This document shows, piece after piece, positions 1-64,000 of a DNA stretch of 64,000 nucleotides. Both the position numbers and the translations under genes were made by a program. Source of the DNA: Dehalococcoidia bacterium (GTDB lineage Bacteria; Chloroflexota; Dehalococcoidia; SM23-28-2; HRBIN24). Each line of letters opens with the position of its first letter. Position 1 is the first letter of the stretch. The DNA lies in assembly GCA_032249735.1 (NCBI GenBank), contig JAVVHA010000002.1, positions 1 to 64,000 of the forward strand, in the 5' to 3' direction. A model generated the notes under the pieces. It made no database searches. It worked only from the letters and a program-made list of their open reading frames with translations, and was not told the DNA's origin.

Positions 1-779
<779 letters not shown>

Positions 780-851
780 AGGGAGCGGACAGCTCCTAGG
801 TCGACTGGGCAGGTGGGGAGCCTTCCTCCCGCCATTCAGCTGCTAAAGGGT

Positions 852-928
852 GGGCGATTAGCTCAGGTGGCTAGAGCGCGGTCCTGATAAGACCGAGGTC
901 GGAGGTTCGAGTCCTCCATCGCCCACCA
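852..928 (+). tRNA. tRNA-Ile (GAU)
   Basis: A full cloverleaf is visible. A seven-pair acceptor stem (852-858 with 918-924), discriminator A925 and an encoded CCA (926-928) are present. The anticodon loop reads CTGATAA, giving anticodon GAU. The T-loop GGTTCGAGTCC is standard. It lies 72 bases after the 16S gene, the usual place for a spacer tRNA, and is probably co-transcribed with it. Confidence 0.98.
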
Positions 929-942
929 TCTTTTTTACCTCC

Positions 943-1018
943 GGGGCCGTGGCGCAGCGGGAAGCGCACCTCCTTTGCAAGGAGGGGGGCGGGGGTTCGA
1001 ATCCCCCCGGCTCCACCA
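943..1018 (+). tRNA. tRNA-Ala (UGC)
   Basis: A complete cloverleaf has acceptor stem 943-949 paired with 1008-1014 (one G-T pair), discriminator A1015 and an encoded CCA at 1016-1018. The anticodon loop gives UGC. It sits 14 bases after tRNA-Ile, so the order is the classic 16S-Ile-Ala spacer order. In most bacteria 23S rRNA would follow. Here the next features are a promoter and protein genes. Confidence 0.98.
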
Positions 1019-1064
1019 GGCGGGAGGCCCCCAGGACCCACTTGGACACCAGGAGATCCCACCC

Positions 1065-1094
1065 TTGACACGGCGTAGGGTAAGCCAGTAGCAT
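1065..1094 (+). promoter_or_regulatory. Sigma-70-type promoter for the 1130-1587 gene pair
   Basis: A perfect -35 TTGACA (1065-1070) is followed by an 18-base spacer and -10 TAGCAT (1089-1094, four of six matches). The next gene starts at 1130 behind GGAGGTC. This promoter would make the two genes independent of the rRNA transcript. Confidence 0.65.
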
Positions 1095-1129
1095 CTGGCC
1101 GCTGGGACAAGTGGACGGAGGTCTTAGCT

Positions 1130-1252
1130 ATGCGCTTCCTGGTAGGCCTGGTGTTGGGCATAGCCTTGGGAGTAGCCCTGGCCGCCCTCCTCTCCCCTAG
1201 GCCTCAGGAGCTGCCGCCGGAGCGTCAGCGGCCCCAGGGCGGGGAGGAGTGA
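1130..1252 (+). CDS. Small single-pass membrane protein (40 aa)
   Basis: This short gene encodes 40 residues. After MRF, residues 4-22 form a hydrophobic Leu/Val/Ala/Gly segment fit for one membrane span. A Pro/Glu/Arg-rich hydrophilic tail follows. A good ribosome-binding site (GGAGGTC) lies six bases before the ATG, and a consensus-like promoter lies upstream. Its stop TGA shares bases with the ATG of the c-di-AMP receptor gene (TGATG), so the two are translationally coupled. No family is recognised; length and layout recall short YtxH-like membrane proteins. A role linked to the coupled signalling protein is only inferred. Confidence 0.7.
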   Translation: MRFLVGLVLGIALGVALAALLSPRPQELPPERQRPQGGEE

Positions 1253-1587
1253 TGGCCAGCTTTAAGCTGGTCATCATCATCGCCTCCGAGCCCGATGTGG
1301 AGCGGCTCATGTCCCTGTTGGTGGAAAGAGGCCTGCCGGCCACCAAGGTCAGCTCCAGCGGTGGCTTCCTCAGGCGGGGCAATGCCACCATCTTCTCAGG
1401 AGTGGAGCAGGAGCGAGTGGGGGAGATCCTCGAGCTGGTGCGCCGAGAGTGCCAGGCGCGGACGGAGATGATCCCCGCCCAGGCCCTCCCCTTCCCCGAG
1501 GTGTCCCTGCCCAGCGCCCCCATGGAGGTGAGGGTGGGCGGGGCCATCGTCTTCGTCCTGCCCGTGGAACACTTCGAGAGGACCTAG
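1252..1587 (+). CDS. darA: Cyclic-di-AMP receptor, DarA/PstA family (P-II-like)
   Basis: The 111-residue product matches the P-II-like cyclic-di-AMP receptor family (PF06153): an N-terminal beta strand (KLVIIIAS), the TKVSSSGGFLRRGNATIFSG core that includes the ligand-binding loop, and the C-terminal VGGAIVFVLPVEHF strand. Known members are trimers that bind c-di-AMP and pass the signal to partners that are mostly unknown. A GTG three bases upstream could also serve as start. ATG at 1252 is preferred because it overlaps the previous stop. The gene ends tail-to-tail with the pyrophosphatase, the two TAG stops sharing the palindrome CTAG at 1584-1587. Confidence 0.9.
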   Translation: MASFKLVIIIASEPDVERLMSLLVERGLPATKVSSSGGFLRRGNATIFSGVEQERVGEILELVRRECQARTEMIPAQALPFPEVSLPSAPMEVRVGGAIVFVLPVEHFERT

Positions 1588-3809
1588 GAGATGAACAGGG
1601 GCGCCAGCACTAGGGTGACGGTGGAGAGGAGCTTGACCAGCACATGCAGGGAGGGCCCCACCGTGTCCTTAAAGGGGTCGCCCACCGTGTCGCCCACCAC
1701 CGCCGCCTTGTGGGCCTCGGACCCCTTGCCAATGACCACCACGTGACCAGGGTTGGAGGGGTTGGCCACTACCCCCATGGCGCGGGCCTCCTCCGGCGAC
1801 AGCCGCAGGTACCCCGCCTCAATGTACTTCTTGGCATTGTCCCAGGCCCCACCCACGTTATTGAGGAAGGTGGCTAGGATGATGCCGCCGATGGTCCCCA
1901 CCATCAGCAGGCCAGCCACCGTCTGGGGCCCCGTCTCCGCCAGCCACCCTGCCTGGTGGATGCCGCGGAACACCACGCCCACCACCACCGGCATGCCCAC
2001 CGCCAGCAGCCCTGGAGCCACCATGCCCCGCAGGGCAGCGCGCGTGGTGATGTCCACGGCCCGCCCGTAATCGGGGCGCTCCGTCCCGGCCATGATGCCT
2101 GGCCGCTCCCGGAACTGACGCCGCACCTCCTCGATGATGGCCCCCGCTGCCACACCCACCGCCCGCAGGCCCAGGCTGCTGAAAAGGAAGACCAGCATCA
2201 CCCCCAGCAGGGAGGCCACGAACACCCCTACCCCCGAAAGGTCCACCGGCAGGGGTATCTCATAGAGAGGCCTGCCGAAGAAGGGGGAGGTGGGGTCTTC
2301 AGCGAAGTGCTCCTTCACCTTGTCCAGAAAGGCGCTGAACAACAGGAATGCCGCCAACCCCGCCGAACCCATGGCATACCCCTTAGTCAGGGCCTTGGTG
2401 GTGTTGCCCACCGCGTCCAGGGCATCGGTGATCTGGCGGGACTGGGGTGGCGCCCCCGCCATCTCCACGATGCCATTGGCGTTGTCGGTGATGGGGCCGA
2501 AGGTGTCCATGGAGAGGACGTAGGCGCAGGACATGAGCATGCCCATGGTGGCCACCGCCGTACCGTAGATGCCCCCACCGGGCAGCCCCGTCTGCTCCCC
2601 CAGCACGTAGGAAGTCACCAGGGCCGCCCCAATGGTGATGGCCGTGGCCGCTGTGGTCTCAAACCCCACCGCCGTCCCCACCACGATGTTGGTAGCGGTG
2701 CCCGTCAGGCATGCCCGCACTATCTCCCGCACCGGCCGCCAGCTGCCAGAGGTGTAGTACTGGGTGATGTATACGAAAACGATGCTGGTGATGATACCCA
2801 CCACCCCGGCGGCGAAGAACCATGCCCAGTGCTCCCCCATGGTCAGGTTAGTGGCCAGGGCCATGAACCCTACACACAGCGCCACGATGAGCCAATACCC
2901 ATAGTTGAGGGGGGTCATGGGGTCCTGACCCTCCCGGGCAAAGAAGGGGACGGATATGACCCCCACCATGGTGGCCAGCAGACCAAACGCCCGCACGATG
3001 AGGGGGAAGAGGATCCACTCCTCCTGGCCGGTGAGGGCAAAGATGGCCACCCCCAAGATCATGGCACCGATGTTCTCCGCCGCCGTGGACTCGAACAGGT
3101 CGGCGCCACGACCGGCGCAGTCGCCCACGTTGTCACCTACCAGGTCAGCCACCACCGCAGCATTGCGCGGATCGTCCTCGGGGATGCCCGCCTCTATCTT
3201 CCCTACCAGGTCGGCGCCCATGTCGGCCGCCTTGGTGTAGATACCACCGCCCAGCTGGGCGAAGAGGGCCACAAAGCTGGCCCCAAACCCGAAGCCTACG
3301 ATGAGGAAGGGTGCCTTATCTATGGGATGGCCCAGAACGCGGGAATACAGCCCAAAGATGCCCGCCACCCCCAGCAGGCTCAGGGCCACGATGAGGAACC
3401 CCGATACAGCACCCCCGCGCAGGGCCACAGCGATGGCCTCCCGCAGGCTGCGGGTGGCCGCCGAGGCGCACCGCACGTTGGCCCGCACCGCCACATACAT
3501 GCCCGTAAACCCCGAGAGGGCGGAACAAAAAGCGCCGATGAGGAAGGCCACGGCCGTGAGGATGCCCAGCTCCACATCCTCATCGAAGTAGCCCACCAAG
3601 AAGCCCACCACCGCTGCCACCACGAAGGCCAGCATGGCGATGGTGGTATATTGGCGACGCATGAAGGCGTTGGCCCCTTCCAAGATCATGCCCGCCACTT
3701 CCCGCATGACCGGTGTGCCCTGGTCCCGTCGTAGCACATCCCAAGCCAGCCAGAGAGCAAACAGCACCCCAAGGATGCCCGCCGCAGGCACTACCCAGAC
3801 AAGACCCAT
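1584..3809 (-). CDS. hppA: Membrane-bound proton-pumping pyrophosphatase
   Basis: This 741-residue polytopic membrane protein hydrolyses pyrophosphate and pumps cations across the membrane. The hallmark catalytic stretches are present: KAADMGADLVGKIEAGIPED and DNVGDCAGRGADLFES in the first half, and DNAKKYIEAG plus VVGDTVGDPFKDTVGP near the end. The segment GNTTKALTKGYA has Lys and Thr at the two positions that mark potassium-independent H+-pumping enzymes in this family; potassium-dependent forms have Ala and Gly there. Length is typical for the family. It lies 40 bases downstream of a small basic protein gene and may share its promoter. Such pumps recover energy from biosynthetic PPi. Confidence 0.97.
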   Translation of the reverse strand: MGLVWVVPAAGILGVLFALWLAWDVLRRDQGTPVMREVAGMILEGANAFMRRQYTTIAMLAFVVAAVVGFLVGYFDEDVELGILTAVAFLIGAFCSALSGFTGMYVAVRANVRCASAATRSLREAIAVALRGGAVSGFLIVALSLLGVAGIFGLYSRVLGHPIDKAPFLIVGFGFGASFVALFAQLGGGIYTKAADMGADLVGKIEAGIPEDDPRNAAVVADLVGDNVGDCAGRGADLFESTAAENIGAMILGVAIFALTGQEEWILFPLIVRAFGLLATMVGVISVPFFAREGQDPMTPLNYGYWLIVALCVGFMALATNLTMGEHWAWFFAAGVVGIITSIVFVYITQYYTSGSWRPVREIVRACLTGTATNIVVGTAVGFETTAATAITIGAALVTSYVLGEQTGLPGGGIYGTAVATMGMLMSCAYVLSMDTFGPITDNANGIVEMAGAPPQSRQITDALDAVGNTTKALTKGYAMGSAGLAAFLLFSAFLDKVKEHFAEDPTSPFFGRPLYEIPLPVDLSGVGVFVASLLGVMLVFLFSSLGLRAVGVAAGAIIEEVRRQFRERPGIMAGTERPDYGRAVDITTRAALRGMVAPGLLAVGMPVVVGVVFRGIHQAGWLAETGPQTVAGLLMVGTIGGIILATFLNNVGGAWDNAKKYIEAGYLRLSPEEARAMGVVANPSNPGHVVVIGKGSEAHKAAVVGDTVGDPFKDTVGPSLHVLVKLLSTVTLVLAPLFIS

Positions 3810-3849
3810 CTGTGATTACCTCCCTCCGAGCATGGGGACAGGAGATCTA

Positions 3850-3954
3850 CTAGCGCTGCGTCGCAGCCGATAGACGCTCCTGTCGCCTCTTTAGCTTGGC
3901 CTTCTTCATCTTCTTGTGATGCTTCTTCCGAACCACCTTCTTGGGCTTGTTCAT
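3850..3954 (-). CDS. Small basic AURKAIP1/COX24-domain-like protein (34 aa)
   Basis: A 34-residue ORF starts MNKPKKVVRKKHHKKMKKAK and ends in LSAATQR. It is extremely rich in Lys, Arg and His. Composition and the KKxHHKKMKKxK pattern resemble the AURKAIP1/COX24 small proteins, some of which are ribosomal small-subunit components in actinobacteria. A near-consensus promoter (-10 TATAAT at 3994-3999) lies about 40 bases upstream, which argues for a real gene. It is upstream of hppA on the same strand, spaced by 40 bases. Ribosome association is inference from the family. The gene is easily missed because of its size. Confidence 0.75.
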   Translation of the reverse strand: MNKPKKVVRKKHHKKMKKAKLKRRQERLSAATQR

Positions 3955-3993
3955 GGCCCCCTGTTTCGCCCAACGTCGATGGAACCGGCTGAT

Positions 3994-4023
3994 ATTATAG
4001 GATTAAGATAGCGCCTCAGCCAA
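3994..4023 (-). promoter_or_regulatory. Promoter for the small basic protein (and possibly hppA)
   Basis: On the minus strand TTGGCT (4018-4023) is separated by 18 bases from a perfect TATAAT (3994-3999). The gene start at 3954 follows about 40 bases later. tRNA-Glu ends just upstream at 4027. Confidence 0.65.
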
Positions 4024-4026
4024 GGG

Positions 4027-4103
4027 TGGTGCCCCCGGCGGGATTCGAACCCGCGATTTCCACCTTGAAAGGGTGGCGTCCTGGGCCTCTAGACGACGGG
4101 GGC
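4027..4103 (-). tRNA. tRNA-Glu (UUC)
   Basis: The minus-strand cloverleaf runs from G at 4103. The acceptor stem GCCCCCG pairs with 4031-4037, the discriminator A is at 4030 and CCA is encoded at 4027-4029. The anticodon loop CTTTCAA gives UUC, and GGTTCGAATCC forms the T arm. A second glutamate tRNA (CUC) lies at 9451-9527. Confidence 0.97.
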
Positions 4104-4147
4104 CCCGATGCACCATTCTAGGCCATGCAGTTCCCTCCGCCAAGGCT

Positions 4148-4879
4148 ATGGACGATGTCGTGGTAGGGTGCTGCGGCTGGCCAGAGGCCCGCCAACGCTA
4201 CTTCTCCCACCTGGGAGCGGTGGAGCTCCAGGACACCTTTTACGACCCCCCTTCTCCCCAGCGGGCCAGCCGACTGCGCCAGGAGGCGCCTCCTGGCTTC
4301 GTGGTGACTATGAAGGCCTGGCAGCTCATCACCCACCCGCCCACCAGCCCCACCTACCGCCGCCTGCGCCGTGGCCTGCCCGCCGAGGCGAGGGAGGAGG
4401 CAGGGCTTTTCCGCCCTACGGCCACGGTGAGGTGGGCCTGGCAAGAGACGTTGGCCGTGGCCCGGGCGGTGGGGGCCATGGCCATCGTCTTCCAGTGCCC
4501 GCCCAGCTTCCGTCCTACCCCAGAGAACAAGGGTCACCTCCAGGACTTCTTCCAGCAGGTGGAGAGGGAAGGGCGCATCTTGGCCTGGGAGCCACGGGGC
4601 CCCTGGCCCCCTGAGGAGGTGATGGCTCTATGTCGGGAGCTGGGGCTGGTGCATTGCGTGGACCCTCTGGCTCAGGGGCTGCCCCTATGGGGAGAGGCAG
4701 CCTATCTCCGTCTCCACGGGCGCGGCGGATATCGCTATCGGTACTCCGACCGGGAGTTGGCGGAGCTGGCGCAGATCTGCGAGCGTCTGTTGGCGCAGGG
4801 CCGGCGCCCGGTATTGGTCATGTTCAACAACACCAATATGCTGGAAGACGCCCTGCGCTTCCAGGCAATGTTGGGCTAG
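4148..4879 (+). CDS. DUF72 (YecE-like) TIM-barrel protein
   Basis: The 243-residue product begins MDDVVVGCCGWPEARQRYFS and continues with the DUF72 signature: an early VELQDTFYDPPS strand (usually VEINSTFY), FVVTMKAWQLITH (usually F.VK....ITH), the central FQCPPSF, a WEPRGPW segment (usually EfRh.sW), and a C-terminal YLRLHGRGGYRYRYSD followed by LVMFNNT. ATG 4148 is chosen because an upstream in-frame ATG at 4073 lies inside the tRNA gene. The family adopts a TIM-barrel fold and has no firmly established reaction. Its stop shares CTAG (4876-4879) with the convergent DUF5667 gene. Confidence 0.88.
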   Translation: MDDVVVGCCGWPEARQRYFSHLGAVELQDTFYDPPSPQRASRLRQEAPPGFVVTMKAWQLITHPPTSPTYRRLRRGLPAEAREEAGLFRPTATVRWAWQETLAVARAVGAMAIVFQCPPSFRPTPENKGHLQDFFQQVEREGRILAWEPRGPWPPEEVMALCRELGLVHCVDPLAQGLPLWGEAAYLRLHGRGGYRYRYSDRELAELAQICERLLAQGRRPVLVMFNNTNMLEDALRFQAMLG

Positions 4880-6801
4880 CGGGTGGGCGTAGCCCCGGCA
4901 GGGACTGGGCTGGCCTCCCTGCCCGATGAGGAGGTGGGGGTCGAGGAAGGCGTGGGCTGGGGTGTCGCCTCGGGCGTTGACGTGGGGGTGGGCGTCGCCT
5001 GGGGTGTCGCCTCGGGGGTTGGCGTGGGGGACGGCCCCGGCTCACCACCCAGCACTTCGACGAAGGTGGCCTTTACACTACCATTGGCCTGGAGCTCCCC
5101 CCATACCTCCACCAAGGAGCCAGGAGCCGGCTTGCCGCTTACCTTGGTCTCCTTCGTCACCAGGATGACGGTGCCGTCCACCGTCCACCGCCCCTCCTCG
5201 ATGCGGGAGACGACGCCCCGCACGTGGGCCATGCCGGTGCTCTCGGGCCCGGCGATGACTACTACATCGGTGGCCTTCACTGTGCCCCCCTCCTCCACCG
5301 CCTTTATACGTAGGATGGACCCGGGCTCAGGCCTGGGGGCCTGGGGTGGGGGCTGCACCTGCACGCCCCCCACGTTCCAGCTCCTTCCCTCCACCCCTTG
5401 AAGGACCCCCTGTACAGCCACCACCCGCGGCAGGGGAGCTTGAGGTTCCAGCACGAGGATGCGCTCCGCCACCAGGACTTCGCCCTGCTGGCGGGCTATC
5501 ACCCGCACCCTGACCCCTTTGCGCAAGGCGCCGCCCTCGGCCATCACCATGGTGGTGGGCAGGACACGGAAGACATGCCCTCCCACCCGCCAGGTGACAG
5601 CGCCTTGGGAGGAGGAGAGGTCTTCATCAGCTGCCCCCTCAATGATGATGGTGGCCGCCATGTCCAAGGGGGTGAGAGGCCGCAGCTCGGCGGCCACCAG
5701 GCCCCCCTGGTTCATGTAGGCCCGCACCTGCACCAAGTCGCCCACTTGGATGCCCTGGGCCATGTCCGCCTGGAAGAGGCGGATGCGCTGGCCTTCCACC
5801 ACCAGTTGGTCGCCCTGCACGTCTTCCACTACCCCCTGGAGCACCACCTCCACCCCTGGCAGGGCCAAGGAGGTTACGGTGAGGGCCCGCAGCCGGCCGT
5901 TGGCCCCCACGCCGGCCAAGACGCGTACCACTTTCCCCTCCGCCAGCCCTTCGCCGGCGACGATGGTGGCCTCGTCCACCCATACCTCCTGCTGCCCCAC
6001 CCGCCAGAGGCGGGGGTTCTCAGTGCGCCGCCCCACCCCCTCCAGGAAGAGAACGCCCCCGGCCACCTCCTCCAGCCGCACAAACACCCCCTGCCCCATG
6101 AGGCGCAAGCGGGCGTTGTGGATGGTGATCAAGGTGGCCACATAATCATCATAGGCGTCCGAGCGTAGACGCGGCCCCACGCGGAGGATGAGATCCCCGA
6201 GCCGCTGGCTCACCTCCAGGGCCCGCTGGGCCTCCTCACCCCCCGTCTTGGCCAAGATGCTGGACGCGCGGCTCAAGGAGGAGCGTATGGCAGATAGGGC
6301 GATGCCAGGCACCTCCTTCCCCTGGTCCAGCAGCTTTTGCACCTCCCTCTGACGGGCCTCGGCCTGGTCCAGCAGCAGGGCCGCCTTGGCGTCATCGTCC
6401 CAGGTGATGAAGACCTGGGCCTCCGCCATGGCCAGCTTGGCGCGGTAAAGGGGGCTGTCGGGGAGGCTCCGGGAGGCAGCTAGGGCGGTCAGCGCCAGGC
6501 CTGAGACGATGACCACGGCCAGGGAGGCGGCCATGGCTAGGGGGGAGAGCCAACGCCACGGCTGCCGGCGCCGGCCCGACTGCAGGCGCGCCACCTGCTG
6601 GCTGAACCGTCTCCAAGCTCGGGCCCGCGCCTCGGGGGGCGGCAGGTGGCCCCCCAACGCCCGCAGTTGGAGGAGGGTCTCCAGAAGGGGCCTCAGCTCC
6701 TTCGCTAAGTGAGGATACCGCTGCAGACAGCCCTCCAGGTCCTCACCCCTTCGCAGGGCCCGCTGGCAGTCCTCCAAGGCCTGCCACAGCTCGTCCCTCA
6801 C
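4876..6801 (-). CDS. DUF5667-type membrane-anchored protein with Pro/Thr stalk
   Basis: This 641-residue protein has an N-terminal region like the putative zinc-finger/DUF5667 proteins that accompany sigma factors (residues 1-50, with alternating LEDCQRALRRGEDLEGCL). One membrane helix follows at about 96-116. Next come a helical DUF5667 segment, several repeated beta-rich DUF5666-like modules (for example LEEVAGGVLFLEGV, LQGVVEDVQGDQLVVEG and VQGVLQGVEGRSWNVGG) and a C-terminal tail of about 60 residues rich in Pro, Thr and Ser. The start overlaps the sigma factor stop (ATGA, 6798-6801). By context it is a candidate anti-sigma or sensor partner. That role is inferred; no classic anti-sigma motif was identified. 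Confidence 0.75.
   Translation of the reverse strand: MRDELWQALEDCQRALRRGEDLEGCLQRYPHLAKELRPLLETLLQLRALGGHLPPPEARARAWRRFSQQVARLQSGRRRQPWRWLSPLAMAASLAVVIVSGLALTALAASRSLPDSPLYRAKLAMAEAQVFITWDDDAKAALLLDQAEARQREVQKLLDQGKEVPGIALSAIRSSLSRASSILAKTGGEEAQRALEVSQRLGDLILRVGPRLRSDAYDDYVATLITIHNARLRLMGQGVFVRLEEVAGGVLFLEGVGRRTENPRLWRVGQQEVWVDEATIVAGEGLAEGKVVRVLAGVGANGRLRALTVTSLALPGVEVVLQGVVEDVQGDQLVVEGQRIRLFQADMAQGIQVGDLVQVRAYMNQGGLVAAELRPLTPLDMAATIIIEGAADEDLSSSQGAVTWRVGGHVFRVLPTTMVMAEGGALRKGVRVRVIARQQGEVLVAERILVLEPQAPLPRVVAVQGVLQGVEGRSWNVGGVQVQPPPQAPRPEPGSILRIKAVEEGGTVKATDVVVIAGPESTGMAHVRGVVSRIEEGRWTVDGTVILVTKETKVSGKPAPGSLVEVWGELQANGSVKATFVEVLGGEPGPSPTPTPEATPQATPTPTSTPEATPQPTPSSTPTSSSGREASPVPAGATPTR
4957..5016. 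repeat. 18-base direct repeat inside the Pro/Thr tail coding region
   Basis: Two identical 18-base copies (4957-4974 and 4999-5016) lie 42 bases (14 codons) apart, in frame. They encode repeated PEATPQAT-like segments in the low-complexity tail of the DUF5667 protein. Confidence 0.8.
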
Positions 6802-7412
6802 CCTTCCCCCTCCTGCTGCAAGATGCGCTTTAGGGCCTGCAACGCCCGGTACTGGAGGGACTTGATGGCCCCCTCCCGACGGCCCAACACTTTGGCGATG
6901 GTCCGGTTGTCCAGCCCCTGCACGAACTTGAGGATGACCACCTGCCGCTGCTCATCCGTCAGCTGGGCGAGAGCGCGGCGAAGCTTCTCATAGCTCTCAG
7001 ACATCTCGGCGCGGGCCGCCGGGCTGGGGTCTTGAGCCTGGGCCTCCGCCACCGTATCCAGCCTCACCTCCACGCGCCGCCCCCGCCGGCGGCGGTGGTC
7101 GATGAGGCAGTTTCGGGCGATGCGGAACACCCACGCCGAGAAGGGGACGCCCCGAAACTTGTACCGGGGCAAAGCCTCCAGCATCTTGAGCATGGTCTCG
7201 GAGGCGATGTCCTCGGCCTGTTGGGCATCGCCTAGCTGAAGGAGGATGTAAGAGTATACGCGGGGATAGTAGCATTCATACAGCCAGGCCAGGGCCCGCT
7301 GGTCAAGCCTCTGGGCCCTCTGGACAATCTCCCTCTCCTGGCGCTCGGCACTGTCCAGGGCCCCTTCAGAGATGATTCGGTCTAGAGGCTCGGCCAAGGC
7401 TATCGCCAACAT
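6798..7412 (-). CDS. RNA polymerase sigma factor, sigma-70 ECF type
   Basis: The product of about 204 residues carries a region 2 helix set (LAWLYECYYPRVYSYILLQL, EDIASETMLKMLE, FSAWVFRIARNCLIDHRRR) and a region 4 helix-turn-helix (LTDEQRQVVILKFVQGLDN then IAKVLGRREGAIKSLQYRAL). ATG 7412 is preferred because GGGGAG lies nine bases upstream; a TTG at 7451 would add 13 residues. The stop overlaps the start of the DUF5667 protein by four bases. Upstream lie a 68-residue gene and a TPP enzyme on the same strand with a 67-base gap from 7412. Its regulon is unknown. Direct coupling to the downstream membrane protein suggests that protein controls or senses for it. Confidence 0.88.
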   Translation of the reverse strand: MLAIALAEPLDRIISEGALDSAERQEREIVQRAQRLDQRALAWLYECYYPRVYSYILLQLGDAQQAEDIASETMLKMLEALPRYKFRGVPFSAWVFRIARNCLIDHRRRRGRRVEVRLDTVAEAQAQDPSPAARAEMSESYEKLRRALAQLTDEQRQVVILKFVQGLDNRTIAKVLGRREGAIKSLQYRALQALKRILQQEGEG

Positions 7413-7479
7413 CCCCAGCGTCTCCCCATATAGGAGAACGCAAGGGAACAACGAAAGGTTTCGCCATCTTGGCTCATCT

Positions 7480-7686
7480 TCAGCCCTCCAGGGAGGAGAG
7501 CCCCAACAAGCGGCGGCGCATCTCCTCGTAGCGCTCCTTGGCCCTTGCCTCCCGGCTGATGAGGGCCTTCAGGCGGGGAGGGTCCAGCGCCTGTCCCTCT
7601 AGCAAGGCGCGGTGCAGCGCCTGCAAGTGCCGCTGCCACTCTTGGTAGGCCTCCAGGTAAAGGCGCTTGGTCTCCTCGTCCCTCAC
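7480..7686 (-). CDS. Small helical protein of unknown function (68 aa)
   Basis: This 68-residue, charged, mostly helical protein (MRDEETKRLYLEAYQEWQRH start; C-terminal YEEMRRRLLGLSSLEG) has a heptad-like Leu pattern that suggests a coiled coil. It overlaps the stop of the TPP enzyme gene by four bases (7683-7686) and so is translationally coupled to it. No family is recognised. It could be a subunit or regulator of the TPP enzyme, or simply carried in the same transcript. Confidence 0.7.
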   Translation of the reverse strand: MRDEETKRLYLEAYQEWQRHLQALHRALLEGQALDPPRLKALISREARAKERYEEMRRRLLGLSSLEG

Positions 7687-9368
7687 CTGTCGCTCCTTCC
7701 CGAAGGGGTCTCCTCCAGGGCGCCACCGATGACCACATCGATGAGGCGGGGCTCAGACGCGGCCTGGGCCTCGCGAACCGCCGGCCCCACCTCCTCCGGA
7801 TCCTCGATCCTCACCCCCTTAACACCGAAGGCCTGGGCGATGCGGGAGAAGTCCAGATGAGGCTCCACCAGGTCCATACCCAAGAAGGGACGCTCGCGCG
7901 CCCCCTCCCCCAAATACTCCAGCATGTTGAGCTTGAGGATGCGATAGCTGGCGTTGTTGGCGATGACCCATGTGACCGGTATGCGATGGTGAGCAGCCGT
8001 CCATAGGGCCTGGATGGTGTAAAGGGCCGAGCCATCGCCCACCACTGCTAGCACCGGCCTGCTGGGCTCCGCCAGCTTGAGGCCTAGCGGCGCCGGCATG
8101 CCCATCCCCAGGCCGCCACCAGCGGCCCGGAAGTGCTGGCCAGGGGCGAGACGCAAATATCGCATGAGGTGCCCGGCCACCGTCACCGATTCGTCATAGA
8201 GCAGGGTGTCCGGGTGGAGGGCGTGAGCGAGCTCATAGGCGAAGCGGGCAGGGGTCATGGGGCGCTGGCCCCAATGAGCTCTCGCCGCCTCTAGGGCCAT
8301 CTTCCACGCGGTCTCTCTGGCGCGAGCTAGGGCCTCCCGCCGGTGCTGGGCCCGTTGGCGGACCTGGGGCGTCAGGAGAGGCTCCAGGGCCTCCGCTATC
8401 TCCCGCAAGGCCTGGCGGGGATGGGCCATCATGGAGACGGCTGTGGGCCAAGTCTTGCCCAGCTCCCAGGGAGAGACGTCGATGTGGACGACGCGACACC
8501 CTGCCGGGAGGGGATCTTCCGGCATGGGGAGGAGGGACGGGAAGAGGGGCGTGCCCACGGCCACCAGGACGTCCACCTCCGCCAACTGGGCCTTGAGGGC
8601 TGGGAAGGACACCACGTTGAGAGGGCCGGCGTACATGGGGTTCTCAGGCGAGATGGGCACCCTGCTGCTAAAGGCCACGTATATAGGGGCCCCCACCATA
8701 AGGGCAAGACGGGTGAGCTCCTCATCCATCCCCATGCACCAGTCGCCGGCCACGATGGCTGGGGCCTGGGCCTGGGCAAGGAGCTCCGCCGCCAGGGCCA
8801 CCGCCTCCTTCTGGGGCCGCACCTCGCCATACGTTTTGGGTGGGGAGAACACAGGGGCATCGGCCTCCTCATCCATGACATCGGTAGGCACGGCCACCAG
8901 GACAGGCCCTGGCGGAGGGTCGGCAGCCACCTTGAAGGCCCGTCGCAGGGCCAAAGGGAGCTCGGAGGCCCGGGGCACCTCCACCGCCCACTTCACCAGG
9001 GGCCGGGCCATGGAGAGGAGGTCGCCGTAGAGGATGGGCTCCTGCAGGCCGCCGCGGGTGGCGTGCTGACCGGCGTAGATGACCATGGGGGCACGGGTGC
9101 GCCAGGCGTTATACAGCATGCCCATGGCATTGCCCAGCCCCACCGTGATGTGCAGCTGTACAAAGGCCGGCACAGGCGACAGACGGGAATAGCCATCGGC
9201 CATGGCCAGGGCCACAGCCTCCTGCAGGGCCAACACATACTCCAGCTGGGGATAATCGTTGAGGGCGTCCATGAACGCCTGCTCGGTGGTACCCGGGTTG
9301 CCGAACACGTATCGCACCCCCGCGGCCACCAGCTGCTCCAGCATGAGATGACGTCCGGCGCGACCCAT
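7683..9368 (-). CDS. Thiamine-diphosphate-dependent enzyme, acetolactate synthase/benzoylformate decarboxylase family
   Basis: The 561-residue protein has the three-domain TPP enzyme architecture. The N-terminal pyrimidine-binding domain has the YVFGNPGTTE loop and the catalytic Glu in LALQEAVALAMADGY. The middle domain covers about residues 190-320. The C-terminal TPP domain holds GDGSALYTIQALWTAA and IANNASYRILK, the GDG-x-NN diphosphate/Mg motif. HITVGLGNAMGML and the GNPGTTE start resemble benzoylformate decarboxylase-like members rather than true acetolactate synthases, but substrate cannot be assigned. RBS GAGGGGG lies just before the ATG. It heads a run with the 68-residue protein and sigma factor. 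Confidence 0.88.
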   Translation of the reverse strand: MGRAGRHLMLEQLVAAGVRYVFGNPGTTEQAFMDALNDYPQLEYVLALQEAVALAMADGYSRLSPVPAFVQLHITVGLGNAMGMLYNAWRTRAPMVIYAGQHATRGGLQEPILYGDLLSMARPLVKWAVEVPRASELPLALRRAFKVAADPPPGPVLVAVPTDVMDEEADAPVFSPPKTYGEVRPQKEAVALAAELLAQAQAPAIVAGDWCMGMDEELTRLALMVGAPIYVAFSSRVPISPENPMYAGPLNVVSFPALKAQLAEVDVLVAVGTPLFPSLLPMPEDPLPAGCRVVHIDVSPWELGKTWPTAVSMMAHPRQALREIAEALEPLLTPQVRQRAQHRREALARARETAWKMALEAARAHWGQRPMTPARFAYELAHALHPDTLLYDESVTVAGHLMRYLRLAPGQHFRAAGGGLGMGMPAPLGLKLAEPSRPVLAVVGDGSALYTIQALWTAAHHRIPVTWVIANNASYRILKLNMLEYLGEGARERPFLGMDLVEPHLDFSRIAQAFGVKGVRIEDPEEVGPAVREAQAASEPRLIDVVIGGALEETPSGRSDR

Positions 9369-9450
9369 ATGGCCCCCTCGGCCTTCTCAGATTAGCGCCC
9401 TCCAGCGGGTCTGTCACCAGGGGAACGGAGGGGGGTCAGGAAACGATAAT

Positions 9451-9527
9451 TGGTGGCGCCTGCGGGATTCGAACCCGCGATCTCCGCCTTGAGAGGGCGG
9501 TGTCCTGGGCCGCTAGACGAAGGCGCC
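9451..9527 (-). tRNA. tRNA-Glu (CUC)
   Basis: The minus-strand cloverleaf runs from G9527. Acceptor GGCGCCT (9521-9527) pairs with 9455-9461, the discriminator A is at 9454 and CCA is encoded at 9451-9453. The anticodon loop CTCTCAA gives CUC. Body sequence is close to the tRNA-Glu(UUC) gene at 4027, differing mainly in the acceptor and anticodon arms. Confidence 0.97.
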
Positions 9528-9595
9528 ACCCAGGGCTATGCCCTGCCAAGCCCATGTTACGAAGGGCACTACCCACTCGTCAAGGCAGAATCATC

Positions 9596-9624
9596 TTGCG
9601 CTCACCCTCTTGTCCCCTTATACT
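9596..9624 (+). promoter_or_regulatory. Promoter for the synthase-like/thiolase pair
   Basis: TTGCGC (9596-9601) and TATACT (9619-9624, five of six matches) are separated by 17 bases. The gene starts at 9652 with AGAGG nine bases upstream of the ATG. Confidence 0.55.
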
Positions 9625-9651
9625 TAGGGCGAATTAGGCAGAGGCCCCGCT

Positions 9652-11073
9652 ATGGCAGGCATCCTGACAGCAGCCGCCTATGTCCCCTTCTTCACCATAG
9701 AACGGGCGGAGATGGGCAGGTCTTGGGGCATACCATCCCTCCCCGGGGTAAGGGCGGTGGCCAACAGTGACGAGGACAGCATCACCATGGCGGTGGAGGC
9801 AGGGCTATTGGCCCTGCGGGGGCGCAGTCCAGAGGGGATCGATGCCCTTTACTTCGCCACCACCACCCCTCCCTATGCTGAGAGGCAGTGCGCCCCCATC
9901 ATCGCCGCTGCCTTGGACCTGCCCCGCCAAACGGTGACGGCTGACTTCACCGGCACCACCAGGGCAGCCACCCTGGCCCTCAAGGCCGCCATAGATGCCG
10001 TGCATAGTGGGGCCGCTCGCCAGGCCATGGTGGTGGCCGCCGACATGCGCCCTGGCGAGCCCCAAACCGCCTGGGAGCAGCTCATGGGCGATGCGGGGGC
10101 AGCGGTCATTGTGGCCGCCCACGCCCCAGCCACCATCCGCGCCTTCACTAGCCTAATAGGGGCGCCCTTGGGCCCCTGGCGCCGCCCCCAGGACCGGTTC
10201 GTCCGCTCCTTCGACCCCAGAGTGGAAACGGAGTACGGTTACGTCCGTACCACGGTAGAGGCAGCCAGGGGGGCGCTGGATAGGGCCGGCCTCTCCCCCC
10301 AGCAGGTGTCCAGGGCTATCCTGTACACTCCCGATCTGCGCAGCCCCCTGGAGGTAGCCCACCGCCTAGGCCTGGAGCGCCGCCAGCTCCAGGACCCCCT
10401 CATGACGACGGTGGGCAACGCCGGCGCTGCCCACGTGCTGCTGGTCCTGGCTGCCGCCCTGGAGGAGGCCCAGGCAGGGGAGCAACTGCTGGTGGCCAAC
10501 TACGGCGACGGGGCGGACGCCTTCGTCGTCTCTCTGGAGGGGGAGGTGCAGCGGCCGCCCGACAGGCCCACATTAGCCCAACTTCTGGCCCTGCGGCGCC
10601 CCCTGCCCAACTATGGAGCCTATGCCGCCCTCCGCAACCTGGCTGGAAGGGAAGGGCCCACGGCCTCTGCCTCGCCCGTCACCTATTGGCGGGACGTGGC
10701 CATGGAGCTGCGTTGGCACGGGGCGCGGTGCCGGGCCTGTGGCCTAGTCCAGTTCCCCATACCCCGCGTCTGCCGCAGCTGCGGCGCCCGCGACCAGCTG
10801 GAGGAGGCTCCTTTATCCCACCGGGGCACTATCTACACCTTCACCCTGGACCACCTATACGCCGGCGAATATCTGGACACCCCCGTGCCACGCGTGGTGG
10901 TGGATCTGGAGGGAGGGGGACGGGTCTTCCTGGAGATGACCGACTGCGATCCCAAGGAGGTGACGTGGGGAATGGAGGTGGAGACCACCTTCCGCTGCCT
11001 ACACGAGTGGGGAGGGTACCACAACTATTACTGGCGGGCCCGCCCCCTGCGCACCCATACGCCAAGGAGGTGA
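9652..11073 (+). CDS. HMG-CoA synthase-like protein fused to a DUF35 zinc-ribbon/OB domain, catalytic Cys missing
   Basis: The 473-residue fusion has a thiolase-fold HMG-CoA synthase/KAS III-like part (about 1-340) and a C-terminal DUF35 part. The DUF35 part carries the zinc ribbon CRACGLVQFPIPRVCRSCG and an OB fold (TIYTFTLDHLYAGEYLDTP). In archaea separate HMG-CoA synthase, thiolase and DUF35 proteins form one complex. Here two are fused and the thiolase gene follows after six bases. The catalytic Cys position aligns to Thr103 (ADFTGTTRAATLAL where the family has ADFEFACKAGTEAL). The only Cys in this half is Cys80, outside the site, and the usual His is not obvious. It may not make HMG-CoA. 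Confidence 0.82.
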   Translation: MAGILTAAAYVPFFTIERAEMGRSWGIPSLPGVRAVANSDEDSITMAVEAGLLALRGRSPEGIDALYFATTTPPYAERQCAPIIAAALDLPRQTVTADFTGTTRAATLALKAAIDAVHSGAARQAMVVAADMRPGEPQTAWEQLMGDAGAAVIVAAHAPATIRAFTSLIGAPLGPWRRPQDRFVRSFDPRVETEYGYVRTTVEAARGALDRAGLSPQQVSRAILYTPDLRSPLEVAHRLGLERRQLQDPLMTTVGNAGAAHVLLVLAAALEEAQAGEQLLVANYGDGADAFVVSLEGEVQRPPDRPTLAQLLALRRPLPNYGAYAALRNLAGREGPTASASPVTYWRDVAMELRWHGARCRACGLVQFPIPRVCRSCGARDQLEEAPLSHRGTIYTFTLDHLYAGEYLDTPVPRVVVDLEGGGRVFLEMTDCDPKEVTWGMEVETTFRCLHEWGGYHNYYWRARPLRTHTPRR

Positions 11074-11079
11074 GGCGAG

Positions 11080-12246
11080 ATGACAGGCATCCGCGACCGA
11101 GTGGCTATCATTGGCGTCGGCTGCACCAAGTTCGGGGAGCTGTGGGAGAAGGACCAAGAGGACCTGCTGGTGGAGGCAGCCCACGAAGCCCTAGAGGACG
11201 CGGGCCTCTCCCCGCAGGACATAGACGCCATATGGGTGAGCACCTTCTATGACTTCACGGGGCAATCGGGCGGCACGGCCACCGAGCCTCTGGCCCTCTT
11301 CGGCAAGCCGGCCACCAGGGTGGAGAACTTCTGCGCCTCAGGGATGGACGCCTTCCGCAACGCCTGCTTCGCCGTGGCCGCCGGCGCGTATGATATAGTC
11401 TTGGTTTGCGGGGTGGAGAAGCTTTTGGACCAGGGCTCCCGCGGCCTGCCCATCGAGGCGTTTCACCCCAGCTTCCTGGCAGCCAGCGCTCCTGGCATCT
11501 TCGCCCTGGCCGCCTCCCGCGCCTTCTACGAGTGGGGATGGACCAAGGAGGACCTGGCGCGGGTGGCGGTCAAGAACCACCGCAACGGCGCCGCCCACCC
11601 CAAGGCCCATTTCCGGCGGCCAGTCACGGTGGAGGATGTCCTCAACGCCCCCATGATCGCCTGGCCCCTGGGGCGGCTGGACTGCTGCGCCGTCTCCGAT
11701 GGAGCGGCGGCGGTGATCATCACCCGTCCTGAGATCGCCAAGGATACGCGGCATAAGGACGATTACGTGCTAGTTAAGGCCAACGCCCTCGCTGTAGAAT
11801 CCATTCAGCCCTATTACCGCAGCGGGTATGACTGGTTGGGCTTCCCAGCCACCAGGGCAGCAGCCAAGATGGCCTACGAGGAGGCGGGGATCCGCAACCC
11901 CCGCAAAGAGATCAGCTTCGCCGAGGTGCACGACTGCTTCACCAGCACCGAGCTGTTCAACATCGGCGACCTCTTCCTGGTGGACGACCCTAAAGATGCC
12001 CCCAAGTTCGTGGCCGACGGGCTGGCGGACATCGAGGGGGAGGTACCCATCAACCCCTCAGGTGGCCTCAAGTGCTTTGGCCACCCCATCGGGGCCACCG
12101 GCTGCCGCATGATATACGAGGTGACCAAGCAGCTGCAAGGACGGGCCGATGGCCTGCAGGTGCGCAACCCCCGCCTGGGCCTTGCTCATAACCTGGGTGG
12201 CCCTGGGGCGGTGGCCTCGGTGACCATCCTGGCCCGCCGCGACTAG
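11080..12246 (+). CDS. Thiolase-family protein (acetyl-CoA acetyltransferase, SCP-x-like)
   Basis: The 388-residue thiolase-fold protein has the acyl-accepting Cys85 in VENFCASGMDAF and the GHPIGATG motif with the catalytic His near residue 335. It also has EVHDCFTSTELF in place of the classical NEAFA motif. The C-terminal stretch NLGGPGAVASV lacks the second catalytic Cys of biosynthetic thiolases, as in SCP-x-type and archaeal ACAT-like members. It is six bases behind the synthase-like/DUF35 fusion with an AAGGAGG ribosome site in the gap, so the two are co-expressed. The archaeal ACAT/HMGCS/DUF35 complex is the closest known arrangement. The substrate is unknown. Confidence 0.9.
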   Translation: MTGIRDRVAIIGVGCTKFGELWEKDQEDLLVEAAHEALEDAGLSPQDIDAIWVSTFYDFTGQSGGTATEPLALFGKPATRVENFCASGMDAFRNACFAVAAGAYDIVLVCGVEKLLDQGSRGLPIEAFHPSFLAASAPGIFALAASRAFYEWGWTKEDLARVAVKNHRNGAAHPKAHFRRPVTVEDVLNAPMIAWPLGRLDCCAVSDGAAAVIITRPEIAKDTRHKDDYVLVKANALAVESIQPYYRSGYDWLGFPATRAAAKMAYEEAGIRNPRKEISFAEVHDCFTSTELFNIGDLFLVDDPKDAPKFVADGLADIEGEVPINPSGGLKCFGHPIGATGCRMIYEVTKQLQGRADGLQVRNPRLGLAHNLGGPGAVASVTILARRD

Positions 12247-12274
12247 GCGGGTAGCGGTGCAGGGACGGCGAGAC

Positions 12275-12294
12275 GGTGGGGGAGTCCCCCCACC
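12275..12294 (+). terminator. Hairpin after the thiolase gene
   Basis: A perfect 8-pair stem GGTGGGGG/CCCCCACC (12275-12282 with 12287-12294) with loop AGTC lies 29 bases after the stop. No T-run follows, so this is a candidate terminator or transcript 3'-end structure rather than a textbook site. Confidence 0.5.
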
Positions 12295-12324
12295 CTCTCC
12301 CATTGGGTGGCGTCCTCCTGGCGC

Positions 12325-12357
12325 CCAGAGGGGCGAGATGGGCATTTGACCCTCTGG
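12325..12357. repeat. Inverted repeat upstream of the MFS gene
   Basis: Arms CCAGAGGG (12325-12332) and CCCTCTGG (12350-12357) are perfect complements 17 bases apart. They lie 48 bases before the MFS start. The element could be an operator or part of the preceding transcript end. The 158-base gap shows no ORF. Confidence 0.4.
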
Positions 12358-12404
12358 GATGTCCAGGTTCCCACCAAGGGAGGTAGATATCTGGCTAGGG
12401 CCCT

Positions 12405-13634
12405 ATGCCCGACTCGGCACAAGATAGCCACGAGGCGGAGGGGGCGCTTTCGGCATTAGCTTTGCCCCAGTTCCGCCTCTTTTTGGCGGTGACGGTGTTC
12501 ACCCAGCTGGCGGGCTGGATGGAGGAAGTGGCCCGCGGCTGGCTCGTCTACGAGCTGACCCGATCCCCCCTTCAGCTGTCGGCCCTGGCCTTCGTCAGCG
12601 GGGCCAGCAGCTTCATATCGGCCCCTGTGGCCGGCTTCATGGCCGACCGAATAGACAGGCGTTGGGCCACCATCCTCGCGGAGGCGATGAGCTGCGTGGG
12701 GGCCTTGGCCGTGGGCCTGCTGGTGGTGGCTGGGCAGGTGGAGCTCTGGCAGCTCTACTCCCTCACCGTCCTTATGGGCATGTCGCGGGGGTTCAGCTTC
12801 ACCTCCCGACAGGCCCTCCTTTACGACGTAGTGGGCCCGGAGCATCTGGCCAGCGCCGTGGGCCTCAACTCGGTAGCCGCCAACGTGGCCCGCATCATGG
12901 CCCCCCTGGCGGGGGGGACGGTCATCGGGGCCCTGGGTACAGCGGCAGCCTTCTTCGGGCAGAGCCTTTTGTTGCTCCTGGCCATACCCGTCACGCCTCT
13001 GCTGCGGCTGCGGGTCCTGGCCAAGCCGGTGCGCCTTCCCTTCTGGCGGAGCATCATGGACGGCTTGCGCTACATCCAGTCCGACCCCACCCTGCTACGC
13101 CTCTACCTGTTCATTTATATCCCCAACGTCCTCATTTACCCCTACGTGAGCCTTATCCCGGTGTTCGCCGACGAGGTCCTCGGGATAGGGGCGCAGGGTT
13201 ATGGCTTCCTCTTGACGGGGGTGGGGTTTGGGTCCATCCCCGGCGGCCTTCTGGTGGCCAGCATGGGCCGGTCTCGGCGTAAGGGGTTGGTGATGGGGCT
13301 GGCAGCCATCCTCTACATGGGGATGGTGTCCACCTTCGCCCAGTCCCGTTGGCTTCCTCTCTCCTTCGCCGCTCTAGTGGTGGGGGGAGTAGGGTGGTCG
13401 ATGATGGTGGCCCTGAACCAGGCCCTGGTGCAGCTGCGGTTGGCCGATGCCTATCGGGGGAGGGGGCTGGCCCTCTATACGGTGGGCTCCGGCCTCACAC
13501 CGCTAGGTAATCTGGCCATGGGCAGCCTGGCCCATGCCATAGGCGTGCAGACAGCAGTGACTGCCTTCGCCCTCGTCGGGATGGTTCTGGCGGCGCTGAC
13601 GGGCCTCGCCTCTGCCGAGGTGCGCCGTCTTTAG
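12405..13634 (+). CDS. MFS transporter, enterobactin-exporter (EntS/MFS_3)-like
   Basis: The 409-residue polytopic membrane protein shows alternating hydrophobic helices. The early sequence FRLFLAVTVFTQLAGWMEEV and a cytoplasmic loop motif AGFMADRIDRRWATILAE (G-x3-D-R-x2-R) mark the major facilitator superfamily. The pattern fits the DUF894/MFS_3 group of exporters. The start has no strong ribosome site (AGGG four bases before ATG). It may be expressed separately from the thiolase pair because a hairpin and an inverted repeat lie between. Substrate is unknown. Confidence 0.85.
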   Translation: MPDSAQDSHEAEGALSALALPQFRLFLAVTVFTQLAGWMEEVARGWLVYELTRSPLQLSALAFVSGASSFISAPVAGFMADRIDRRWATILAEAMSCVGALAVGLLVVAGQVELWQLYSLTVLMGMSRGFSFTSRQALLYDVVGPEHLASAVGLNSVAANVARIMAPLAGGTVIGALGTAAAFFGQSLLLLLAIPVTPLLRLRVLAKPVRLPFWRSIMDGLRYIQSDPTLLRLYLFIYIPNVLIYPYVSLIPVFADEVLGIGAQGYGFLLTGVGFGSIPGGLLVASMGRSRRKGLVMGLAAILYMGMVSTFAQSRWLPLSFAALVVGGVGWSMMVALNQALVQLRLADAYRGRGLALYTVGSGLTPLGNLAMGSLAHAIGVQTAVTAFALVGMVLAALTGLASAEVRRL

Positions 13635-13684
13635 GCCCCCTGGCCATGCTGAGCCTGTGAGGCCCTTCACTTCCTTCCCAGGGA

Positions 13685-15457
13685 TTACGTGGAGAGGCCC
13701 TCTTTCCAGCGGCGGGCACGAGCCAGAAGCTCGCGCGCCCCTGCCAACATGCGCTCGCTGGGCCTTGGGCCGCCCAACATGGCGGCCAGCTCCTGGACCC
13801 GCTCCTGCTCCTCTAGGGCATCCACCTGGACAAGGGATCGCCCCAACATTACGTCCTTGCGTACGCGGAAGTGGGCATCGGCATAGGCAGCGATGTGAGG
13901 CAGATGGGTGATGCAGATGACCTGATGGCGTTGGGCTATGCCCCACAGCTTGCGCCCCACCACATCGGCGCTTCTCCCCCCCACCCCTACGTCGATCTCA
14001 TCGAACACCAACAAGGGCACCTGGTGGGCAGCAGCTAGGACGCTCTCCAAGGCCAGCATAAAACGGGACATCTCCCCGCCTGAGGCCACCCGCGCCAGGG
14101 GGCGCAAGGGCTCGCCGGGGTTGGTGGCCACCAAGAACTCCACCCTGTCCACCCCCGCCTCGGTGAAGGCCAGGCGTCGCCCCTCACAGGGCAGCCCTGC
14201 AGGGTCCTCTTCCTGGGAGACCTCCACCTGGAAAAGGACGTGGCCCAGTCCTAAACCCTGCAGCTCACCAGCCACGGCCTCCCTCAGGCGTTGGGCTGCC
14301 TGCCTTCGGGCCTGCGATAACTCCAGGGCCAGCTCCCCCGCCCGCCTTTCGGCCTCTGCTAGGGCCTGTGACAGCCGTGCCCGCCTATCCTCGTCTCCCG
14401 CCAGCTCCTCCAGACGGGCCCGGGCCTCAGCAGCGTAGCATAGCACCTCCTCCACACTACCCCCATACTTGCGCTTCAGGCGCGAGATAAGGGATAGCCG
14501 CTCCTCCACCTCTTCAAGACGGTGCGGGTCGTGCTCCACCGAGGCGGCCAAGGACCGCAGGGAGCGCGCTACCTCCTCTAGCTCGGCCCCCAGCCGCTCC
14601 AGGGACTCCAGGACCTCCCGCAGGAGGGGGACCAGAGGGGCCACCGCCCTTAAATGGGCCTGAGCCCGCCCCACCATATCGAAGGCCGAATACCCCTCGG
14701 CAGCGTAGAGGGAGTGATAAGCCGACTGGCACGCCTCCTTGATGGCTTGAGCGTGGGCCAGTCGCTCCTTCTCCTCCCGCAGCTCCTCCTCCTCGCCAGG
14801 GCGGAGGGAGGCGGCCTCGATCTCCCGCACCTGGAACTCCAGGAGCGCTCGCTGCCCCTCTAGCACCCGCTGGTCTTGCTCTAGCGACGATAGCTCCTGA
14901 CGCAACCGCCGCACCTGACCCACCATCTCCGCCACCTGGGCCCGCAAGGGCTGGAGGCCACCGAAGGCGTCCAGCAAGTCGCGGTGGCGGCGCCAGTCCA
15001 AGAGGGAGAAATGCTCAGCTTGGCCGTGGATGTCCACCAGCTCCCGCCCCACCTCTCGCAGAAGGGATACGGGCACGACACGGCCGTTGATGCGCGCCAC
15101 CCCACGGCCGCCGCGATGTAGCTCCCGCACCACCACCAGCTCCTCCCCCTCGATCCCTGCCTCCGCCAGGGTGGGGTGCAGCCGTTGCAGGGCCTCCCGT
15201 GGCGGAACAAAGACCCCCTCCACCCGCGCCACCTCCGCCCCCATGCGAATAACCTCCTGGTCCAGCCGGGCGCCAGCCAGGGCGCCCAGGGCGTCCACCA
15301 AAAGGGATTTCCCAGCCCCCGTCTCCCCTGTGATGACGTTGAGGCCAGGAGAGGGCCGCAGGCATGCTTCCTCAACGATGACCCAGTTGTGGACAGATAG
15401 CTCCACCAGCACGGCGCCTTGCAATTTACCACCGGAAGGAGGGCCGTTCAATCTCAC
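13685..15457 (-). CDS. recN: DNA repair protein RecN
   Basis: This SMC-like ATPase acts in double-strand break repair. The Walker A motif GLNVITGETGAGKS is near the N terminus, long coiled-coil segments fill the middle (LRQELSSLEQDQRVL and others), and the C-terminal half has the LARVASGGEMSRFMLALE signature and LLVFDEIDVGVGG Walker B. The GTG at 15457 overlaps the upstream stop (GTGA) with AGGG upstream, supporting it as start. A GTG at 15412 giving MLVELSVHNW would match the usual RecN N terminus better and yield about 575 residues. It is third in an operon after rtcA and FAU-1 genes. Confidence 0.95.
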   Translation of the reverse strand: MRLNGPPSGGKLQGAVLVELSVHNWVIVEEACLRPSPGLNVITGETGAGKSLLVDALGALAGARLDQEVIRMGAEVARVEGVFVPPREALQRLHPTLAEAGIEGEELVVVRELHRGGRGVARINGRVVPVSLLREVGRELVDIHGQAEHFSLLDWRRHRDLLDAFGGLQPLRAQVAEMVGQVRRLRQELSSLEQDQRVLEGQRALLEFQVREIEAASLRPGEEEELREEKERLAHAQAIKEACQSAYHSLYAAEGYSAFDMVGRAQAHLRAVAPLVPLLREVLESLERLGAELEEVARSLRSLAASVEHDPHRLEEVEERLSLISRLKRKYGGSVEEVLCYAAEARARLEELAGDEDRRARLSQALAEAERRAGELALELSQARRQAAQRLREAVAGELQGLGLGHVLFQVEVSQEEDPAGLPCEGRRLAFTEAGVDRVEFLVATNPGEPLRPLARVASGGEMSRFMLALESVLAAAHQVPLLVFDEIDVGVGGRSADVVGRKLWGIAQRHQVICITHLPHIAAYADAHFRVRKDVMLGRSLVQVDALEEQERVQELAAMLGGPRPSERMLAGARELLARARRWKEGLST

Positions 15458-16440
15458 TCAAGTGCCCTGAGGGCCATGGCCAGCTCATGGGCGCATGCTC
15501 TGGCCCGCTGGACGAGGGCAGGCGGCAGGAGGCCCCTTCTTTCCTTGTCCGCTAACACCTCCTCGTCCTGGACCTCCACCCTGCCATCGGGAAAGCGAAC
15601 TACATCCACCTCCAGATCCAGGTATCGGACAGTGCCCTGGTACAGCTCGGGCGGGGTGTTGACGTTATATATCTCGCCCAGGATGGTTCCGTCCTGCCGC
15701 ATGTATATGCGGCGGCTGAACCAGCGCCCCTCCCATAGCTCCACCATCCCCGTGTCCCCCTCTTGCTTGGGCTGTCCTAGCCCATCGTAAGTGCCACCGC
15801 CACGGAAACGCCTTGCCAACACCAGAAGGCGGCCAGGCTCTAAGGTGCGCACGGTGCCCTTAAACTCAAAGCCCTCCTCTCCAGCCTTGACGTGATAAAC
15901 CCGCACCGTCGCCCCCGGCCGGAAGAAGGGGAACACCAGCTCGCCTAACAGGGCCTGCCGCACCGCCTCCATCCCTCCAAGGGTAGCCTCCGCCTCCATC
16001 TGGTCGACGCGGCCGGGGTCCATGACCTTAAAGTAATGATGGCCGGGCACGGTGGGGACGACGCTGGCCCGTATCCGGTCCAGCTCTTCCTTGGCAGGGA
16101 GGGGGAACTCCAGGAGATAGCGGGCTCGCAGGGGGCCTAGGGCCCTGGCCAAAACACCCTCCCCCGTGCCCAGCTCGCTGGGCATGGCCAGGGCGAAGGG
16201 GACAGCCTCCCTAACGGCGGCCACCACCGCCTCCACCCCGTCCCGCCACCCCTCCACCACCACCCCCTGCCGGTCGCGACGGTCCCAGATGGCCACCTCC
16301 TCAGGCCCCGGCTGCTGGGGAAGGCCCAGCCGGGATGAGATGATAGGGGTAGGGTCCACAATGACGAACCCCCGCTGGGCCAGAACGGCAGTGATGGCAG
16401 TGGCGTATATCCCCCTCACCCGCACCCTAGGCCCGCTCAT
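15454..16440 (-). CDS. FAU-1-like RNA-binding protein/ribonuclease with DUF402 domain
   Basis: The 328-residue product starts VRVRGIYATAITAVLAQRGF and continues IVDPTPIISSRLGL, closely resembling archaeal FAU-1 (AU-rich RNA-binding protein, reported to act on 5S rRNA precursors). The middle is an S1/RNase E-like segment. The C-terminal third is a DUF402 domain (GTYDGLGQPKQEGDTG..., RYLDLEVDVVRFPDGRVEVQDE). It overlaps rtcA by 14 bases and recN by four bases, so all three are probably one transcript. The family is mainly archaeal. Ribonuclease activity is inferred from the family and the exact substrate is unknown. Confidence 0.8.
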   Translation of the reverse strand: MSGPRVRVRGIYATAITAVLAQRGFVIVDPTPIISSRLGLPQQPGPEEVAIWDRRDRQGVVVEGWRDGVEAVVAAVREAVPFALAMPSELGTGEGVLARALGPLRARYLLEFPLPAKEELDRIRASVVPTVPGHHYFKVMDPGRVDQMEAEATLGGMEAVRQALLGELVFPFFRPGATVRVYHVKAGEEGFEFKGTVRTLEPGRLLVLARRFRGGGTYDGLGQPKQEGDTGMVELWEGRWFSRRIYMRQDGTILGEIYNVNTPPELYQGTVRYLDLEVDVVRFPDGRVEVQDEEVLADKERRGLLPPALVQRARACAHELAMALRALE

Positions 16441-17470
16441 ACCCTATGCCCTCGATGCATAGGTGACGTCCCCGAAGGTGAGCCTTGGCCCCTAGAAGCG
16501 TCTCCACCAGCCAGAGATGGGTCTCCACGTGGTCCGTCACCTGAGGCACCACCCACTCGCTCTCCCCCTCCGCCAGGGCAGCGAATATAATGAGCTGGTC
16601 TGCCAAGTGACGATCCACGGTGGCCCCGCTCTCCATGTCCTCAAGCATGGTCTCCGCCACCCGACGGCCGATGGCCTCCGAGGGTCTTCCCGGGGCACCA
16701 GCCATGTCCGCTCCCAAGATGCATCCTCCTTGGTCGTGGGCGAAGAGGGCCAAGGCTGCCCCTGGCTGGGGGGCGGAGGCATCATAGAGGATGCGGAAGG
16801 TGGCTTCCATCCCACGGCGGGCCAAGGCCTTCTGGCACTCCTGGGCCATCCGCTCGCTCACCCTTCTGTCCTGCAGGTGACTGGAAAGGGCCAGGCCCCA
16901 AAGACGCCAGGGGGGCCTCTGCTCGGGAAGGCGGAGGGGCCGTAGCCTTCCCCGTACCGGCTGCACCCGCATCTCGATGATGCCCCCGCCCCTGGGCACA
17001 TAGCCGGGGCGCACCACCTCCAGCTCCGCCTGGATCCCCATGCGCGCCAGCAAAGGCAGGAGGGCGTGCTGGGTGTGGAAGGCGCTGGGCGCCATGTCCT
17101 GGAATAGGCCCCCCTGGATGCGGAAGGTAGTGGGGCCATCGGCGAAGGCGGCCAAGGGCAGGAGGGTGAGGGCCAGCATAGTGGTGGAGCCGGCGGTGCC
17201 TATATCCCACTGATAGCTGCCCCCCCGCAGGGCCCCGCTGGGCCAGAAGCGGAGCTCCCTGGCCCCTACCTGGGCCCCCTCCACCCTCCCCTCAGCCACC
17301 TGGGCGGCGGCCTGTACCGCCCGCAGGTGTTGAGGGCGCAGGCCGGGGGGCTGCCTTTTGGCCCGCACATTGAACATCTCCAACGGCTCACCCAGAAGGG
17401 CAGCTAGGGCCACAGAGGTGCGCACGATGGTACCACTGCCCGAACGTTGGGCTCCATCCACCCGCAGCAT
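16427..17470 (-). CDS. rtcA: RNA 3'-terminal phosphate cyclase
   Basis: The 347-residue RtcA homologue converts RNA 3'-phosphates to 2',3'-cyclic phosphates using ATP. Family stretches visible are [22 protein letters not shown] at the N terminus (G-x-G-G-G/S-Q type), [19 protein letters not shown] in the middle, and [18 protein letters not shown], where the His of TDHVET is the likely adenylylated residue. Length is normal. It heads the FAU-1/recN operon. No rtcB ligase gene lies in the window. The start ATG at 17470 is 45 bases from the divergent gatB promoter. Confidence 0.93.
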
Positions 17471-17514
17471 CCCTTACCCATGCTAGCAGACAGGAGCGCC
17501 TCACTAAGACGTCC

Positions 17515-17543
17515 TTGTCCCCCGTGCCCTTACCTGCTATACT
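17515..17543 (+). promoter_or_regulatory. gatB promoter with near-leaderless start
   Basis: TTGTCC (17515-17520), a 17-base spacer and TATACT (17538-17543) precede the gatB ATG at 17557 by only 13 bases. The expected start of transcription is near 17550, leaving almost no leader and no ribosome site. Confidence 0.65.
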
Positions 17544-17556
17544 CGCCCCTGGCCTG

Positions 17557-19041
17557 ATGACGTCCCCAGCGGCCCTGGACTACGAGGTCATCATCGGCAT
17601 GGAGGTGCATGCCCACCTCCTGACGGCGAGCAAGATGTTCTGCTCTTGCTCCGCCGATTACTTCGGCTCACCCCCCAATAGCCACGTCTGCCCCGTCTGC
17701 CTGGGCATGCCCGGCACCTTGCCCGTCATCAACCGGCGGGCGGTGGAGCTCACCATCATGGTGGGGTTGGCCCTTCACTGCCAGATAGCGGAGGTATCGC
17801 GCTTCGAGCGCAAGAACTACCCGTATCCCGACCTGATGAAGGGCTACCAGATCTCCCAGTATGACCAGCCCCTTTGCCGCAATGGCTGGCTGGAGATAGA
17901 GGTGGACGGCCAGACGAAAAGGGTGCGCATCAACCGCGTCCACCTGGAGGAGGACACCGCCCGCCTGGTGCACATGGTGGATGCCACGGGGGAGGCCTAC
18001 TCCCTCATCGACGTCAACCGCTCTGGCGTACCCCTTATCGAGATCGTCTCTGAGCCCGACCTGCGCTCCCCCGAGGAGGCCCGTGCCTACCTGCTGAAGC
18101 TACGCCACATCTTGCGCTGGATCGGGGCCAGCCGCGCCGATATGGAGGCCGGGGATATGAGGTGTGAGGCCAACGTCTCCGTCCGTCCCCGCGGCGCCAC
18201 ACAGCTGGGGGCCAAGGTGGAGCTGAAGAACATCAACAGCTTCCGCCACGTCTACGACGCCATCCGCTACGAGGTGGATCGGCAGGTCCAGGCCCTGCAG
18301 GCAGGGGAGAGGATCGTCCAGGAGACCCGCGGCTGGCGGGAGGACCTGGGGCGCACCGTCCCCCAGCGCACCAAGGAGTACGCCCACGACTACCGCTATT
18401 TCCCAGAGCCCGACCTGCCGCCCCTGGTCGTCTCGCGCCAGTGGGTGGAGGAGATAAGGGCCCGCATGCCCGAGCTCCCCGATGCCCGCCGCCAACGGTT
18501 CCAGGCCCAATTCGGCCTTACGCCATACGATGCCCGCCTGCTCACGGAGTCCCGCGCCAAGGCCGACCTCTTCGAGATAGCCCTCGCCCGCTGGCCTGAG
18601 GGGGAACGGCCTGCCCATGCCAAGGCGGTGGCCAACTGGCTTAACTCCGAGCTAGCTGGCCTCCTTAACGCCCGTGGCCTCGATTGGGAGGCCTGCCCCC
18701 TACCTGCCGAACACTTGGGCCAGCTGGTGGAGATGGTGGAGACGGGCGTCATCAACACCCCCACGGCCAAGGCCGTGCTGGAGGAGGCCTTCGTTACGGG
18801 CAAGGACCCCAAAACCATCGTGGAAGAGAGGGGCCTGGCCCAGATAAGCGAGGCCCACCAGCTAGCCCACCTGGTGGAGGAGGTGCTGGCCCAGAACCCC
18901 AAGGCCGTGGCCGATTACCAGGCAGGCAAGGAGGGGGCCCTCCAGTTCCTGGTGGGCCAGGTAATGCGCCAGACCAAGGGCCGTGCCAACCCCCAGATGG
19001 TGCGCCACATCCTGCAGGAGAGGCTCTCCAGCCAGCGATAA
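17557..19041 (+). CDS. gatB: Aspartyl/glutamyl-tRNA(Asn/Gln) amidotransferase subunit B
   Basis: GatB of the tRNA-dependent amidotransferase converts Glu-tRNA(Gln) and/or Asp-tRNA(Asn) to the amide forms. The 494-residue product has the kinase-like cradle start [15 protein letters not shown], the zinc-binding CSCSADYFG...[28 protein letters not shown], a YDYR-like [16 protein letters not shown] stretch, and a C-terminal YqeY-like tail. An in-frame TTG at 17515 is rejected because it lies inside the -35 box. No gatA or gatC lies nearby. The downstream YvcK-like gene starts two bases after the stop. Confidence 0.97.
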
Positions 19042-19043
19042 CC

Positions 19044-20390
19044 ATGTGGGTGCTTAAGCGTTATCTTAGGGGAGAGATGGAGGTCATCAGGCGGTCCAGG
19101 TTCATCAAGTGGCTCTACCCCGGCATGCACATCAAGCGCTGGCTGCTGCTCCTCATGATAGGGGTGGCCATGGCTGGCCTGGGCATCGCCTATTTCCTGC
19201 GCGAGATATACGTCTCCTTCACCTTCCCCCCCATCTTTTACTACCTGACCCTCCAGTTCATACCTCAATGGGGCAGGGGCACCCTGTTCGTGGGTCTAGC
19301 GCTAGTGGCGGTAGTGGTGGCCGTGTGGCAGCTCAACCGGTCCATCCTTAGCGCCCTGCTCCCTCACCAGGTGAACGGCCACCGTCCCCTGGTGGACGTC
19401 ATCTACAGCCACCGCTTCCTGCGGCGAGGGCCTAAGATAGTGGCCATCGGCGGGGGGACGGGCCTCTCGGTGCTCTTGAGGGGCCTTAAGTCCTACACGG
19501 CCAACATCACTGCCGTGGTGACGGTGGCCGATGACGGGGGCTCCTCAGGGCGGCTGCGGCAGGAGATGGGCGTGCTACCACCGGGGGACGTGCGCAACTG
19601 TATCGTGGCCCTGGCCGATGCCGAACCCCTCATGACCCAGCTCTTCCAGTACCGCTTCCCCGAGGGCTCAGCCCTGGCTGGCCACTCCTTCGGCAACCTG
19701 TTCATCGTGGCCATGATGGGCGTGGTGGGCAGCTTCGAAGAGGCCATACGCCAGACCAGCCGCGTCCTGGCCGTGCGCGGCGAGATCCTCCCCTCCACCT
19801 TGGAGAACGTCACCCTCTGCGCCCGCACCGATGGTGGCACCCTGGAGGGCGAATCCAGGATAGGGGGCGGCCACGGTCGCATCCTAGAGGTCTACCTATC
19901 GCCCCCTGACCCTCCCGCCTGTCCGGAGGCGGTGCGGGCCATCCTAGAGGCGGACATGATCGTCTTGGGCCCTGGCAGCCTTTACACCAGCATCATACCC
20001 AACCTCCTGGTGCGGGGGATCCGACAGGCCATCCTGGCATCCTCCGCCCTAAAGGTATACGTGTGTAACGTGGCCACCCAGCCTGGGGAGTCGGACGGCT
20101 GTGGGGTGGCCGAGCACGTGAAGGCCATTGAGGACCATGTGGGCCGTCCTTTCCTGGACGTAGTGGTGGTCAACTCCAACATCGCCCCCCTCAAGCCCGA
20201 GTGGCGGGCAGAGCCAGTGTGCATCACATCGCCTATTCCTCGCTCCCTACGGGTGGTGCAAGAGGACGTGGTGGACGAGAGGGACAGGCGCCGCCACGAC
20301 CCCCAAAAGCTGGCCCGTGTCCTCATGGCCCTCTACTATGAGAGGGAGCAGAGAGCCCAGCCCCTGTCCCTAAACGAGGTGAGCCGGTGA
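19044..20390 (+). CDS. YvcK/GlmR-family UDP-GlcNAc-binding protein with N-terminal membrane region
   Basis: The 448-residue protein has an N-terminal extension of about 120 residues with two hydrophobic helices (residues about 31-50 and 71-95). A CofD/YvcK domain follows: PKIVAIGGGTGLSVLLRGLK, VTVADDGGSSGRLRQE, PPGDVRNCIVALAD, GHSFGNLF, and LGPGSLYTSIIPNLL. YvcK proteins bind UDP-GlcNAc and steer carbon flow to cell-wall precursors. The membrane-anchored form differs from the soluble Bacillus protein. The ATG lies two bases after gatB, and the stop overlaps secG (GTGA). Confidence 0.92.
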   Translation: MWVLKRYLRGEMEVIRRSRFIKWLYPGMHIKRWLLLLMIGVAMAGLGIAYFLREIYVSFTFPPIFYYLTLQFIPQWGRGTLFVGLALVAVVVAVWQLNRSILSALLPHQVNGHRPLVDVIYSHRFLRRGPKIVAIGGGTGLSVLLRGLKSYTANITAVVTVADDGGSSGRLRQEMGVLPPGDVRNCIVALADAEPLMTQLFQYRFPEGSALAGHSFGNLFIVAMMGVVGSFEEAIRQTSRVLAVRGEILPSTLENVTLCARTDGGTLEGESRIGGGHGRILEVYLSPPDPPACPEAVRAILEADMIVLGPGSLYTSIIPNLLVRGIRQAILASSALKVYVCNVATQPGESDGCGVAEHVKAIEDHVGRPFLDVVVVNSNIAPLKPEWRAEPVCITSPIPRSLRVVQEDVVDERDRRRHDPQKLARVLMALYYEREQRAQPLSLNEVSR

Positions 20391-20608
20391 GCCTCACCGA
20401 TACCCTGAGGGTGGCCATGATCCTGGTGTCTATGGCCCTGCTGGGGGCCATCATCCTGCAGGTGCGGGGGGAGGGGCTGCGCGCCTATCAGGGGACAAGC
20501 CTCACCCGCACCCGACGGGGCCTGGAGAAGACCCTGTTCCAGCTCACGGTGGCCCTCGCTACCCTGTTCGTGGTTCTGGCCGCCCTCAACCTGGCCGTCG
20601 CTAGTTAG
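20387..20608 (+). CDS. secG: Preprotein translocase subunit SecG
   Basis: The 73-residue protein has two hydrophobic helices (about residues 8-26 and 50-71), joined by a polar loop with RGEGLRAYQGTSLTRTRRGLEK. This is the SecG pattern: a small, double-spanning subunit that helps SecYE and SecA move proteins across the membrane. GTG 20387 overlaps the previous stop (GTGA), so translation is coupled to the YvcK-like gene. Confidence 0.9.
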   Translation: MSLTDTLRVAMILVSMALLGAIILQVRGEGLRAYQGTSLTRTRRGLEKTLFQLTVALATLFVVLAALNLAVAS

Positions 20609-20611
20609 GCC

Positions 20612-22282
20612 ATGGCCGCTGCCGCCGCCCCCCACCCTGCGAGGGGCCAGTGGCTCCTTCTGCTGCTTTTAGCCGCAGGGGTGGCCGCCTTCGTGGTCAT
20701 CTGGTCGGAGGGCCTGGTGACGGGGGAAAGGCCTCAGCCCCTCACCTTCGTGGAAGGGGTGGTGGGCGCGCCACGGGCTGTCAATCCCCTTCTGGCCCCC
20801 CTCAACACCCCCGACCAGGACTTGTCTTCCCTGGTCTTCTCAGGCCTCACCCGTCTCTCCGCCCTGGGGGAACCCATCCCCGACCTGGCCCAGACGTGGC
20901 AGATAAGCGATGACGGTCGCACATACACCTTCTACTTGCGGCCTCAGGTGCGCTGGCACGATGGCCAACCCTTTACCGCCAGCGACGTCGTCTTCACCTA
21001 CTCCCTGCTGGCCGATCCCCAGTTCCCTGGCGACCCCGCCCTTTCCGCCTTCTTCCGACAGGTTCAGTGCGAGGCCATCGACCCTCTCACCGTCCGCTGC
21101 CAGCTGCCGGAGCCCTTCGCCCCCTTCCCAGCCTACACCACGGTGGGCATCCTCCCCAGCCACCTGCTGCAGGGGGTCAGGGCTGCCGACCTCCCGGAGC
21201 TCTCCTTCAACCGTCACCCTATAGGCACTGGGCCCTACCGCCTCCTCTCCCTGGACGAGGAGCGGGCAGTGCTAGCCCGCCACCGTGACTATTACTTAGG
21301 CCTTCCCCGCATCGAGCAGCTGGAGGTGCGGTTCTTCCCCAGCGTGGAGGCGGCCCTGACAGCCCTCCTGCACGGGGAGGTACACGGTCTGCTGGTAGGC
21401 CAGAACGTGAGCCCCCGTCAGCTAGAGGCAGTGACCAAGACCCAGAGGTTTCGCCTCCTGGATGCACCCCGTACCCCTTACACTGCCCTGTTCTTCAACG
21501 TCAACAGCCCGTCCCTGGCCGACGCCCGCGTCCGCAGGGCCCTCTCCCTTCTCATCGATCGGGAGGCCATCGTGCGGGGCGTCCTAGGAGGGAGGGCGGT
21601 GGCCGGGTATACCCCCATCCCCCCGGGGACGTGGGCCCAGGACCCCGCGATTCAGCCTCGGGCCAAGGACCAGCAAGCCGCCTATGCGCTCCTAAGGGAG
21701 GCTGGCTGGGAGCGCGATAAAGAGGGGCCCTGGCGCAAGGACGGCCAGCCCCTGAGCCTGACGCTGCTCACAGACGCTGACTTGTTAAGGGAGGCCGTGG
21801 CTCGTGAGGTGGTCCGCCACCTCCAGAAGGAAGGCATCCTGGTGCAGGTGCAGGCCGTCACCACCGCCGAGCTCCTGAGCTCCCATCTCATGACCCGCCG
21901 CTACGACATGGCCATCTTCACCGTCGACCCCGGGCCCGACCCCGACCCCTACCCCATCTGGCATAGCAGTCAGATAAGCCCCAATGGACGCAACTTCAGC
22001 GGTTACTTCGGCCTGGAGGCCGACCGTATCCTGGAGGAAGGGCGCAAGACCCCAGACCGCGGGCGCCGTCGGGCCCTCTATTCCCGCTTCCAAGAGCTCT
22101 TCATAGAAGATGCCCCAGCGGCCGTCCTCTTCTACCCTCTCTATACCTACATCGTCCATCGCTCGGTGCAGGGGCCAGCCTTGGGCGTCCTATTCTATGC
22201 CAGTGATCGTTTCTCTCAGGTATGGGAGTGGGCCATGGAGGAGTCGACGAAGCAGCCCTTACGCTCCCTGGCCTCTCCATGA
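20612..22282 (+). CDS. ABC transporter family-5 solute-binding protein (peptide type), membrane-anchored
   Basis: The 556-residue protein has an N-terminal hydrophobic segment (residues 13-32) without a lipobox Cys, so it is probably held by an uncleaved anchor or a Sec signal. SBP_bac_5 features follow: PDLAQTWQISDDGRTYTFYLR, VRWHDGQPFTASDVVFTY, TPYTALFFNVNSPSLADARVRRALSLLIDR and the C-terminal YPLYTYIVHRSVQG. The family binds peptides, nickel or other solutes. No permease or ATPase genes are adjacent, so the substrate is unknown. The start is three bases after secG. The stop overlaps the next gene (ATGA). Confidence 0.9.
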   Translation: MAAAAAPHPARGQWLLLLLLAAGVAAFVVIWSEGLVTGERPQPLTFVEGVVGAPRAVNPLLAPLNTPDQDLSSLVFSGLTRLSALGEPIPDLAQTWQISDDGRTYTFYLRPQVRWHDGQPFTASDVVFTYSLLADPQFPGDPALSAFFRQVQCEAIDPLTVRCQLPEPFAPFPAYTTVGILPSHLLQGVRAADLPELSFNRHPIGTGPYRLLSLDEERAVLARHRDYYLGLPRIEQLEVRFFPSVEAALTALLHGEVHGLLVGQNVSPRQLEAVTKTQRFRLLDAPRTPYTALFFNVNSPSLADARVRRALSLLIDREAIVRGVLGGRAVAGYTPIPPGTWAQDPAIQPRAKDQQAAYALLREAGWERDKEGPWRKDGQPLSLTLLTDADLLREAVAREVVRHLQKEGILVQVQAVTTAELLSSHLMTRRYDMAIFTVDPGPDPDPYPIWHSSQISPNGRNFSGYFGLEADRILEEGRKTPDRGRRRALYSRFQELFIEDAPAAVLFYPLYTYIVHRSVQGPALGVLFYASDRFSQVWEWAMEESTKQPLRSLASP

Positions 22283-23094
22283 GCAGGGGAGCCATCATCA
22301 CCCTCCTCACGGACTTCGGGCTGGTGGGCCCCTATGTGGGGGCCATGAAAGGGGCCATCCTATCGGTCAACCCACAGGCCCTGGTGGTGGACATCACCCA
22401 CGAGGTGCATCCCCAGCAGGTGGAGGAGGGGGCCTTCATCCTGGCCCAGGCCTGGCCTTACTTCCCACAGGGCACCGTGCACGTGGCGGTGGTGGACCCA
22501 GGAGTGGGGACGGGACGCCGTGCCCTGGCCTTGGCCACCCCACACGCTGTATTCGTGGGCCCGGACAACGGCCTCCTATCGTCCGCCCTGCCTGAAGAGT
22601 GGCGGCCAGCAGCGCCAGGGCCAGTGCCCCTGCCCCCAGGGGTGAAGGCGGTGGCCCTGGAGAACCCGCATTATCACCGTCATCCCGTAAGCCCCACCTT
22701 CCACGGGCGGGACATATTTGGGCCAGCGGCAGCCCATATCTCCCGGGGCGTACCTTTGGAGGAGTTGGGGCCACCGGTCCATGAGGTGATGGCCCTTCCT
22801 CCCTTCCGGGCCCATCGCCAGCCCGATGGCACCTTGGAGGGCCGCATCCTCCACATCGACCGCTTCGGCAACCTGGTGACCACCGTCCGCCAGGAGGACC
22901 TCCCCTGGCCAAAGGTGAAGGTTCAACTGGGTCCGCACCAGGTGCTAGGGCTGGTACGCACCTACGCCCAGGCCCAAGGCCCCTGCGCCCTTATTGGGTC
23001 CAGCGGCTTCCTGGAGATCGCTGTGCCTGGCGGTTCGGCGGCGCAGGTGCTGGGGGCCCATCTGGGGCAGACCGTGCGTGTGGAGCCAGCATAG
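22279..23094 (+). CDS. S-adenosyl-L-methionine hydrolase (adenosine-forming), DUF62 family
   Basis: The 271-residue protein matches the SAM hydroxide adenosyltransferase family, which splits SAM to adenosine and methionine using an activated water. Visible family motifs are ITLLTDFGLVGPYVGAMKG at the N terminus, VVDPGVGTGRRALA, VGPDNGLLS, FHGRDIFGPAAAHIS and a C-terminal beta domain. ATG 22279 is selected over an upstream in-frame start because it overlaps the upstream stop in an ATGA arrangement. The physiological purpose of this activity in bacteria is unclear. Confidence 0.92.
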   Translation: MSRGAIITLLTDFGLVGPYVGAMKGAILSVNPQALVVDITHEVHPQQVEEGAFILAQAWPYFPQGTVHVAVVDPGVGTGRRALALATPHAVFVGPDNGLLSSALPEEWRPAAPGPVPLPPGVKAVALENPHYHRHPVSPTFHGRDIFGPAAAHISRGVPLEELGPPVHEVMALPPFRAHRQPDGTLEGRILHIDRFGNLVTTVRQEDLPWPKVKVQLGPHQVLGLVRTYAQAQGPCALIGSSGFLEIAVPGGSAAQVLGAHLGQTVRVEPA

Positions 23095-23118
23095 CACCCC
23101 AAAGGTGGGCTTGCTAAG

Positions 23119-24108
23119 ATGACTCTGGTCATGGGCCTGGTGTTCATGGGCACGCCCCAGTTCGCCCTCCCCAGCCTGCGGGCACTGGTGGAGGCGGGCT
23201 ATGAGATTCTGGCCGTCTACACCCGCCCCGACCGCCCCGCGGGACGGGGCCTACGCCCTCAGCCACCGCCGGTGAAGGTCCTGGCCCAGGAGTTGGGCTT
23301 GCCGGTGCGCCAGCCTCAGAGCCTGCGCCGCCCGGAGGCGGTGGAGGAGCTGCGCCAGCTGAGACCTGAGGTCATCGTCGTGTGTGCCTATGGCGAGATC
23401 CTCCGTCGTGCCGTCCTAGAGATCCCCCCGCGCGGCATCGTCAATGTGCACCCCTCCCTTTTGCCCCGTCACCGTGGGCCTTCCCCCATCCAAGCAGCCA
23501 TCCTCTGCGGCGACCAGGAGACAGGGGTCACCATCATGCTCATGGACGAAGGGATGGACACCGGCCCCATCCTGGCTCAGGCGACCCTACCCATAGAGCC
23601 CTTGGACACCTCGGGCACCCTATCGGAGAAGCTCTCCCATCTGGCTGCCCGCCTGCTGGTGGAGACCCTACCCCGCTGGCTCAAGGGGGAGATATCCCCC
23701 ACCCCCCAGGACCATTCTCGCGCCACCGTCACTCGCCTGCTGCAGAAGAAAGACGGGCTGCTGGACTGGCGGCTGCCGGCTCACCAGCTGTGGCGGGCGG
23801 TTCGCGCCTATAACCCATGGCCAGGGGCCTACAGCTACGCCGCAGGCGAGCTCATCTTCATCTGGCGGGCCTGGCCCCTTGCCATCGATAGCGGACACCC
23901 TCCTGGCACAGTAGTACCCCTGGCACGAGAGGAGGCCGCCGCCGTGCCCCAGGAGGCAGGCCAGGCCGCCTTCGGTGTGCAGACAGGACGGGGGATCTTG
24001 GCGGTCATAGAGGCGCAGCGGGCAGGCAGAAAAAGCCTCCCCTCCCATGAGTTCCTGCGGGGGATGCCCCAACTCCTGGGGCAACGATTGGGGCCGCCGG
24101 CAAGGTGA
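23119..24108 (+). CDS. fmt: Methionyl-tRNA formyltransferase
   Basis: Fmt formylates initiator Met-tRNA from 10-formyl-tetrahydrofolate. The 329-residue product has the formyltransferase start GLVFMGTPQFALPSL, the NVHPSLLPRHRGPSPIQ motif (usually SLLPRWRGAAPIQ), GVTIMLMDEGMDTGPIL, and a C-terminal domain with LDWRLPAHQLWRAVRAYNPWPGAY. His replaces the usual Trp in the RWRG motif. A second in-frame ATG at 23131 is a possible alternative start: TAAGAT (23115-23120) is ten bases upstream of it. The end faces the L25 gene with a shared hairpin. Confidence 0.96.
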   Translation: MTLVMGLVFMGTPQFALPSLRALVEAGYEILAVYTRPDRPAGRGLRPQPPPVKVLAQELGLPVRQPQSLRRPEAVEELRQLRPEVIVVCAYGEILRRAVLEIPPRGIVNVHPSLLPRHRGPSPIQAAILCGDQETGVTIMLMDEGMDTGPILAQATLPIEPLDTSGTLSEKLSHLAARLLVETLPRWLKGEISPTPQDHSRATVTRLLQKKDGLLDWRLPAHQLWRAVRAYNPWPGAYSYAAGELIFIWRAWPLAIDSGHPPGTVVPLAREEAAAVPQEAGQAAFGVQTGRGILAVIEAQRAGRKSLPSHEFLRGMPQLLGQRLGPPAR

Positions 24109-24124
24109 GGGGGCCTTAGCCCCC
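24109..24124. terminator. Bidirectional hairpin between fmt and rplY
   Basis: A 6-pair stem GGGGGC/GCCCCC (24109-24114 with 24119-24124) with loop CTTA lies between the convergent genes. It overlaps the L25 stop codon (24116-24118), so it can serve only as a compact transcript end. Confidence 0.5.
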
Positions 24125-24769
24125 CTCCTCCTCTTCCTCTTCCCTGGCCGGGCGGATCACCTCCACCTCAGCGGGGGCCGCCTCCTCCTCCTCAGCTGCC
24201 TCTTCCTCCAACACCACCTGGGCCACCACCAGGTGCGCATCGCTCAGGATGGCGACCCCTTCGGGCGTCTTCAGATCGCCCACATGGATGGCCTGCCCCG
24301 GCTCCCGCAGGGCTGTGACATCCACCTCGATGAAGGGCGGGATGGCCGTGGGCAGCCCCTCCACTACCACCGTCTCCAACGGCTGCAGTAGGGTGGCCCC
24401 AAGCTCCTTGACCGCTGGAGCCTCCCCCACCAGATGTAAAGGCACCTCCAGGCGCACCTTCTCCGTCAGGGAGACTTGATGGAATTCCACATGTAGCAGC
24501 TCATCGGTGATGGGGTCGCGTTGGACCTCCTTAAGGAAGCAGGGGCGTGGCTCTTCACCGTCCAGGACCACATATATCATCTCATGACCACCAGCACGCC
24601 GAAGGAGGCGCAATAGTTCCTGGGTGGACACCTCGATGGCCACGGAGGCGATGCCCCGGCCGTAGATGTTGGCCGGGGTGATGCCATGCCGCCGCAACCT
24701 CTTGACGGCCTTCCCCAGCAGCTGGCGGCGGCGGGCGCGTAACTCCAACCTTGGCCGTTCCTCTGCCAT
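24116..24769 (-). CDS. rplY: 50S ribosomal protein L25/general stress protein Ctc
   Basis: The 217-residue two-domain L25 (Ctc/TL5 type) has an N-terminal 5S rRNA-binding domain (LELRARRRQLLGKAVKRLRR, GITPANIYGRG) and a C-terminal beta domain (VHLEVPLHLVGEAP-like, EVDVTALREPGQAIHV). An acidic Glu-rich tail ends in EEEEEEGG. ATG 24769 is chosen with GGAAGG upstream; a TTG at 24790 would add seven residues. It stands alone, divergent from the DUF2905 gene. Confidence 0.93.
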   Translation of the reverse strand: MAEERPRLELRARRRQLLGKAVKRLRRHGITPANIYGRGIASVAIEVSTQELLRLLRRAGGHEMIYVVLDGEEPRPCFLKEVQRDPITDELLHVEFHQVSLTEKVRLEVPLHLVGEAPAVKELGATLLQPLETVVVEGLPTAIPPFIEVDVTALREPGQAIHVGDLKTPEGVAILSDAHLVVAQVVLEEEAAEEEEAAPAEVEVIRPAREEEEEEGG

Positions 24770-24853
24770 GCCTTCCCCTTCCTTCAGCAAGGATAAAGAG
24801 GAACATGGGGCCCAGTCAACGAGCCTCCTTTGGCCTAAAATGGGTATGGGCCC

Positions 24854-25081
24854 ATGGGTTTGGAAGGGGCGGGCAAGTGGCTCATGTTGATGGGGCTAGC
24901 CCTGGCCGCCGTGGGGGGCCTCATCTGGCTGGGGAGCAAGGTGCCCTTCCTGGGGCGCCTGCCGGGGGATATCCTCATCCATAAGGGCAACTTCACCTTT
25001 TACTTTCCCCTCATCACCAGCCTGGTGGTGAGCCTGCTCCTGACCATCCTGGTGAACCTGGTGCTGCGTATCCTCCGTTGA
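24854..25081 (+). CDS. DUF2905 small membrane protein
   Basis: The 75-residue protein has two membrane helices (about 9-26 and 52-74) separated by the family signature GRLPGDILIHKGNFTFYFPL. DUF2905 proteins are small inner-membrane proteins without known function. TAAAAT (24834-24839) stands 14 bases before the ATG, suggesting a near-leaderless transcript; no good -35 is visible. Confidence 0.85.
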   Translation: MGLEGAGKWLMLMGLALAAVGGLIWLGSKVPFLGRLPGDILIHKGNFTFYFPLITSLVVSLLLTILVNLVLRILR

Positions 25082-25087
25082 GGCGCC

Positions 25088-25117
25088 TTGACGCCTTCCC
25101 CCCTATATGCTTATATG
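25088..25117 (+). promoter_or_regulatory. Promoter of the alcohol dehydrogenase-larE pair
   Basis: TTGACG (25088-25093) is followed after 18 bases by TATATG (25112-25117). The gene at 25151 has GGAGGAG six bases or less before ATG. Confidence 0.5.
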
Positions 25118-25150
25118 GGCAACGCCTAGAACTGCACCGAGGAGGAGAGC

Positions 25151-26215
25151 ATGCTGGCGTGCGTCAAGACGGACATAGGCAAGGTGGAGACAGTGGACGT
25201 TCCCAAGCCTAAGGCGGGGCCAGGAGAGATCGTCGTTCGCACTACCATGACCACCATCTGCGGCACCGACATGCATTTCTTGGACGAGTTCCCCAACGAC
25301 GTTTTGGGTGGCCTCTTCCCTGGCGTCCTCCTGCCCCAAGGTCTGCCCATGGGCCACGAGGGCGTGGGCATAGTGGAGGAGGTGGGGCCTGGGGTGACCC
25401 GCTTCCGGGAGGGGGACCGCGTGGTGGCCTCCTGTCTTGTGGGGTGTGGCCGTTGCCTGGAATGCCTGCGTGGGGAGACCAATATCTGCACTGGCGGCGG
25501 GCGCGTCCTTTTCGGCTGCCAGGCCGAGTATTTCGTGGTGCCCAACGCTGACGTCAACGCCACCAAGGTGCCCGAGGGAGTGGCCGATGAGATGGCCCTC
25601 CTGGCCAGCGACATCATGTCCACGGGATTTGGGGCCATCGAGAGAGCAGGCATAAGGGCTGGGGACTCGGTGGCCATCTTCGCCCAGGGGCCTGTGGGCC
25701 TGTGCGCCACCGCCGCCGCCCGCGCCTTGGGGGCAGGCCTCATCATCACCGTGGAGTCCATACCCGAGCGGATAGAGATGTCCAAGCGCCTTGGCGCCAA
25801 CGTGGTCATCAACCCCAAGGAAAAGAACCCCGTCCAGGAGATCCTGTCCCTGACGGATAACCGGGGGGTGGACATCGCCGTGGAGGCGGTGGGCACCCAG
25901 GCCACCTTCGAGGCAGCTACCCAAGTGGTGCGGCGTGGGGGCACCGTCTCGAGCATCGGTGTCTACGGGCTCCTGCCCCAGGTGTCCATGCCCACCTTCA
26001 CCCCCACCCAGTCCTTCCTCCACCGCCGCATCGTCACCACCCTCTGCCCTTCGGGCTGGGAGCGCCTGGACCATCTGCTGTCCCTGGCCCGCTGGGGGCG
26101 ATTGGACCTCTCCGTCCTCTTCACCCATCGTATGGGGCTGCAGGACATACCACGGGCCTACGAGATGTTCCGCAACAAGGAGGAGGGGGTCCTCAAGATC
26201 GCCATCACCCCTTGA
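25151..26215 (+). CDS. Zinc-dependent alcohol dehydrogenase (MDR family)
   Basis: The 354-residue medium-chain dehydrogenase carries catalytic zinc ligands Cys37 (ICGTD) and His69-Glu70 (GHEGVG). Structural zinc ligands Cys99, Cys102, Cys105 and Cys113 have the classical CX2CX2CX7C spacing. The Rossmann part has FAQGPVGLCATAAARALGA and an acidic strand end (IITVESIPERIE), suggesting NAD preference. It most resembles isopropanol/secondary-alcohol-type members. RBS GGAGGAG is strong. The larE gene begins three bases after its stop. Confidence 0.93.
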   Translation: MLACVKTDIGKVETVDVPKPKAGPGEIVVRTTMTTICGTDMHFLDEFPNDVLGGLFPGVLLPQGLPMGHEGVGIVEEVGPGVTRFREGDRVVASCLVGCGRCLECLRGETNICTGGGRVLFGCQAEYFVVPNADVNATKVPEGVADEMALLASDIMSTGFGAIERAGIRAGDSVAIFAQGPVGLCATAAARALGAGLIITVESIPERIEMSKRLGANVVINPKEKNPVQEILSLTDNRGVDIAVEAVGTQATFEAATQVVRRGGTVSSIGVYGLLPQVSMPTFTPTQSFLHRRIVTTLCPSGWERLDHLLSLARWGRLDLSVLFTHRMGLQDIPRAYEMFRNKEEGVLKIAITP

Positions 26216-26218
26216 GCC

Positions 26219-27010
26219 ATGGAAGGGCTGGCACGCCTGCAGCGCATCGTGGCCGACATGGGATCGGTGCTGGTGGCCTTCTCCGGGGGCGTGGACAGCA
26301 CCCTGGTGGCCGCTGTAGCCCACCAAGTGCTAGGGGAGCGGGCCCTGGCCGTAACCGCCGTCTCCCCCTCCGTGCCGGCCCGGGAGGTGGCCGAGGCGAT
26401 GTCCTTAGCGCGTACCCTGGGCCTTCGCCACGAGGTCATCCATACGCGGGAGATGGAGCGGCCACAGTACGTGGCCAACTCCCCTATGCGTTGCTTTTAT
26501 TGCAAGGACGAGCTGTACTCCACCCTGGTGGCCATGGCCCGCCAGCGGGGGCTGGCCTGGGTGGCCGATGGCACCAACGCCGACGACGTGTCCGACTTCC
26601 GCCCTGGCCTGGAGGCCGCCCGCCACCACGGGGTGCGCAGCCCCCTCTTAGAGGCCGGCCTGAGCAAGGCTGATGTCCGCCACTTGTCCCGCGCCCTGGG
26701 CCTGCCCAATTGGGATAAGCCCCCCTCCCCTTGCCTGGCCTCCCGTATCCCTTACGGCACCCCTGTCACCTTAGAGACCCTGCGCCAGATCGAGGAGGGG
26801 GAGGATTTCCTGCGGTCCCTGGGCGTGGAGATCATAAGGCTACGCCATCACGGCACCATCGCCCGCATCGAGACAGACCCCCAGGGGATGGCGGTCATCA
26901 TGGCCCACCGCCAGGAGGTGGTGGAGAGGTTACAGGCCTTGGGTTTTCGTTACGTCACCTTAGACTTGGCGGGCTACCGCCAGGGGAGCTTTAATCCGCC
27001 TCCGGTGTGA
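26219..27010 (+). CDS. larE: LarE-type ATP-dependent sulfurtransferase
   Basis: The 263-residue PP-loop ATPase has SGGVDST (residues 22-28). LarE makes the nickel-pincer cofactor of lactate racemase by thiolating the nicotinic-acid-derived precursor. Cys172 in SPCLASRIPYGT aligns with the sulfur-donating Cys of Lactobacillus LarE. Cys92 and Cys95 (RCFYCK) add the three-Cys pattern described for [4Fe-4S]-cluster LarE proteins that act catalytically rather than sacrificially. No larB, larC or larA gene lies in the window. The 3' end overlaps the convergent PHP gene by 20 bases. Confidence 0.9.
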   Translation: MEGLARLQRIVADMGSVLVAFSGGVDSTLVAAVAHQVLGERALAVTAVSPSVPAREVAEAMSLARTLGLRHEVIHTREMERPQYVANSPMRCFYCKDELYSTLVAMARQRGLAWVADGTNADDVSDFRPGLEAARHHGVRSPLLEAGLSKADVRHLSRALGLPNWDKPPSPCLASRIPYGTPVTLETLRQIEEGEDFLRSLGVEIIRLRHHGTIARIETDPQGMAVIMAHRQEVVERLQALGFRYVTLDLAGYRQGSFNPPPV

Positions 27011-27680
27011 AGGGCACCAATGTACCGTCCCTGCGCACCGCTGGCTGACACTTCCCCATCCTCAGTTCCCGCAGCAGGTCCTTTACCGTGAAGATGGGGG
27101 CCTGGAAGATGGTAGCAAACCGCCCCACTTCGGTGAAGGAATGGGCGTCGCTGGATGCCACCATGGGCTTGCCCAGGTAACGGGCCACCCTGTAGGCCAT
27201 CATGTTCTCCCACTCCACACATCCCCCGTTCAATACCTCGATGGCATCCGCAAGGTGAAAGACGGGGTGCTGTGCCAGCTGCTCCACCGTCATACGTCCG
27301 GCATCTCTGATATTGCCGAAGAGGAGGCTGGAGGGCCCAGGGAAATAGCGAAAGGGATGGGCGATGATAAGGAGGGCCCCATATTGGTCAGCCACCTTGC
27401 GCAGATCCTCCGCCCGCCATATGCCCTGTACCTCCTGCGGCAGCCCCAGGGATATGATGTGGCCCATATCCGTCTCCCATTCTCGGGCCGCCAAGAGGAA
27501 GAGGCCCGTCTCCTCCTGGAAGCGCCGGGCCTCCTCGTGGGGCCAGGGGCGCAAGTGCTCGGTGGTGGCCACCCCTGTCAGCCCCACCCGCCGCATGGCG
27601 TCCTCCAGCCGCTCAGGCCTGAGGGATGAGTCCCAAGAGCCCAGGGTAGTATGGACGTGCAGGTCTAGGATGCTGCCCAT
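26991..27680 (-). CDS. PHP-domain metal-dependent hydrolase
   Basis: The 229-residue PHP protein has metal-ligand motifs LDLHVHTTLGS (HxH), VATTEHLRPW, a central IIAHPFRY and MVASSDAHSFTEVG near the end. The family includes phosphoesterases and histidinol-phosphatase-like enzymes. Free-standing forms like this often act on small phosphate esters or nucleotides, but the substrate cannot be set. ATG 27680 lies 66 bases from the divergent HyuA start. The 3' end overlaps larE by 20 bases, tail-to-tail. Confidence 0.88.
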   Translation of the reverse strand: MGSILDLHVHTTLGSWDSSLRPERLEDAMRRVGLTGVATTEHLRPWPHEEARRFQEETGLFLLAAREWETDMGHIISLGLPQEVQGIWRAEDLRKVADQYGALLIIAHPFRYFPGPSSLLFGNIRDAGRMTVEQLAQHPVFHLADAIEVLNGGCVEWENMMAYRVARYLGKPMVASSDAHSFTEVGRFATIFQAPIFTVKDLLRELRMGKCQPAVRRDGTLVPFTPEAD

Positions 27681-27746
27681 CTTCTGCTCCTCATGGTTCG
27701 GCTGAGCTTTACCTTAGCATAAAGGGTCCCATCAGGGGAGGGTAAA

Positions 27747-29768
27747 ATGGGCATGGCCATGTCCGCCATCCTAGGTGTGGATGTGGGGGGCACCTTCACC
27801 GACCTTTTCCTTTGGGCAGACGGTCGCCTCCTGATATACAAGCTGCCTTCCACTCCCCACGACCCAGCGGTGGGGGTCCTGGAAGGCATACGCCAGATGG
27901 GGGAGAGGCCCCAGCAGGTGGTGCATGGCTCCACAGTGGCCACCAATGCCCTCATCGAGCGTAAGGGGGCGCGCACAGCCCTCATCACCACTCGGGGGTT
28001 CGCCGATCTTCTGGTCATCGGCCGCCAGACCAGGCCCAAGCTCTATGAGCTGGAGCCCCAGCGCCCCCCGCCCTTGGTGCCCCCGGAGCTGCGGCTGGAG
28101 GTGCAGGAGCGGGTGGGGCCGGAGGGGGAGGTGCTGATGCCCCTGGACCGAGAAGAGGCGGAGGCAGTGGTGCGGCGGGCCCGGGCCTTGGGCGCCCAGT
28201 CCCTGGCCATCTGCTTCCTCTTCTCCTTCCTGAACCCGGAGCACGAGAGGGCCGTGGCCGAGATGGCCCGTGGCCTGGGCCTGCCCACCTCCCCCTCCTG
28301 CGAGGTTCTGCCTGAGCACCGCGAGTTCGAGCGCATGTCCACCACCGTGGTCAACGCCTACCTCGCGCCAGTGGTCTCCAAATACCTTCGCTCCCTGGCC
28401 CAGGGCCTACGGGAGCTGCAGGTGGGTAGCTTGGTGGTCATGTCCTCGGCGGGAGGGGTCATGGGGGCGGAGGAGGCCGGCCGCCTGGCCGTGCGCATGG
28501 TGGCCTCCGGCCCCGCTGCCGGGGTGGTGGGGGCCCTCTGGACAGCCAAAAACGCGGGCCTGCAGGAGATCATCACCTTGGACATGGGAGGGACGTCCAC
28601 CGACGTCGCCCTCTGCCCTGGCCACGTGCCCTATCGGGAGGAGCTCCTGGTGGAGGGGATGCCTATAAGGGGGAGCACGGTAGACGTGGTCTCCGTAGGG
28701 GCGGGAGGAGGCTCCCTGGCCCGCCTGGATGAAGGCGGCGCCCTCCGGGTGGGTCCCCAGAGCGCCGGCGCCGACCCCGGGCCCGCCTGCTATGGCCGCT
28801 CCCTCCTGCCTACCATCACCGATGCCCACATGGTGCTGGGCCACATCTCCCCAGACCACTTCCTGGGAGGGCGCATGGTCGTGTACCCCCGACGATCTCG
28901 CCAAGCCCTCTCCTCCCTGGCCCGCGCCTTCGGTGGGCGTATAGAGAGGGCGGCGGCAGCCGTCCTGCAAGTGGCCGAGGCCAACATGGAGAGGGCCCTG
29001 CGCATCGTATCGGTGGAGAGGGGGCATGACCCCCGCCACTTCGCCCTGGTGGCCTTCGGGGGCGCCGGCCCCTTGCACGCCTGCGCCTTGGCCCAGGCCC
29101 TGGGCATGCGCCGCGTCCTGGTTCCCCGCCACCCAGGCGTCCTTTCGGCGTTGGGGATGGTAGCCGCCGGCCCCATTAAGGAGGTGATGGCTCCCATCCC
29201 CCTCCTCATCCCCCCCGATGCTGCTTCCTACGAGGACATCCGCCAGGCCCTGGTCAGTCGCTTCCAGGCGCTGGCCGCGGAGGGGCGACGTGCCCTCCTG
29301 GCCCAAGGGTTTGGGCTGACGGGGCTCTCCCAAGAGATGGTCCTGGACATGCGCTACCAGGGCCAGTCTTACGAGGTCCAGGTCCCCGTGGACGACCTTC
29401 ACCCTTCCCACTTCCTCCCCCGCTTCCACTCCTTGCACCGCCGCCTCTATGCCCACAGCGACCCGTCGCGTCCGGTGGAGGTGGTCAACGCACGCCTCCG
29501 CCTCTCCCTCCCTGGTCCTAGCCTCTCCCTGCCCACCATACCCGCCGGCGACGAGGACCCTTCTCAGGCTTTCTCCCATTGGAGCACCCTGTGGTGGGGG
29601 CGCCTCTTGCGGGCCCCCGTCTACCTGCGGGAGAAGCTACAGGCCTACGACCGCCTTCAGGGGCCTGCCCTGGTGGTGCAGATGGACGCCACCACCCTCA
29701 TACCGCCAGGGTGGGAGGGCACCGTAGACCAGCAGGGCCACCTCCACCTACAATGGGCCTCGACATGA
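27747..29768 (+). CDS. hyuA: Hydantoinase/oxoprolinase subunit A (HyuA)
   Basis: The 673-residue ATP-dependent hydantoinase/oxoprolinase A subunit begins ILGVDVGGTFTDLFL, the actin-like phosphate loop. Other stretches are VVHGSTVATNALIER, TTRGFADLLVIGRQTRP, DMGGTSTDVAL, GAGGGSLARLDEGGALRVGPQSAGADPGPACYG and VAFGGAGPLHACALA. Length is standard. RBS GGGGAGGG is strong, and other in-frame ATGs at 27753 and 27759 exist. The partner HyuB lies at 31271, separated by a lipoprotein gene and an opposite-strand hydrolase. The family acts on 5-oxoproline, hydantoins or ketones; the substrate is unknown. Confidence 0.93.
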   Translation: MGMAMSAILGVDVGGTFTDLFLWADGRLLIYKLPSTPHDPAVGVLEGIRQMGERPQQVVHGSTVATNALIERKGARTALITTRGFADLLVIGRQTRPKLYELEPQRPPPLVPPELRLEVQERVGPEGEVLMPLDREEAEAVVRRARALGAQSLAICFLFSFLNPEHERAVAEMARGLGLPTSPSCEVLPEHREFERMSTTVVNAYLAPVVSKYLRSLAQGLRELQVGSLVVMSSAGGVMGAEEAGRLAVRMVASGPAAGVVGALWTAKNAGLQEIITLDMGGTSTDVALCPGHVPYREELLVEGMPIRGSTVDVVSVGAGGGSLARLDEGGALRVGPQSAGADPGPACYGRSLLPTITDAHMVLGHISPDHFLGGRMVVYPRRSRQALSSLARAFGGRIERAAAAVLQVAEANMERALRIVSVERGHDPRHFALVAFGGAGPLHACALAQALGMRRVLVPRHPGVLSALGMVAAGPIKEVMAPIPLLIPPDAASYEDIRQALVSRFQALAAEGRRALLAQGFGLTGLSQEMVLDMRYQGQSYEVQVPVDDLHPSHFLPRFHSLHRRLYAHSDPSRPVEVVNARLRLSLPGPSLSLPTIPAGDEDPSQAFSHWSTLWWGRLLRAPVYLREKLQAYDRLQGPALVVQMDATTLIPPGWEGTVDQQGHLHLQWAST

Positions 29769-30601
29769 GGTGGTGGCCCTTGGCCCTGGCCCTGCTCCTT
29801 GCCCTCGTCATGGGCTGCCGCGGCCGCAGCGCCCTCAACCCCCAAGAGATGGCAATGGACTCCCTGGCTAACATGATGCGTCTCCGCTCCTACCGCCTAG
29901 AGATGGAGATGGATGGCAACTTCATTGGGGCCATGGAGTTCCAGGCCCCCGGCCGTTATCGCTTCGTGACCCCCGCCTCGGGCCCAGAAGGCGGTGTGGT
30001 GGAGACCATATGGACGGTGGAATACATGTACTTCCGCCGCTGCCGGGCCGAGAGGGATGGCTGTGAGGAGTGGCAGAAGCAGCCCCCTACCCCCATCCCC
30101 CTAGGTGCCCCTGGCTCCGTATCTGTCTATGTGCCCGGTTGGCCTCTCACCTTGTTGGAGCTGGCCCAAGACCTGCGAGTCACCGGGCGCCAGGTGATAG
30201 GTAAGCAGCAGGTGGTGCAGCTCCAGGGCCACCTGAACCACGTGCGGGCCTTCCTAGAGAACGTGCGCCGGCTCTATACCAAGCTGGGCCATGAGAACAT
30301 GGGCCAGCGTTGCACCCAGGGCCCAGGTGGGCAGAGGGAGTGCCAGCCCATCACCTTCCAGGACCTCCTGGACCAACAGAAGCAGGCCATAGACCACTAC
30401 GAGGCCCATCCAGCTACCATCAGGGCCTGGCTAGGGCAGGACGACGGCCTCCTCCACCAGTTGGAGCTGGAGATCCCCCCTGGCCCCAGCGGGGAACGTC
30501 AAGTGACCATCAAGACCCGTTACGTGCGCTTTCAGGGGGTGGAGATAAACATACCGCCGGTGTTCTTCGCCCCGCCTGCCTCCCCCGCCCCTAGCCGCTG
30601 A
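29765..30601 (+). CDS. Putative lipoprotein, LppX/LolA-like
   Basis: The 278-residue product has an N-terminal signal (MRWWPLALALLLALVMGC) with Cys18 in a plausible lipobox (LVMGC), so it is likely a membrane-anchored lipoprotein. The body (YRLEMEMDGNFIGAMEFQAPGRYRF) has the beta-rich pattern of LolA/LppX-like folds that carry lipids, but similarity is structural guesswork. The ATG at 29765 overlaps the hyuA stop (ATGA), so it is coupled to hyuA. The 3' end overlaps the convergent hydrolase by 11 bases. Function is unknown. Confidence 0.75.
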   Translation: MRWWPLALALLLALVMGCRGRSALNPQEMAMDSLANMMRLRSYRLEMEMDGNFIGAMEFQAPGRYRFVTPASGPEGGVVETIWTVEYMYFRRCRAERDGCEEWQKQPPTPIPLGAPGSVSVYVPGWPLTLLELAQDLRVTGRQVIGKQQVVQLQGHLNHVRAFLENVRRLYTKLGHENMGQRCTQGPGGQRECQPITFQDLLDQQKQAIDHYEAHPATIRAWLGQDDGLLHQLELEIPPGPSGERQVTIKTRYVRFQGVEINIPPVFFAPPASPAPSR

Positions 30602-31196
30602 ACCGCACCCCCTGGGCCGTGGTAATGGTGCCCCGATAGAGGAAATGGATCTGGCGCAGGGCGGACTCCATGTCGAACTCGGTGAGGGCGGAGATGCCGT
30701 CCATGGGGACCACCACCTTAAGCCAACGTAGGGCGGCGCTGCCCGCCGTGTGCAGGACGCAGATGTTGGCCACCGTCCCTGCCACCACCAACGTATCGAT
30801 GCCCCTCACCCGCAGGTCATGGTCTAGGGTCGTCCCGTAGAAGCCATCGTATCGCCGTTTCTCATATACCATCTCCCCCGGCAGGGGTGCCAACTCCTCC
30901 ACCACCTCCCATCCCCATGTCCCCCGTAGGCAGTGCTCGCCCCAGATGGGGAACTCGGGGTCACCTGGCAGGTGGGAATCCTTGGTATAGGCCACCATGG
31001 CCCCTGCTGCCCGGGCCCGCTCCAATAGGCCTCTGATGACCGGCACGGTGGCAGCGGCCGTGGGCACCACCAGCTTCCCCCCTTCTTTTACGAAATCGTT
31101 CTGCATGTCCACGATGAGCAGGGCAGTGGTGCTGGGCGATAGGTCCACCTGGGGCACCACCTGATACTCGGGCACCGTTACTGTCCTCTCCGCCAT
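30591..31196 (-). CDS. Cysteine hydrolase, isochorismatase/nicotinamidase superfamily
   Basis: The 201-residue hydrolase has Asp in LLIVDMQNDFV, Lys in MVYEKRRYDGF and nucleophile Cys in VANICVLHTAG, the D-K-C triad of the superfamily. The KDSHLPGDPEF...GEHCLRGT stretch keeps a D-x-H and a distant His, like the metal ligands of nicotinamidases. ATG 31196 has GGAGGGGAG upstream; a later in-frame start is not better. Nicotinamidase, N-carbamoylsarcosine amidase and related amidases all fit the superfamily. The HyuA/HyuB neighbours favour an amidase of ureide/hydantoin metabolism, while the metal-like residues favour nicotinamidase. Confidence 0.85.
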   Translation of the reverse strand: MAERTVTVPEYQVVPQVDLSPSTTALLIVDMQNDFVKEGGKLVVPTAAATVPVIRGLLERARAAGAMVAYTKDSHLPGDPEFPIWGEHCLRGTWGWEVVEELAPLPGEMVYEKRRYDGFYGTTLDHDLRVRGIDTLVVAGTVANICVLHTAGSAALRWLKVVVPMDGISALTEFDMESALRQIHFLYRGTITTAQGVRFSG

Positions 31197-31270
31197 GGTC
31201 TCCCCTCCTGGATCCCCATTTTGGCACAAGGCCCCCTCCCCCTGCAGCAACCTCCCGCTACGATAGTAAG

Positions 31271-32839
<1,569 letters not shown>

Positions 32840-32875
32840 CGCCCCTCCATCCCTTCCCTAAAATCCAAGGACGAG

Positions 32876-33307
32876 ATGGGGAAGCGGGCGCCCAAGGGGC
32901 CGCCGCCTGGCCCAGAAGCCGTCAAGGACCCCCAGGCCTTGGCCGCTGCCATCCGCCAGTTCAACTCCTGGCGCTTCTGGGAGTGCCACGAAACCCTAGA
33001 GGAGCTGTGGCGGGCTGAGGAGACCCCTCTGGCCCACTTCTACCACGGCCTCATCAAGGCGGCTGCCGGCCTACATCACCTGGTGCGAGGCAACCACCGG
33101 GGGGCCACCATCCTCCTTCGGGGAGCCGTAGACCTCCTCTCGTCCTTTCCACCGCGCTATATGGGGCTGGACGTAGAAGGGCTCATCACGGGGCTGGAGG
33201 GGTGTTTAGCTGCCCTGGAGGGCGCCACAGGCCCCCTGGACCTGCGAGTCATCCCCGTCATACGTCAGGTGGAGGAGGCCGAGGCCTCACCATGGGGCCC
33301 GTCCTGA
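32876..33307 (+). CDS. DUF309 domain protein
   Basis: The 143-residue helical protein carries the DUF309 signature FNSWRFWECHETLEELWR and YHGLIKAAAGLHHLVRGN. The family is found across bacteria and archaea with no known activity. The conserved His and Glu of ECHETLEELW suggest a metal or ligand site. The C terminus overlaps the dUTPase start by 16 bases, so the two are coupled. It lies 36 bases after hyuB. Confidence 0.85.
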   Translation: MGKRAPKGPPPGPEAVKDPQALAAAIRQFNSWRFWECHETLEELWRAEETPLAHFYHGLIKAAAGLHHLVRGNHRGATILLRGAVDLLSSFPPRYMGLDVEGLITGLEGCLAALEGATGPLDLRVIPVIRQVEEAEASPWGPS

Positions 33308-33726
33308 AGGTGAAGCGCCTACGCCCCGGTGCCCGCCTGCCCGTCAAGGCCACGGAAGGGGCCAGCGGTCTGGACCTCTTCGCTTGTCTGGAGCAGGGGG
33401 AGCTGATGGTGGGGCCTAGGCCCCTCCTGGTGCCCACGGGCATCGCCATTGAGCTGCCCCCTGGCTATGAGGCCCAGGTGCGCCCTCGCTCTGGCATCTC
33501 CCTTCAGGGGGTGATGGTGGCCCTAGGGACCATCGATGCCGACTACCGAGGGGAGCTGCTGGTGACCATGTACACCCTGCCTGGGCTCCCGCCCTACGTG
33601 GTCCGCCACGGCGACCGCATCGCCCAGCTGGTGGTGAGCCGCCTGGAGCCCTTGCCGGTGGTGGAGGTGGAGGATCTCTCCCCCACCCCTCGGGGCACCA
33701 GGGGCCACGGCTCCACCGGCCGCTGA
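33292..33726 (+). CDS. dut: dUTP diphosphatase
   Basis: The 144-residue trimeric-type dUTPase removes dUTP and supplies dUMP for dTMP synthesis. All five motifs can be seen: ASGLDLFA, RPRSGIS, GTIDADYRGEL, GDRIAQLVV and the C-terminal RGTRGHGSTGR. The last usually reads RGxxGFGSTG; His replaces the stacking Phe. ATG 33292 is selected inside the 3' end of the DUF309 gene because it gives the normal N terminus. Confidence 0.94.
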   Translation: MGPVLKVKRLRPGARLPVKATEGASGLDLFACLEQGELMVGPRPLLVPTGIAIELPPGYEAQVRPRSGISLQGVMVALGTIDADYRGELLVTMYTLPGLPPYVVRHGDRIAQLVVSRLEPLPVVEVEDLSPTPRGTRGHGSTGR

Positions 33727-33805
33727 CAAGAACGAGGTGCTGATATAAAAAATCAGGCCGAGAGCCAACCCCTTGGCCCTCAGCCCGCTCTATCGCTTTA
33801 TCAGC

Positions 33806-33829
33806 CCCCGCCGCCCGGTGGCGGAGGGG
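33806..33829. terminator. Bidirectional hairpin between dut and katG
   Basis: Inner stem CCGCC/GGCGG (33811-33815 with 33820-33824, loop CGGT) and an outer stem CCCC/GGGG (33806-33809 with 33826-33829), with one mismatch, lie in the 134-base convergent gap. No ORF is seen in the gap. Confidence 0.55.
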
Positions 33830-33860
33830 ACCCCCTCAGATAGAGGGCGGCCACACCCCA

Positions 33861-36245
<2,385 letters not shown>

Positions 36246-37028
36246 TTAGGACTCCTCGCGTCCTGATAGAATCACAGCGTACGTGAGGCCTGCCAGGGCG
36301 CCCCCCAAAAGCCCCAACCAGTACATGGCGAAGTGGGTCCAGTGGCTGGCCACCGCCGCCGGGCCCATCACCCGGGCCACGTTGAGGGCCGCCCCTGTGA
36401 GGGGGAAGGCGAAGGCCATAGCGGCCAGCACCACCAGCCCCACCGCCAGGCCGCCCATGGCCCTCTGCCCACGGGGGTCCACCAGCGTCCCTAGGAACAC
36501 CAGCACCAGCACGAAGGTGAGGGCCGCCTCAAGGAATCCGCCCGTGAAGAGGGCCGACCAGCTGCCGGTGTAAGCATCGCCGAAGGCCAAGGTGGCCCGT
36601 CGCGCCGCCTCCGGCACCACGTCCCGATATGCGAAGTCCAGGGCCAGGGCCCCTAGGATGCCTCCCGCCAGCTGCCCCCCGACATAAAGGAGGGCCTCTA
36701 GAGGGGGAATCCTTCCTGCCGCCATCACGCCTATAGTCACCGCCGGGTTCAGGTGGCCACCCGACACCGGGTGCAGGGCCGCCACCAGCACCCCATAGGC
36801 CACCGCTGTGCCCAGGGCCAGGGTCAGCAGCCCCGCCGATCCCTTGCCCACATCCCCTGCATGTATGAGAAGGGAGCCGGCCAGGAACACAAAGGCCAAA
36901 GTGCCTACCATCTCACCCAGGGTGGGGCGAAGGGCATTTATGAGCTCGCCCACGCTGGTAGGAACCCAGGCCCAGCTCACCTCCCGACCAGCCCATCTCA
37001 CCCTCATGGGCGGGAATAGCAGCGCCAT
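36246..37028 (-). CDS. MIP-family channel (aquaporin-like) with NVA second motif
   Basis: The 260-residue membrane protein has six helices and two re-entrant loops. The first loop has the canonical SGGHLNPAVT (Asn94-Pro95-Ala96). The second reads TGAALNVARVMGP, so the second NPA is Asn216-Val217-Ala218, while selectivity Arg219 is kept. These channels conduct water, glycerol, ammonia, peroxide or arsenite. It lies next to katG on the same strand, with its own promoter. Peroxide permeation is a natural hypothesis from context. The start at 37028 has GGGAGGTGATGAG upstream. Confidence 0.9.
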   Translation of the reverse strand: MALLFPPMRVRWAGREVSWAWVPTSVGELINALRPTLGEMVGTLAFVFLAGSLLIHAGDVGKGSAGLLTLALGTAVAYGVLVAALHPVSGGHLNPAVTIGVMAAGRIPPLEALLYVGGQLAGGILGALALDFAYRDVVPEAARRATLAFGDAYTGSWSALFTGGFLEAALTFVLVLVFLGTLVDPRGQRAMGGLAVGLVVLAAMAFAFPLTGAALNVARVMGPAAVASHWTHFAMYWLGLLGGALAGLTYAVILSGREES

Positions 37029-37089
37029 CTCTCATCACCTCCCGTCCTCCTGCCCCATTTCCCAGCCATAGCGGGCGACGCGCACACAT

Positions 37090-37118
37090 ATTAGCACTTC
37101 TATCACACACTTTGTCAA
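37090..37118 (-). promoter_or_regulatory. Aquaporin promoter
   Basis: The perfect -35 TTGACA (37113-37118), 17-base spacer and -10 GCTAAT (37090-37095, four of six) precede the gene start by about 60 bases in a 139-base gap. The phnE 3' end lies upstream at 37168. Confidence 0.6.
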
Positions 37119-37167
37119 TACCGTGCATATACCCCGTCAATTGCTGGAGGGAACGTGGGGAGGTCAG

Positions 37168-37950
37168 CTACTGACGCAAGAGGTAGCGGCTGCGCACCCA
37201 GGCGCTAGCCACATCCATGGCCAAGGTGAGGCCCAAGATAAGCAGCAGCAGCGTGGCCAGCTTCTGATAGTCCAGCACTTGCAGGTACAGGCTGATATAG
37301 AACCCGATTCCCCCCGCCCCCGCAAACCCCAAGATGGACGACGCCCGCACGTTGTACTCCAGCATGAAAAGGAGCTGGCTCAGAGCGGCGTTGGCGCTCT
37401 CGGGCCAGACGGCGAACCTCGCCAAATGTATCCTCCCCGCCCCCACACCACGCACCGCTTCCAATACCTCAGGGTCCACCCCCTCGAACAACTCGGAATA
37501 TATCTTCCCCAGGTAACCCAAGCTGTATAGGGCCAGACCCAAGGTGCCCGCCAACGGCCCCAGCCCCACCATGATGACGAACAACACTGCCCACAACAGC
37601 GATGGAATGGTACGGGCCACCGCCACCACCAGCCGCGCCACCGCCACCAGCGGCAGAGGGGATACGGTGCGGGCGCCCATCATACCCAAAGGCAGCGATA
37701 GCACAAACCCCAGGGCCGTCCCCGCGAAGGCCATCACCACCGTCTCCCACAGGGCCCGTCCCGCCAGGGGCAGGACGCCGACGTCCGGCGGCACCATATC
37801 CCTAGCGAACACCGCCAGATTGGAAAGCCCACGCAACAGCCGCTGTCCTTCAAAGAGGCCCACCTCCCGCATAGCCAGGACGGCCAGCAGGGCCAAGAGC
37901 CCCCATACCAGGGGCTCCCTCTTGCCGGCAAATACCGCGCTCCCCCTCAA
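37168..37950 (-). CDS. phnE: Phosphonate-type ABC transporter permease
   Basis: The 260-residue membrane permease has six helices. The binding-protein-dependent transport inner-membrane motif GYLGKIYSELFEGVDPEVLEA lies in the middle, followed by FMLEYNVRASSILGFAGAGGIG. The TTG start at 37950 overlaps the phnC stop (TTGA) with GGAGG seven bases upstream. A longer ATG start at 37977 lies deeper in phnC and is less likely. With phnC and phnD it forms a phosphonate/phosphite/phosphate-like importer. Only one permease is present. Confidence 0.88.
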   Translation of the reverse strand: MRGSAVFAGKREPLVWGLLALLAVLAMREVGLFEGQRLLRGLSNLAVFARDMVPPDVGVLPLAGRALWETVVMAFAGTALGFVLSLPLGMMGARTVSPLPLVAVARLVVAVARTIPSLLWAVLFVIMVGLGPLAGTLGLALYSLGYLGKIYSELFEGVDPEVLEAVRGVGAGRIHLARFAVWPESANAALSQLLFMLEYNVRASSILGFAGAGGIGFYISLYLQVLDYQKLATLLLLILGLTLAMDVASAWVRSRYLLRQ

Positions 37951-38696
37951 GACATCGCCTCCCGCAGCAGGGACCATGTCACATCGTTGCCCCGCCCCTC
38001 GAACAATGGGCGGCCCCGCCTCATCACCAGCACCCGGTCACAGTACTCCTGCACCAGGGCCACCTCGTGCATGTTCATGACGAAGGTGATGTCGCGTCGG
38101 GAGGCTAGCTCCCGCACATGGCCCAGGACCTCCGCCGCCAGGGGCAAGTCCAGGTCGGAGACGAACTCGTCGGCGAACACCACCACAGGGTCCTGCATCA
38201 GAGCGCGAGCGATGGCCACCCGCTGCCTCTCGCCGCCGCTCAGGTGGAAGGCCTGCTCCCGCTCCTTCTGTCCGATACCCAGCTCGGCCAGCAGAGCCCG
38301 CGCCCGCTCTACCTCCTCTTTAGGAAAGAGCCCCAGTAGCGGGCCTGGCCCCGAGATCCGGCCCAGCGCCCCCACCAGTACGTTCTCCAAGGCCGTCAGC
38401 CCCCGCACCAGCCCTAGCTGTTGCGGGATGTAGCCCAGACGCCGTCTGAGGGCCCGGGGCATGCCGTTGTGGACATCATGACCCAAGATCTGCACCTCGC
38501 CGCGCTGGGGCCGCAGGAGGCCAGCCAGCAGACGCAACAGGGTCGTCTTCCCTGCCCCCGATGGCCCCATGATGGCCATGAGGGACCCCCGGGGCACCCT
38601 CACCCCCACGTCCTGAAGGACCCACTCATGGTGGCGATAGGCGAACCAGAGCCCCTCGGCCCGTACGGCGTAAACGTCAGAATCCCCTGGCCGCAT
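37947..38696 (-). CDS. phnC: Phosphonate-type ABC transporter ATPase
   Basis: The 249-residue ATPase has Walker A GPSGAGKTT (residues 43-51), signature LSGGERQRV, Walker B VVVFADEFVSDLD, a D-loop and the switch His in MNMHEVALV. The VGALGRISGPGPLLGLFPKEE loop is typical of PhnC proteins. Its start overlaps the CopD-like gene by 20 bases. It powers the phnE permease. The substrate is not set by the ATPase, and no C-P lyase or phosphite dehydrogenase gene lies in the window. Confidence 0.9.
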   Translation of the reverse strand: MRPGDSDVYAVRAEGLWFAYRHHEWVLQDVGVRVPRGSLMAIMGPSGAGKTTLLRLLAGLLRPQRGEVQILGHDVHNGMPRALRRRLGYIPQQLGLVRGLTALENVLVGALGRISGPGPLLGLFPKEEVERARALLAELGIGQKEREQAFHLSGGERQRVAIARALMQDPVVVFADEFVSDLDLPLAAEVLGHVRELASRRDITFVMNMHEVALVQEYCDRVLVMRRGRPLFEGRGNDVTWSLLREAMS

Positions 38697-39150
38697 ACAT
38701 CATCGCCCCCATCACCACCAGCAGCACCAGCAGCCCCACCCTGGGCACCACCCTCAGCCGCTGCTCCACGTAGACCAGGCCACTGGGGTTGCCAGCCATG
38801 GCTCGGGAGAGCCGTCTCTCCACCAGATGGTGGAACAAGGTGAGCCCCAGGCCCAGCGCGCCTCCCGTCAATATGGAGCGCCCCCATCTACTTTCTACCA
38901 AGAGGTCCCAATGGCGCCAGTCCACCATCTCCCCCAGGAGCAAGAAGCCACTTGTCACTGCCACTATGCTCAGCCAGGAGGCCAGGGAGAAGATGCGCGG
39001 GAAGACGGCCCTCAACAGCTCGGAGCCCTGGCCCCTTTCCAGCCGCCCAAGGGCTGGCGCCAGCACCAGGTTTATGACCACCATCTCCCCAAACCACGCG
39101 GCCCCAGCCAGGACGTGCACCCACCTCACGACGATGGCCCACTCGTCCAT
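38677..39150 (-). CDS. CopD-like four-helix membrane protein in the phn operon
   Basis: The 157-residue protein has about four membrane helices and starts AIVVRWVHVLAGAAWFGEMV, the pattern of CopD/DUF2269-like proteins (VHVLAGAxWFG). Two conserved-looking His occur in VHVLAG and LFHHLVE. Family members are linked to copper handling or haem-like binding, but most are uncharacterised. It lies 10 bases after phnD and overlaps phnC by 20 bases, so it belongs to the transporter transcript. This insertion is unusual for phnDCE operons. Confidence 0.75.
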   Translation of the reverse strand: MDEWAIVVRWVHVLAGAAWFGEMVVINLVLAPALGRLERGQGSELLRAVFPRIFSLASWLSIVAVTSGFLLLGEMVDWRHWDLLVESRWGRSILTGGALGLGLTLFHHLVERRLSRAMAGNPSGLVYVEQRLRVVPRVGLLVLLVVMGAMMYAARGF

Positions 39151-39160
39151 CGGCCATGCC

Positions 39161-40084
39161 CTATCGCTCCCGAAATTGGAGGCCAGTGAGCTGGAGGTAG
39201 CGGCTCAGCTGGCCCAAGTGCTCCTGCAAGGTGGTGGGCTGGAATCGCACGAAGATGGCCGAGACGAAGCCCCGCATCAATTCAGGCCTCTCATTGCCCA
39301 AGGCCATTAAGGCGTCGATGACCTGGGCACGCAGGGGGTCCTTGAGCCCCTTGCTCACCACCACTCCATGGCTGGGCAGGGGACCTTGACTCTCCAGGAC
39401 GCGAGAGGCAGCCATAGCCTCCTGGTATAGCTGCTGGGAGACATCGCCGGCCATAACCGTCACATCTACCTGCCCTTGCTTGAGGGCCTGCCAGCACTGC
39501 TGGTAGCCGCCACCGAACACTACATCGCTGAAGAACCTCTTGGGATCGGCCTCTTCGCCGCTGGCCGGCTGGGGTAGCAGCCCCAGCTCCACCAGCCTCC
39601 CCATAGGCGCCACATAACCGGAGGTGGAAATAGGGCTGGGGAAACAGGCCCTCTTGCCCCTTAGCTCCCCCAACGACTGGTAGGGGCTCTCTTTAAGAAC
39701 GATCCAGTGGGAGAAGTAGTATGGCGCCTCCACCTGTTGCCCATCGCGCATCACCTGCCGTACCTCGGCCAGCACCAGGTGGGCGCCTGCCTCCTTGGTG
39801 GCCAACAGGGAAGGCCACGCGCTCATGAAGGCCACGTGGGCCTGGCCAAAACGGAGGGCCTCCACCACCGCCGCATAGCTGGTGGGGACGAAGATCTTCA
39901 CGTCCACCCCGGGCAGCCGCTCCTCCAGGAAACGCTCGATGGGGCGCGCTTTTTCCATCATCTCCGCCGCCTGCTGGGTGGGCTGCACCGCTATCACCAA
40001 CTCCTGCGGCTCCCCCCTGCCCCCGCCACACCCCCCCAGCACCACCGCCACCGCCAACAGCGCTACGAACATCCATCGCGCCAT
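39161..40084 (-). CDS. phnD: Phosphonate-type ABC transporter solute-binding lipoprotein
   Basis: The 307-residue binding protein has a lipoprotein signal (lipobox VLGGC, Cys19). The PhnD family core is present: LVIAVQPTQQAAEMMEKARP, VPTSYAAVVEALRFGQAHVAFM, ACFPSPISTSGYVAPMGRL and DVTVMAGDV. RBS GGGAGGCAGGCG precedes the ATG. It is the first gene of the operon behind a TTGACA promoter. Ligands in this family range over phosphonates, phosphite and phosphate. The residues cannot decide between them here. Confidence 0.9.
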   Translation of the reverse strand: MARWMFVALLAVAVVLGGCGGGRGEPQELVIAVQPTQQAAEMMEKARPIERFLEERLPGVDVKIFVPTSYAAVVEALRFGQAHVAFMSAWPSLLATKEAGAHLVLAEVRQVMRDGQQVEAPYYFSHWIVLKESPYQSLGELRGKRACFPSPISTSGYVAPMGRLVELGLLPQPASGEEADPKRFFSDVVFGGGYQQCWQALKQGQVDVTVMAGDVSQQLYQEAMAASRVLESQGPLPSHGVVVSKGLKDPLRAQVIDALMALGNERPELMRGFVSAIFVRFQPTTLQEHLGQLSRYLQLTGLQFRER

Positions 40085-40111
40085 CGCCTGCCTCCCGTTA
40101 GCGTCACCATC

Positions 40112-40140
40112 ATGCTAGCATTAGTCGACACAAATGTCAA
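40112..40140 (-). promoter_or_regulatory. phn operon promoter with overlapping inverted repeat
   Basis: The perfect -35 TTGACA (40135-40140), 17-base spacer and -10 TAGCAT (40112-40117) precede phnD by about 28 bases. GACA-TTTG-TGTC forms an inverted repeat across the -35 box, a possible operator. An AT-rich run lies upstream (40155-40175). Confidence 0.65.
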
Positions 40141-40199
40141 TGCTTAGAGGCGCAAAAAATAAATTGCAATCTTTCTAAAGTGGCATGAGGTGCAAGGGG

Positions 40200-41096
40200 C
40201 TAACGGTCGGGGGGCTGGGGGCCCTCCCAGCGGCGTTCCAGCTCTTCTAGGAAGCGCTCCAGCTCTGGGGAGAGGCGGGGTGGTTCTGGCTCCTGGAGGG
40301 AGGCCTCGGCCTCGTAGATGCGCTCCAGCTCCTCGATCCACCTTTGCATCCTAGGGTCACGGCGGGCCTGGGCGTCCAGCTCGCTATACTGCTTCTCCCC
40401 CTCCTCACGCATCTTGTCCAGGGGTAGGGGTATGCCGAACACCTGGGATAGGACGGAGAGCACGGCATGGGCGCTGCGGTAGTCCCTCTCCAGCTGGGCG
40501 TAGGCCGGCACCTGCACCAGGATGGAGATGGTCTCGATGCCCAGAGCCTCGGCGTGCTGGTACATGAGGGCCAGCACGGTAGTAGGCCCCTCGTAACGGC
40601 TCTCCCTCACCCCAGCCGCCTGCAAGCGGGCCAGGGCTTGGGCGGTGCCGGCCGTGCCCACGATGAGCGGGGGGCGGGTATGGGGCACAGGCCCATAGTA
40701 GGAGCCCACCAGGCAGTAGGTGCCCACCCCTAGCCGCTCCATGAGGGTGGCCAGCCCTTCCACGTATTCTTCGCCGTGGCAGTGGGGCTCCAGGGCATGG
40801 ACCAGAATCCAGTGGCTACCGTCGGGCGCCTGAGCGTAGCGGATGTAGGTGTTGGGCAGGGTGACCACGCGGCGTTGGCCCCGCCGGTAAAGCATGGGGC
40901 GGTAACGGGTGAAGTCGTAAAAGTGGCCAGGCCGGATGAGCTCCCCCAGGGAGCGCGAGGGCCAGCTCTCCTCCAGGAAGGAGAGGACTATGGTGCCCAC
41001 GGACCCCACATCGATCCACGGCTGTAGGGCCAGCGCCATCACCGGCCGCTGCAGAGGTGGCAAAGGCTCATGGAGGCGGAACGGCCCTACGTCCAT
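40200..41096 (-). CDS. PAC2-family protein
   Basis: The 298-residue product shows the PAC2 (proteasome assembly chaperone-like) pattern: ALQPWIDVGSVGTIVLSFL near the N terminus, an ILVHALEPHCHGEEY strand, CLVGSYYGPVPHTRPP and ALGIETISILVQVPAY. The last 60 residues are acidic and helical, rich in Glu, Leu and Arg. PAC2 proteins are common in archaea, actinobacteria and Chloroflexota with no proven bacterial role. It starts 27 bases after the tandem Lrp-like gene and is probably co-transcribed with it. Confidence 0.85.
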   Translation of the reverse strand: MDVGPFRLHEPLPPLQRPVMALALQPWIDVGSVGTIVLSFLEESWPSRSLGELIRPGHFYDFTRYRPMLYRRGQRRVVTLPNTYIRYAQAPDGSHWILVHALEPHCHGEEYVEGLATLMERLGVGTYCLVGSYYGPVPHTRPPLIVGTAGTAQALARLQAAGVRESRYEGPTTVLALMYQHAEALGIETISILVQVPAYAQLERDYRSAHAVLSVLSQVFGIPLPLDKMREEGEKQYSELDAQARRDPRMQRWIEELERIYEAEASLQEPEPPRLSPELERFLEELERRWEGPQPPDR

Positions 41097-41123
41097 GACC
41101 TCTCTTCGCTGACCCCTCCGACG

Positions 41124-42254
41124 TTACTCCCGCATCTGCTGGGGATCAACCCCCATACGCTGGCACCACTCCACATAGGCCAGGGGGGAGATCTCGGACG
41201 GCTTGATCTCGCTGCGGCCCCCCCAGAAGGTGTTGGTGTACAGGACGGGGATGCCCACCTCCGCCAGGTGGCGGTCGATGGCCTCCTTGTGGGCCAGGAG
41301 CCAGGCCTTGTCCTGCCCATGAGCCACAGCCATGATATTGACGTTGTTGAACTCCGGGCCTGCCTCCCGCCAATAGCAGTGGGTAAGGACATAGAAACGG
41401 CCCACCTCCCGGCCCGCCTCTATCTCCCGCCCCGGGGGGACGGCCCAGTGGAAGAGGGCGTTGTAGGGGGCCACCCGCTGCCCGTCCGCCACCGGCTTGC
41501 GGTGCTCCAGGAAGGTAGAGAAGCGGCCGATGATGCCCCGTTGGGCCAGCCCCTCGGCCACCCGGTAGAAAGTCTCCAGATCCACCCCCGCCTCTTGGGC
41601 CCGCCCCTCCCACAAGCCGGGCCTGATCTCATGGGGGAGGAACTCCCGTTTGAGGGCCATGAGCACCCGCCACTCCAACTCTGAGAGCTCCTCCACCACC
41701 ACTGGTTGCGCTTCGGCCGGAAGGTCCGACTTGGCCCCCGGCACCAGGGAACGGCGGCGCACATGCCCCACCCCCAGAACGAACATGGCCTTAGGGGGCA
41801 TGATGCGGAACTCCAGCGCCCCCACCCGCTGGGCCAATAGACGACAGTGCTTCTCCAGGGAGAACCCCTGGGGCACCTTCAGGGTGGTCCAGAGGCGAAA
41901 GCGAGCACCCGCCCTCGTCCCCTCGGTGGTGCGGATGACCACATGGCCGCTGAAGGGGTCCTCCTGGAACATGAAGTCGAAGGCTCGGTGCAGACGCTCC
42001 TGGGGCACGTTCCAGGCCACAAGGGCGCCCTGGGCCAGGTTGGTGGAGAGGAGGGTCTGGCGCACGCGGCGTATGGTCCCCGCTTCCAGCATGGCCCTTA
42101 TCCGCTCCACCACCGTCTCCACGGGGAGGCCCGTGCGCCGGGCGATCTCGCCTAGGGGGTCACGTTGGAAACCCTCTAGCCGGTCCTCGGCAACGGCCAG
42201 GATGGCCTGGTTGATGGGGTCGTCCACGCTCACCGGCAGTGGCAGGGTGCCCAT
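41124..42254 (-). CDS. Tandem Lrp/AsnC-like protein, AhbA/AhbB-type
   Basis: The 376-residue protein is made of two similar halves, each with a winged-helix segment (for example LGEIARRTGLPVETVVERIR near residues 30-50 and PGLWEGRAQEAGVDLETFYR in the second half) and an AsnC-type beta domain (QGALVAWNVPQERLHRAF; ALFHWAVPPGREIEAGREVG). This doubling resembles AhbA/AhbB siroheme decarboxylases (NirDL type) as well as doubled regulators. ATG 42254 is preferred: AGGAGGTG lies directly upstream and TATAAT is at 42274-42279. Enzyme versus regulator is undecided. No other haem genes are nearby, which favours a regulator. Confidence 0.7.
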   Translation of the reverse strand: MGTLPLPVSVDDPINQAILAVAEDRLEGFQRDPLGEIARRTGLPVETVVERIRAMLEAGTIRRVRQTLLSTNLAQGALVAWNVPQERLHRAFDFMFQEDPFSGHVVIRTTEGTRAGARFRLWTTLKVPQGFSLEKHCRLLAQRVGALEFRIMPPKAMFVLGVGHVRRRSLVPGAKSDLPAEAQPVVVEELSELEWRVLMALKREFLPHEIRPGLWEGRAQEAGVDLETFYRVAEGLAQRGIIGRFSTFLEHRKPVADGQRVAPYNALFHWAVPPGREIEAGREVGRFYVLTHCYWREAGPEFNNVNIMAVAHGQDKAWLLAHKEAIDRHLAEVGIPVLYTNTFWGGRSEIKPSEISPLAYVEWCQRMGVDPQQMRE

Positions 42255-42273
42255 GATGCACCTCCTGTGGGCC

Positions 42274-42279
42274 ATTATA
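42274..42279 (-). promoter_or_regulatory. -10 element for the tandem Lrp-like gene
   Basis: A perfect TATAAT (minus strand) lies 20 bases before the ATG at 42254. The expected -35 position shows no good match. Confidence 0.5.
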
Positions 42280-42358
42280 AGGCGAAGCCAGGGATAAGCG
42301 CTGTTCCGGAGGCGGGGATGTCACGACCATCGGCGGGCAAGACGACACCCCTGCAGCC

Positions 42359-42387
42359 TTGACGAGTCATGCTCTCATCTATAAAAT
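42359..42387 (+). promoter_or_regulatory. Promoter of the CoA-transferase pair
   Basis: TTGACG (42359-42364), a 17-base spacer and TAAAAT (42382-42387) form a near-consensus promoter. The leader to ATG 42418 is about 24 bases and has no clear ribosome site. Confidence 0.7.
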
Positions 42388-42417
42388 CACGGCGAGCCCT
42401 CTGCTACCTTAGACCTC

Positions 42418-43629
42418 ATGGCCACAGCACTTGAGGGTGTAAAGGTCATCGACCTCAGCCAGGAGATCGCTGGCCCCTTCTGCACCAAGCTCCTGGCCGA
42501 CTACGGGGCGGACGTCATCAAGGTGGAGCCGCCGCACGTGGGAGACAAGGCCCGCCATATGGGCCCCTTCAAGGACGACCATCCCCACCCTGAGAAGAGC
42601 GGCCTTTTCCTTTACCTCAACACCAACAAACGCAGCCTCACCCTCAACCTAGAGACAGCCACAGGGCGCCAGATCCTGCGCCGCCTGGTGGAAGGGGCGG
42701 ACATCTTGGTGGAGAGCTACCCCCCAGGGTACTTGGACGGCCTGGGCCTGGGATATAAAGAGCTATCAGCCATAAACCCCCGCCTGGTGATGACCTCCAT
42801 AACCTGGTTCGGCCAGACGGGCCCCTACAAGGACTTCCAAGGCAGCGAGATCGTCCTCTACGCCATGGGCGGTGAGATGTACAGCACAGGCATCCCAGAG
42901 CGGGAGCCCATCAAGACCGCTCTCACTACCTCCCAAGTCCAGGCGGGGGCCATGGCCGCCGTCGCCACCATGGGTGCCTACCTTTTGGCCTCCGCCCAGG
43001 GGCAGGGCCAGCACATCGACCTCTCCATGATGGAGGCCCTGTGTGGAGGCATCGACCGTCGGGCCTCCGCCCTCATCGGCTACCAATACACTGGCGAGAT
43101 CACACCGCGGGCTGGGGGCATGGGGGTGCGGGGTTACCCAGCAGGCGTCTATCCATGCCAGGACGGCTACATTGAGATAGTGGGTGGTGCTGCCCACTGG
43201 CAGCGTATCGTCAAGATGCTGGGGGAGCCGGAGTTCCTGAAGGACCCCAAGTGGACACAGCCCACCGCCCAAACGGACCCCCAGCTATACGAGGAGTTCA
43301 TGGCCTTCTTCATCCCCTGGCTCATGGAGAGGTCCAAGCGGGAGATATGGCGCATCGCCCAGGAGAACCACGTCATCTGCGCACCCCTCAACACCCCAGC
43401 CGACGTCTACGACGACCCCCACTTCAACCAGCGGGGTTTCTTTGTAGACGTGGAACACCCAGTGGTGGGGCGCTTCCGCATGCCCGGTAGGCCCTTCATC
43501 ATGAGCGAGACCCCCTGGCAGCTGCGCCGCCCCGCCCCCCTGCTGGGCGAGCACACGGAGGAGATCCTCCAGGAGCTGGGCTACACCCAAGACGATATCC
43601 TCATCCTGCGCCAGACGGGCGTCATCTGA
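42418..43629 (+). CDS. CaiB/BaiF family (class III) CoA-transferase
   Basis: The 403-residue protein has the class III CoA-transferase start GVKVIDLSQEIAGPFCTKLL followed by YGADVIKVEPP. It also has NTNKRSLTLNLETATGRQIL, the core GQGQHIDLSMMEALCGG and a C-terminal acyl domain. The family moves CoA between carboxylic acids by a ping-pong mechanism at an Asp residue. The substrate is unknown. A second member follows 12 bases later, so they are probably a heteromeric or sequential pair. The start has no clear ribosome site. Confidence 0.92.
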   Translation: MATALEGVKVIDLSQEIAGPFCTKLLADYGADVIKVEPPHVGDKARHMGPFKDDHPHPEKSGLFLYLNTNKRSLTLNLETATGRQILRRLVEGADILVESYPPGYLDGLGLGYKELSAINPRLVMTSITWFGQTGPYKDFQGSEIVLYAMGGEMYSTGIPEREPIKTALTTSQVQAGAMAAVATMGAYLLASAQGQGQHIDLSMMEALCGGIDRRASALIGYQYTGEITPRAGGMGVRGYPAGVYPCQDGYIEIVGGAAHWQRIVKMLGEPEFLKDPKWTQPTAQTDPQLYEEFMAFFIPWLMERSKREIWRIAQENHVICAPLNTPADVYDDPHFNQRGFFVDVEHPVVGRFRMPGRPFIMSETPWQLRRPAPLLGEHTEEILQELGYTQDDILILRQTGVI

Positions 43630-43641
43630 GGAGGGGAAGCC

Positions 43642-44946
43642 ATGGCCACTCTACCATTGGAAGGCGTGCGGGTGGTGGACCTGACGGTGGTGTGGGCCGG
43701 CCCCTTCGGCACCATGCTCTTGGCCGACCTGGGTGCCGAGGTCATAAGGGTGGAGAACATACACGTATGGCAGACCTATACCCGCGGCCTCATGGCCCGA
43801 CCCCCTAAGCAGGTGGCCGCCCAATATCAGCCCTGGACCCTGGGCTTCCCGGATCGGGAGCCTGGCCGCCGCCCCTGGAACCGCGCCCCCCTCTTCAACG
43901 CCCACGCTCGCAACAAGCGCTCCTGCACCATCGACCTTCGCCAACCCAAGGGCAAGGAGCTGTTCGCCAAGCTGGTATCCATTAGCGACGTGGTCTACGA
44001 GAACAACCCTCCGGAGACCATGGAGAAGCTGGGCATCACCTATGACTATCTCCGCTCCATCAAGCCCGACATCATCTATGTGCAGGTGCCGGGATATGGA
44101 GCCACAGGGCCCTATCGCAACTACCGCGCCTTGGGGGTACACCTGGAGGGCTCCGTTGGCCATACCCTCCTGCGCACATACCCCGACCTGGACCCTAGCC
44201 AGACCAGCGCCGTCTACACCGGCGACTACCTGGCCGGGGCGGTAGGTGCCTTCGCCACCTTGCTGGCCATCCACCACCGGCGCCGCACGGGCAAGGGCCA
44301 ACACATCGACCTAGCCCAGGCGGAGAACGCCATCGCCATGTTGGCCCAGGCCTATATGGATTACGCCCTCAATGGCCGCATCCAGTCCAGCCTGGGCAAC
44401 CGCCATCCCACCGCCGTGCAGGGCTGCTACCCTTGCAAGGAGGAGGGACGCGACCGCTGGGTAGTCATCACCATCCGCGATGACCGCGATTGGGAGGCCT
44501 TCTGCCGTGCCCTGGGCAACCCGCCCTGGACCCAAGACCCCAAGTTCGCCGATGTGGCTAGCCGTCGTCGCCATCAGGACGAGCTAGACCAGCACATCGC
44601 CGCCTGGACAAGCCAGCACACCAACTACGAGGTGATGCACATCCTCCAGGCCCATGGCGTCCCCGCAGGTCCCGTGATGGACGCCAAGGACTGCTATGAA
44701 GACCCCCACCTGCGGGAGCGAGGCTTCTTTCACGAGCTATACCAGGAGGACTGCGGAACCCATCTCTACCCCGGCTTCCTATGGCGCTACTCCCACACGC
44801 CCATGCGAATCTGGCGGGCCCCCGTGCGCCTGGGGGAGGACAACGAGTACGTCTACAAGGAGCTCCTAGGCGTCTCGGACGAGGAATACAGGAAGCTGGA
44901 GGCCGAGGGCTTCCTGGGCATGGACTACGCTCCCGAGGTGCCCTGA
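43642..44946 (+). CDS. CaiB/BaiF family (class III) CoA-transferase
   Basis: The 434-residue second class III CoA-transferase starts GVRVVDLTVVWAGPFGTMLL followed by LADLGAEVIRVEN. A longer loop after the Rossmann part carries ARNKRSCTIDLRQPKGKELF. The core GKGQHIDLAQAENAI lacks the usual SM-x-[DE] pattern of the first gene, so it may differ in chemistry or be an inactive partner. RBS GGAGGGG lies eight bases before ATG. The 3' end overlaps the convergent histidine kinase gene by 22 bases. Confidence 0.9.
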   Translation: MATLPLEGVRVVDLTVVWAGPFGTMLLADLGAEVIRVENIHVWQTYTRGLMARPPKQVAAQYQPWTLGFPDREPGRRPWNRAPLFNAHARNKRSCTIDLRQPKGKELFAKLVSISDVVYENNPPETMEKLGITYDYLRSIKPDIIYVQVPGYGATGPYRNYRALGVHLEGSVGHTLLRTYPDLDPSQTSAVYTGDYLAGAVGAFATLLAIHHRRRTGKGQHIDLAQAENAIAMLAQAYMDYALNGRIQSSLGNRHPTAVQGCYPCKEEGRDRWVVITIRDDRDWEAFCRALGNPPWTQDPKFADVASRRRHQDELDQHIAAWTSQHTNYEVMHILQAHGVPAGPVMDAKDCYEDPHLRERGFFHELYQEDCGTHLYPGFLWRYSHTPMRIWRAPVRLGEDNEYVYKELLGVSDEEYRKLEAEGFLGMDYAPEVP

Positions 44947-46319
44947 GAGGCCTCAGCGCACGGCAAGGCCAGGACGAAGGTAGACCCCTCGCCCAGACGG
45001 GACTCCACCTTTACTTGACCACCATATCCCTCGGCGATGGTCTTCACCAAGGCTAGACCGAGGCCGGCGCCACTGCCCCTTTCTCCCGTGCCATGCCTCC
45101 CCCGCCGAAAACGCTGGAAGATGTAGGGCAGCTCATCAGGGGGGATCCCCACCCCCGAGTCGGACACCGCTATCTCCACCTGCCCTCCCGCGGCCTGCGC
45201 CGAGAGACGCACCCTGCCCCCGGGCGGTGTAAACTTGATGGCGTTGTCCAATAGGTTGCGCACGGCGGTGCTCAGCAGCTCCGCGCTGGCTCGCACCAAA
45301 GGCAGGTGAGGGGGAACGTCCACCTGCATCTGGAGGCCTTTATGCTGAGCCAGCACCATCATGGAGTCCGCCACCTGGAACAGCACGGGCGCAGGGTCCA
45401 TGGGCTGCGCCCCTCGCGCCAGCTGGGCATCGACACTGCTCAAGGAGAGGAGCTGATGGGCCAGGCGGTCCAGACGCTCCACCTCCTCCAGGGCCAGAGC
45501 CAGATAGCGCCGCGCCGTCTCCGGGTCACGCTCGCCGTGGGCTTGGGCCATCTCCAGGCGCAGTCGCACGCTGGCCAAGGGAGAGCGCAGCTCATGGGCC
45601 GCCTCCGCCACTAAGGCCAGCTGCCGCTCCAGCCAAGAGCGCAGGCGATGGGCCATGGTGTTGAAGGCCTCCGCCAGCTGCCGCGTCTCCACCGGGCCCT
45701 GGGGGACCACGCTCTGGCCTAGGTCGCCCCGGGCCAGGGCAGCGGCTGAGGCGGTAAGCTCGCGTACAGGCCGCGAGATATGCCTAGCCAGCAAGAGGCT
45801 AGCCGCCACCGATGCCCCCAACACCAGCAGCCCCATCCCCCCTAAGGCCAGCCAGGTGTTGCGGATCTCGGCGTTCATGGGGCCCTTGGGCCTACCTGCC
45901 ACGAGGACCCCCCGCGGCATACGAGGATCGCCAATGACAGCTGCTGCCATCATAAAGGACGAGGCTTCCTCATCTTCTCCCCATGGATAGTCATCGGAGG
46001 CCGCTACTACATTGCCTTTTTCGTCTAGGATAGCGAGGGAGACCCCCGCCAGCTCGCCGAGGGCGTGTGCGTAAACCCCCGCGGGTACACGAGGCCCCGA
46101 CTCCAACTCCTCGTCCAGAACGGTGGCCATTAAGGAGGCCGTCCTGAGCAGGGCCTCCCGGTATTTGGCGCTTATGTCATGGCTCATGCGTATGCCCGCC
46201 CATATGACCAAAGCCAGCAACCCAGGCAACACCACCAAGAGATGGGCCACTGCCAGCCTCCCCCCTAAGGTGGCCAGGGGCAGGCTTACGAGCTTACGGA
46301 GCCTCCAGACGGTAGCCAT
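44925..46319 (-). CDS. Sensor histidine kinase with HAMP domain
   Basis: The 464-residue membrane kinase has helix 1 (about 22-45), an extracytoplasmic domain (46-155), helix 2 (about 158-180) and a HAMP domain (LARHISRPVRELTASAAALA). The H-box is AEAAHELRSPLASVR, the N-box RNLLDNAIKFTPPGG, and the G boxes SDSGVGIP and GSGAGLGLALVK. It overlaps its response regulator by 26 bases. It is last in the operon behind the ApbE/PepSY/ferric-reductase genes and may sense envelope redox or iron state. The signal is unknown. Confidence 0.93.
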   Translation of the reverse strand: MATVWRLRKLVSLPLATLGGRLAVAHLLVVLPGLLALVIWAGIRMSHDISAKYREALLRTASLMATVLDEELESGPRVPAGVYAHALGELAGVSLAILDEKGNVVAASDDYPWGEDEEASSFMMAAAVIGDPRMPRGVLVAGRPKGPMNAEIRNTWLALGGMGLLVLGASVAASLLLARHISRPVRELTASAAALARGDLGQSVVPQGPVETRQLAEAFNTMAHRLRSWLERQLALVAEAAHELRSPLASVRLRLEMAQAHGERDPETARRYLALALEEVERLDRLAHQLLSLSSVDAQLARGAQPMDPAPVLFQVADSMMVLAQHKGLQMQVDVPPHLPLVRASAELLSTAVRNLLDNAIKFTPPGGRVRLSAQAAGGQVEIAVSDSGVGIPPDELPYIFQRFRRGRHGTGERGSGAGLGLALVKTIAEGYGGQVKVESRLGEGSTFVLALPCAEASQGTSGA

Positions 46320-47004
46320 AACCGCGCACGGTGACGATGTAGCGGGGCTGAGCCGGGTCCTCCTCGATCTTCTCCCTTAGCCATCTTATGTGGACCTCGA
46401 GAGTATGGGGATCGCCCACCCAGTCGGGCCCCCAAACGGCGTCTAGGAGATGCTGCCGGCTGAGGGCCTGACCAGCGTTGAGCATAAGAACCTCCAGAAG
46501 GCGGAATTCCCTTGCACTGAGACGAAGGGGCACCCCCTTCAGCCAGGCTTGACGCCGCGCCCTGTCCAGGGAGAGCTCCCCCACCCGCAGGAGGGATCCC
46601 CCTTGGCCTCCGGCCAGCTCCTGCCGCCTCAGCACGGCCTTGATGCGGGCCAAAAGCTCCCGGAAGCTGAAGGGCTTGACCACGTAATCGTCCGCCCCCA
46701 ATTCCAGGCCCATCACCCTATCTAGCTCTTGCCCCCTGGCCGTGACCATAATGATGGGCACCGTAGACTCCGCTCGAAGAGTGCGCAACAGGGAGAAACC
46801 ATCCACCCCCGGCAACATGACGTCCAGGAGGACGATGTCGGGCTGGGCGGTGCGGGCCAGCTCCAGACCCCTCTCACCATCGGGCGCATGCAGCACCTCG
46901 AACCCCTCCATCTCCAGCCCGAACTGAAGGGGCTCAGCGATGTCCTGGTCGTCCTCGATGATAAGAACGCGCAGCCGCCTCCCCTCGTCCTGAGGAGACT
47001 TCAT
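46294..47004 (-). CDS. Response regulator, OmpR/PhoB family
   Basis: The 236-residue regulator has an acidic pocket in LIIEDDQD, phospho-acceptor Asp in IVLLDVMLPGVDGF, Thr in VTARGQELD and Lys in DDYVVKPFSFREL. The C-terminal winged-helix domain (LSLDRARRQAWLKGVPLRLS; LDAVWGPDWVGDPHTLEVHI) binds DNA. It starts 21 bases after the ferric-reductase-like gene with GAGGGTGA upstream. The palindrome at 49712-49723 ahead of the operon is a candidate binding site (inference). Confidence 0.95.
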   Translation of the reverse strand: MKSPQDEGRRLRVLIIEDDQDIAEPLQFGLEMEGFEVLHAPDGERGLELARTAQPDIVLLDVMLPGVDGFSLLRTLRAESTVPIIMVTARGQELDRVMGLELGADDYVVKPFSFRELLARIKAVLRRQELAGGQGGSLLRVGELSLDRARRQAWLKGVPLRLSAREFRLLEVLMLNAGQALSRQHLLDAVWGPDWVGDPHTLEVHIRWLREKIEEDPAQPRYIVTVRGYGYRLEAP

Positions 47005-47025
47005 AAGACCAGTTCACCCTCGCAG

Positions 47026-47682
47026 CTAGATCATACGAGCGCTCCAGATACGGTATATTGTAAAGCTGTACACTGAGAGGGCAGTGATGCCCAGGAACCA
47101 TAGGGCCGGAGTGGTAGCGGCGTCGGACCCCGTCCAAAAGACGTGGGCCGACCCTAGCAGGAAGACGAGATATGTCCCATAGTGGAGCCTCCGCCAGACC
47201 CTTGGCCCCAACCAGCGCCGCACGTAGAAGGTTAGGGATGTGAGGGCTCCCACATAGAGGGCCACCTGACCCAGGGCCACCGGCAGAGGACGATACTCCT
47301 GCCCCACCAGCGGCACCAAGAGCTTCCCCACCGAATATCCCAGAAGGGGATCCCCCAGCAGCAGCAAGGCGTGGGCCAGGGCGAGGGCCATGCCTACAAG
47401 CCCCGTGAACTCATGTAACGAGAAGAGAAACCTGGGCCAGGAGCTGGGAGCCAGCCGGCCCGCCATGCCCAGCCCCAAAAGGAGAGAAACCCAGAGGAAG
47501 AAATAGGCCTCCCACCCCGTGATGCGCGATAGATGCCAGAAGTCCTCTCCCCCCACCTCCCGAAAGGATTCCAGAAGACGTGGGAGGGCAAGGAGGCCCA
47601 ACAACACCCCCACCCAGGCGCCTAAGGCCGAGGCCACAAGGAGGTAAGGGCCGGGCTTATCTCGGGCTGTTTGCCCTGTCAT
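47026..47682 (-). CDS. Ferric-reductase-like transmembrane haem protein (MsrQ/FRD type)
   Basis: The 218-residue polytopic protein has about six helices. Two His pairs can ligate haem across the membrane: SLHEFTGLVGMALALAHALL and RLHYGTYLVFLLGSAHVFW. No flavin or NAD domain is attached, so it is the membrane core only, like MsrQ or stand-alone ferric-reductase domains. ATG 47682 overlaps the apbE stop (ATGA). The operon context suggests electron transfer from a cytoplasmic or quinol donor to a flavin outside the membrane (inference). Confidence 0.85.
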   Translation of the reverse strand: MTGQTARDKPGPYLLVASALGAWVGVLLGLLALPRLLESFREVGGEDFWHLSRITGWEAYFFLWVSLLLGLGMAGRLAPSSWPRFLFSLHEFTGLVGMALALAHALLLLGDPLLGYSVGKLLVPLVGQEYRPLPVALGQVALYVGALTSLTFYVRRWLGPRVWRRLHYGTYLVFLLGSAHVFWTGSDAATTPALWFLGITALSVYSFTIYRIWSARMI

Positions 47683-48647
47683 AGCCACCTCTCCCGCCAG
47701 AGAAGGGGGTACATCTCCGGGCTGAGGCGGGCCCGCCCATCGCGCCAAACCAAGAGGGCAGGCAGCCGCCGGGCACGCAACCAACGCCACCCACGGCGCC
47801 CCCCTAGGATAAGGGCCACCTTGGCCATCACTTCAGCCCACAGGGTGGAAGGAGCCCACACCGTCACGCTTAGCAGATCGGTGCGGGCCGGCATCCCCGT
47901 CCGGGGATGGATGATGTGGTGGAAATCGCGGCCCTTTCGCCGCCAACGCCTGTAGTCCACGCCCGAGGTGGCCACTCCCCCTCCCTTCAGGCAAAGGACA
48001 GCCATATCCACCTCATCTTCGCCAGGATCGGCGATGCCCACGGGCCACCCTGGCCACCCTGGCGGCGCCCCCCGCACGGCTATATCGCCCCCAGCGTCTA
48101 CCAAGCAGGGCCCCCAGCGGGAAAGGAAGCGGGCCGCCTGGTCTGCTGCCCACCCCTTGGCGATGCCCCCCAGGTCGACACGGACCCCATGGCCCAGCCT
48201 CACCTCCCGCCCCAATGGATGGAGGCGTACGCATCGCCAGCAGATGGAGAAGGGACGCCGAGGGGGGACGTCATCGGGCTCTAATAAGGCGAAAGGACGA
48301 TGGTACCCGGCGGCCTCCAGAGCAGGTAGGACAGTGGGGTCGAACAGGCCGCCGGTGGCCCTTGCTGCCCGTATCGCCTGCCGCAGCACAGCCCATAGGA
48401 GGGGGCTGGCCGAGATGTAGCCGTGGGTGTTGAGGCGTGATAGCTCGCTCTCAGGGAGGAAGCGGCTAAGCCTTGCCTCCACCCTTCTCATAAAGTCCAC
48501 CACCACCTGTAGGGCCCTCTCTCCCTCCTTCTCTACGGGGGAGGCTAGCCAGGCGCTCATCTGGCAGCCCATAGCCCAGAAGCGCACGCCCAGCGCCGGG
48601 CCCCATCTGGTGAGCTCCAGCGCACCCTGTCCACACGTCTCCATCAT
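47679..48647 (-). CDS. apbE: FAD:protein FMN transferase (ApbE)
   Basis: The 322-residue flavin transferase attaches FMN to a Thr/Ser of an acceptor protein. Family stretches are MGCQMSAWLAS early, ARLSRFLPESELSRLN, VRVDLGGIAKGWAADQAA and HHIIHPRTGMPART, followed by Mg-binding residues near SVTVWAPSTLWAEV. No strong signal peptide is seen, although many ApbE proteins are exported. The gene overlaps both neighbours by four bases. No classical FMN_bind domain protein is encoded nearby. Confidence 0.93.
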   Translation of the reverse strand: MMETCGQGALELTRWGPALGVRFWAMGCQMSAWLASPVEKEGERALQVVVDFMRRVEARLSRFLPESELSRLNTHGYISASPLLWAVLRQAIRAARATGGLFDPTVLPALEAAGYHRPFALLEPDDVPPRRPFSICWRCVRLHPLGREVRLGHGVRVDLGGIAKGWAADQAARFLSRWGPCLVDAGGDIAVRGAPPGWPGWPVGIADPGEDEVDMAVLCLKGGGVATSGVDYRRWRRKGRDFHHIIHPRTGMPARTDLLSVTVWAPSTLWAEVMAKVALILGGRRGWRWLRARRLPALLVWRDGRARLSPEMYPLLWRERWL

Positions 48648-48967
48648 CGCGATGACCTCGTCCTTACCGGCGGGACGGGGGTGAGCCGTTGGACGCCGGG
48701 TACTTGACTACCTATGGTGGGGGTCCCCCCTGGAGAGGACGGGGCGGGCTGCTGCGTGTCCGAGCCTCGGCCACCTATGCTGACCCTCGGCGGAGGCACC
48801 GCCATGGGCTGCTGGGCTCCAGGGGCAGGGGTCGGACTAGGGGAGACAGCAGTCCCTGACGGAATGTCATCCCGTGAGAGGGCGGCCCACCCCACCACCA
48901 GGGCCAGGGCCGCCCCGGATATCATGGCCACCTTGACGATCCCTGGGTCCGGATATCGCTTCGCCAC
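48644..48967 (-). CDS. Small Pro-rich single-pass membrane protein (107 aa)
   Basis: The 107-residue protein has one membrane helix at about residues 11-29 (VKVAMISGAALALVVGWAAL). An exported tail rich in Pro, Ser, Thr, Gly and Gln follows, with no cysteine and no recognised domain. It overlaps apbE by four bases (ATGA) and lies 15 bases after the PepSY gene. It occupies the slot where FMN-binding proteins sit in related operons, but no flavinylation consensus (T/S-G-A-T/S) is clear; MISGAAL lies inside the helix. Role unknown. Confidence 0.75.
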   Translation of the reverse strand: MAKRYPDPGIVKVAMISGAALALVVGWAALSRDDIPSGTAVSPSPTPAPGAQQPMAVPPPRVSIGGRGSDTQQPAPSSPGGTPTIGSQVPGVQRLTPVPPVRTRSSR

Positions 48968-48982
48968 TGCCTGTTCACCCCT

Positions 48983-49636
48983 TTAATCATCGTCCTCGCT
49001 CTTTATGCCCAGCACTTGGCCCGTGGTGGCGTCCACATACACCTCGTGGCGCTCCGTCTTCACCTCATACACTGGAAGACCGTACTTCCGCTCCAGCTCC
49101 ACCTTACGCACATAGCTGTCACCAGTGGCAGAGAGGGCAATGCGCTGCGCCTCCTCAGCGCTTATCGCGGAGGCCTGGGAACCGGGCTGGGCAACGCTGG
49201 CCACGTCGCCGCTCCCGCCTCCCCCACCGTTTGTCGCGGAGGGCTGGAACCCCCTCTGGGCAACACTGGCCACGTCGCCGCTCCCGCCCCCGGCCGAGTC
49301 CGCCCTCATCCCCAGGACCCGGCCGGTAGCGGCGTCCACCACTATCACCCCCTGCCCTATTTGCACCTCATAGACGAACCCCGAGCTACCGAGCACCAGA
49401 CGCACATCATCGGCCTGGCCGCCACGGGTATAGGCCAGAGCAGCCTTCACCGCCTCATGGGGAGCGACGATGGTGGACGACACGGGCGTCACGAGATTCG
49501 CAGAGGCGACGCTGCCGGGTGAGCCCCTCTCCTCCTCGCGCCTTTCCTGCCTCATCCCCCAGGCGATGCCCGCCACCGTACCCACCACGAGCACCGTCAG
49601 GGCAGCGGTTAGGGCTAGGGCACCCTTGCGGATCAT
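48983..49636 (-). CDS. Membrane-anchored double PepSY-domain protein
   Basis: The 217-residue protein has an N-terminal helix (about 5-25) followed by two PepSY domains: one ends VYEVQIGQGVIVVDAATGRVLG, the other VYEVKTERHEVYVDATTGQVLG. They are joined by a linker made of a 23-residue unit repeated twice (GGGSGDVASVAQ core). PepSY domains often inhibit or sense at the envelope and occur in flavin/haem electron-transfer systems. ATG 49636 has GGAGGTG seven bases upstream; longer starts are rejected. It is the first gene of the six-gene operon. Confidence 0.88.
   Translation of the reverse strand: MIRKGALALTAALTVLVVGTVAGIAWGMRQERREEERGSPGSVASANLVTPVSSTIVAPHEAVKAALAYTRGGQADDVRLVLGSSGFVYEVQIGQGVIVVDAATGRVLGMRADSAGGGSGDVASVAQRGFQPSATNGGGGGSGDVASVAQPGSQASAISAEEAQRIALSATGDSYVRKVELERKYGLPVYEVKTERHEVYVDATTGQVLGIKSEDDD
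49165..49302. repeat. Tandem 69-base duplication inside the PepSY gene
   Basis: Two units of 69 bases (49165-49233 and 49234-49302) match, with a 33-base core (49187-49219 and 49256-49288) that differs at one position. Each unit is 23 codons, in frame, forming the linker between the PepSY domains. Confidence 0.8.
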
Positions 49637-49711
49637 GCCTTTACACCTCCTAATCGCCGATATCCTGGAGACCATCTGTAGCACAGGCAGCAGCCCACGA
49701 TATTAAGCTGG

Positions 49712-49723
49712 GGTGAAATCACC
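49712..49723. promoter_or_regulatory. Palindrome upstream of the PepSY operon
   Basis: GGTGA-AA-TCACC (49712-49723) is an inverted repeat about 76 bases before the PepSY ATG, flanked by TTAA on both sides (49703-49706 and 49725-49728). It is a candidate operator for the operon-encoded response regulator or another factor. Confidence 0.4.
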
Positions 49724-49768
49724 ATTAAGGGATCCTCAAGAGTTGGTGGCGATAGCTCTGGCCATCGT

Positions 49769-49791
49769 CCCTCCCCCAAGGGCAGGGAGGG
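49769..49791 (-). terminator. Hairpin region upstream/downstream of the VTT gene
   Basis: Arms CCCTCCC (49769-49775) and GGGAGGG (49785-49791) can pair. The element is ten bases past the VTT gene stop and is a likely transcript end. No T-run is seen. Confidence 0.5.
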
Positions 49792-49800
49792 CCATGGGTC

Positions 49801-50469
49801 TCAGAAGAGGTCGAGGAAGCGTTGGCCTACGTAGGCCAGCAGGAAGGCACGCAGAAGCTTCCCTGCGCTCACCGAACAAAGGAACCGCCACAGGGGCATG
49901 CGCACCGCCCCTGCCGTGATGCCCGCGAACTCGAACAGGGGATTGGGCACCGCCGAGAGGACGAACAGAGTGGGCATCCCGTAATGGAGCATGAGCCTGT
50001 CTATGAGGGCAGCGGCGCGGGAGAGGGCCCGCCCCAGCCTACCCCGCATGGGCATGGGGCGTTGCGAGCTCAGTTCCCGCAGGCCCCGGCCGGCGGCGTA
50101 GGCCGTCAGCTCCGCCAAGGCCATCCCCAGCCCTCCCACCAGGGCCACCAAGGCAGGGTTGAGGGTACGGGCCAGGGCCACCAGGAGGGCCTGCCCAGCG
50201 GCCGTTAGCCCCGGCACCGGCACGAAGAGGGTGGCCGTGGCCAGGAAGTTGGCCAAAAACACCCCTGGGTAGCCTAACGCCTCCAGGTCCTCCTCGCTCA
50301 CCCCCAGCAGGATGGGCACCAAGCCAATACCCGTCCCCACCAGGAGGATGAGGACGACCCCCCCTACCAACACCAGGGGGGTGGGGAGGCGGGCGAGCCA
50401 TCCCCAGGACCCCTTGAGAGCGGCCTTGGCCGTCACCCCTTCCCCTGTCTCGCTAATCTCTGAGCCCAT
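49801..50469 (-). CDS. VTT/DedA-like (SNARE-associated) membrane protein
   Basis: The 222-residue membrane protein shows the VTT domain pattern: a helix LVGGVVLILLVGTGIGLVPIL, the GYPGVFLANFLATATLFVPVPG re-entrant region, helices with ALVALVGGLGMALAELTAYAAGRG, and the C-terminal SAVPNPLFEFAGITAGAV and FLCSVSAGKLLRAFLLAYVGQ. DedA/VTT proteins move lipids or affect membrane charge. ATG 50469 is chosen because an upstream in-frame start would run into the divergent miaB promoter. No strong ribosome site is seen. Confidence 0.85.
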   Translation of the reverse strand: MGSEISETGEGVTAKAALKGSWGWLARLPTPLVLVGGVVLILLVGTGIGLVPILLGVSEEDLEALGYPGVFLANFLATATLFVPVPGLTAAGQALLVALARTLNPALVALVGGLGMALAELTAYAAGRGLRELSSQRPMPMRGRLGRALSRAAALIDRLMLHYGMPTLFVLSAVPNPLFEFAGITAGAVRMPLWRFLCSVSAGKLLRAFLLAYVGQRFLDLF

Positions 50470-50513
50470 CTCAACCAGTATATGTCCCCTTCTGGGCAAT
50501 GCCGCACCCATGT

Positions 50514-50519
50514 TAGAAT
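50514..50519 (+). promoter_or_regulatory. -10 element of miaB (near-leaderless)
   Basis: TAGAAT (50514-50519, five of six matches) lies ten bases before the miaB ATG at 50530. The predicted transcript would begin within a few bases of the start codon, with no ribosome site. The -35 is weak. Confidence 0.45.
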
Positions 50520-50529
50520 GTTTCTGGCC

Positions 50530-51825
50530 ATGCGCTACCACATCTGGACTGAAGGATGCCAAATGAACGAGGCCGATTCGGCCAAGCTGGCGGCCGGCCT
50601 CCAAAAGCTGGGCTACCAGGAGGTCTCCCGCCCCGAGGAGGCCGACTTGGCCGTAGTGAACACCTGCGTCGTCCGCCAGAAGGCCGAGGATAGGGCCATC
50701 TCATACCTAGGCTACCTCAAGTACCTCAAGCAGAGGAGGAACCCTAGCCTGCGCATCGCCGTCATGGGCTGCCTGGTGGGGCCCAAGGTGGACGACCTGA
50801 AGGCCCGATTCCCCTTCGTAGACATCTGGGCTCGCCCTCAGGACTTCGATACCATTCTGCGGGCCCTGGTGCCCGAAGACGACCTGGGGGGTGAGTTCTG
50901 GCCCCAGACCTTCCCCGAACCCAAAGGGCCCACAGCCTATGTCCCCGTCATCCACGGCTGCAACAAGTTCTGCACCTATTGCATCGTCCCCTTCCGGCGT
51001 GGCCGCGAGCGCTCCCGCCCCATAGAGGAGGTGCGGCGGGAGGTGGAATACCTCTGCTCCAGGGGCGTCAAGGAGGTGACCCTCCTGGGCCAGACGGTGG
51101 AAGCCTATGGCAAGGACCTCCCCGACCGCCCCGACCTGGCCGACCTCATGGCGGCCATCCATGATATCCCAGGGCTGGTGCGCATCCGCTTCCTCACCTC
51201 CTACCCCAAGGACATGACCGCCAAGATCGTGGAGGCGGTAGCCCGCCTTCCCAAGGTGTGCGAATACTTCAACATACCTGTGCAGTCAGGTGACGACCGG
51301 GTGCTGGCCCGCATGCGCCGCGGCTATACCGTGGCTGAGTATCTGGAGAAAGTGGAGCTGGTGCGGCGCCTGGTGCCGGGGGCAGCCATCACCACCGACG
51401 TCATCGTGGGCTTCTGCGGCGAGACGGAGGAGGAGTTCCAGCACACCTTAGACCTCCTGCAGAAGGTGCGCTTCGACAAGGTGCACGTGGCTGCTTACTC
51501 CCCCCGCCCCGGCACCTATGCCTGGCGGCGCATGGAGGACGATGTGCCCCCGCATGAGAAGATGCGCCGTCTCCACGCCGTAGAGGAGCTGCAGGAGGCC
51601 ATCGCCCGCCAGATCAACCAGGGCCTGGTGGGCACCATCCAGGAGGTTCTGGTGGAGGGTGAGCGAGGGGGAAAGCTGTATGGGCGCACCCGTACCGGCA
51701 AGCTGGTGCACTTCCCCGGCCAGGCCAGCCCTGGCCAGCTAGTGAAGGTGCGCATCCTGCATGCTAGCCCCTGGTCTCTGCAGGGAGAGGTGGCGGAGGC
51801 CCTAGCCCTGGTCACCGCCAACTAG
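50530..51825 (+). CDS. miaB: tRNA-2-methylthio-N6-dimethylallyladenosine synthase
   Basis: This 431-residue radical-SAM methylthiotransferase acts on A37 of tRNAs. The N-terminal UPF0004 domain carries cluster Cys in TEGCQMN, NTCVV and MGCLVG. The radical SAM cluster is HGCNKFCTYCIVPFRRG (CX3CX2C), and a C-terminal TRAM domain includes GKLYGRTRTGKLVHFPG. Length is normal. ATG 50530 gives the standard N terminus (MRYHIWTEGCQMNEADS). The NrtR-like gene follows 17 bases later. Confidence 0.96.
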   Translation: MRYHIWTEGCQMNEADSAKLAAGLQKLGYQEVSRPEEADLAVVNTCVVRQKAEDRAISYLGYLKYLKQRRNPSLRIAVMGCLVGPKVDDLKARFPFVDIWARPQDFDTILRALVPEDDLGGEFWPQTFPEPKGPTAYVPVIHGCNKFCTYCIVPFRRGRERSRPIEEVRREVEYLCSRGVKEVTLLGQTVEAYGKDLPDRPDLADLMAAIHDIPGLVRIRFLTSYPKDMTAKIVEAVARLPKVCEYFNIPVQSGDDRVLARMRRGYTVAEYLEKVELVRRLVPGAAITTDVIVGFCGETEEEFQHTLDLLQKVRFDKVHVAAYSPRPGTYAWRRMEDDVPPHEKMRRLHAVEELQEAIARQINQGLVGTIQEVLVEGERGGKLYGRTRTGKLVHFPGQASPGQLVKVRILHASPWSLQGEVAEALALVTAN

Positions 51826-51842
51826 GATTCGGAGGCGGCGCC

Positions 51843-52508
51843 GTGGCCACTCTCCTCTCCGGCTACCCCTATGCCCCCGGACTGCGGCCAGTGGCTGCCT
51901 TGGTGGTCATCTTCACTGTGGACGGGGGTAAGTTACAGGTGCTCCTAGTACGACGCAGCGCCCCCCCATACGAGGGTTGGTGGTCCCTCCCTGGTGGCCT
52001 CCTCGCCCCCGCCGAGGGGCCCGACGAGGCGGCGGTGCGCAAGCTAGAGGAGGAGACGGGCGTCACCGACGTCTACCTGGAGCAGCTCTTCACCTTCCAC
52101 GACCTGGACGGGCGGGGAGGGGTGGCCGTCACCTATTTCGCCCTGGTGGACATCGGGCGGGCCCACCTGGCCCAACGCAACGAATGGCCTCCCTCTTGGT
52201 TCGCTGTGGAGAACCTCCCCCCTCTGGCCTTCCGCAACGAGATGGTGGTGGAATATGCCTTGCGTCGCCTCCGGGCCAAGCTGAGTTACAGCAACGTGGT
52301 CTATTCCCTCCTGCCCCCCCATTTCACCATGAGCCAGCTACAGAGGGTATATGAGGCCATCCTGGGACGGCGGCTGGACAAGCGCAACTTCCGTCGCCGT
52401 ATGCTGGCCTTGGGCTTGGTGGTCCCTACAGGCAGGAGGGCGGCCGAGGGGCGCCATCGCCCTGCCCAGCTATACGCCTTCCGCGAGCGCCGTCCCATCA
52501 TCTTCTGA
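51843..52508 (+). CDS. NrtR-like Nudix-domain protein with winged-helix C-terminus
   Basis: The 221-residue protein has an N-terminal Nudix domain (RPVAALVVIFTVDGGKLQVL; box GGLLAPAEGPDEAAVRKLEE then ETGV) and a C-terminal winged-helix part (YSNVVYSLLPPHFTMSQLQRVYEAI and KRNFRRRMLALGLV). The Nudix box departs from G-x5-E-x7-R-E-U by having Lys where the key Glu follows Arg, as in NrtR regulators that bind ADP-ribose without hydrolysing it well. GTG is the start. No NAD-biosynthesis genes are adjacent, so the regulon is unknown. Confidence 0.82.
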   Translation: MATLLSGYPYAPGLRPVAALVVIFTVDGGKLQVLLVRRSAPPYEGWWSLPGGLLAPAEGPDEAAVRKLEEETGVTDVYLEQLFTFHDLDGRGGVAVTYFALVDIGRAHLAQRNEWPPSWFAVENLPPLAFRNEMVVEYALRRLRAKLSYSNVVYSLLPPHFTMSQLQRVYEAILGRRLDKRNFRRRMLALGLVVPTGRRAAEGRHRPAQLYAFRERRPIIF

Positions 52509-52559
52509 TGCCACGTGGGCCCTGCCATATGGGCCAAGGAAGGGGAACCATCTCCTCCG

Positions 52560-52588
52560 TTGACCAGGTGGGTCGGAGGGCCCACAAT
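52560..52588 (+). promoter_or_regulatory. Candidate promoter of the M16 peptidase gene
   Basis: TTGACC (52560-52565) and CACAAT (52583-52588) are 17 bases apart. This sets the transcript start downstream of an in-frame ATG at 52587 and supports ATG 52644. Confidence 0.45.
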
Positions 52589-52643
52589 GGAACTGGGCAC
52601 AGCGGCCCCTGATCCCACTCTTTTAGCATGGGGGGCCGCTTTA

Positions 52644-53936
52644 ATGGCCAGGGTGAGAGGGAGGGCCTTGAGCCACGACTACCAGAAGACCGCTCTTCCC
52701 AACGGTCTACGGGTGGTCACCGCCTATAGGCAGGCCTACTCTGTGGCCATAAGCATATATGTGGGGGCCGGCTCCCGCTACGAGCGAGACGAAGAAGCAG
52801 GCATCTCCCACTTCGTGGAGCACCTCTGCTTCAAGGGCACTGAGAAGCACCCCACCCCCAGGCACGTAGCAGAGGTGGTAGACGTGGTGGGTGGCGACGT
52901 GAACGGTGCCACCGACCGCGAGCTGACCGTCTTCTACGCCAAGGTGGCGCGGGACGACTTCCCCACCGCCCTAGACCTCCTGCTGGACCTCATCTCCTCC
53001 CCCCTCTTCGACCCGCAAGAGGTGGAGCGGGAGAGGGAGGTGGTGCTGGAGGAGCTGGCTTCCATCGAGGACTCCCCTTCTCAACTGGTAGGGGTGCTGG
53101 TGGAGGCCGCCCTGTGGCCTGGCAACCCCCTCGGCAGGGACGTGGCCGGGACCCGCCAATCGGTCCAGGCCATCACCCGCGACCAGGCCTTGGCCTATCA
53201 GCGGAGGCAGTACGTGCCCAATAACATGGTCATCGCTGTGGCTGGCGCCGTAGACCACCAGGAGGTGGTGGACGCCATCTGGCAGCGGGCTGGCCGGTGG
53301 CCGGCCGGGGCCCCCGCCACGTGGATCCCGGTGAGCAACGGCACCGGTCCGAAGGTGACGGTCCGCTATAAGGACACCGAACAGGCCCACCTGGCGGTGG
53401 CGATGCGCGGCCTCTCCCTCCTCCATCCCCAACGCCATGTCCTATCCCTCATCTCTCTGGCACTGGGGGAGGGCATGAGCAGCCGCCTGTTCCTGGAGCT
53501 ACGGGAGAGGCGAGGGCTGGTATACGAGATCAGCTCCTATGTGCACTTCTTCCTGGACACAGGGGCCCTCACCATATACGCCGGCACCGAGCCCCGCAAG
53601 GCGCCATCGGTGATCTCCATCATCATGGAGGAGCTGGAGCGGCTGCGGCAGGAGGGGCTGAGGGAAGAGGAGCTGGCGCGGGCGCACAAGCTGGCTAGGA
53701 GCCGTATTCTCCTCCGGCTGGAGGATACTCGTAACGTCGCCGGTTGGTTGGGCGGCCAAGAGCTTCTCCTGGGCCGCATACGCACCCCTGAGGAGGTGCT
53801 GCAGGAGATAGAGCAGGTGACGGCCGAGGATATCAAAAGGGTGGCCCAGGAGCTGTTGCAGCCCCAGGCCGCTTGCTTAGCGGCCGTAGGCCCCCTTCCC
53901 TCCGATGGCCCTCTGGCCTCCGCCCTAGGGGCCTGA
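52644..53936 (+). CDS. M16 (insulinase-like) zinc metallopeptidase
   Basis: The 430-residue M16 protein has the inverted zinc motif HFVEHLCFKGTEK (HxxEH) followed by the distant Glu in the VLEELASIEDSPSQ helix, and a second, inactive-type half. Family stretches include VAISIYVGAGSRYERDEEAG and GMSSRLFLELRERRGLVYEI. The processing-peptidase/YmxG-like size (about 420) supports start 52644. It is cytoplasmic by the absence of a signal. The 3' end overlaps the subtilase-like gene by 12 bases, tail-to-tail. Confidence 0.92.
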   Translation: MARVRGRALSHDYQKTALPNGLRVVTAYRQAYSVAISIYVGAGSRYERDEEAGISHFVEHLCFKGTEKHPTPRHVAEVVDVVGGDVNGATDRELTVFYAKVARDDFPTALDLLLDLISSPLFDPQEVEREREVVLEELASIEDSPSQLVGVLVEAALWPGNPLGRDVAGTRQSVQAITRDQALAYQRRQYVPNNMVIAVAGAVDHQEVVDAIWQRAGRWPAGAPATWIPVSNGTGPKVTVRYKDTEQAHLAVAMRGLSLLHPQRHVLSLISLALGEGMSSRLFLELRERRGLVYEISSYVHFFLDTGALTIYAGTEPRKAPSVISIIMEELERLRQEGLREEELARAHKLARSRILLRLEDTRNVAGWLGGQELLLGRIRTPEEVLQEIEQVTAEDIKRVAQELLQPQAACLAAVGPLPSDGPLASALGA

Positions 53937-56015
53937 AGGCGGAGGAGGCAGGAGGGAGGTGGGCTGACCCATCTCTGGGCACCCCTCCTCCACGCGCACG
54001 GACAGCCCTACGACGAAGCGCAGTATCTTGAGGGCATCCACGGCACTCACCTGGCGGTCGCAGTCCACATCGCCCCACGCTGGGGAGCTGTCCAGAGAGC
54101 CGCCTACCACTGGGCAGGGCTGGGATTGGCTGACCGAGAGGCCCACCACATAGCGTAAGGTCTGAAGGGCGTCCACCGCGTCCACCGAGCGGCTGCAGTT
54201 CAAATCGCCCCATATCACCTGGGAGCTCTCGCGACAGAGGCGGGAGGCAGCAGCCAGGGCGTCCAGAAGGCCAGCACCGTACATGTTGTCCATCCCCGGC
54301 GGGCCCAGGTCAGTGGCCGTGGTCAAGATGGCCTGCAGGAGCTCCTGACGCTCCGCCCCCGGGTCCTCGGGCCCTGGGCCCGCTCGCAGGTCGGGCCGGC
54401 ACTCCAAGAGGAGAGCGGCAACAGCCGCCACATGGGGGGCAGCGGCCGAAGTGCCCAGGAAGCGTTGGGGGAACCCCCCCGCCCCCGAGACGCGCACTCC
54501 ATCCACAGCCACTATCTCCGGCTTGGTACGACCATCGTTGGTGGGGCCGCGGCTGCTGTAGGGAGCCAGCTGTCGGTTGGTTGGGTCAAAGGCGTTGATG
54601 GCCCCCACCGATATCACACCCCCCCCGGCGTCAGCCTGGTTGGTGACGCTACTCTCGGGGGTGTAGAAGTTGGCCCGACCGCCTATCACGAAGATGTCCA
54701 GCTCCCTTGCCCCCACGCCGGGGCCAGAGATGACCAGATCCACAGTGACCGGCTCTAAAGAGTTATTAGTCCAAACTAATGACTCAGTGGGGTTCTGGGT
54801 GCACGTCTGGGGATTGTTGCTGCTGGCCAAAAGGCGGGTGGTCCCATGCTCATAGAGGTGGACATTATAGTCTAAGCATGCGCCGCCAAAGGGCTCGTCC
54901 CACTGCACAAAGATGCGCAGCGTGCTCCGCCCCCCCACTAGGATGGGGTTGTCACACCGCGCCCCCAGGCCATCGCGGTCGATGGTGCGAGCAGTGGGGT
55001 AGAAGAGGTGGGGCCCCCCAGGGCCACAGGGGGTGAACCGCTCCTGATAGTGGTTTAGGGCGTGGTTACCCACCGCCGTTATATAGGCCCGCACCGGATT
55101 CTCAGAAGAGTTAAGAGCGTGGCTAGTGTTGAGAGAGACGACGCTGGTGCCATCGTAGGGGCCGACGTTCAGCCAGTTGACGTCATCCACTATGACGTCC
55201 ACCCTCCGGGCCAGGCAGTTGACCGCGGCGTTGAAGTCGAGGGGTGTGCCCATGGCGAAGTGGCCGAACCAAAGCTGGGCCTCTGGGGCCAGGTCATGGA
55301 CGATCTCCAGCATGGCCGTCCCCTCGGCACCTGTTAAGAGGGGGTCGGAGCCTGCCACCACGTTACAATCGGAGATGTTCACCGGGGGTAGCTCGCCGGC
55401 GGCCTGGGCCTCCCCCAGCCCCCTGACCCCATCGGATATGACGCCTACCTTGACGCCGCGGCCGGCGAAGCCGGTGACCATGCGTAGGTCGCGGGCCTTC
55501 AGGATATAGTCCCCCTGACTCACGACGCCCGCCCCCATGGGATAGGGGGGCTCCTCCACGTAGCGCACCACCGGCTGGGCTGCTAGCTCGCCCAACCTTA
55601 GGGGCGGGACCCAGGCCTGGACGATGCCCCAAGCCCCGTCCACCCTTTCCACCCTCCCCCCCACAGCCTCCACCGCCCTCACTACCTCCCCCACATCGTC
55701 CCCGTAGGCCCACACTTGCACTCGGTTGGCCATATCTAGACGCAAGACCCGGGCAGCCAGGGCTGGGCCGAGGTCGCCGTCCTCCTTCGGGAGACCCACC
55801 GCGCCCAGCTCCGACCTCTGCAAGGCCTCGTGAAGGGACAGCAGCCGTGAGAGGCGAGCGGAAAGCTTGAGCTCCTGGGATGGGGAGGGGAGGGCCTCCA
55901 TCCGCTCCTGGGCCAGGCGCACCCCCTCAGGAATCGCTGAAGGCCCGTGGTGCTGCGCCGCCGCACCCCACACTAGGGCCATAGGGACGATGGCCAGCAA
56001 CACCATCCGCCTCAT
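53925..56015 (-). CDS. Secreted subtilase-like (S8) protein with dockerin, Glu in place of catalytic His
   Basis: The 696-residue product has a signal peptide (residues 1-20) and an S8-like domain. Asp195 is in VGVISDGVRGL, Asn317 in ITAVGNHALN and Ser523 in GTSAAAPHVAA. The usual catalytic-His segment (HGTHVAG) aligns with AEGTAMLEIVHDLAP, so Glu231 takes the place of the His; sedolisins also use Glu there. Near the C terminus, two EF-hand-like dockerin repeats are present: GDLNCSRSVDAVDALQTLRY and GDVDCDRQVSAVDALKILRF. ATG 56015 is chosen for the signal peptide with GGCGGGGAC before it. It is exported and may attach to a cohesin. Confidence 0.85.
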   Translation of the reverse strand: MRRMVLLAIVPMALVWGAAAQHHGPSAIPEGVRLAQERMEALPSPSQELKLSARLSRLLSLHEALQRSELGAVGLPKEDGDLGPALAARVLRLDMANRVQVWAYGDDVGEVVRAVEAVGGRVERVDGAWGIVQAWVPPLRLGELAAQPVVRYVEEPPYPMGAGVVSQGDYILKARDLRMVTGFAGRGVKVGVISDGVRGLGEAQAAGELPPVNISDCNVVAGSDPLLTGAEGTAMLEIVHDLAPEAQLWFGHFAMGTPLDFNAAVNCLARRVDVIVDDVNWLNVGPYDGTSVVSLNTSHALNSSENPVRAYITAVGNHALNHYQERFTPCGPGGPHLFYPTARTIDRDGLGARCDNPILVGGRSTLRIFVQWDEPFGGACLDYNVHLYEHGTTRLLASSNNPQTCTQNPTESLVWTNNSLEPVTVDLVISGPGVGARELDIFVIGGRANFYTPESSVTNQADAGGGVISVGAINAFDPTNRQLAPYSSRGPTNDGRTKPEIVAVDGVRVSGAGGFPQRFLGTSAAAPHVAAVAALLLECRPDLRAGPGPEDPGAERQELLQAILTTATDLGPPGMDNMYGAGLLDALAAASRLCRESSQVIWGDLNCSRSVDAVDALQTLRYVVGLSVSQSQPCPVVGGSLDSSPAWGDVDCDRQVSAVDALKILRFVVGLSVRVEEGCPEMGQPTSLLPPPPSGP

Positions 56016-56276
56016 GTCCCCGCCTCTATCACCATCAGCGTGCGATGACCACCCTCCCACGTCAAGCTGGCCATTCCCCAAGCCTGTTTGGATGGAAGGC
56101 CTTCCCCCTCATGTGTAAGGTAAAGCCCCAAGAACCCACGTGACCTTTGGCACCGGAATCTCGGGACTAATGGCCCTCATACCGGTCTAGTTCTGTCCGA
56201 TTTACTCATACACGAGAGGTCCTGACCCCGGCAGGGGCAGGGCCAGATAGGCTAGTTGCGCGGGAGGGCAGAGAGG
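56016..56276. other. Divergent intergenic region of the subtilase-like gene and nosZ
   Basis: This 261-base gap is the largest in the window. It holds no ORF of note. The GGGAGGG ribosome site of nosZ is at 56262-56268. A clear -35/-10 pair was not identified. CACGTGACCTTTGGCACCGG around 56140-56160 resembles a degraded CRP/FNR-type half site, but the match is too weak to call. Regulation by nitrogen oxides is possible and unproven. Confidence 0.4.
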
Positions 56277-58310
56277 ATGAAGGTCTTCAAGCCGTATTTA
56301 AAGGTAATGGTCCTGCTGTCCCTGCTGGCCATAGGCTTTGGCCTCCTGGGCCAGGCCTGTGGCCGCGGAGAGAAGGAGGGAACACCCGTAACCGGCGCCA
56401 CAGCCCAGGACATAGCACGCGCCCGCGGCCTCAGCAATGAGGACGTGGTGCGGGCCCTTAAGCAGTTCATTCCCCCTGGCAAGTACGATGAATACCTCCT
56501 GTTCGCCTCCGGCGGCCATTCGGGCCAGGTGTTGGTCATCGGCGTCCCCTCCATGCGCATCCTGAAGGTGATCGGCGTCTTCACCCCTGAGCCGTGGCAA
56601 GGCCTGGGGTATGGTGCCGATTGGGGCGACACCGTTCTCGAGCAGGGCAATCCCAACATCCCCGAGAACGTGAGATTGGGTTGGGGCGACGTCCATCACC
56701 CCGCCCTGAGCGAGACCAACGGAGAGTACGATGGCCGCTGGCTCTACGTCAACGACCGGGCCAACGGCCGGGTGGCCATGGTGGACCTGCGGGACTTCCG
56801 TGTCAAGCAGATCGTGGCCATCCCCAACATGCAGACCAATCACGGTGGGGCTTTTGTCACCCCCAACACGGAATACATCGTCGTCACCTCCAAATACCCC
56901 ACCCCATGGCCCGAGGGCTCCTTCGCCGAGCTGAGCGAATACGCTGAGAAGTTCCGCGGGGTGGCCTCCTTCCTCAAGGTCCACCCGGAGACGGGCCGCA
57001 TCGTGCTGGAGGAAAGCTTCCAGGTGGAGCTCCCGCCCTATAACCAGGACCTGGCCGATGCCGGCAAGAAGGTGAGCGATGGCTGGGCCTTCTTCAACTC
57101 CTTTAACACCGAGCTGGCCACCGGCGGCGTCCTGGAGGGCAAGCCCCCCTTGGAGGCGGGCATGTCTCAGAACGCCTTCGACTACCTCCACATCATCAAC
57201 TGGCGGAAGGCCCAGGAGGTGGTGGCCGCTGGCAAGTATGAGATGCTCAACGGCATGCGGGTCATCCGCCTCCCCACCGCCATCCAGGAGGGGATCCTCT
57301 TCTTCGCCCCCGAGCCTAAGAGCCCCCACGGTGTGGACGTGGACCCCAGTGGCCGCTACATCGTGGTGGCTGGCAAGCTGGACCCCCACGTCACCATCTA
57401 CGACTTCAAGAAGATCGAGGAAGCCATCCGCAACCGCAACTTCGAGGGGACCGACCGCTACGGGGTGCCCATCTTGAAGTTCGATGCCGTGGTGGCTGCC
57501 CAGGTGGAGGTGGGGGCCGGGCCCCTGCACACCCAGTTCGATGACCAAGGCCATGGCTACACCAGTCTGTTCATCGAGAGCGCCGTGGCCAAGTTCACCC
57601 TCGGCCCGGACGTGGTGAAGACGGGCGAGCCCCCCTTCACCCTGGTGGACAAGATCAACGTCCACTACAACATCGGCCACCTGGTGGCGGCCGAGGGCGA
57701 CACGGTGAGCCCTGACAGCAACTATCTGGTGGCCCTCAACAAGTGGTCCATCGACCGCTTCCTGACGGTGGGTCCCCTCCACCCCCAGAACTTCCAGCTC
57801 ATCGACCTCAAGGGCGGCCGTGGGCCCATGGAGCTCATCGCCGATATGCCCATACCCATTGGCGAGCCCCACTACTCTCAGATGATCAAGGCGGACAAGG
57901 TGAAGGCGTGGGAGGTCTACCCTGTGGGCACCAACGCCCTCACCATGAAGCCAGACCCCAACGCCGTCAAGCAGGGCCAGGAGCGCATCGAGCGGCGGGG
58001 GAACACGGTGGAGGTGTGGATGACGGCCGTGCGCAGCCACTTCAGGCCCGACCAGATCCGGGTGAGACAGGGCGACAAGGTCATCCTCCACATCACCAAT
58101 CCTGAGCAGACGCGCGATGCCACCCACGGCTTCGCCATCGCCGACTACAACATCCAGGTGAGCATCGAGCCTGGCGAGACCACCACCATTGAGTTCGTGG
58201 CCGATAAGCCGGGCGTGTTCAACTTCTACTGCACCGAGTTCTGCTCCGCCCTGCACCTGGAGATGGCCGGCTGGCTGCTGGTGGAGCCCGCCAAGGTGGC
58301 AGGACGTTAG
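56277..58310 (+). CDS. nosZ: Nitrous oxide reductase, Sec-type (clade II) NosZ
   Basis: The 677-residue copper enzyme reduces N2O to N2 in the periplasm or outer envelope. The signal is a short Sec-type one (VLLSLLAIGFGLLGQAC), without the twin-arginine motif of clade I. CuZ His ligands occur in DVHHPALSE, QTNHGGAFV, SPHGVDVDP, DPHVTIYDF, GPLHTQFDD, NIGHLVAA and GEPHYSQM. The CuA site is FYCTEFCSALHLEMAGWLLV (C-x3-C-x3-H-x2-M). Start 56277 follows GGGAGGGCAGAGAGG. It heads a run with nosB-like, nosD, nosF and nosY. Confidence 0.97.
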   Translation: MKVFKPYLKVMVLLSLLAIGFGLLGQACGRGEKEGTPVTGATAQDIARARGLSNEDVVRALKQFIPPGKYDEYLLFASGGHSGQVLVIGVPSMRILKVIGVFTPEPWQGLGYGADWGDTVLEQGNPNIPENVRLGWGDVHHPALSETNGEYDGRWLYVNDRANGRVAMVDLRDFRVKQIVAIPNMQTNHGGAFVTPNTEYIVVTSKYPTPWPEGSFAELSEYAEKFRGVASFLKVHPETGRIVLEESFQVELPPYNQDLADAGKKVSDGWAFFNSFNTELATGGVLEGKPPLEAGMSQNAFDYLHIINWRKAQEVVAAGKYEMLNGMRVIRLPTAIQEGILFFAPEPKSPHGVDVDPSGRYIVVAGKLDPHVTIYDFKKIEEAIRNRNFEGTDRYGVPILKFDAVVAAQVEVGAGPLHTQFDDQGHGYTSLFIESAVAKFTLGPDVVKTGEPPFTLVDKINVHYNIGHLVAAEGDTVSPDSNYLVALNKWSIDRFLTVGPLHPQNFQLIDLKGGRGPMELIADMPIPIGEPHYSQMIKADKVKAWEVYPVGTNALTMKPDPNAVKQGQERIERRGNTVEVWMTAVRSHFRPDQIRVRQGDKVILHITNPEQTRDATHGFAIADYNIQVSIEPGETTTIEFVADKPGVFNFYCTEFCSALHLEMAGWLLVEPAKVAGR

Positions 58311-58390
58311 CAAGCCCATGGACGGCCTGCGCCCTCTGGCGCAGGTGGGCGGGTGGGTGGGCTATGACCACAGAAGGGAGTAAAGGGACG

Positions 58391-59038
58391 ATGCGCCGGA
58401 TATTGAGACGACCAGAGGGCCCGTGGACGACAGCTGTGGTGGTGGGTGTAGCCCTCCTCCTGGCCTCGGTCTTTCTACCCTTGTGGCAGATGAACCTTAA
58501 GGCACCCCAGTACCCCAAGGGCCTCCTTATGTACGCCTACGGATATAAGTTCGCCGATAACCCCCGGACCACCTATAACGACATCAACGAGATCAGCAAC
58601 CTCAACCATTACATCGGCATGAAGCCTATAAAGAAGGTGGCGGAGATGAACGTCTTCCTGCCGGGGGTGGCTGCCCTGGCCCTCTTGGCCCTGGCCTCCA
58701 CGGTGGTGGGCTGGCGGAAGCGCCTGGTGAGGCTCCTGGTGGTGGGGGGCTTCTGGTTCGCCGTCCTCTTCTTCCTGGCCGACCTGCAATACTGGCTCTA
58801 CCATTACGGCCACGACCTGGACCCCCACGCCCCCATCCGCACCAGCCCCTTCACTCCCAAGCTGGTGGGCGCTCTAAAGGTGTGGAACTTCACAGTGGAG
58901 ACCAGGTTCGCCCCCGGTTTCTACCTGCTGCTGGGGGCCGCCCTGGCCATCACCATCCTTCCTCCAGCCTTGGCTACACTAAAGACATGGGCAGGGCAGC
59001 GACTGGGCGGGAGAGCGTTGACAGGCGTACCCCAATGA
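58391..59038 (+). CDS. NosB-like membrane protein
   Basis: The 215-residue protein has about four membrane helices (near residues 11-32, 86-105, 115-135 and 175-200) and a periplasmic loop with YPKGLLMYAYGYKFADNPRT. Its position between nosZ and nosD matches nosB of clade II clusters, a membrane protein with unknown role. Start 58391 is preferred for GGAG and AAAGGG upstream; an ATG at 58364 would add nine residues. Its stop overlaps the nosD start (ATGA). Confidence 0.7.
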   Translation: MRRILRRPEGPWTTAVVVGVALLLASVFLPLWQMNLKAPQYPKGLLMYAYGYKFADNPRTTYNDINEISNLNHYIGMKPIKKVAEMNVFLPGVAALALLALASTVVGWRKRLVRLLVVGGFWFAVLFFLADLQYWLYHYGHDLDPHAPIRTSPFTPKLVGALKVWNFTVETRFAPGFYLLLGAALAITILPPALATLKTWAGQRLGGRALTGVPQ

Positions 59039-60504
59039 GATGGGGACTTTGGGCCCTTGCCTTCCTTCTCCTCATCTGGCGGCCCTCACCGACGGTGAGG
59101 GCCGCTGGCCCTGAGCTTCCCTCCCAGGCCCTGCAGGAACGCATCGACGCTGCCCCTCCCGGCGCCACCCTGGAGGTGGAGGGGGGCATTTACATGGGCC
59201 CCATCAGCCTGCACAAGCCTATTCACCTAGTGGGCAAAGGGTGGCCCGTCATCGACGGGAGGGAGGAGGGGGACGTGGTGACCATCACAGCCAGCGGGGC
59301 CTCTATATCGGGCTTCGTCATCCGTGGCAGCAGTTGGAGCCCCTCCCAGGAGCCGGCGGCGGTGAAGGTGAAGGAAGCCAAGCAGGTAACCGTTAGAGGC
59401 AACCGCATCGAGAACTCCTTCTTCGGCATCTATCTCATCGATGCTGACGAGGCCATGGTAGAAGGCAACCAGGTGAGCCTTGCGCCCCACCGCCCCGTCT
59501 CCCGCCGCGGCCATGGCGTCTACGCTTGGGAGACGTCGGAGGCCATCTTCCGTGGCAACGTCATTTCCTATACCTCCGATGGCTTCTATTTGGACCACTC
59601 GGACAGCAACGCCATCCTTGATAACACGGTGCGGCACGGGCGCTTCGGCATCCATCTCATGTATTCGGACGATGTAGAGGTGATAGGCAACATCCTGAGG
59701 GAGAACCTGGCAGGCGTGGTGCAGATGTTCTCCCATCGCCTCCTGGTGCAGAGAAATGAGATCTCAGACCATCGGGGTGCTTCCGGTGTCGGCATATTGG
59801 TGAAGGACTCCGACGACCTGTTCGTCGTGGACAACAAGGTGGTGGGCAACGTATACGGCATCACCGCCGATGGTTCGCCACAGTCAGTGGGGTCCACAGT
59901 GGTATTTCAGCGCAACCTGTTGGCCTCTAACCAGGTGGGGATAGGGCTCATGCCCAACGCTCCCATCTCCGTCTTCGAGAACGCCTTCGTGGACAACGGG
60001 ATCCAGGTCCAGGCCCTGGGTAGAGGCGTCATGTCCCGCCTGATGGCCGTCCACGGTGGCGGTGGCGCCCACCACCATCACGCTGTCCAGGAGGAGCCCG
60101 TGTCCTTGCCTGCCGGGGTGGCCTTGGCCTCCGAAGGTCGTGGGAACTACTGGAGCGACTACCGCGGCTACGACCTGGACGGCGACGGGGTGGGCGACAT
60201 CCCATACAGGCTCACGTCCCTCTTCGCCCGGTTGAGCAGGGAGCAGCCCTCGGCCAGCGCTTTCCTGTACACCCTCGCCCATGAGGCCCTGGGGGTGGCA
60301 GAGCGGCTCTTCCCCATGGTGGGCGCGGGCGAGGCGTTGGAAGACCCGGCGCCGCTCATGGAGCCTCCCCTGGCCCTCGGAGGCGATGGAGAGGGCCCCT
60401 CTCTCGCCATGGTGGTGGTATCCTTGGCCATGGTAGGCCTCCCCGTCTATCTGGCTCTGTCCTTGCGCCCTCCCTGGAGGCGTCGACATGCTCACGGTGC
60501 GTAG
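59035..60504 (+). CDS. nosD: Copper-site maturation protein NosD
   Basis: The 489-residue periplasmic beta-helix protein has a signal peptide (residues 1-23) and many parallel beta-helix repeats (for example VTVRGNRIENSFFGIYLID and DGFYLDHSDSNAILDN). The hallmark GRGNYWSDYRGYDLDGDGVG lies near the C terminus. A final hydrophobic helix precedes RRRHAHG. NosD with NosFY delivers sulfur/copper for CuZ assembly. It overlaps the nosF start by 17 bases. GGGGAHHHH is an unusual His run near residue 344. Confidence 0.93.
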   Translation: MRWGLWALAFLLLIWRPSPTVRAAGPELPSQALQERIDAAPPGATLEVEGGIYMGPISLHKPIHLVGKGWPVIDGREEGDVVTITASGASISGFVIRGSSWSPSQEPAAVKVKEAKQVTVRGNRIENSFFGIYLIDADEAMVEGNQVSLAPHRPVSRRGHGVYAWETSEAIFRGNVISYTSDGFYLDHSDSNAILDNTVRHGRFGIHLMYSDDVEVIGNILRENLAGVVQMFSHRLLVQRNEISDHRGASGVGILVKDSDDLFVVDNKVVGNVYGITADGSPQSVGSTVVFQRNLLASNQVGIGLMPNAPISVFENAFVDNGIQVQALGRGVMSRLMAVHGGGGAHHHHAVQEEPVSLPAGVALASEGRGNYWSDYRGYDLDGDGVGDIPYRLTSLFARLSREQPSASAFLYTLAHEALGVAERLFPMVGAGEALEDPAPLMEPPLALGGDGEGPSLAMVVVSLAMVGLPVYLALSLRPPWRRRHAHGA

Positions 60505-61174
60505 CCTCAGTAAACGCTTCGGAGACCGCCTGGTGCTGAAGGGCATAGACCTGGCGGTGGGTCCAGGGCAGGTGGTGGCCGTGTTGGGGCCCAACGGTGC
60601 CGGCAAGACCACCATCTTCCGCTGCGTGTTGGGTCTTGTCCACTTCCAGGGCCAGGTGCTGGTGGGGGGGCTGGACGTGCGCCGGCATGGCCGGGAGGTG
60701 CGTCGCCTTATAGGGTATGTGCCCCAGTCCCCTGCCTTCCACCCACACATGACAGTGGAGGAGACGGTGCGCTATTATGCCCGCTTACGTGGCCTGGACG
60801 GGAATACTCAAGGACTCATAGCCACCATGGGGCTTGATTCCATATCTGGGAAGAGGGTGCGGGAGCTTTCAGGAGGGATGCTCCAGCGCCTGGCGGTGAC
60901 CGTGGCCCAACTGGGCCGCCCCCCTCTTATGCTCCTGGACGAGCCCTTTGCCAACCTGGATAGAGAGGGGCAGGCCCAACTGGCCAGCATGCTGAGGGAG
61001 TGGCAGAAGGCGGGGGTGGCCATCCTTGTGGCCAGCCATCACCTGGGGCCTTTAGTCTCCTTGGTGGACCGGGCGGTGGCCTTGGAGGAGGGGAGGGTGG
61101 TATATGAAGGGCCCTTGGCTGGCCTGCCCGTACCTCTGGGTGTGGAGGCGCCCCGCGAGGGGGAGGCCCGATGA
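60488..61174 (+). CDS. nosF: ABC transporter ATPase NosF
   Basis: The 228-residue ATPase has Walker A GPNGAGKTT, a Q-loop in YVPQSPAFHPHMTV, signature LSGGMLQRLAV, Walker B LMLLDEPFANLD and switch His in SHHLGPLV. The N-terminal MLTVRSLSKRFGDRLVL is typical of NosF. It couples with NosY for transport needed in CuZ maturation. It overlaps nosD by 17 bases and nosY by four (ATGA). Confidence 0.94.
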   Translation: MLTVRSLSKRFGDRLVLKGIDLAVGPGQVVAVLGPNGAGKTTIFRCVLGLVHFQGQVLVGGLDVRRHGREVRRLIGYVPQSPAFHPHMTVEETVRYYARLRGLDGNTQGLIATMGLDSISGKRVRELSGGMLQRLAVTVAQLGRPPLMLLDEPFANLDREGQAQLASMLREWQKAGVAILVASHHLGPLVSLVDRAVALEEGRVVYEGPLAGLPVPLGVEAPREGEAR

Positions 61175-62019
61175 CGAAGGCCCTAGCAGTGCAATGGCAC
61201 ACGACGAAGGTGGTCTTGCAGCGGGAGGTGGAGGAGGCCCTGGCCAACCGGTGGCTGCTGGCCTACGCTGCCCTCATGGGCCTCCTGGTCATCGTGGTCT
61301 CTTATGCTGGGTATAGGGAGCTGGGGCAGGCGGCCTTCCAGGGCCTCGGACGCACCACGGCCAGCCTATTGGGCCTGGCCTCCCTGTTGGTGTCGGTGAC
61401 CTCTTTGGTGCTAGGGGCCACCGCTATCGTGGGGGAGAGGGAGCGGGGTACACTGGCCACCCAGCTGGCCCAGCCTATTAGCTGGGAAGCCTTCCTGGTG
61501 GGCAAGTTCCTAGGCCAGGCGATGGCGCTGGCCATGGCCACCTCCCTGGGCCTGGGGGTGGGAGGGCTGGTGGTGGCCCTCCTCGCCCCGCTGGATCAGG
61601 CGGCCCTCATGCTGGTCTTCCTGGCGCTCATGGTGGGCTTGGGCACGGCCATGCTAGGGACAGGATATCTGGTGTCGGTGGTGGCTGGCGACCGGGTGCA
61701 GGCGCTCCTTGCGGCGGTGGCCCTCTGGTTCTGGTTCGTGCTGGTCATGGATTTGGTGGCCCTGGGGGCGGTGACAGCTGCCCACCTCAACGAGGCCTCC
61801 CTCTGGGCCCTCCTGCTCCTCAACCCGGTGGAGGTGGTCAGGCTTTTGGCCATCCTCTGGCTGGAGCCCGACCCCTTCGTCCTGGGCCCCCTGGGCTCCT
61901 TTGTGCGCGACACATTGGGTGTGGAGGCGGCATTGGCGGCCCTGGCTGCAGCCCTGGTGGCATGGATAGTTGCCCCCCTGGCTGGCGCCGCCGCCCTCTT
62001 CCGCAGGCAAGAAATATAA
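61171..62019 (+). CDS. nosY: ABC transporter permease NosY
   Basis: The 282-residue six-helix ABC-2-type permease begins with a cytoplasmic stretch LQREVEEALANRWLLAYAAL. The NosY signature VGERERGTLATQLAQPISWEAFLVGKFLGQ lies in the loop before helix 3, and LLLNPVEVVRLLAI is toward the C terminus. It pairs with NosF. No nosL, nosR or nosG/H/C genes follow; the strand turns over to groEL after a hairpin. Confidence 0.93.
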   Translation: MTKALAVQWHTTKVVLQREVEEALANRWLLAYAALMGLLVIVVSYAGYRELGQAAFQGLGRTTASLLGLASLLVSVTSLVLGATAIVGERERGTLATQLAQPISWEAFLVGKFLGQAMALAMATSLGLGVGGLVVALLAPLDQAALMLVFLALMVGLGTAMLGTGYLVSVVAGDRVQALLAAVALWFWFVLVMDLVALGAVTAAHLNEASLWALLLLNPVEVVRLLAILWLEPDPFVLGPLGSFVRDTLGVEAALAALAAALVAWIVAPLAGAAALFRRQEI

Positions 62020-62022
62020 CAG

Positions 62023-62048
62023 AGGGGGCGGGGAAATCCCCGCCCCCT
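62023..62048. terminator. Bidirectional terminator between nosY and groEL
   Basis: A perfect 11-pair stem (62023-62033 with 62038-62048) with loop AAAT sits between convergent genes, three bases after the nosY stop. Strength is from GC pairs rather than a T-run. Confidence 0.8.
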
Positions 62049-62054
62049 GGGCCC

Positions 62055-63683
<1,629 letters not shown>

Positions 63684-63724
63684 TCACTCCTCCCCTTTAC
63701 TAGGGTCTTGGGCTAAAAGCCCCC

Positions 63725-64000
63725 TTATTCCTCCACCTTGGCCAGGATGTCCGATTCCTTCAGAATGAGATACTCCTCCTCTTCGGAGCCGAATACGCCC
63801 TTGGGCACCTCCTGCCCGGCGTACTTGGCGTAGATGACCTTGTCCCCCACCTTCAGGTCCATGGGGATGCGCTTGCCGTTCTCGTCCAGCCGGCCAGGCC
63901 CCACGGCGATGACCTCTCCCAGCTGCGGCTTCTCCTTCGCCGTGTCGGGGATCACCAGGCCGCTCGCCCGCACCTCCTCCTGCTTGATCTGCCGTACCAC
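63725..64000 (-). CDS. groES: Co-chaperonin GroES, 5' end cut by window edge
   Basis: The last 91 residues of the GroES lid subunit are present: [20 protein letters not shown], the mobile loop, then [24 protein letters not shown] and a C-terminal [13 protein letters not shown]. The usual N terminus (about ten residues, PLGDRVVV) lies past the window edge. The apparent Val codons at the edge are internal, so no start is called. Any CIRCE or HrcA operator would lie outside the window. Confidence 0.96.

Follow-up and report, generated by a model that had tools for sequence, protein, structure and literature searches.

A widespread clade of subtilisin-fold peptidases with glutamate at the catalytic histidine site and a proposed Ser-Glu-Asp triad

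The window analysed here, a 64,000-nucleotide stretch of contig JAVVHA010000002.1 from a Dehalococcoidia bacterium, carries a gene for a predicted secreted peptidase of the subtilisin fold that ends in two dockerin-type repeats (Table 1). The reading frame called in the initial annotation proved to be real and uninterrupted, and a purine-rich stretch (agaggcgggg), read from the sequence, lies just 5' of its ATG. Pfam matches the protein to Peptidase_S8 (PF00082) with an E-value of 6e-19 and 68.8 bits against a cut-off of 21.8, the match covering the C-terminal half only. In the AF2 model the catalytic domain has pLDDT values mostly of 90-98 and adopts the subtilisin fold, with Foldseek TM-scores of up to 0.86 to subtilisins, in agreement with the initial description of a fold that is otherwise S8-like; ranked by E-value, its top Foldseek matches are CspA, CspC and CspB. 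Residues 97-156 form a beta-alpha-beta-beta-alpha-beta element in the same model, mostly at pLDDT 84-97. Such an element is typical of I9 propeptides, and its presence favours a self-maturing enzyme. The domain inserted at residues 322-447 also occurs in the His-type relatives described below and weakly matches the C-terminal domain of Tk-SP (3afg) in a PDB profile alignment.

Table 1. Features of the peptidase gene, with positions in the window and residue numbers of the protein
Feature	Position	Strand	Basis
E-type subtilisin-fold peptidase gene	53925..56015	-	ATG start, 696 aa, ORF without interruption
Predicted signal peptide, residues ~1-20, MRRMVLLAIVPMALVWGAAA	55956..56015	-	by eye from sequence
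I9-like propeptide, residues ~97-156	55548..55727	-	AF2 secondary structure; putative family, no Pfam hit
S8-fold catalytic domain, residues 160-596	54228..55538	-	PF00082, AF2, Foldseek
Ser194 (Asp32 site) and Asp195 (next residue)	55431..55436	-	alignment, PDB profile alignment
Glu231 (His64 site), proposed general base	55323..55325	-	alignment; AF2
Asp277-Asp278; Asp278 at Ser125 site, proposed catalytic acid	55182..55187	-	alignment; AF2
Asn317, oxyanion-hole Asn (Asn155 site)	55065..55067	-	82/84 E-type, 23/23 His-type
Inserted beta-rich domain, residues ~322-447, P/PPC-like jelly roll	54675..55052	-	AF2 strands 356-444
Ser523, putative nucleophile, in GTSAAAPH	54447..54449	-	80/80 E-type, 23/23 His-type
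Dockerin-type repeat 1, residues 599-639	54099..54221	-	Pfam, Ca-loop pattern, PDB profile match
Dockerin-type repeat 2, residues 646-684	53964..54080	-	Pfam, Ca-loop pattern, PDB profile match

In a sister species of the same genus (G001) and in G002 the protease gene is flanked by groEL and an M16 peptidase gene, and one HRbin24 copy has this arrangement to the extent that its reading frames reveal. The window has the same neighbours, but a nos cluster (nosZ, a nosD-like gene, an ABC ATPase and a permease) at positions 56256-62019 comes between the protease and groEL. The protease has thus long resided at this locus. Because groEL directly adjoins the protease in G001 and G002, and no nosZ propeller was found in the three family relatives G001-G003, these arrangements suggest that the nos cluster was acquired at the protease-groEL spot. 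No link between the protease and nitrous oxide reduction is evident.

Relatives were collected from related genomes and from a set of 84,980 species, each represented by a single genome. The latter search returned 482 stretches related to the core of the protein, and the best 80 of these 482 were kept for analysis. Proteins that carry Glu at the site of the catalytic His (E-type) form a single clade with a support of 100/100 in a tree of 64 sequences, in which classical S8 peptidases are a separate outgroup. Within its own family the closest relatives are those of G001 (62% identity) and two HRbin24 copies (55-56%). Named E-type hosts belong to Chloroflexota (mostly Dehalococcoidia), Acidobacteriota, Sumerlaeota, Methylomirabilota and Bacillota, and further include methanogenic or methanotrophic archaea and one Patescibacteria record. 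The initial annotation had pointed to the low-pH activity of sedolisins; many of the relatives come from methanogens, which are usually neutral-pH organisms. A strong match was found in only 5 of 301 genomes sampled evenly across the phylum. On plasmids, a Persicobacter protein is of the Glu type and the Haloarcula protein examined is of the His type; the viral contigs searched held no relatives.

Residues at the active site were counted in an alignment of 107 sequences, 84 with Glu (E-type) and 23 with His (His-type) at the position of subtilisin His64. The register between the two clades is ungapped, VKVAILDLGFQG aligning with VRVGVISDGVRG, and a second ungapped stretch runs through conserved flanks (VKVINYSVGWVNTGPGDGT in the E-type and VDIIVDDISWINVGPYDGT in the His-type). 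Glu231 occupies the His64 site, since EGTAMLE aligns with HGTAVAE of the His-type relatives; the column is Glu in 84/84 E-type and His in 23/23 His-type sequences, and Glu is also present in all 21 members that were recruited without the EGTA pattern. In the AF2 model Glu231 is the first residue of a helix (231-242) predicted with high confidence. The ungapped register likewise places the Asp32 column at Ser194 and not at Asp195, with Asp in 22/22 His-type and Ser in 82/83 E-type sequences, and the catalytic Asp residues of mirolase and Tk-SP land on Ser194 in the PDB profile alignment. At position 278, the Ser125 site, all 84 E-type sequences have Asp and all 23 His-type sequences have Ser. 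The preceding residue, Asp277, ends a strand (274-277) modelled with high confidence and is an Asp in 84/84 E-type sequences, being invariant in the Glu type only; neither Asp had any role in recruiting the relatives. The switches between the clades (D to S at 194, H to E at 231 and S to D at 278) are each fixed or nearly so within each clade, and because the rewiring has a single origin, we treat their co-occurrence as one event and not as repeated covariation. The Persicobacter relative, of an EGRGM subtype, likewise has SDS, EGRGM and VIVDD. Judged from the alignment, the invariance of Glu231, Asp277, Asp278 and Ser523 across several phyla is far beyond chance. The E-type is an ancient subtilisin-family branch of wide distribution, marked by a joint change at three active-site positions.

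The initial annotation had proposed an Asp195-Glu231-Ser523 triad. All three residues are present and the placement of Glu231 at the His site holds, but taking Asp195 as the S8 catalytic Asp was off by one residue, and the invariant acids specific to the E-type are Asp277 and Asp278 instead. A different His acting as the base was also considered. His240, His322 and His528 are conserved, yet they are also found in His-type relatives with a normal triad, and we rejected them as replacement bases for this reason. As a separate feature of the clade, Asp169 (80/83) and Arg178 (81/83), which form a GD........R motif, are near-invariant among Glu-type members only.

In the subtilisin core, residue 125 is in contact with the catalytic base as well as the nucleophile, at distances of 3.2 A from Ser125 O to His64 CE1 and 2.8 A from Ser125 OG to Ser221 O, and it is Ser in both main subtilase groups and in two tabulated sedolisins (PMC11593635). 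An acid at this position would be within reach of both groups because of these contacts. As the residue that makes them is Asp here, we propose a rewired Ser523-Glu231-Asp278 triad, and we lean slightly towards the view that the protein is a secreted serine-carboxyl peptidase of S8 fold whose triad is common to a single ancient clade. The newly made enzyme would carry a signal peptide followed by an I9-like propeptide and would mature by self-cleavage. In the active form, Ser523 would serve as the nucleophile and Glu231 as the general base, with Asp278 as the third acid completing a predicted Asp278-Glu231-Ser523 hydrogen-bond chain; the neighbouring Asp277 probably assists, possibly by sharing charge. 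The ancestral Asp32 would have given way to Ser194, and the oxyanion hole would retain the subtilisin Asn as Asn317. The tandem dockerin would tether the enzyme to the cell surface, presumably via a membrane-anchored cohesin. An Asp at the Ser125 site might also be structural or need protonation, which is conceivable because the subtilisin Ser125 side chain faces the Ser221 carbonyl, and Asp195, an Asp in ~90% of relatives, could contribute.

The arrangement of the acids could differ in detail. Asp277 equals Asp278 in invariance (84/84) and in E-type specificity, so that Asp277 could be the acid partner, or the two could form a carboxylate cluster with Glu231 in which a proton is shared; we regard this as unlikely, as it is residue 125, equivalent to Asp278, that contacts base and nucleophile in the subtilisin core, whereas residue 124 uses its carbonyl to contact the Oxy segment (PMC11593635). 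Rather unlikely, too, is an arrangement in which Asp195, shifted by one residue, still provides the acid to Glu231 while Asp277 and Asp278 are structural. Asp195 adjoins the Asp32 site, and 75 of 83 E-type members share this Asp, but in the remaining eight, which include L084, L101, L119, L127, L128, L138 and L142, SNG replaces SDG after the Ser of the Asp32 site while the other active-site residues are kept. On the aligned residues, these members are a natural experiment that speaks against Asp195 as the catalytic acid. Adjacent residues at a strand end, moreover, normally face opposite sides, and at the Asp32 site all but one of 83 members have Ser.

Loss of both the Asp32 and the His64 residue, together with top Foldseek E-values to the Csp proteins, would also fit a pseudoprotease that binds without cleaving, like CspC or CspA. 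We consider this improbable, given that Ser523, Glu231 and Asp277/Asp278 are invariant and Asn317 is near-invariant across phyla, that the I9-like propeptide is retained, and that active sedolisins prove that Glu can act as a base on this fold. A literature search found no biochemistry on the clade.

The sedolisins were also considered as the family of origin. The E-type profile matches the His-type sister clade with an E-value of 8e-86, classical S8 peptidases with 4e-21 and sedolisins of the same phylum with 2e-4, while S8 and sedolisin profiles compared with each other give 4e-9. In the profile alignment Glu231 falls on sedolisin Glu78 and Met235 on Asp82, and in the E-type members listed no acid is present at the position four residues after the Glu, in keeping with the initial annotation, which had noted that the sedolisin Asp is missing there. 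A divergent true sedolisin (S53) is highly improbable: the spacing from Glu231/Glu237 to the AP motif is that of sedolisin E78/E84 and the N-terminal half alone weakly matches kumamolisin in the PDB (E 0.1), but the profile is nearer to S8, the +4 Asp is lacking, the oxyanion residue is Asn rather than Asp, Pro-kuma_activ (PF09286) has no match in the home assembly at E <= 1e-15 nor in the Pfam scan of the protein, and there are no sedolisins among the 50 best Foldseek matches of the AF2 model. Membership of S53 was ruled out on the profile-profile comparison and residue checks, and Glu231 is most simply read as a parallel change within S8. We take the CDD model cd05562, 'Peptidases_S53_like', to include EGRAM-type relatives such as L024 and the Persicobacter protein; its description, as we understand it, transfers the sedolisin triad, a poor fit to a sequence with no Asp at +4. 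The literature search found no mention of cd05562 or Glr3161, and 'S53-like' appeared in it only in passing, in Trichomonas work.

The two dockerin repeats at the C terminus, as first annotated, are borne out by two loop-plus-helix units with the calcium loops DLNCSRSVDAVD and DVDCDRQVSAVD. Dockerin_1 (PF00404) scores 17.4 bits for the protein alone against a cut-off of 22.9, and 23.5 bits with in-frame neighbours in a whole-genome search. In the PDB, a profile of 12 tandem pairs hits dockerins almost exclusively (best E 4e-4), and by these matches the tandem repeat is a relative of type I dockerins. AF2 gives the pair a pLDDT of 49 with four sequences as input, a confidence too low for the modelled fold to be used. 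Dockerin_1 matches occur in 16 of 25 genomes of the order, with up to 14 per genome, so that such a tail is common in the order and not unusual outside cellulosomes, contrary to the initial annotation. Of the best 80 Glu-type proteases, at least 18 carry one or two such loops at the C terminus, counted with a strict pattern that misses some; others have C-terminal membrane anchors or Ig-like-looking tails. Three more dockerin proteins are present in the home genome, namely a His-type protease, a CAP-domain-like protein and a beta-propeller-like protein.

The initial annotation implied a cohesin partner. The home assembly has no match to cohesin (PF00963); 12 of the 25 genomes of the order have one over the cut-off. 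In G001 a 224-residue protein consists of a signal, a cohesin, a proline-threonine linker and a C-terminal membrane anchor (TM, RRAVS). It comes directly after a tandem-dockerin protein of 949 residues or more (L047, G001:C93:2-3611), and the two are a candidate pair for docking at the surface outside cellulosomes. With this cohesin as query, the home genome returned only the anchor-like tail of L146 (G000:C28:3-578), which resembles that of the G001 cohesin; L146 has a proline-threonine repeat linker and a C-terminal membrane anchor, is open at the contig start and lacks its front. Given cohesins in the order, an anchored one in the genus and a matching anchor tail at a contig edge at home, surface docking of the protease is plausible. 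A layout similar to that of the G001 pair occurs at G015:C8:21433-24801 (L056), where a dockerin-tailed protein is followed by an anchored cohesin and then by a protein ending in a dockerin pair.

For the subtilisin-like superfamily, two triads have been described, with the catalytic acid at one of just two sites (PMC11593635). The E-type clade appears to add a third triad. We put forward tentatively, at just under even confidence, that this is a third catalytic layout of the subtilisin fold, Ser-Glu-Asp, in which the Ser125 position (Asp278) provides the acid, independent of both Asp32 and the sedolisin Asp at Glu+4, and found clade-wide in at least six bacterial/archaeal phyla. Base and acid appear to have switched jointly, in a single ancient step out of the His type, whose members persist in the same genomes; this opens the passage from Ser-His-Asp to Ser-Glu-Asp to point-mutant study. 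Databases label E-type proteins as plain S8 peptidases or, presumably, as S53-like; as the E-type triad would differ from both, either label would misassign the active site.

Compared with known systems, the tail has the duplicated calcium loop, or F-hand, of cellulosomal type I dockerins, whereas its halves are more widely spaced, its repeats hold the Cys pairs C607/C634 and C652/C679, likely disulfides, and no scaffoldin was found in the genome. The His-type paralogues of the same genome (G000:C15 and C1) share the inserted domain, with 31% identity between the clade profiles, and that of G000:C15 likewise ends in a dockerin half; in contrast, both hold the canonical Asp-His-Ser triad and have Ser at position 125. 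With the MEROPS S53 peptidases sedolisin and kumamolisin, the window protease has in common a Glu at the His64 site, the loss of Asp32 and the spacing from Glu to AP. It differs from them in lacking the +4 Asp and the kumamolisin-type prodomain, in having Asn instead of Asp in the oxyanion hole and Asp instead of Ser at the 125 site, and in a sequence closer to S8. With the MEROPS S8 peptidases (subtilisin, Tk-SP, mirolase and CspB) it shares the fold, the Ser in GTS, the oxyanion Asn, the I9-like propeptide and PF00082, and it departs from them by Ser in place of Asp32, Glu in place of His64 and Asp in place of Ser125.
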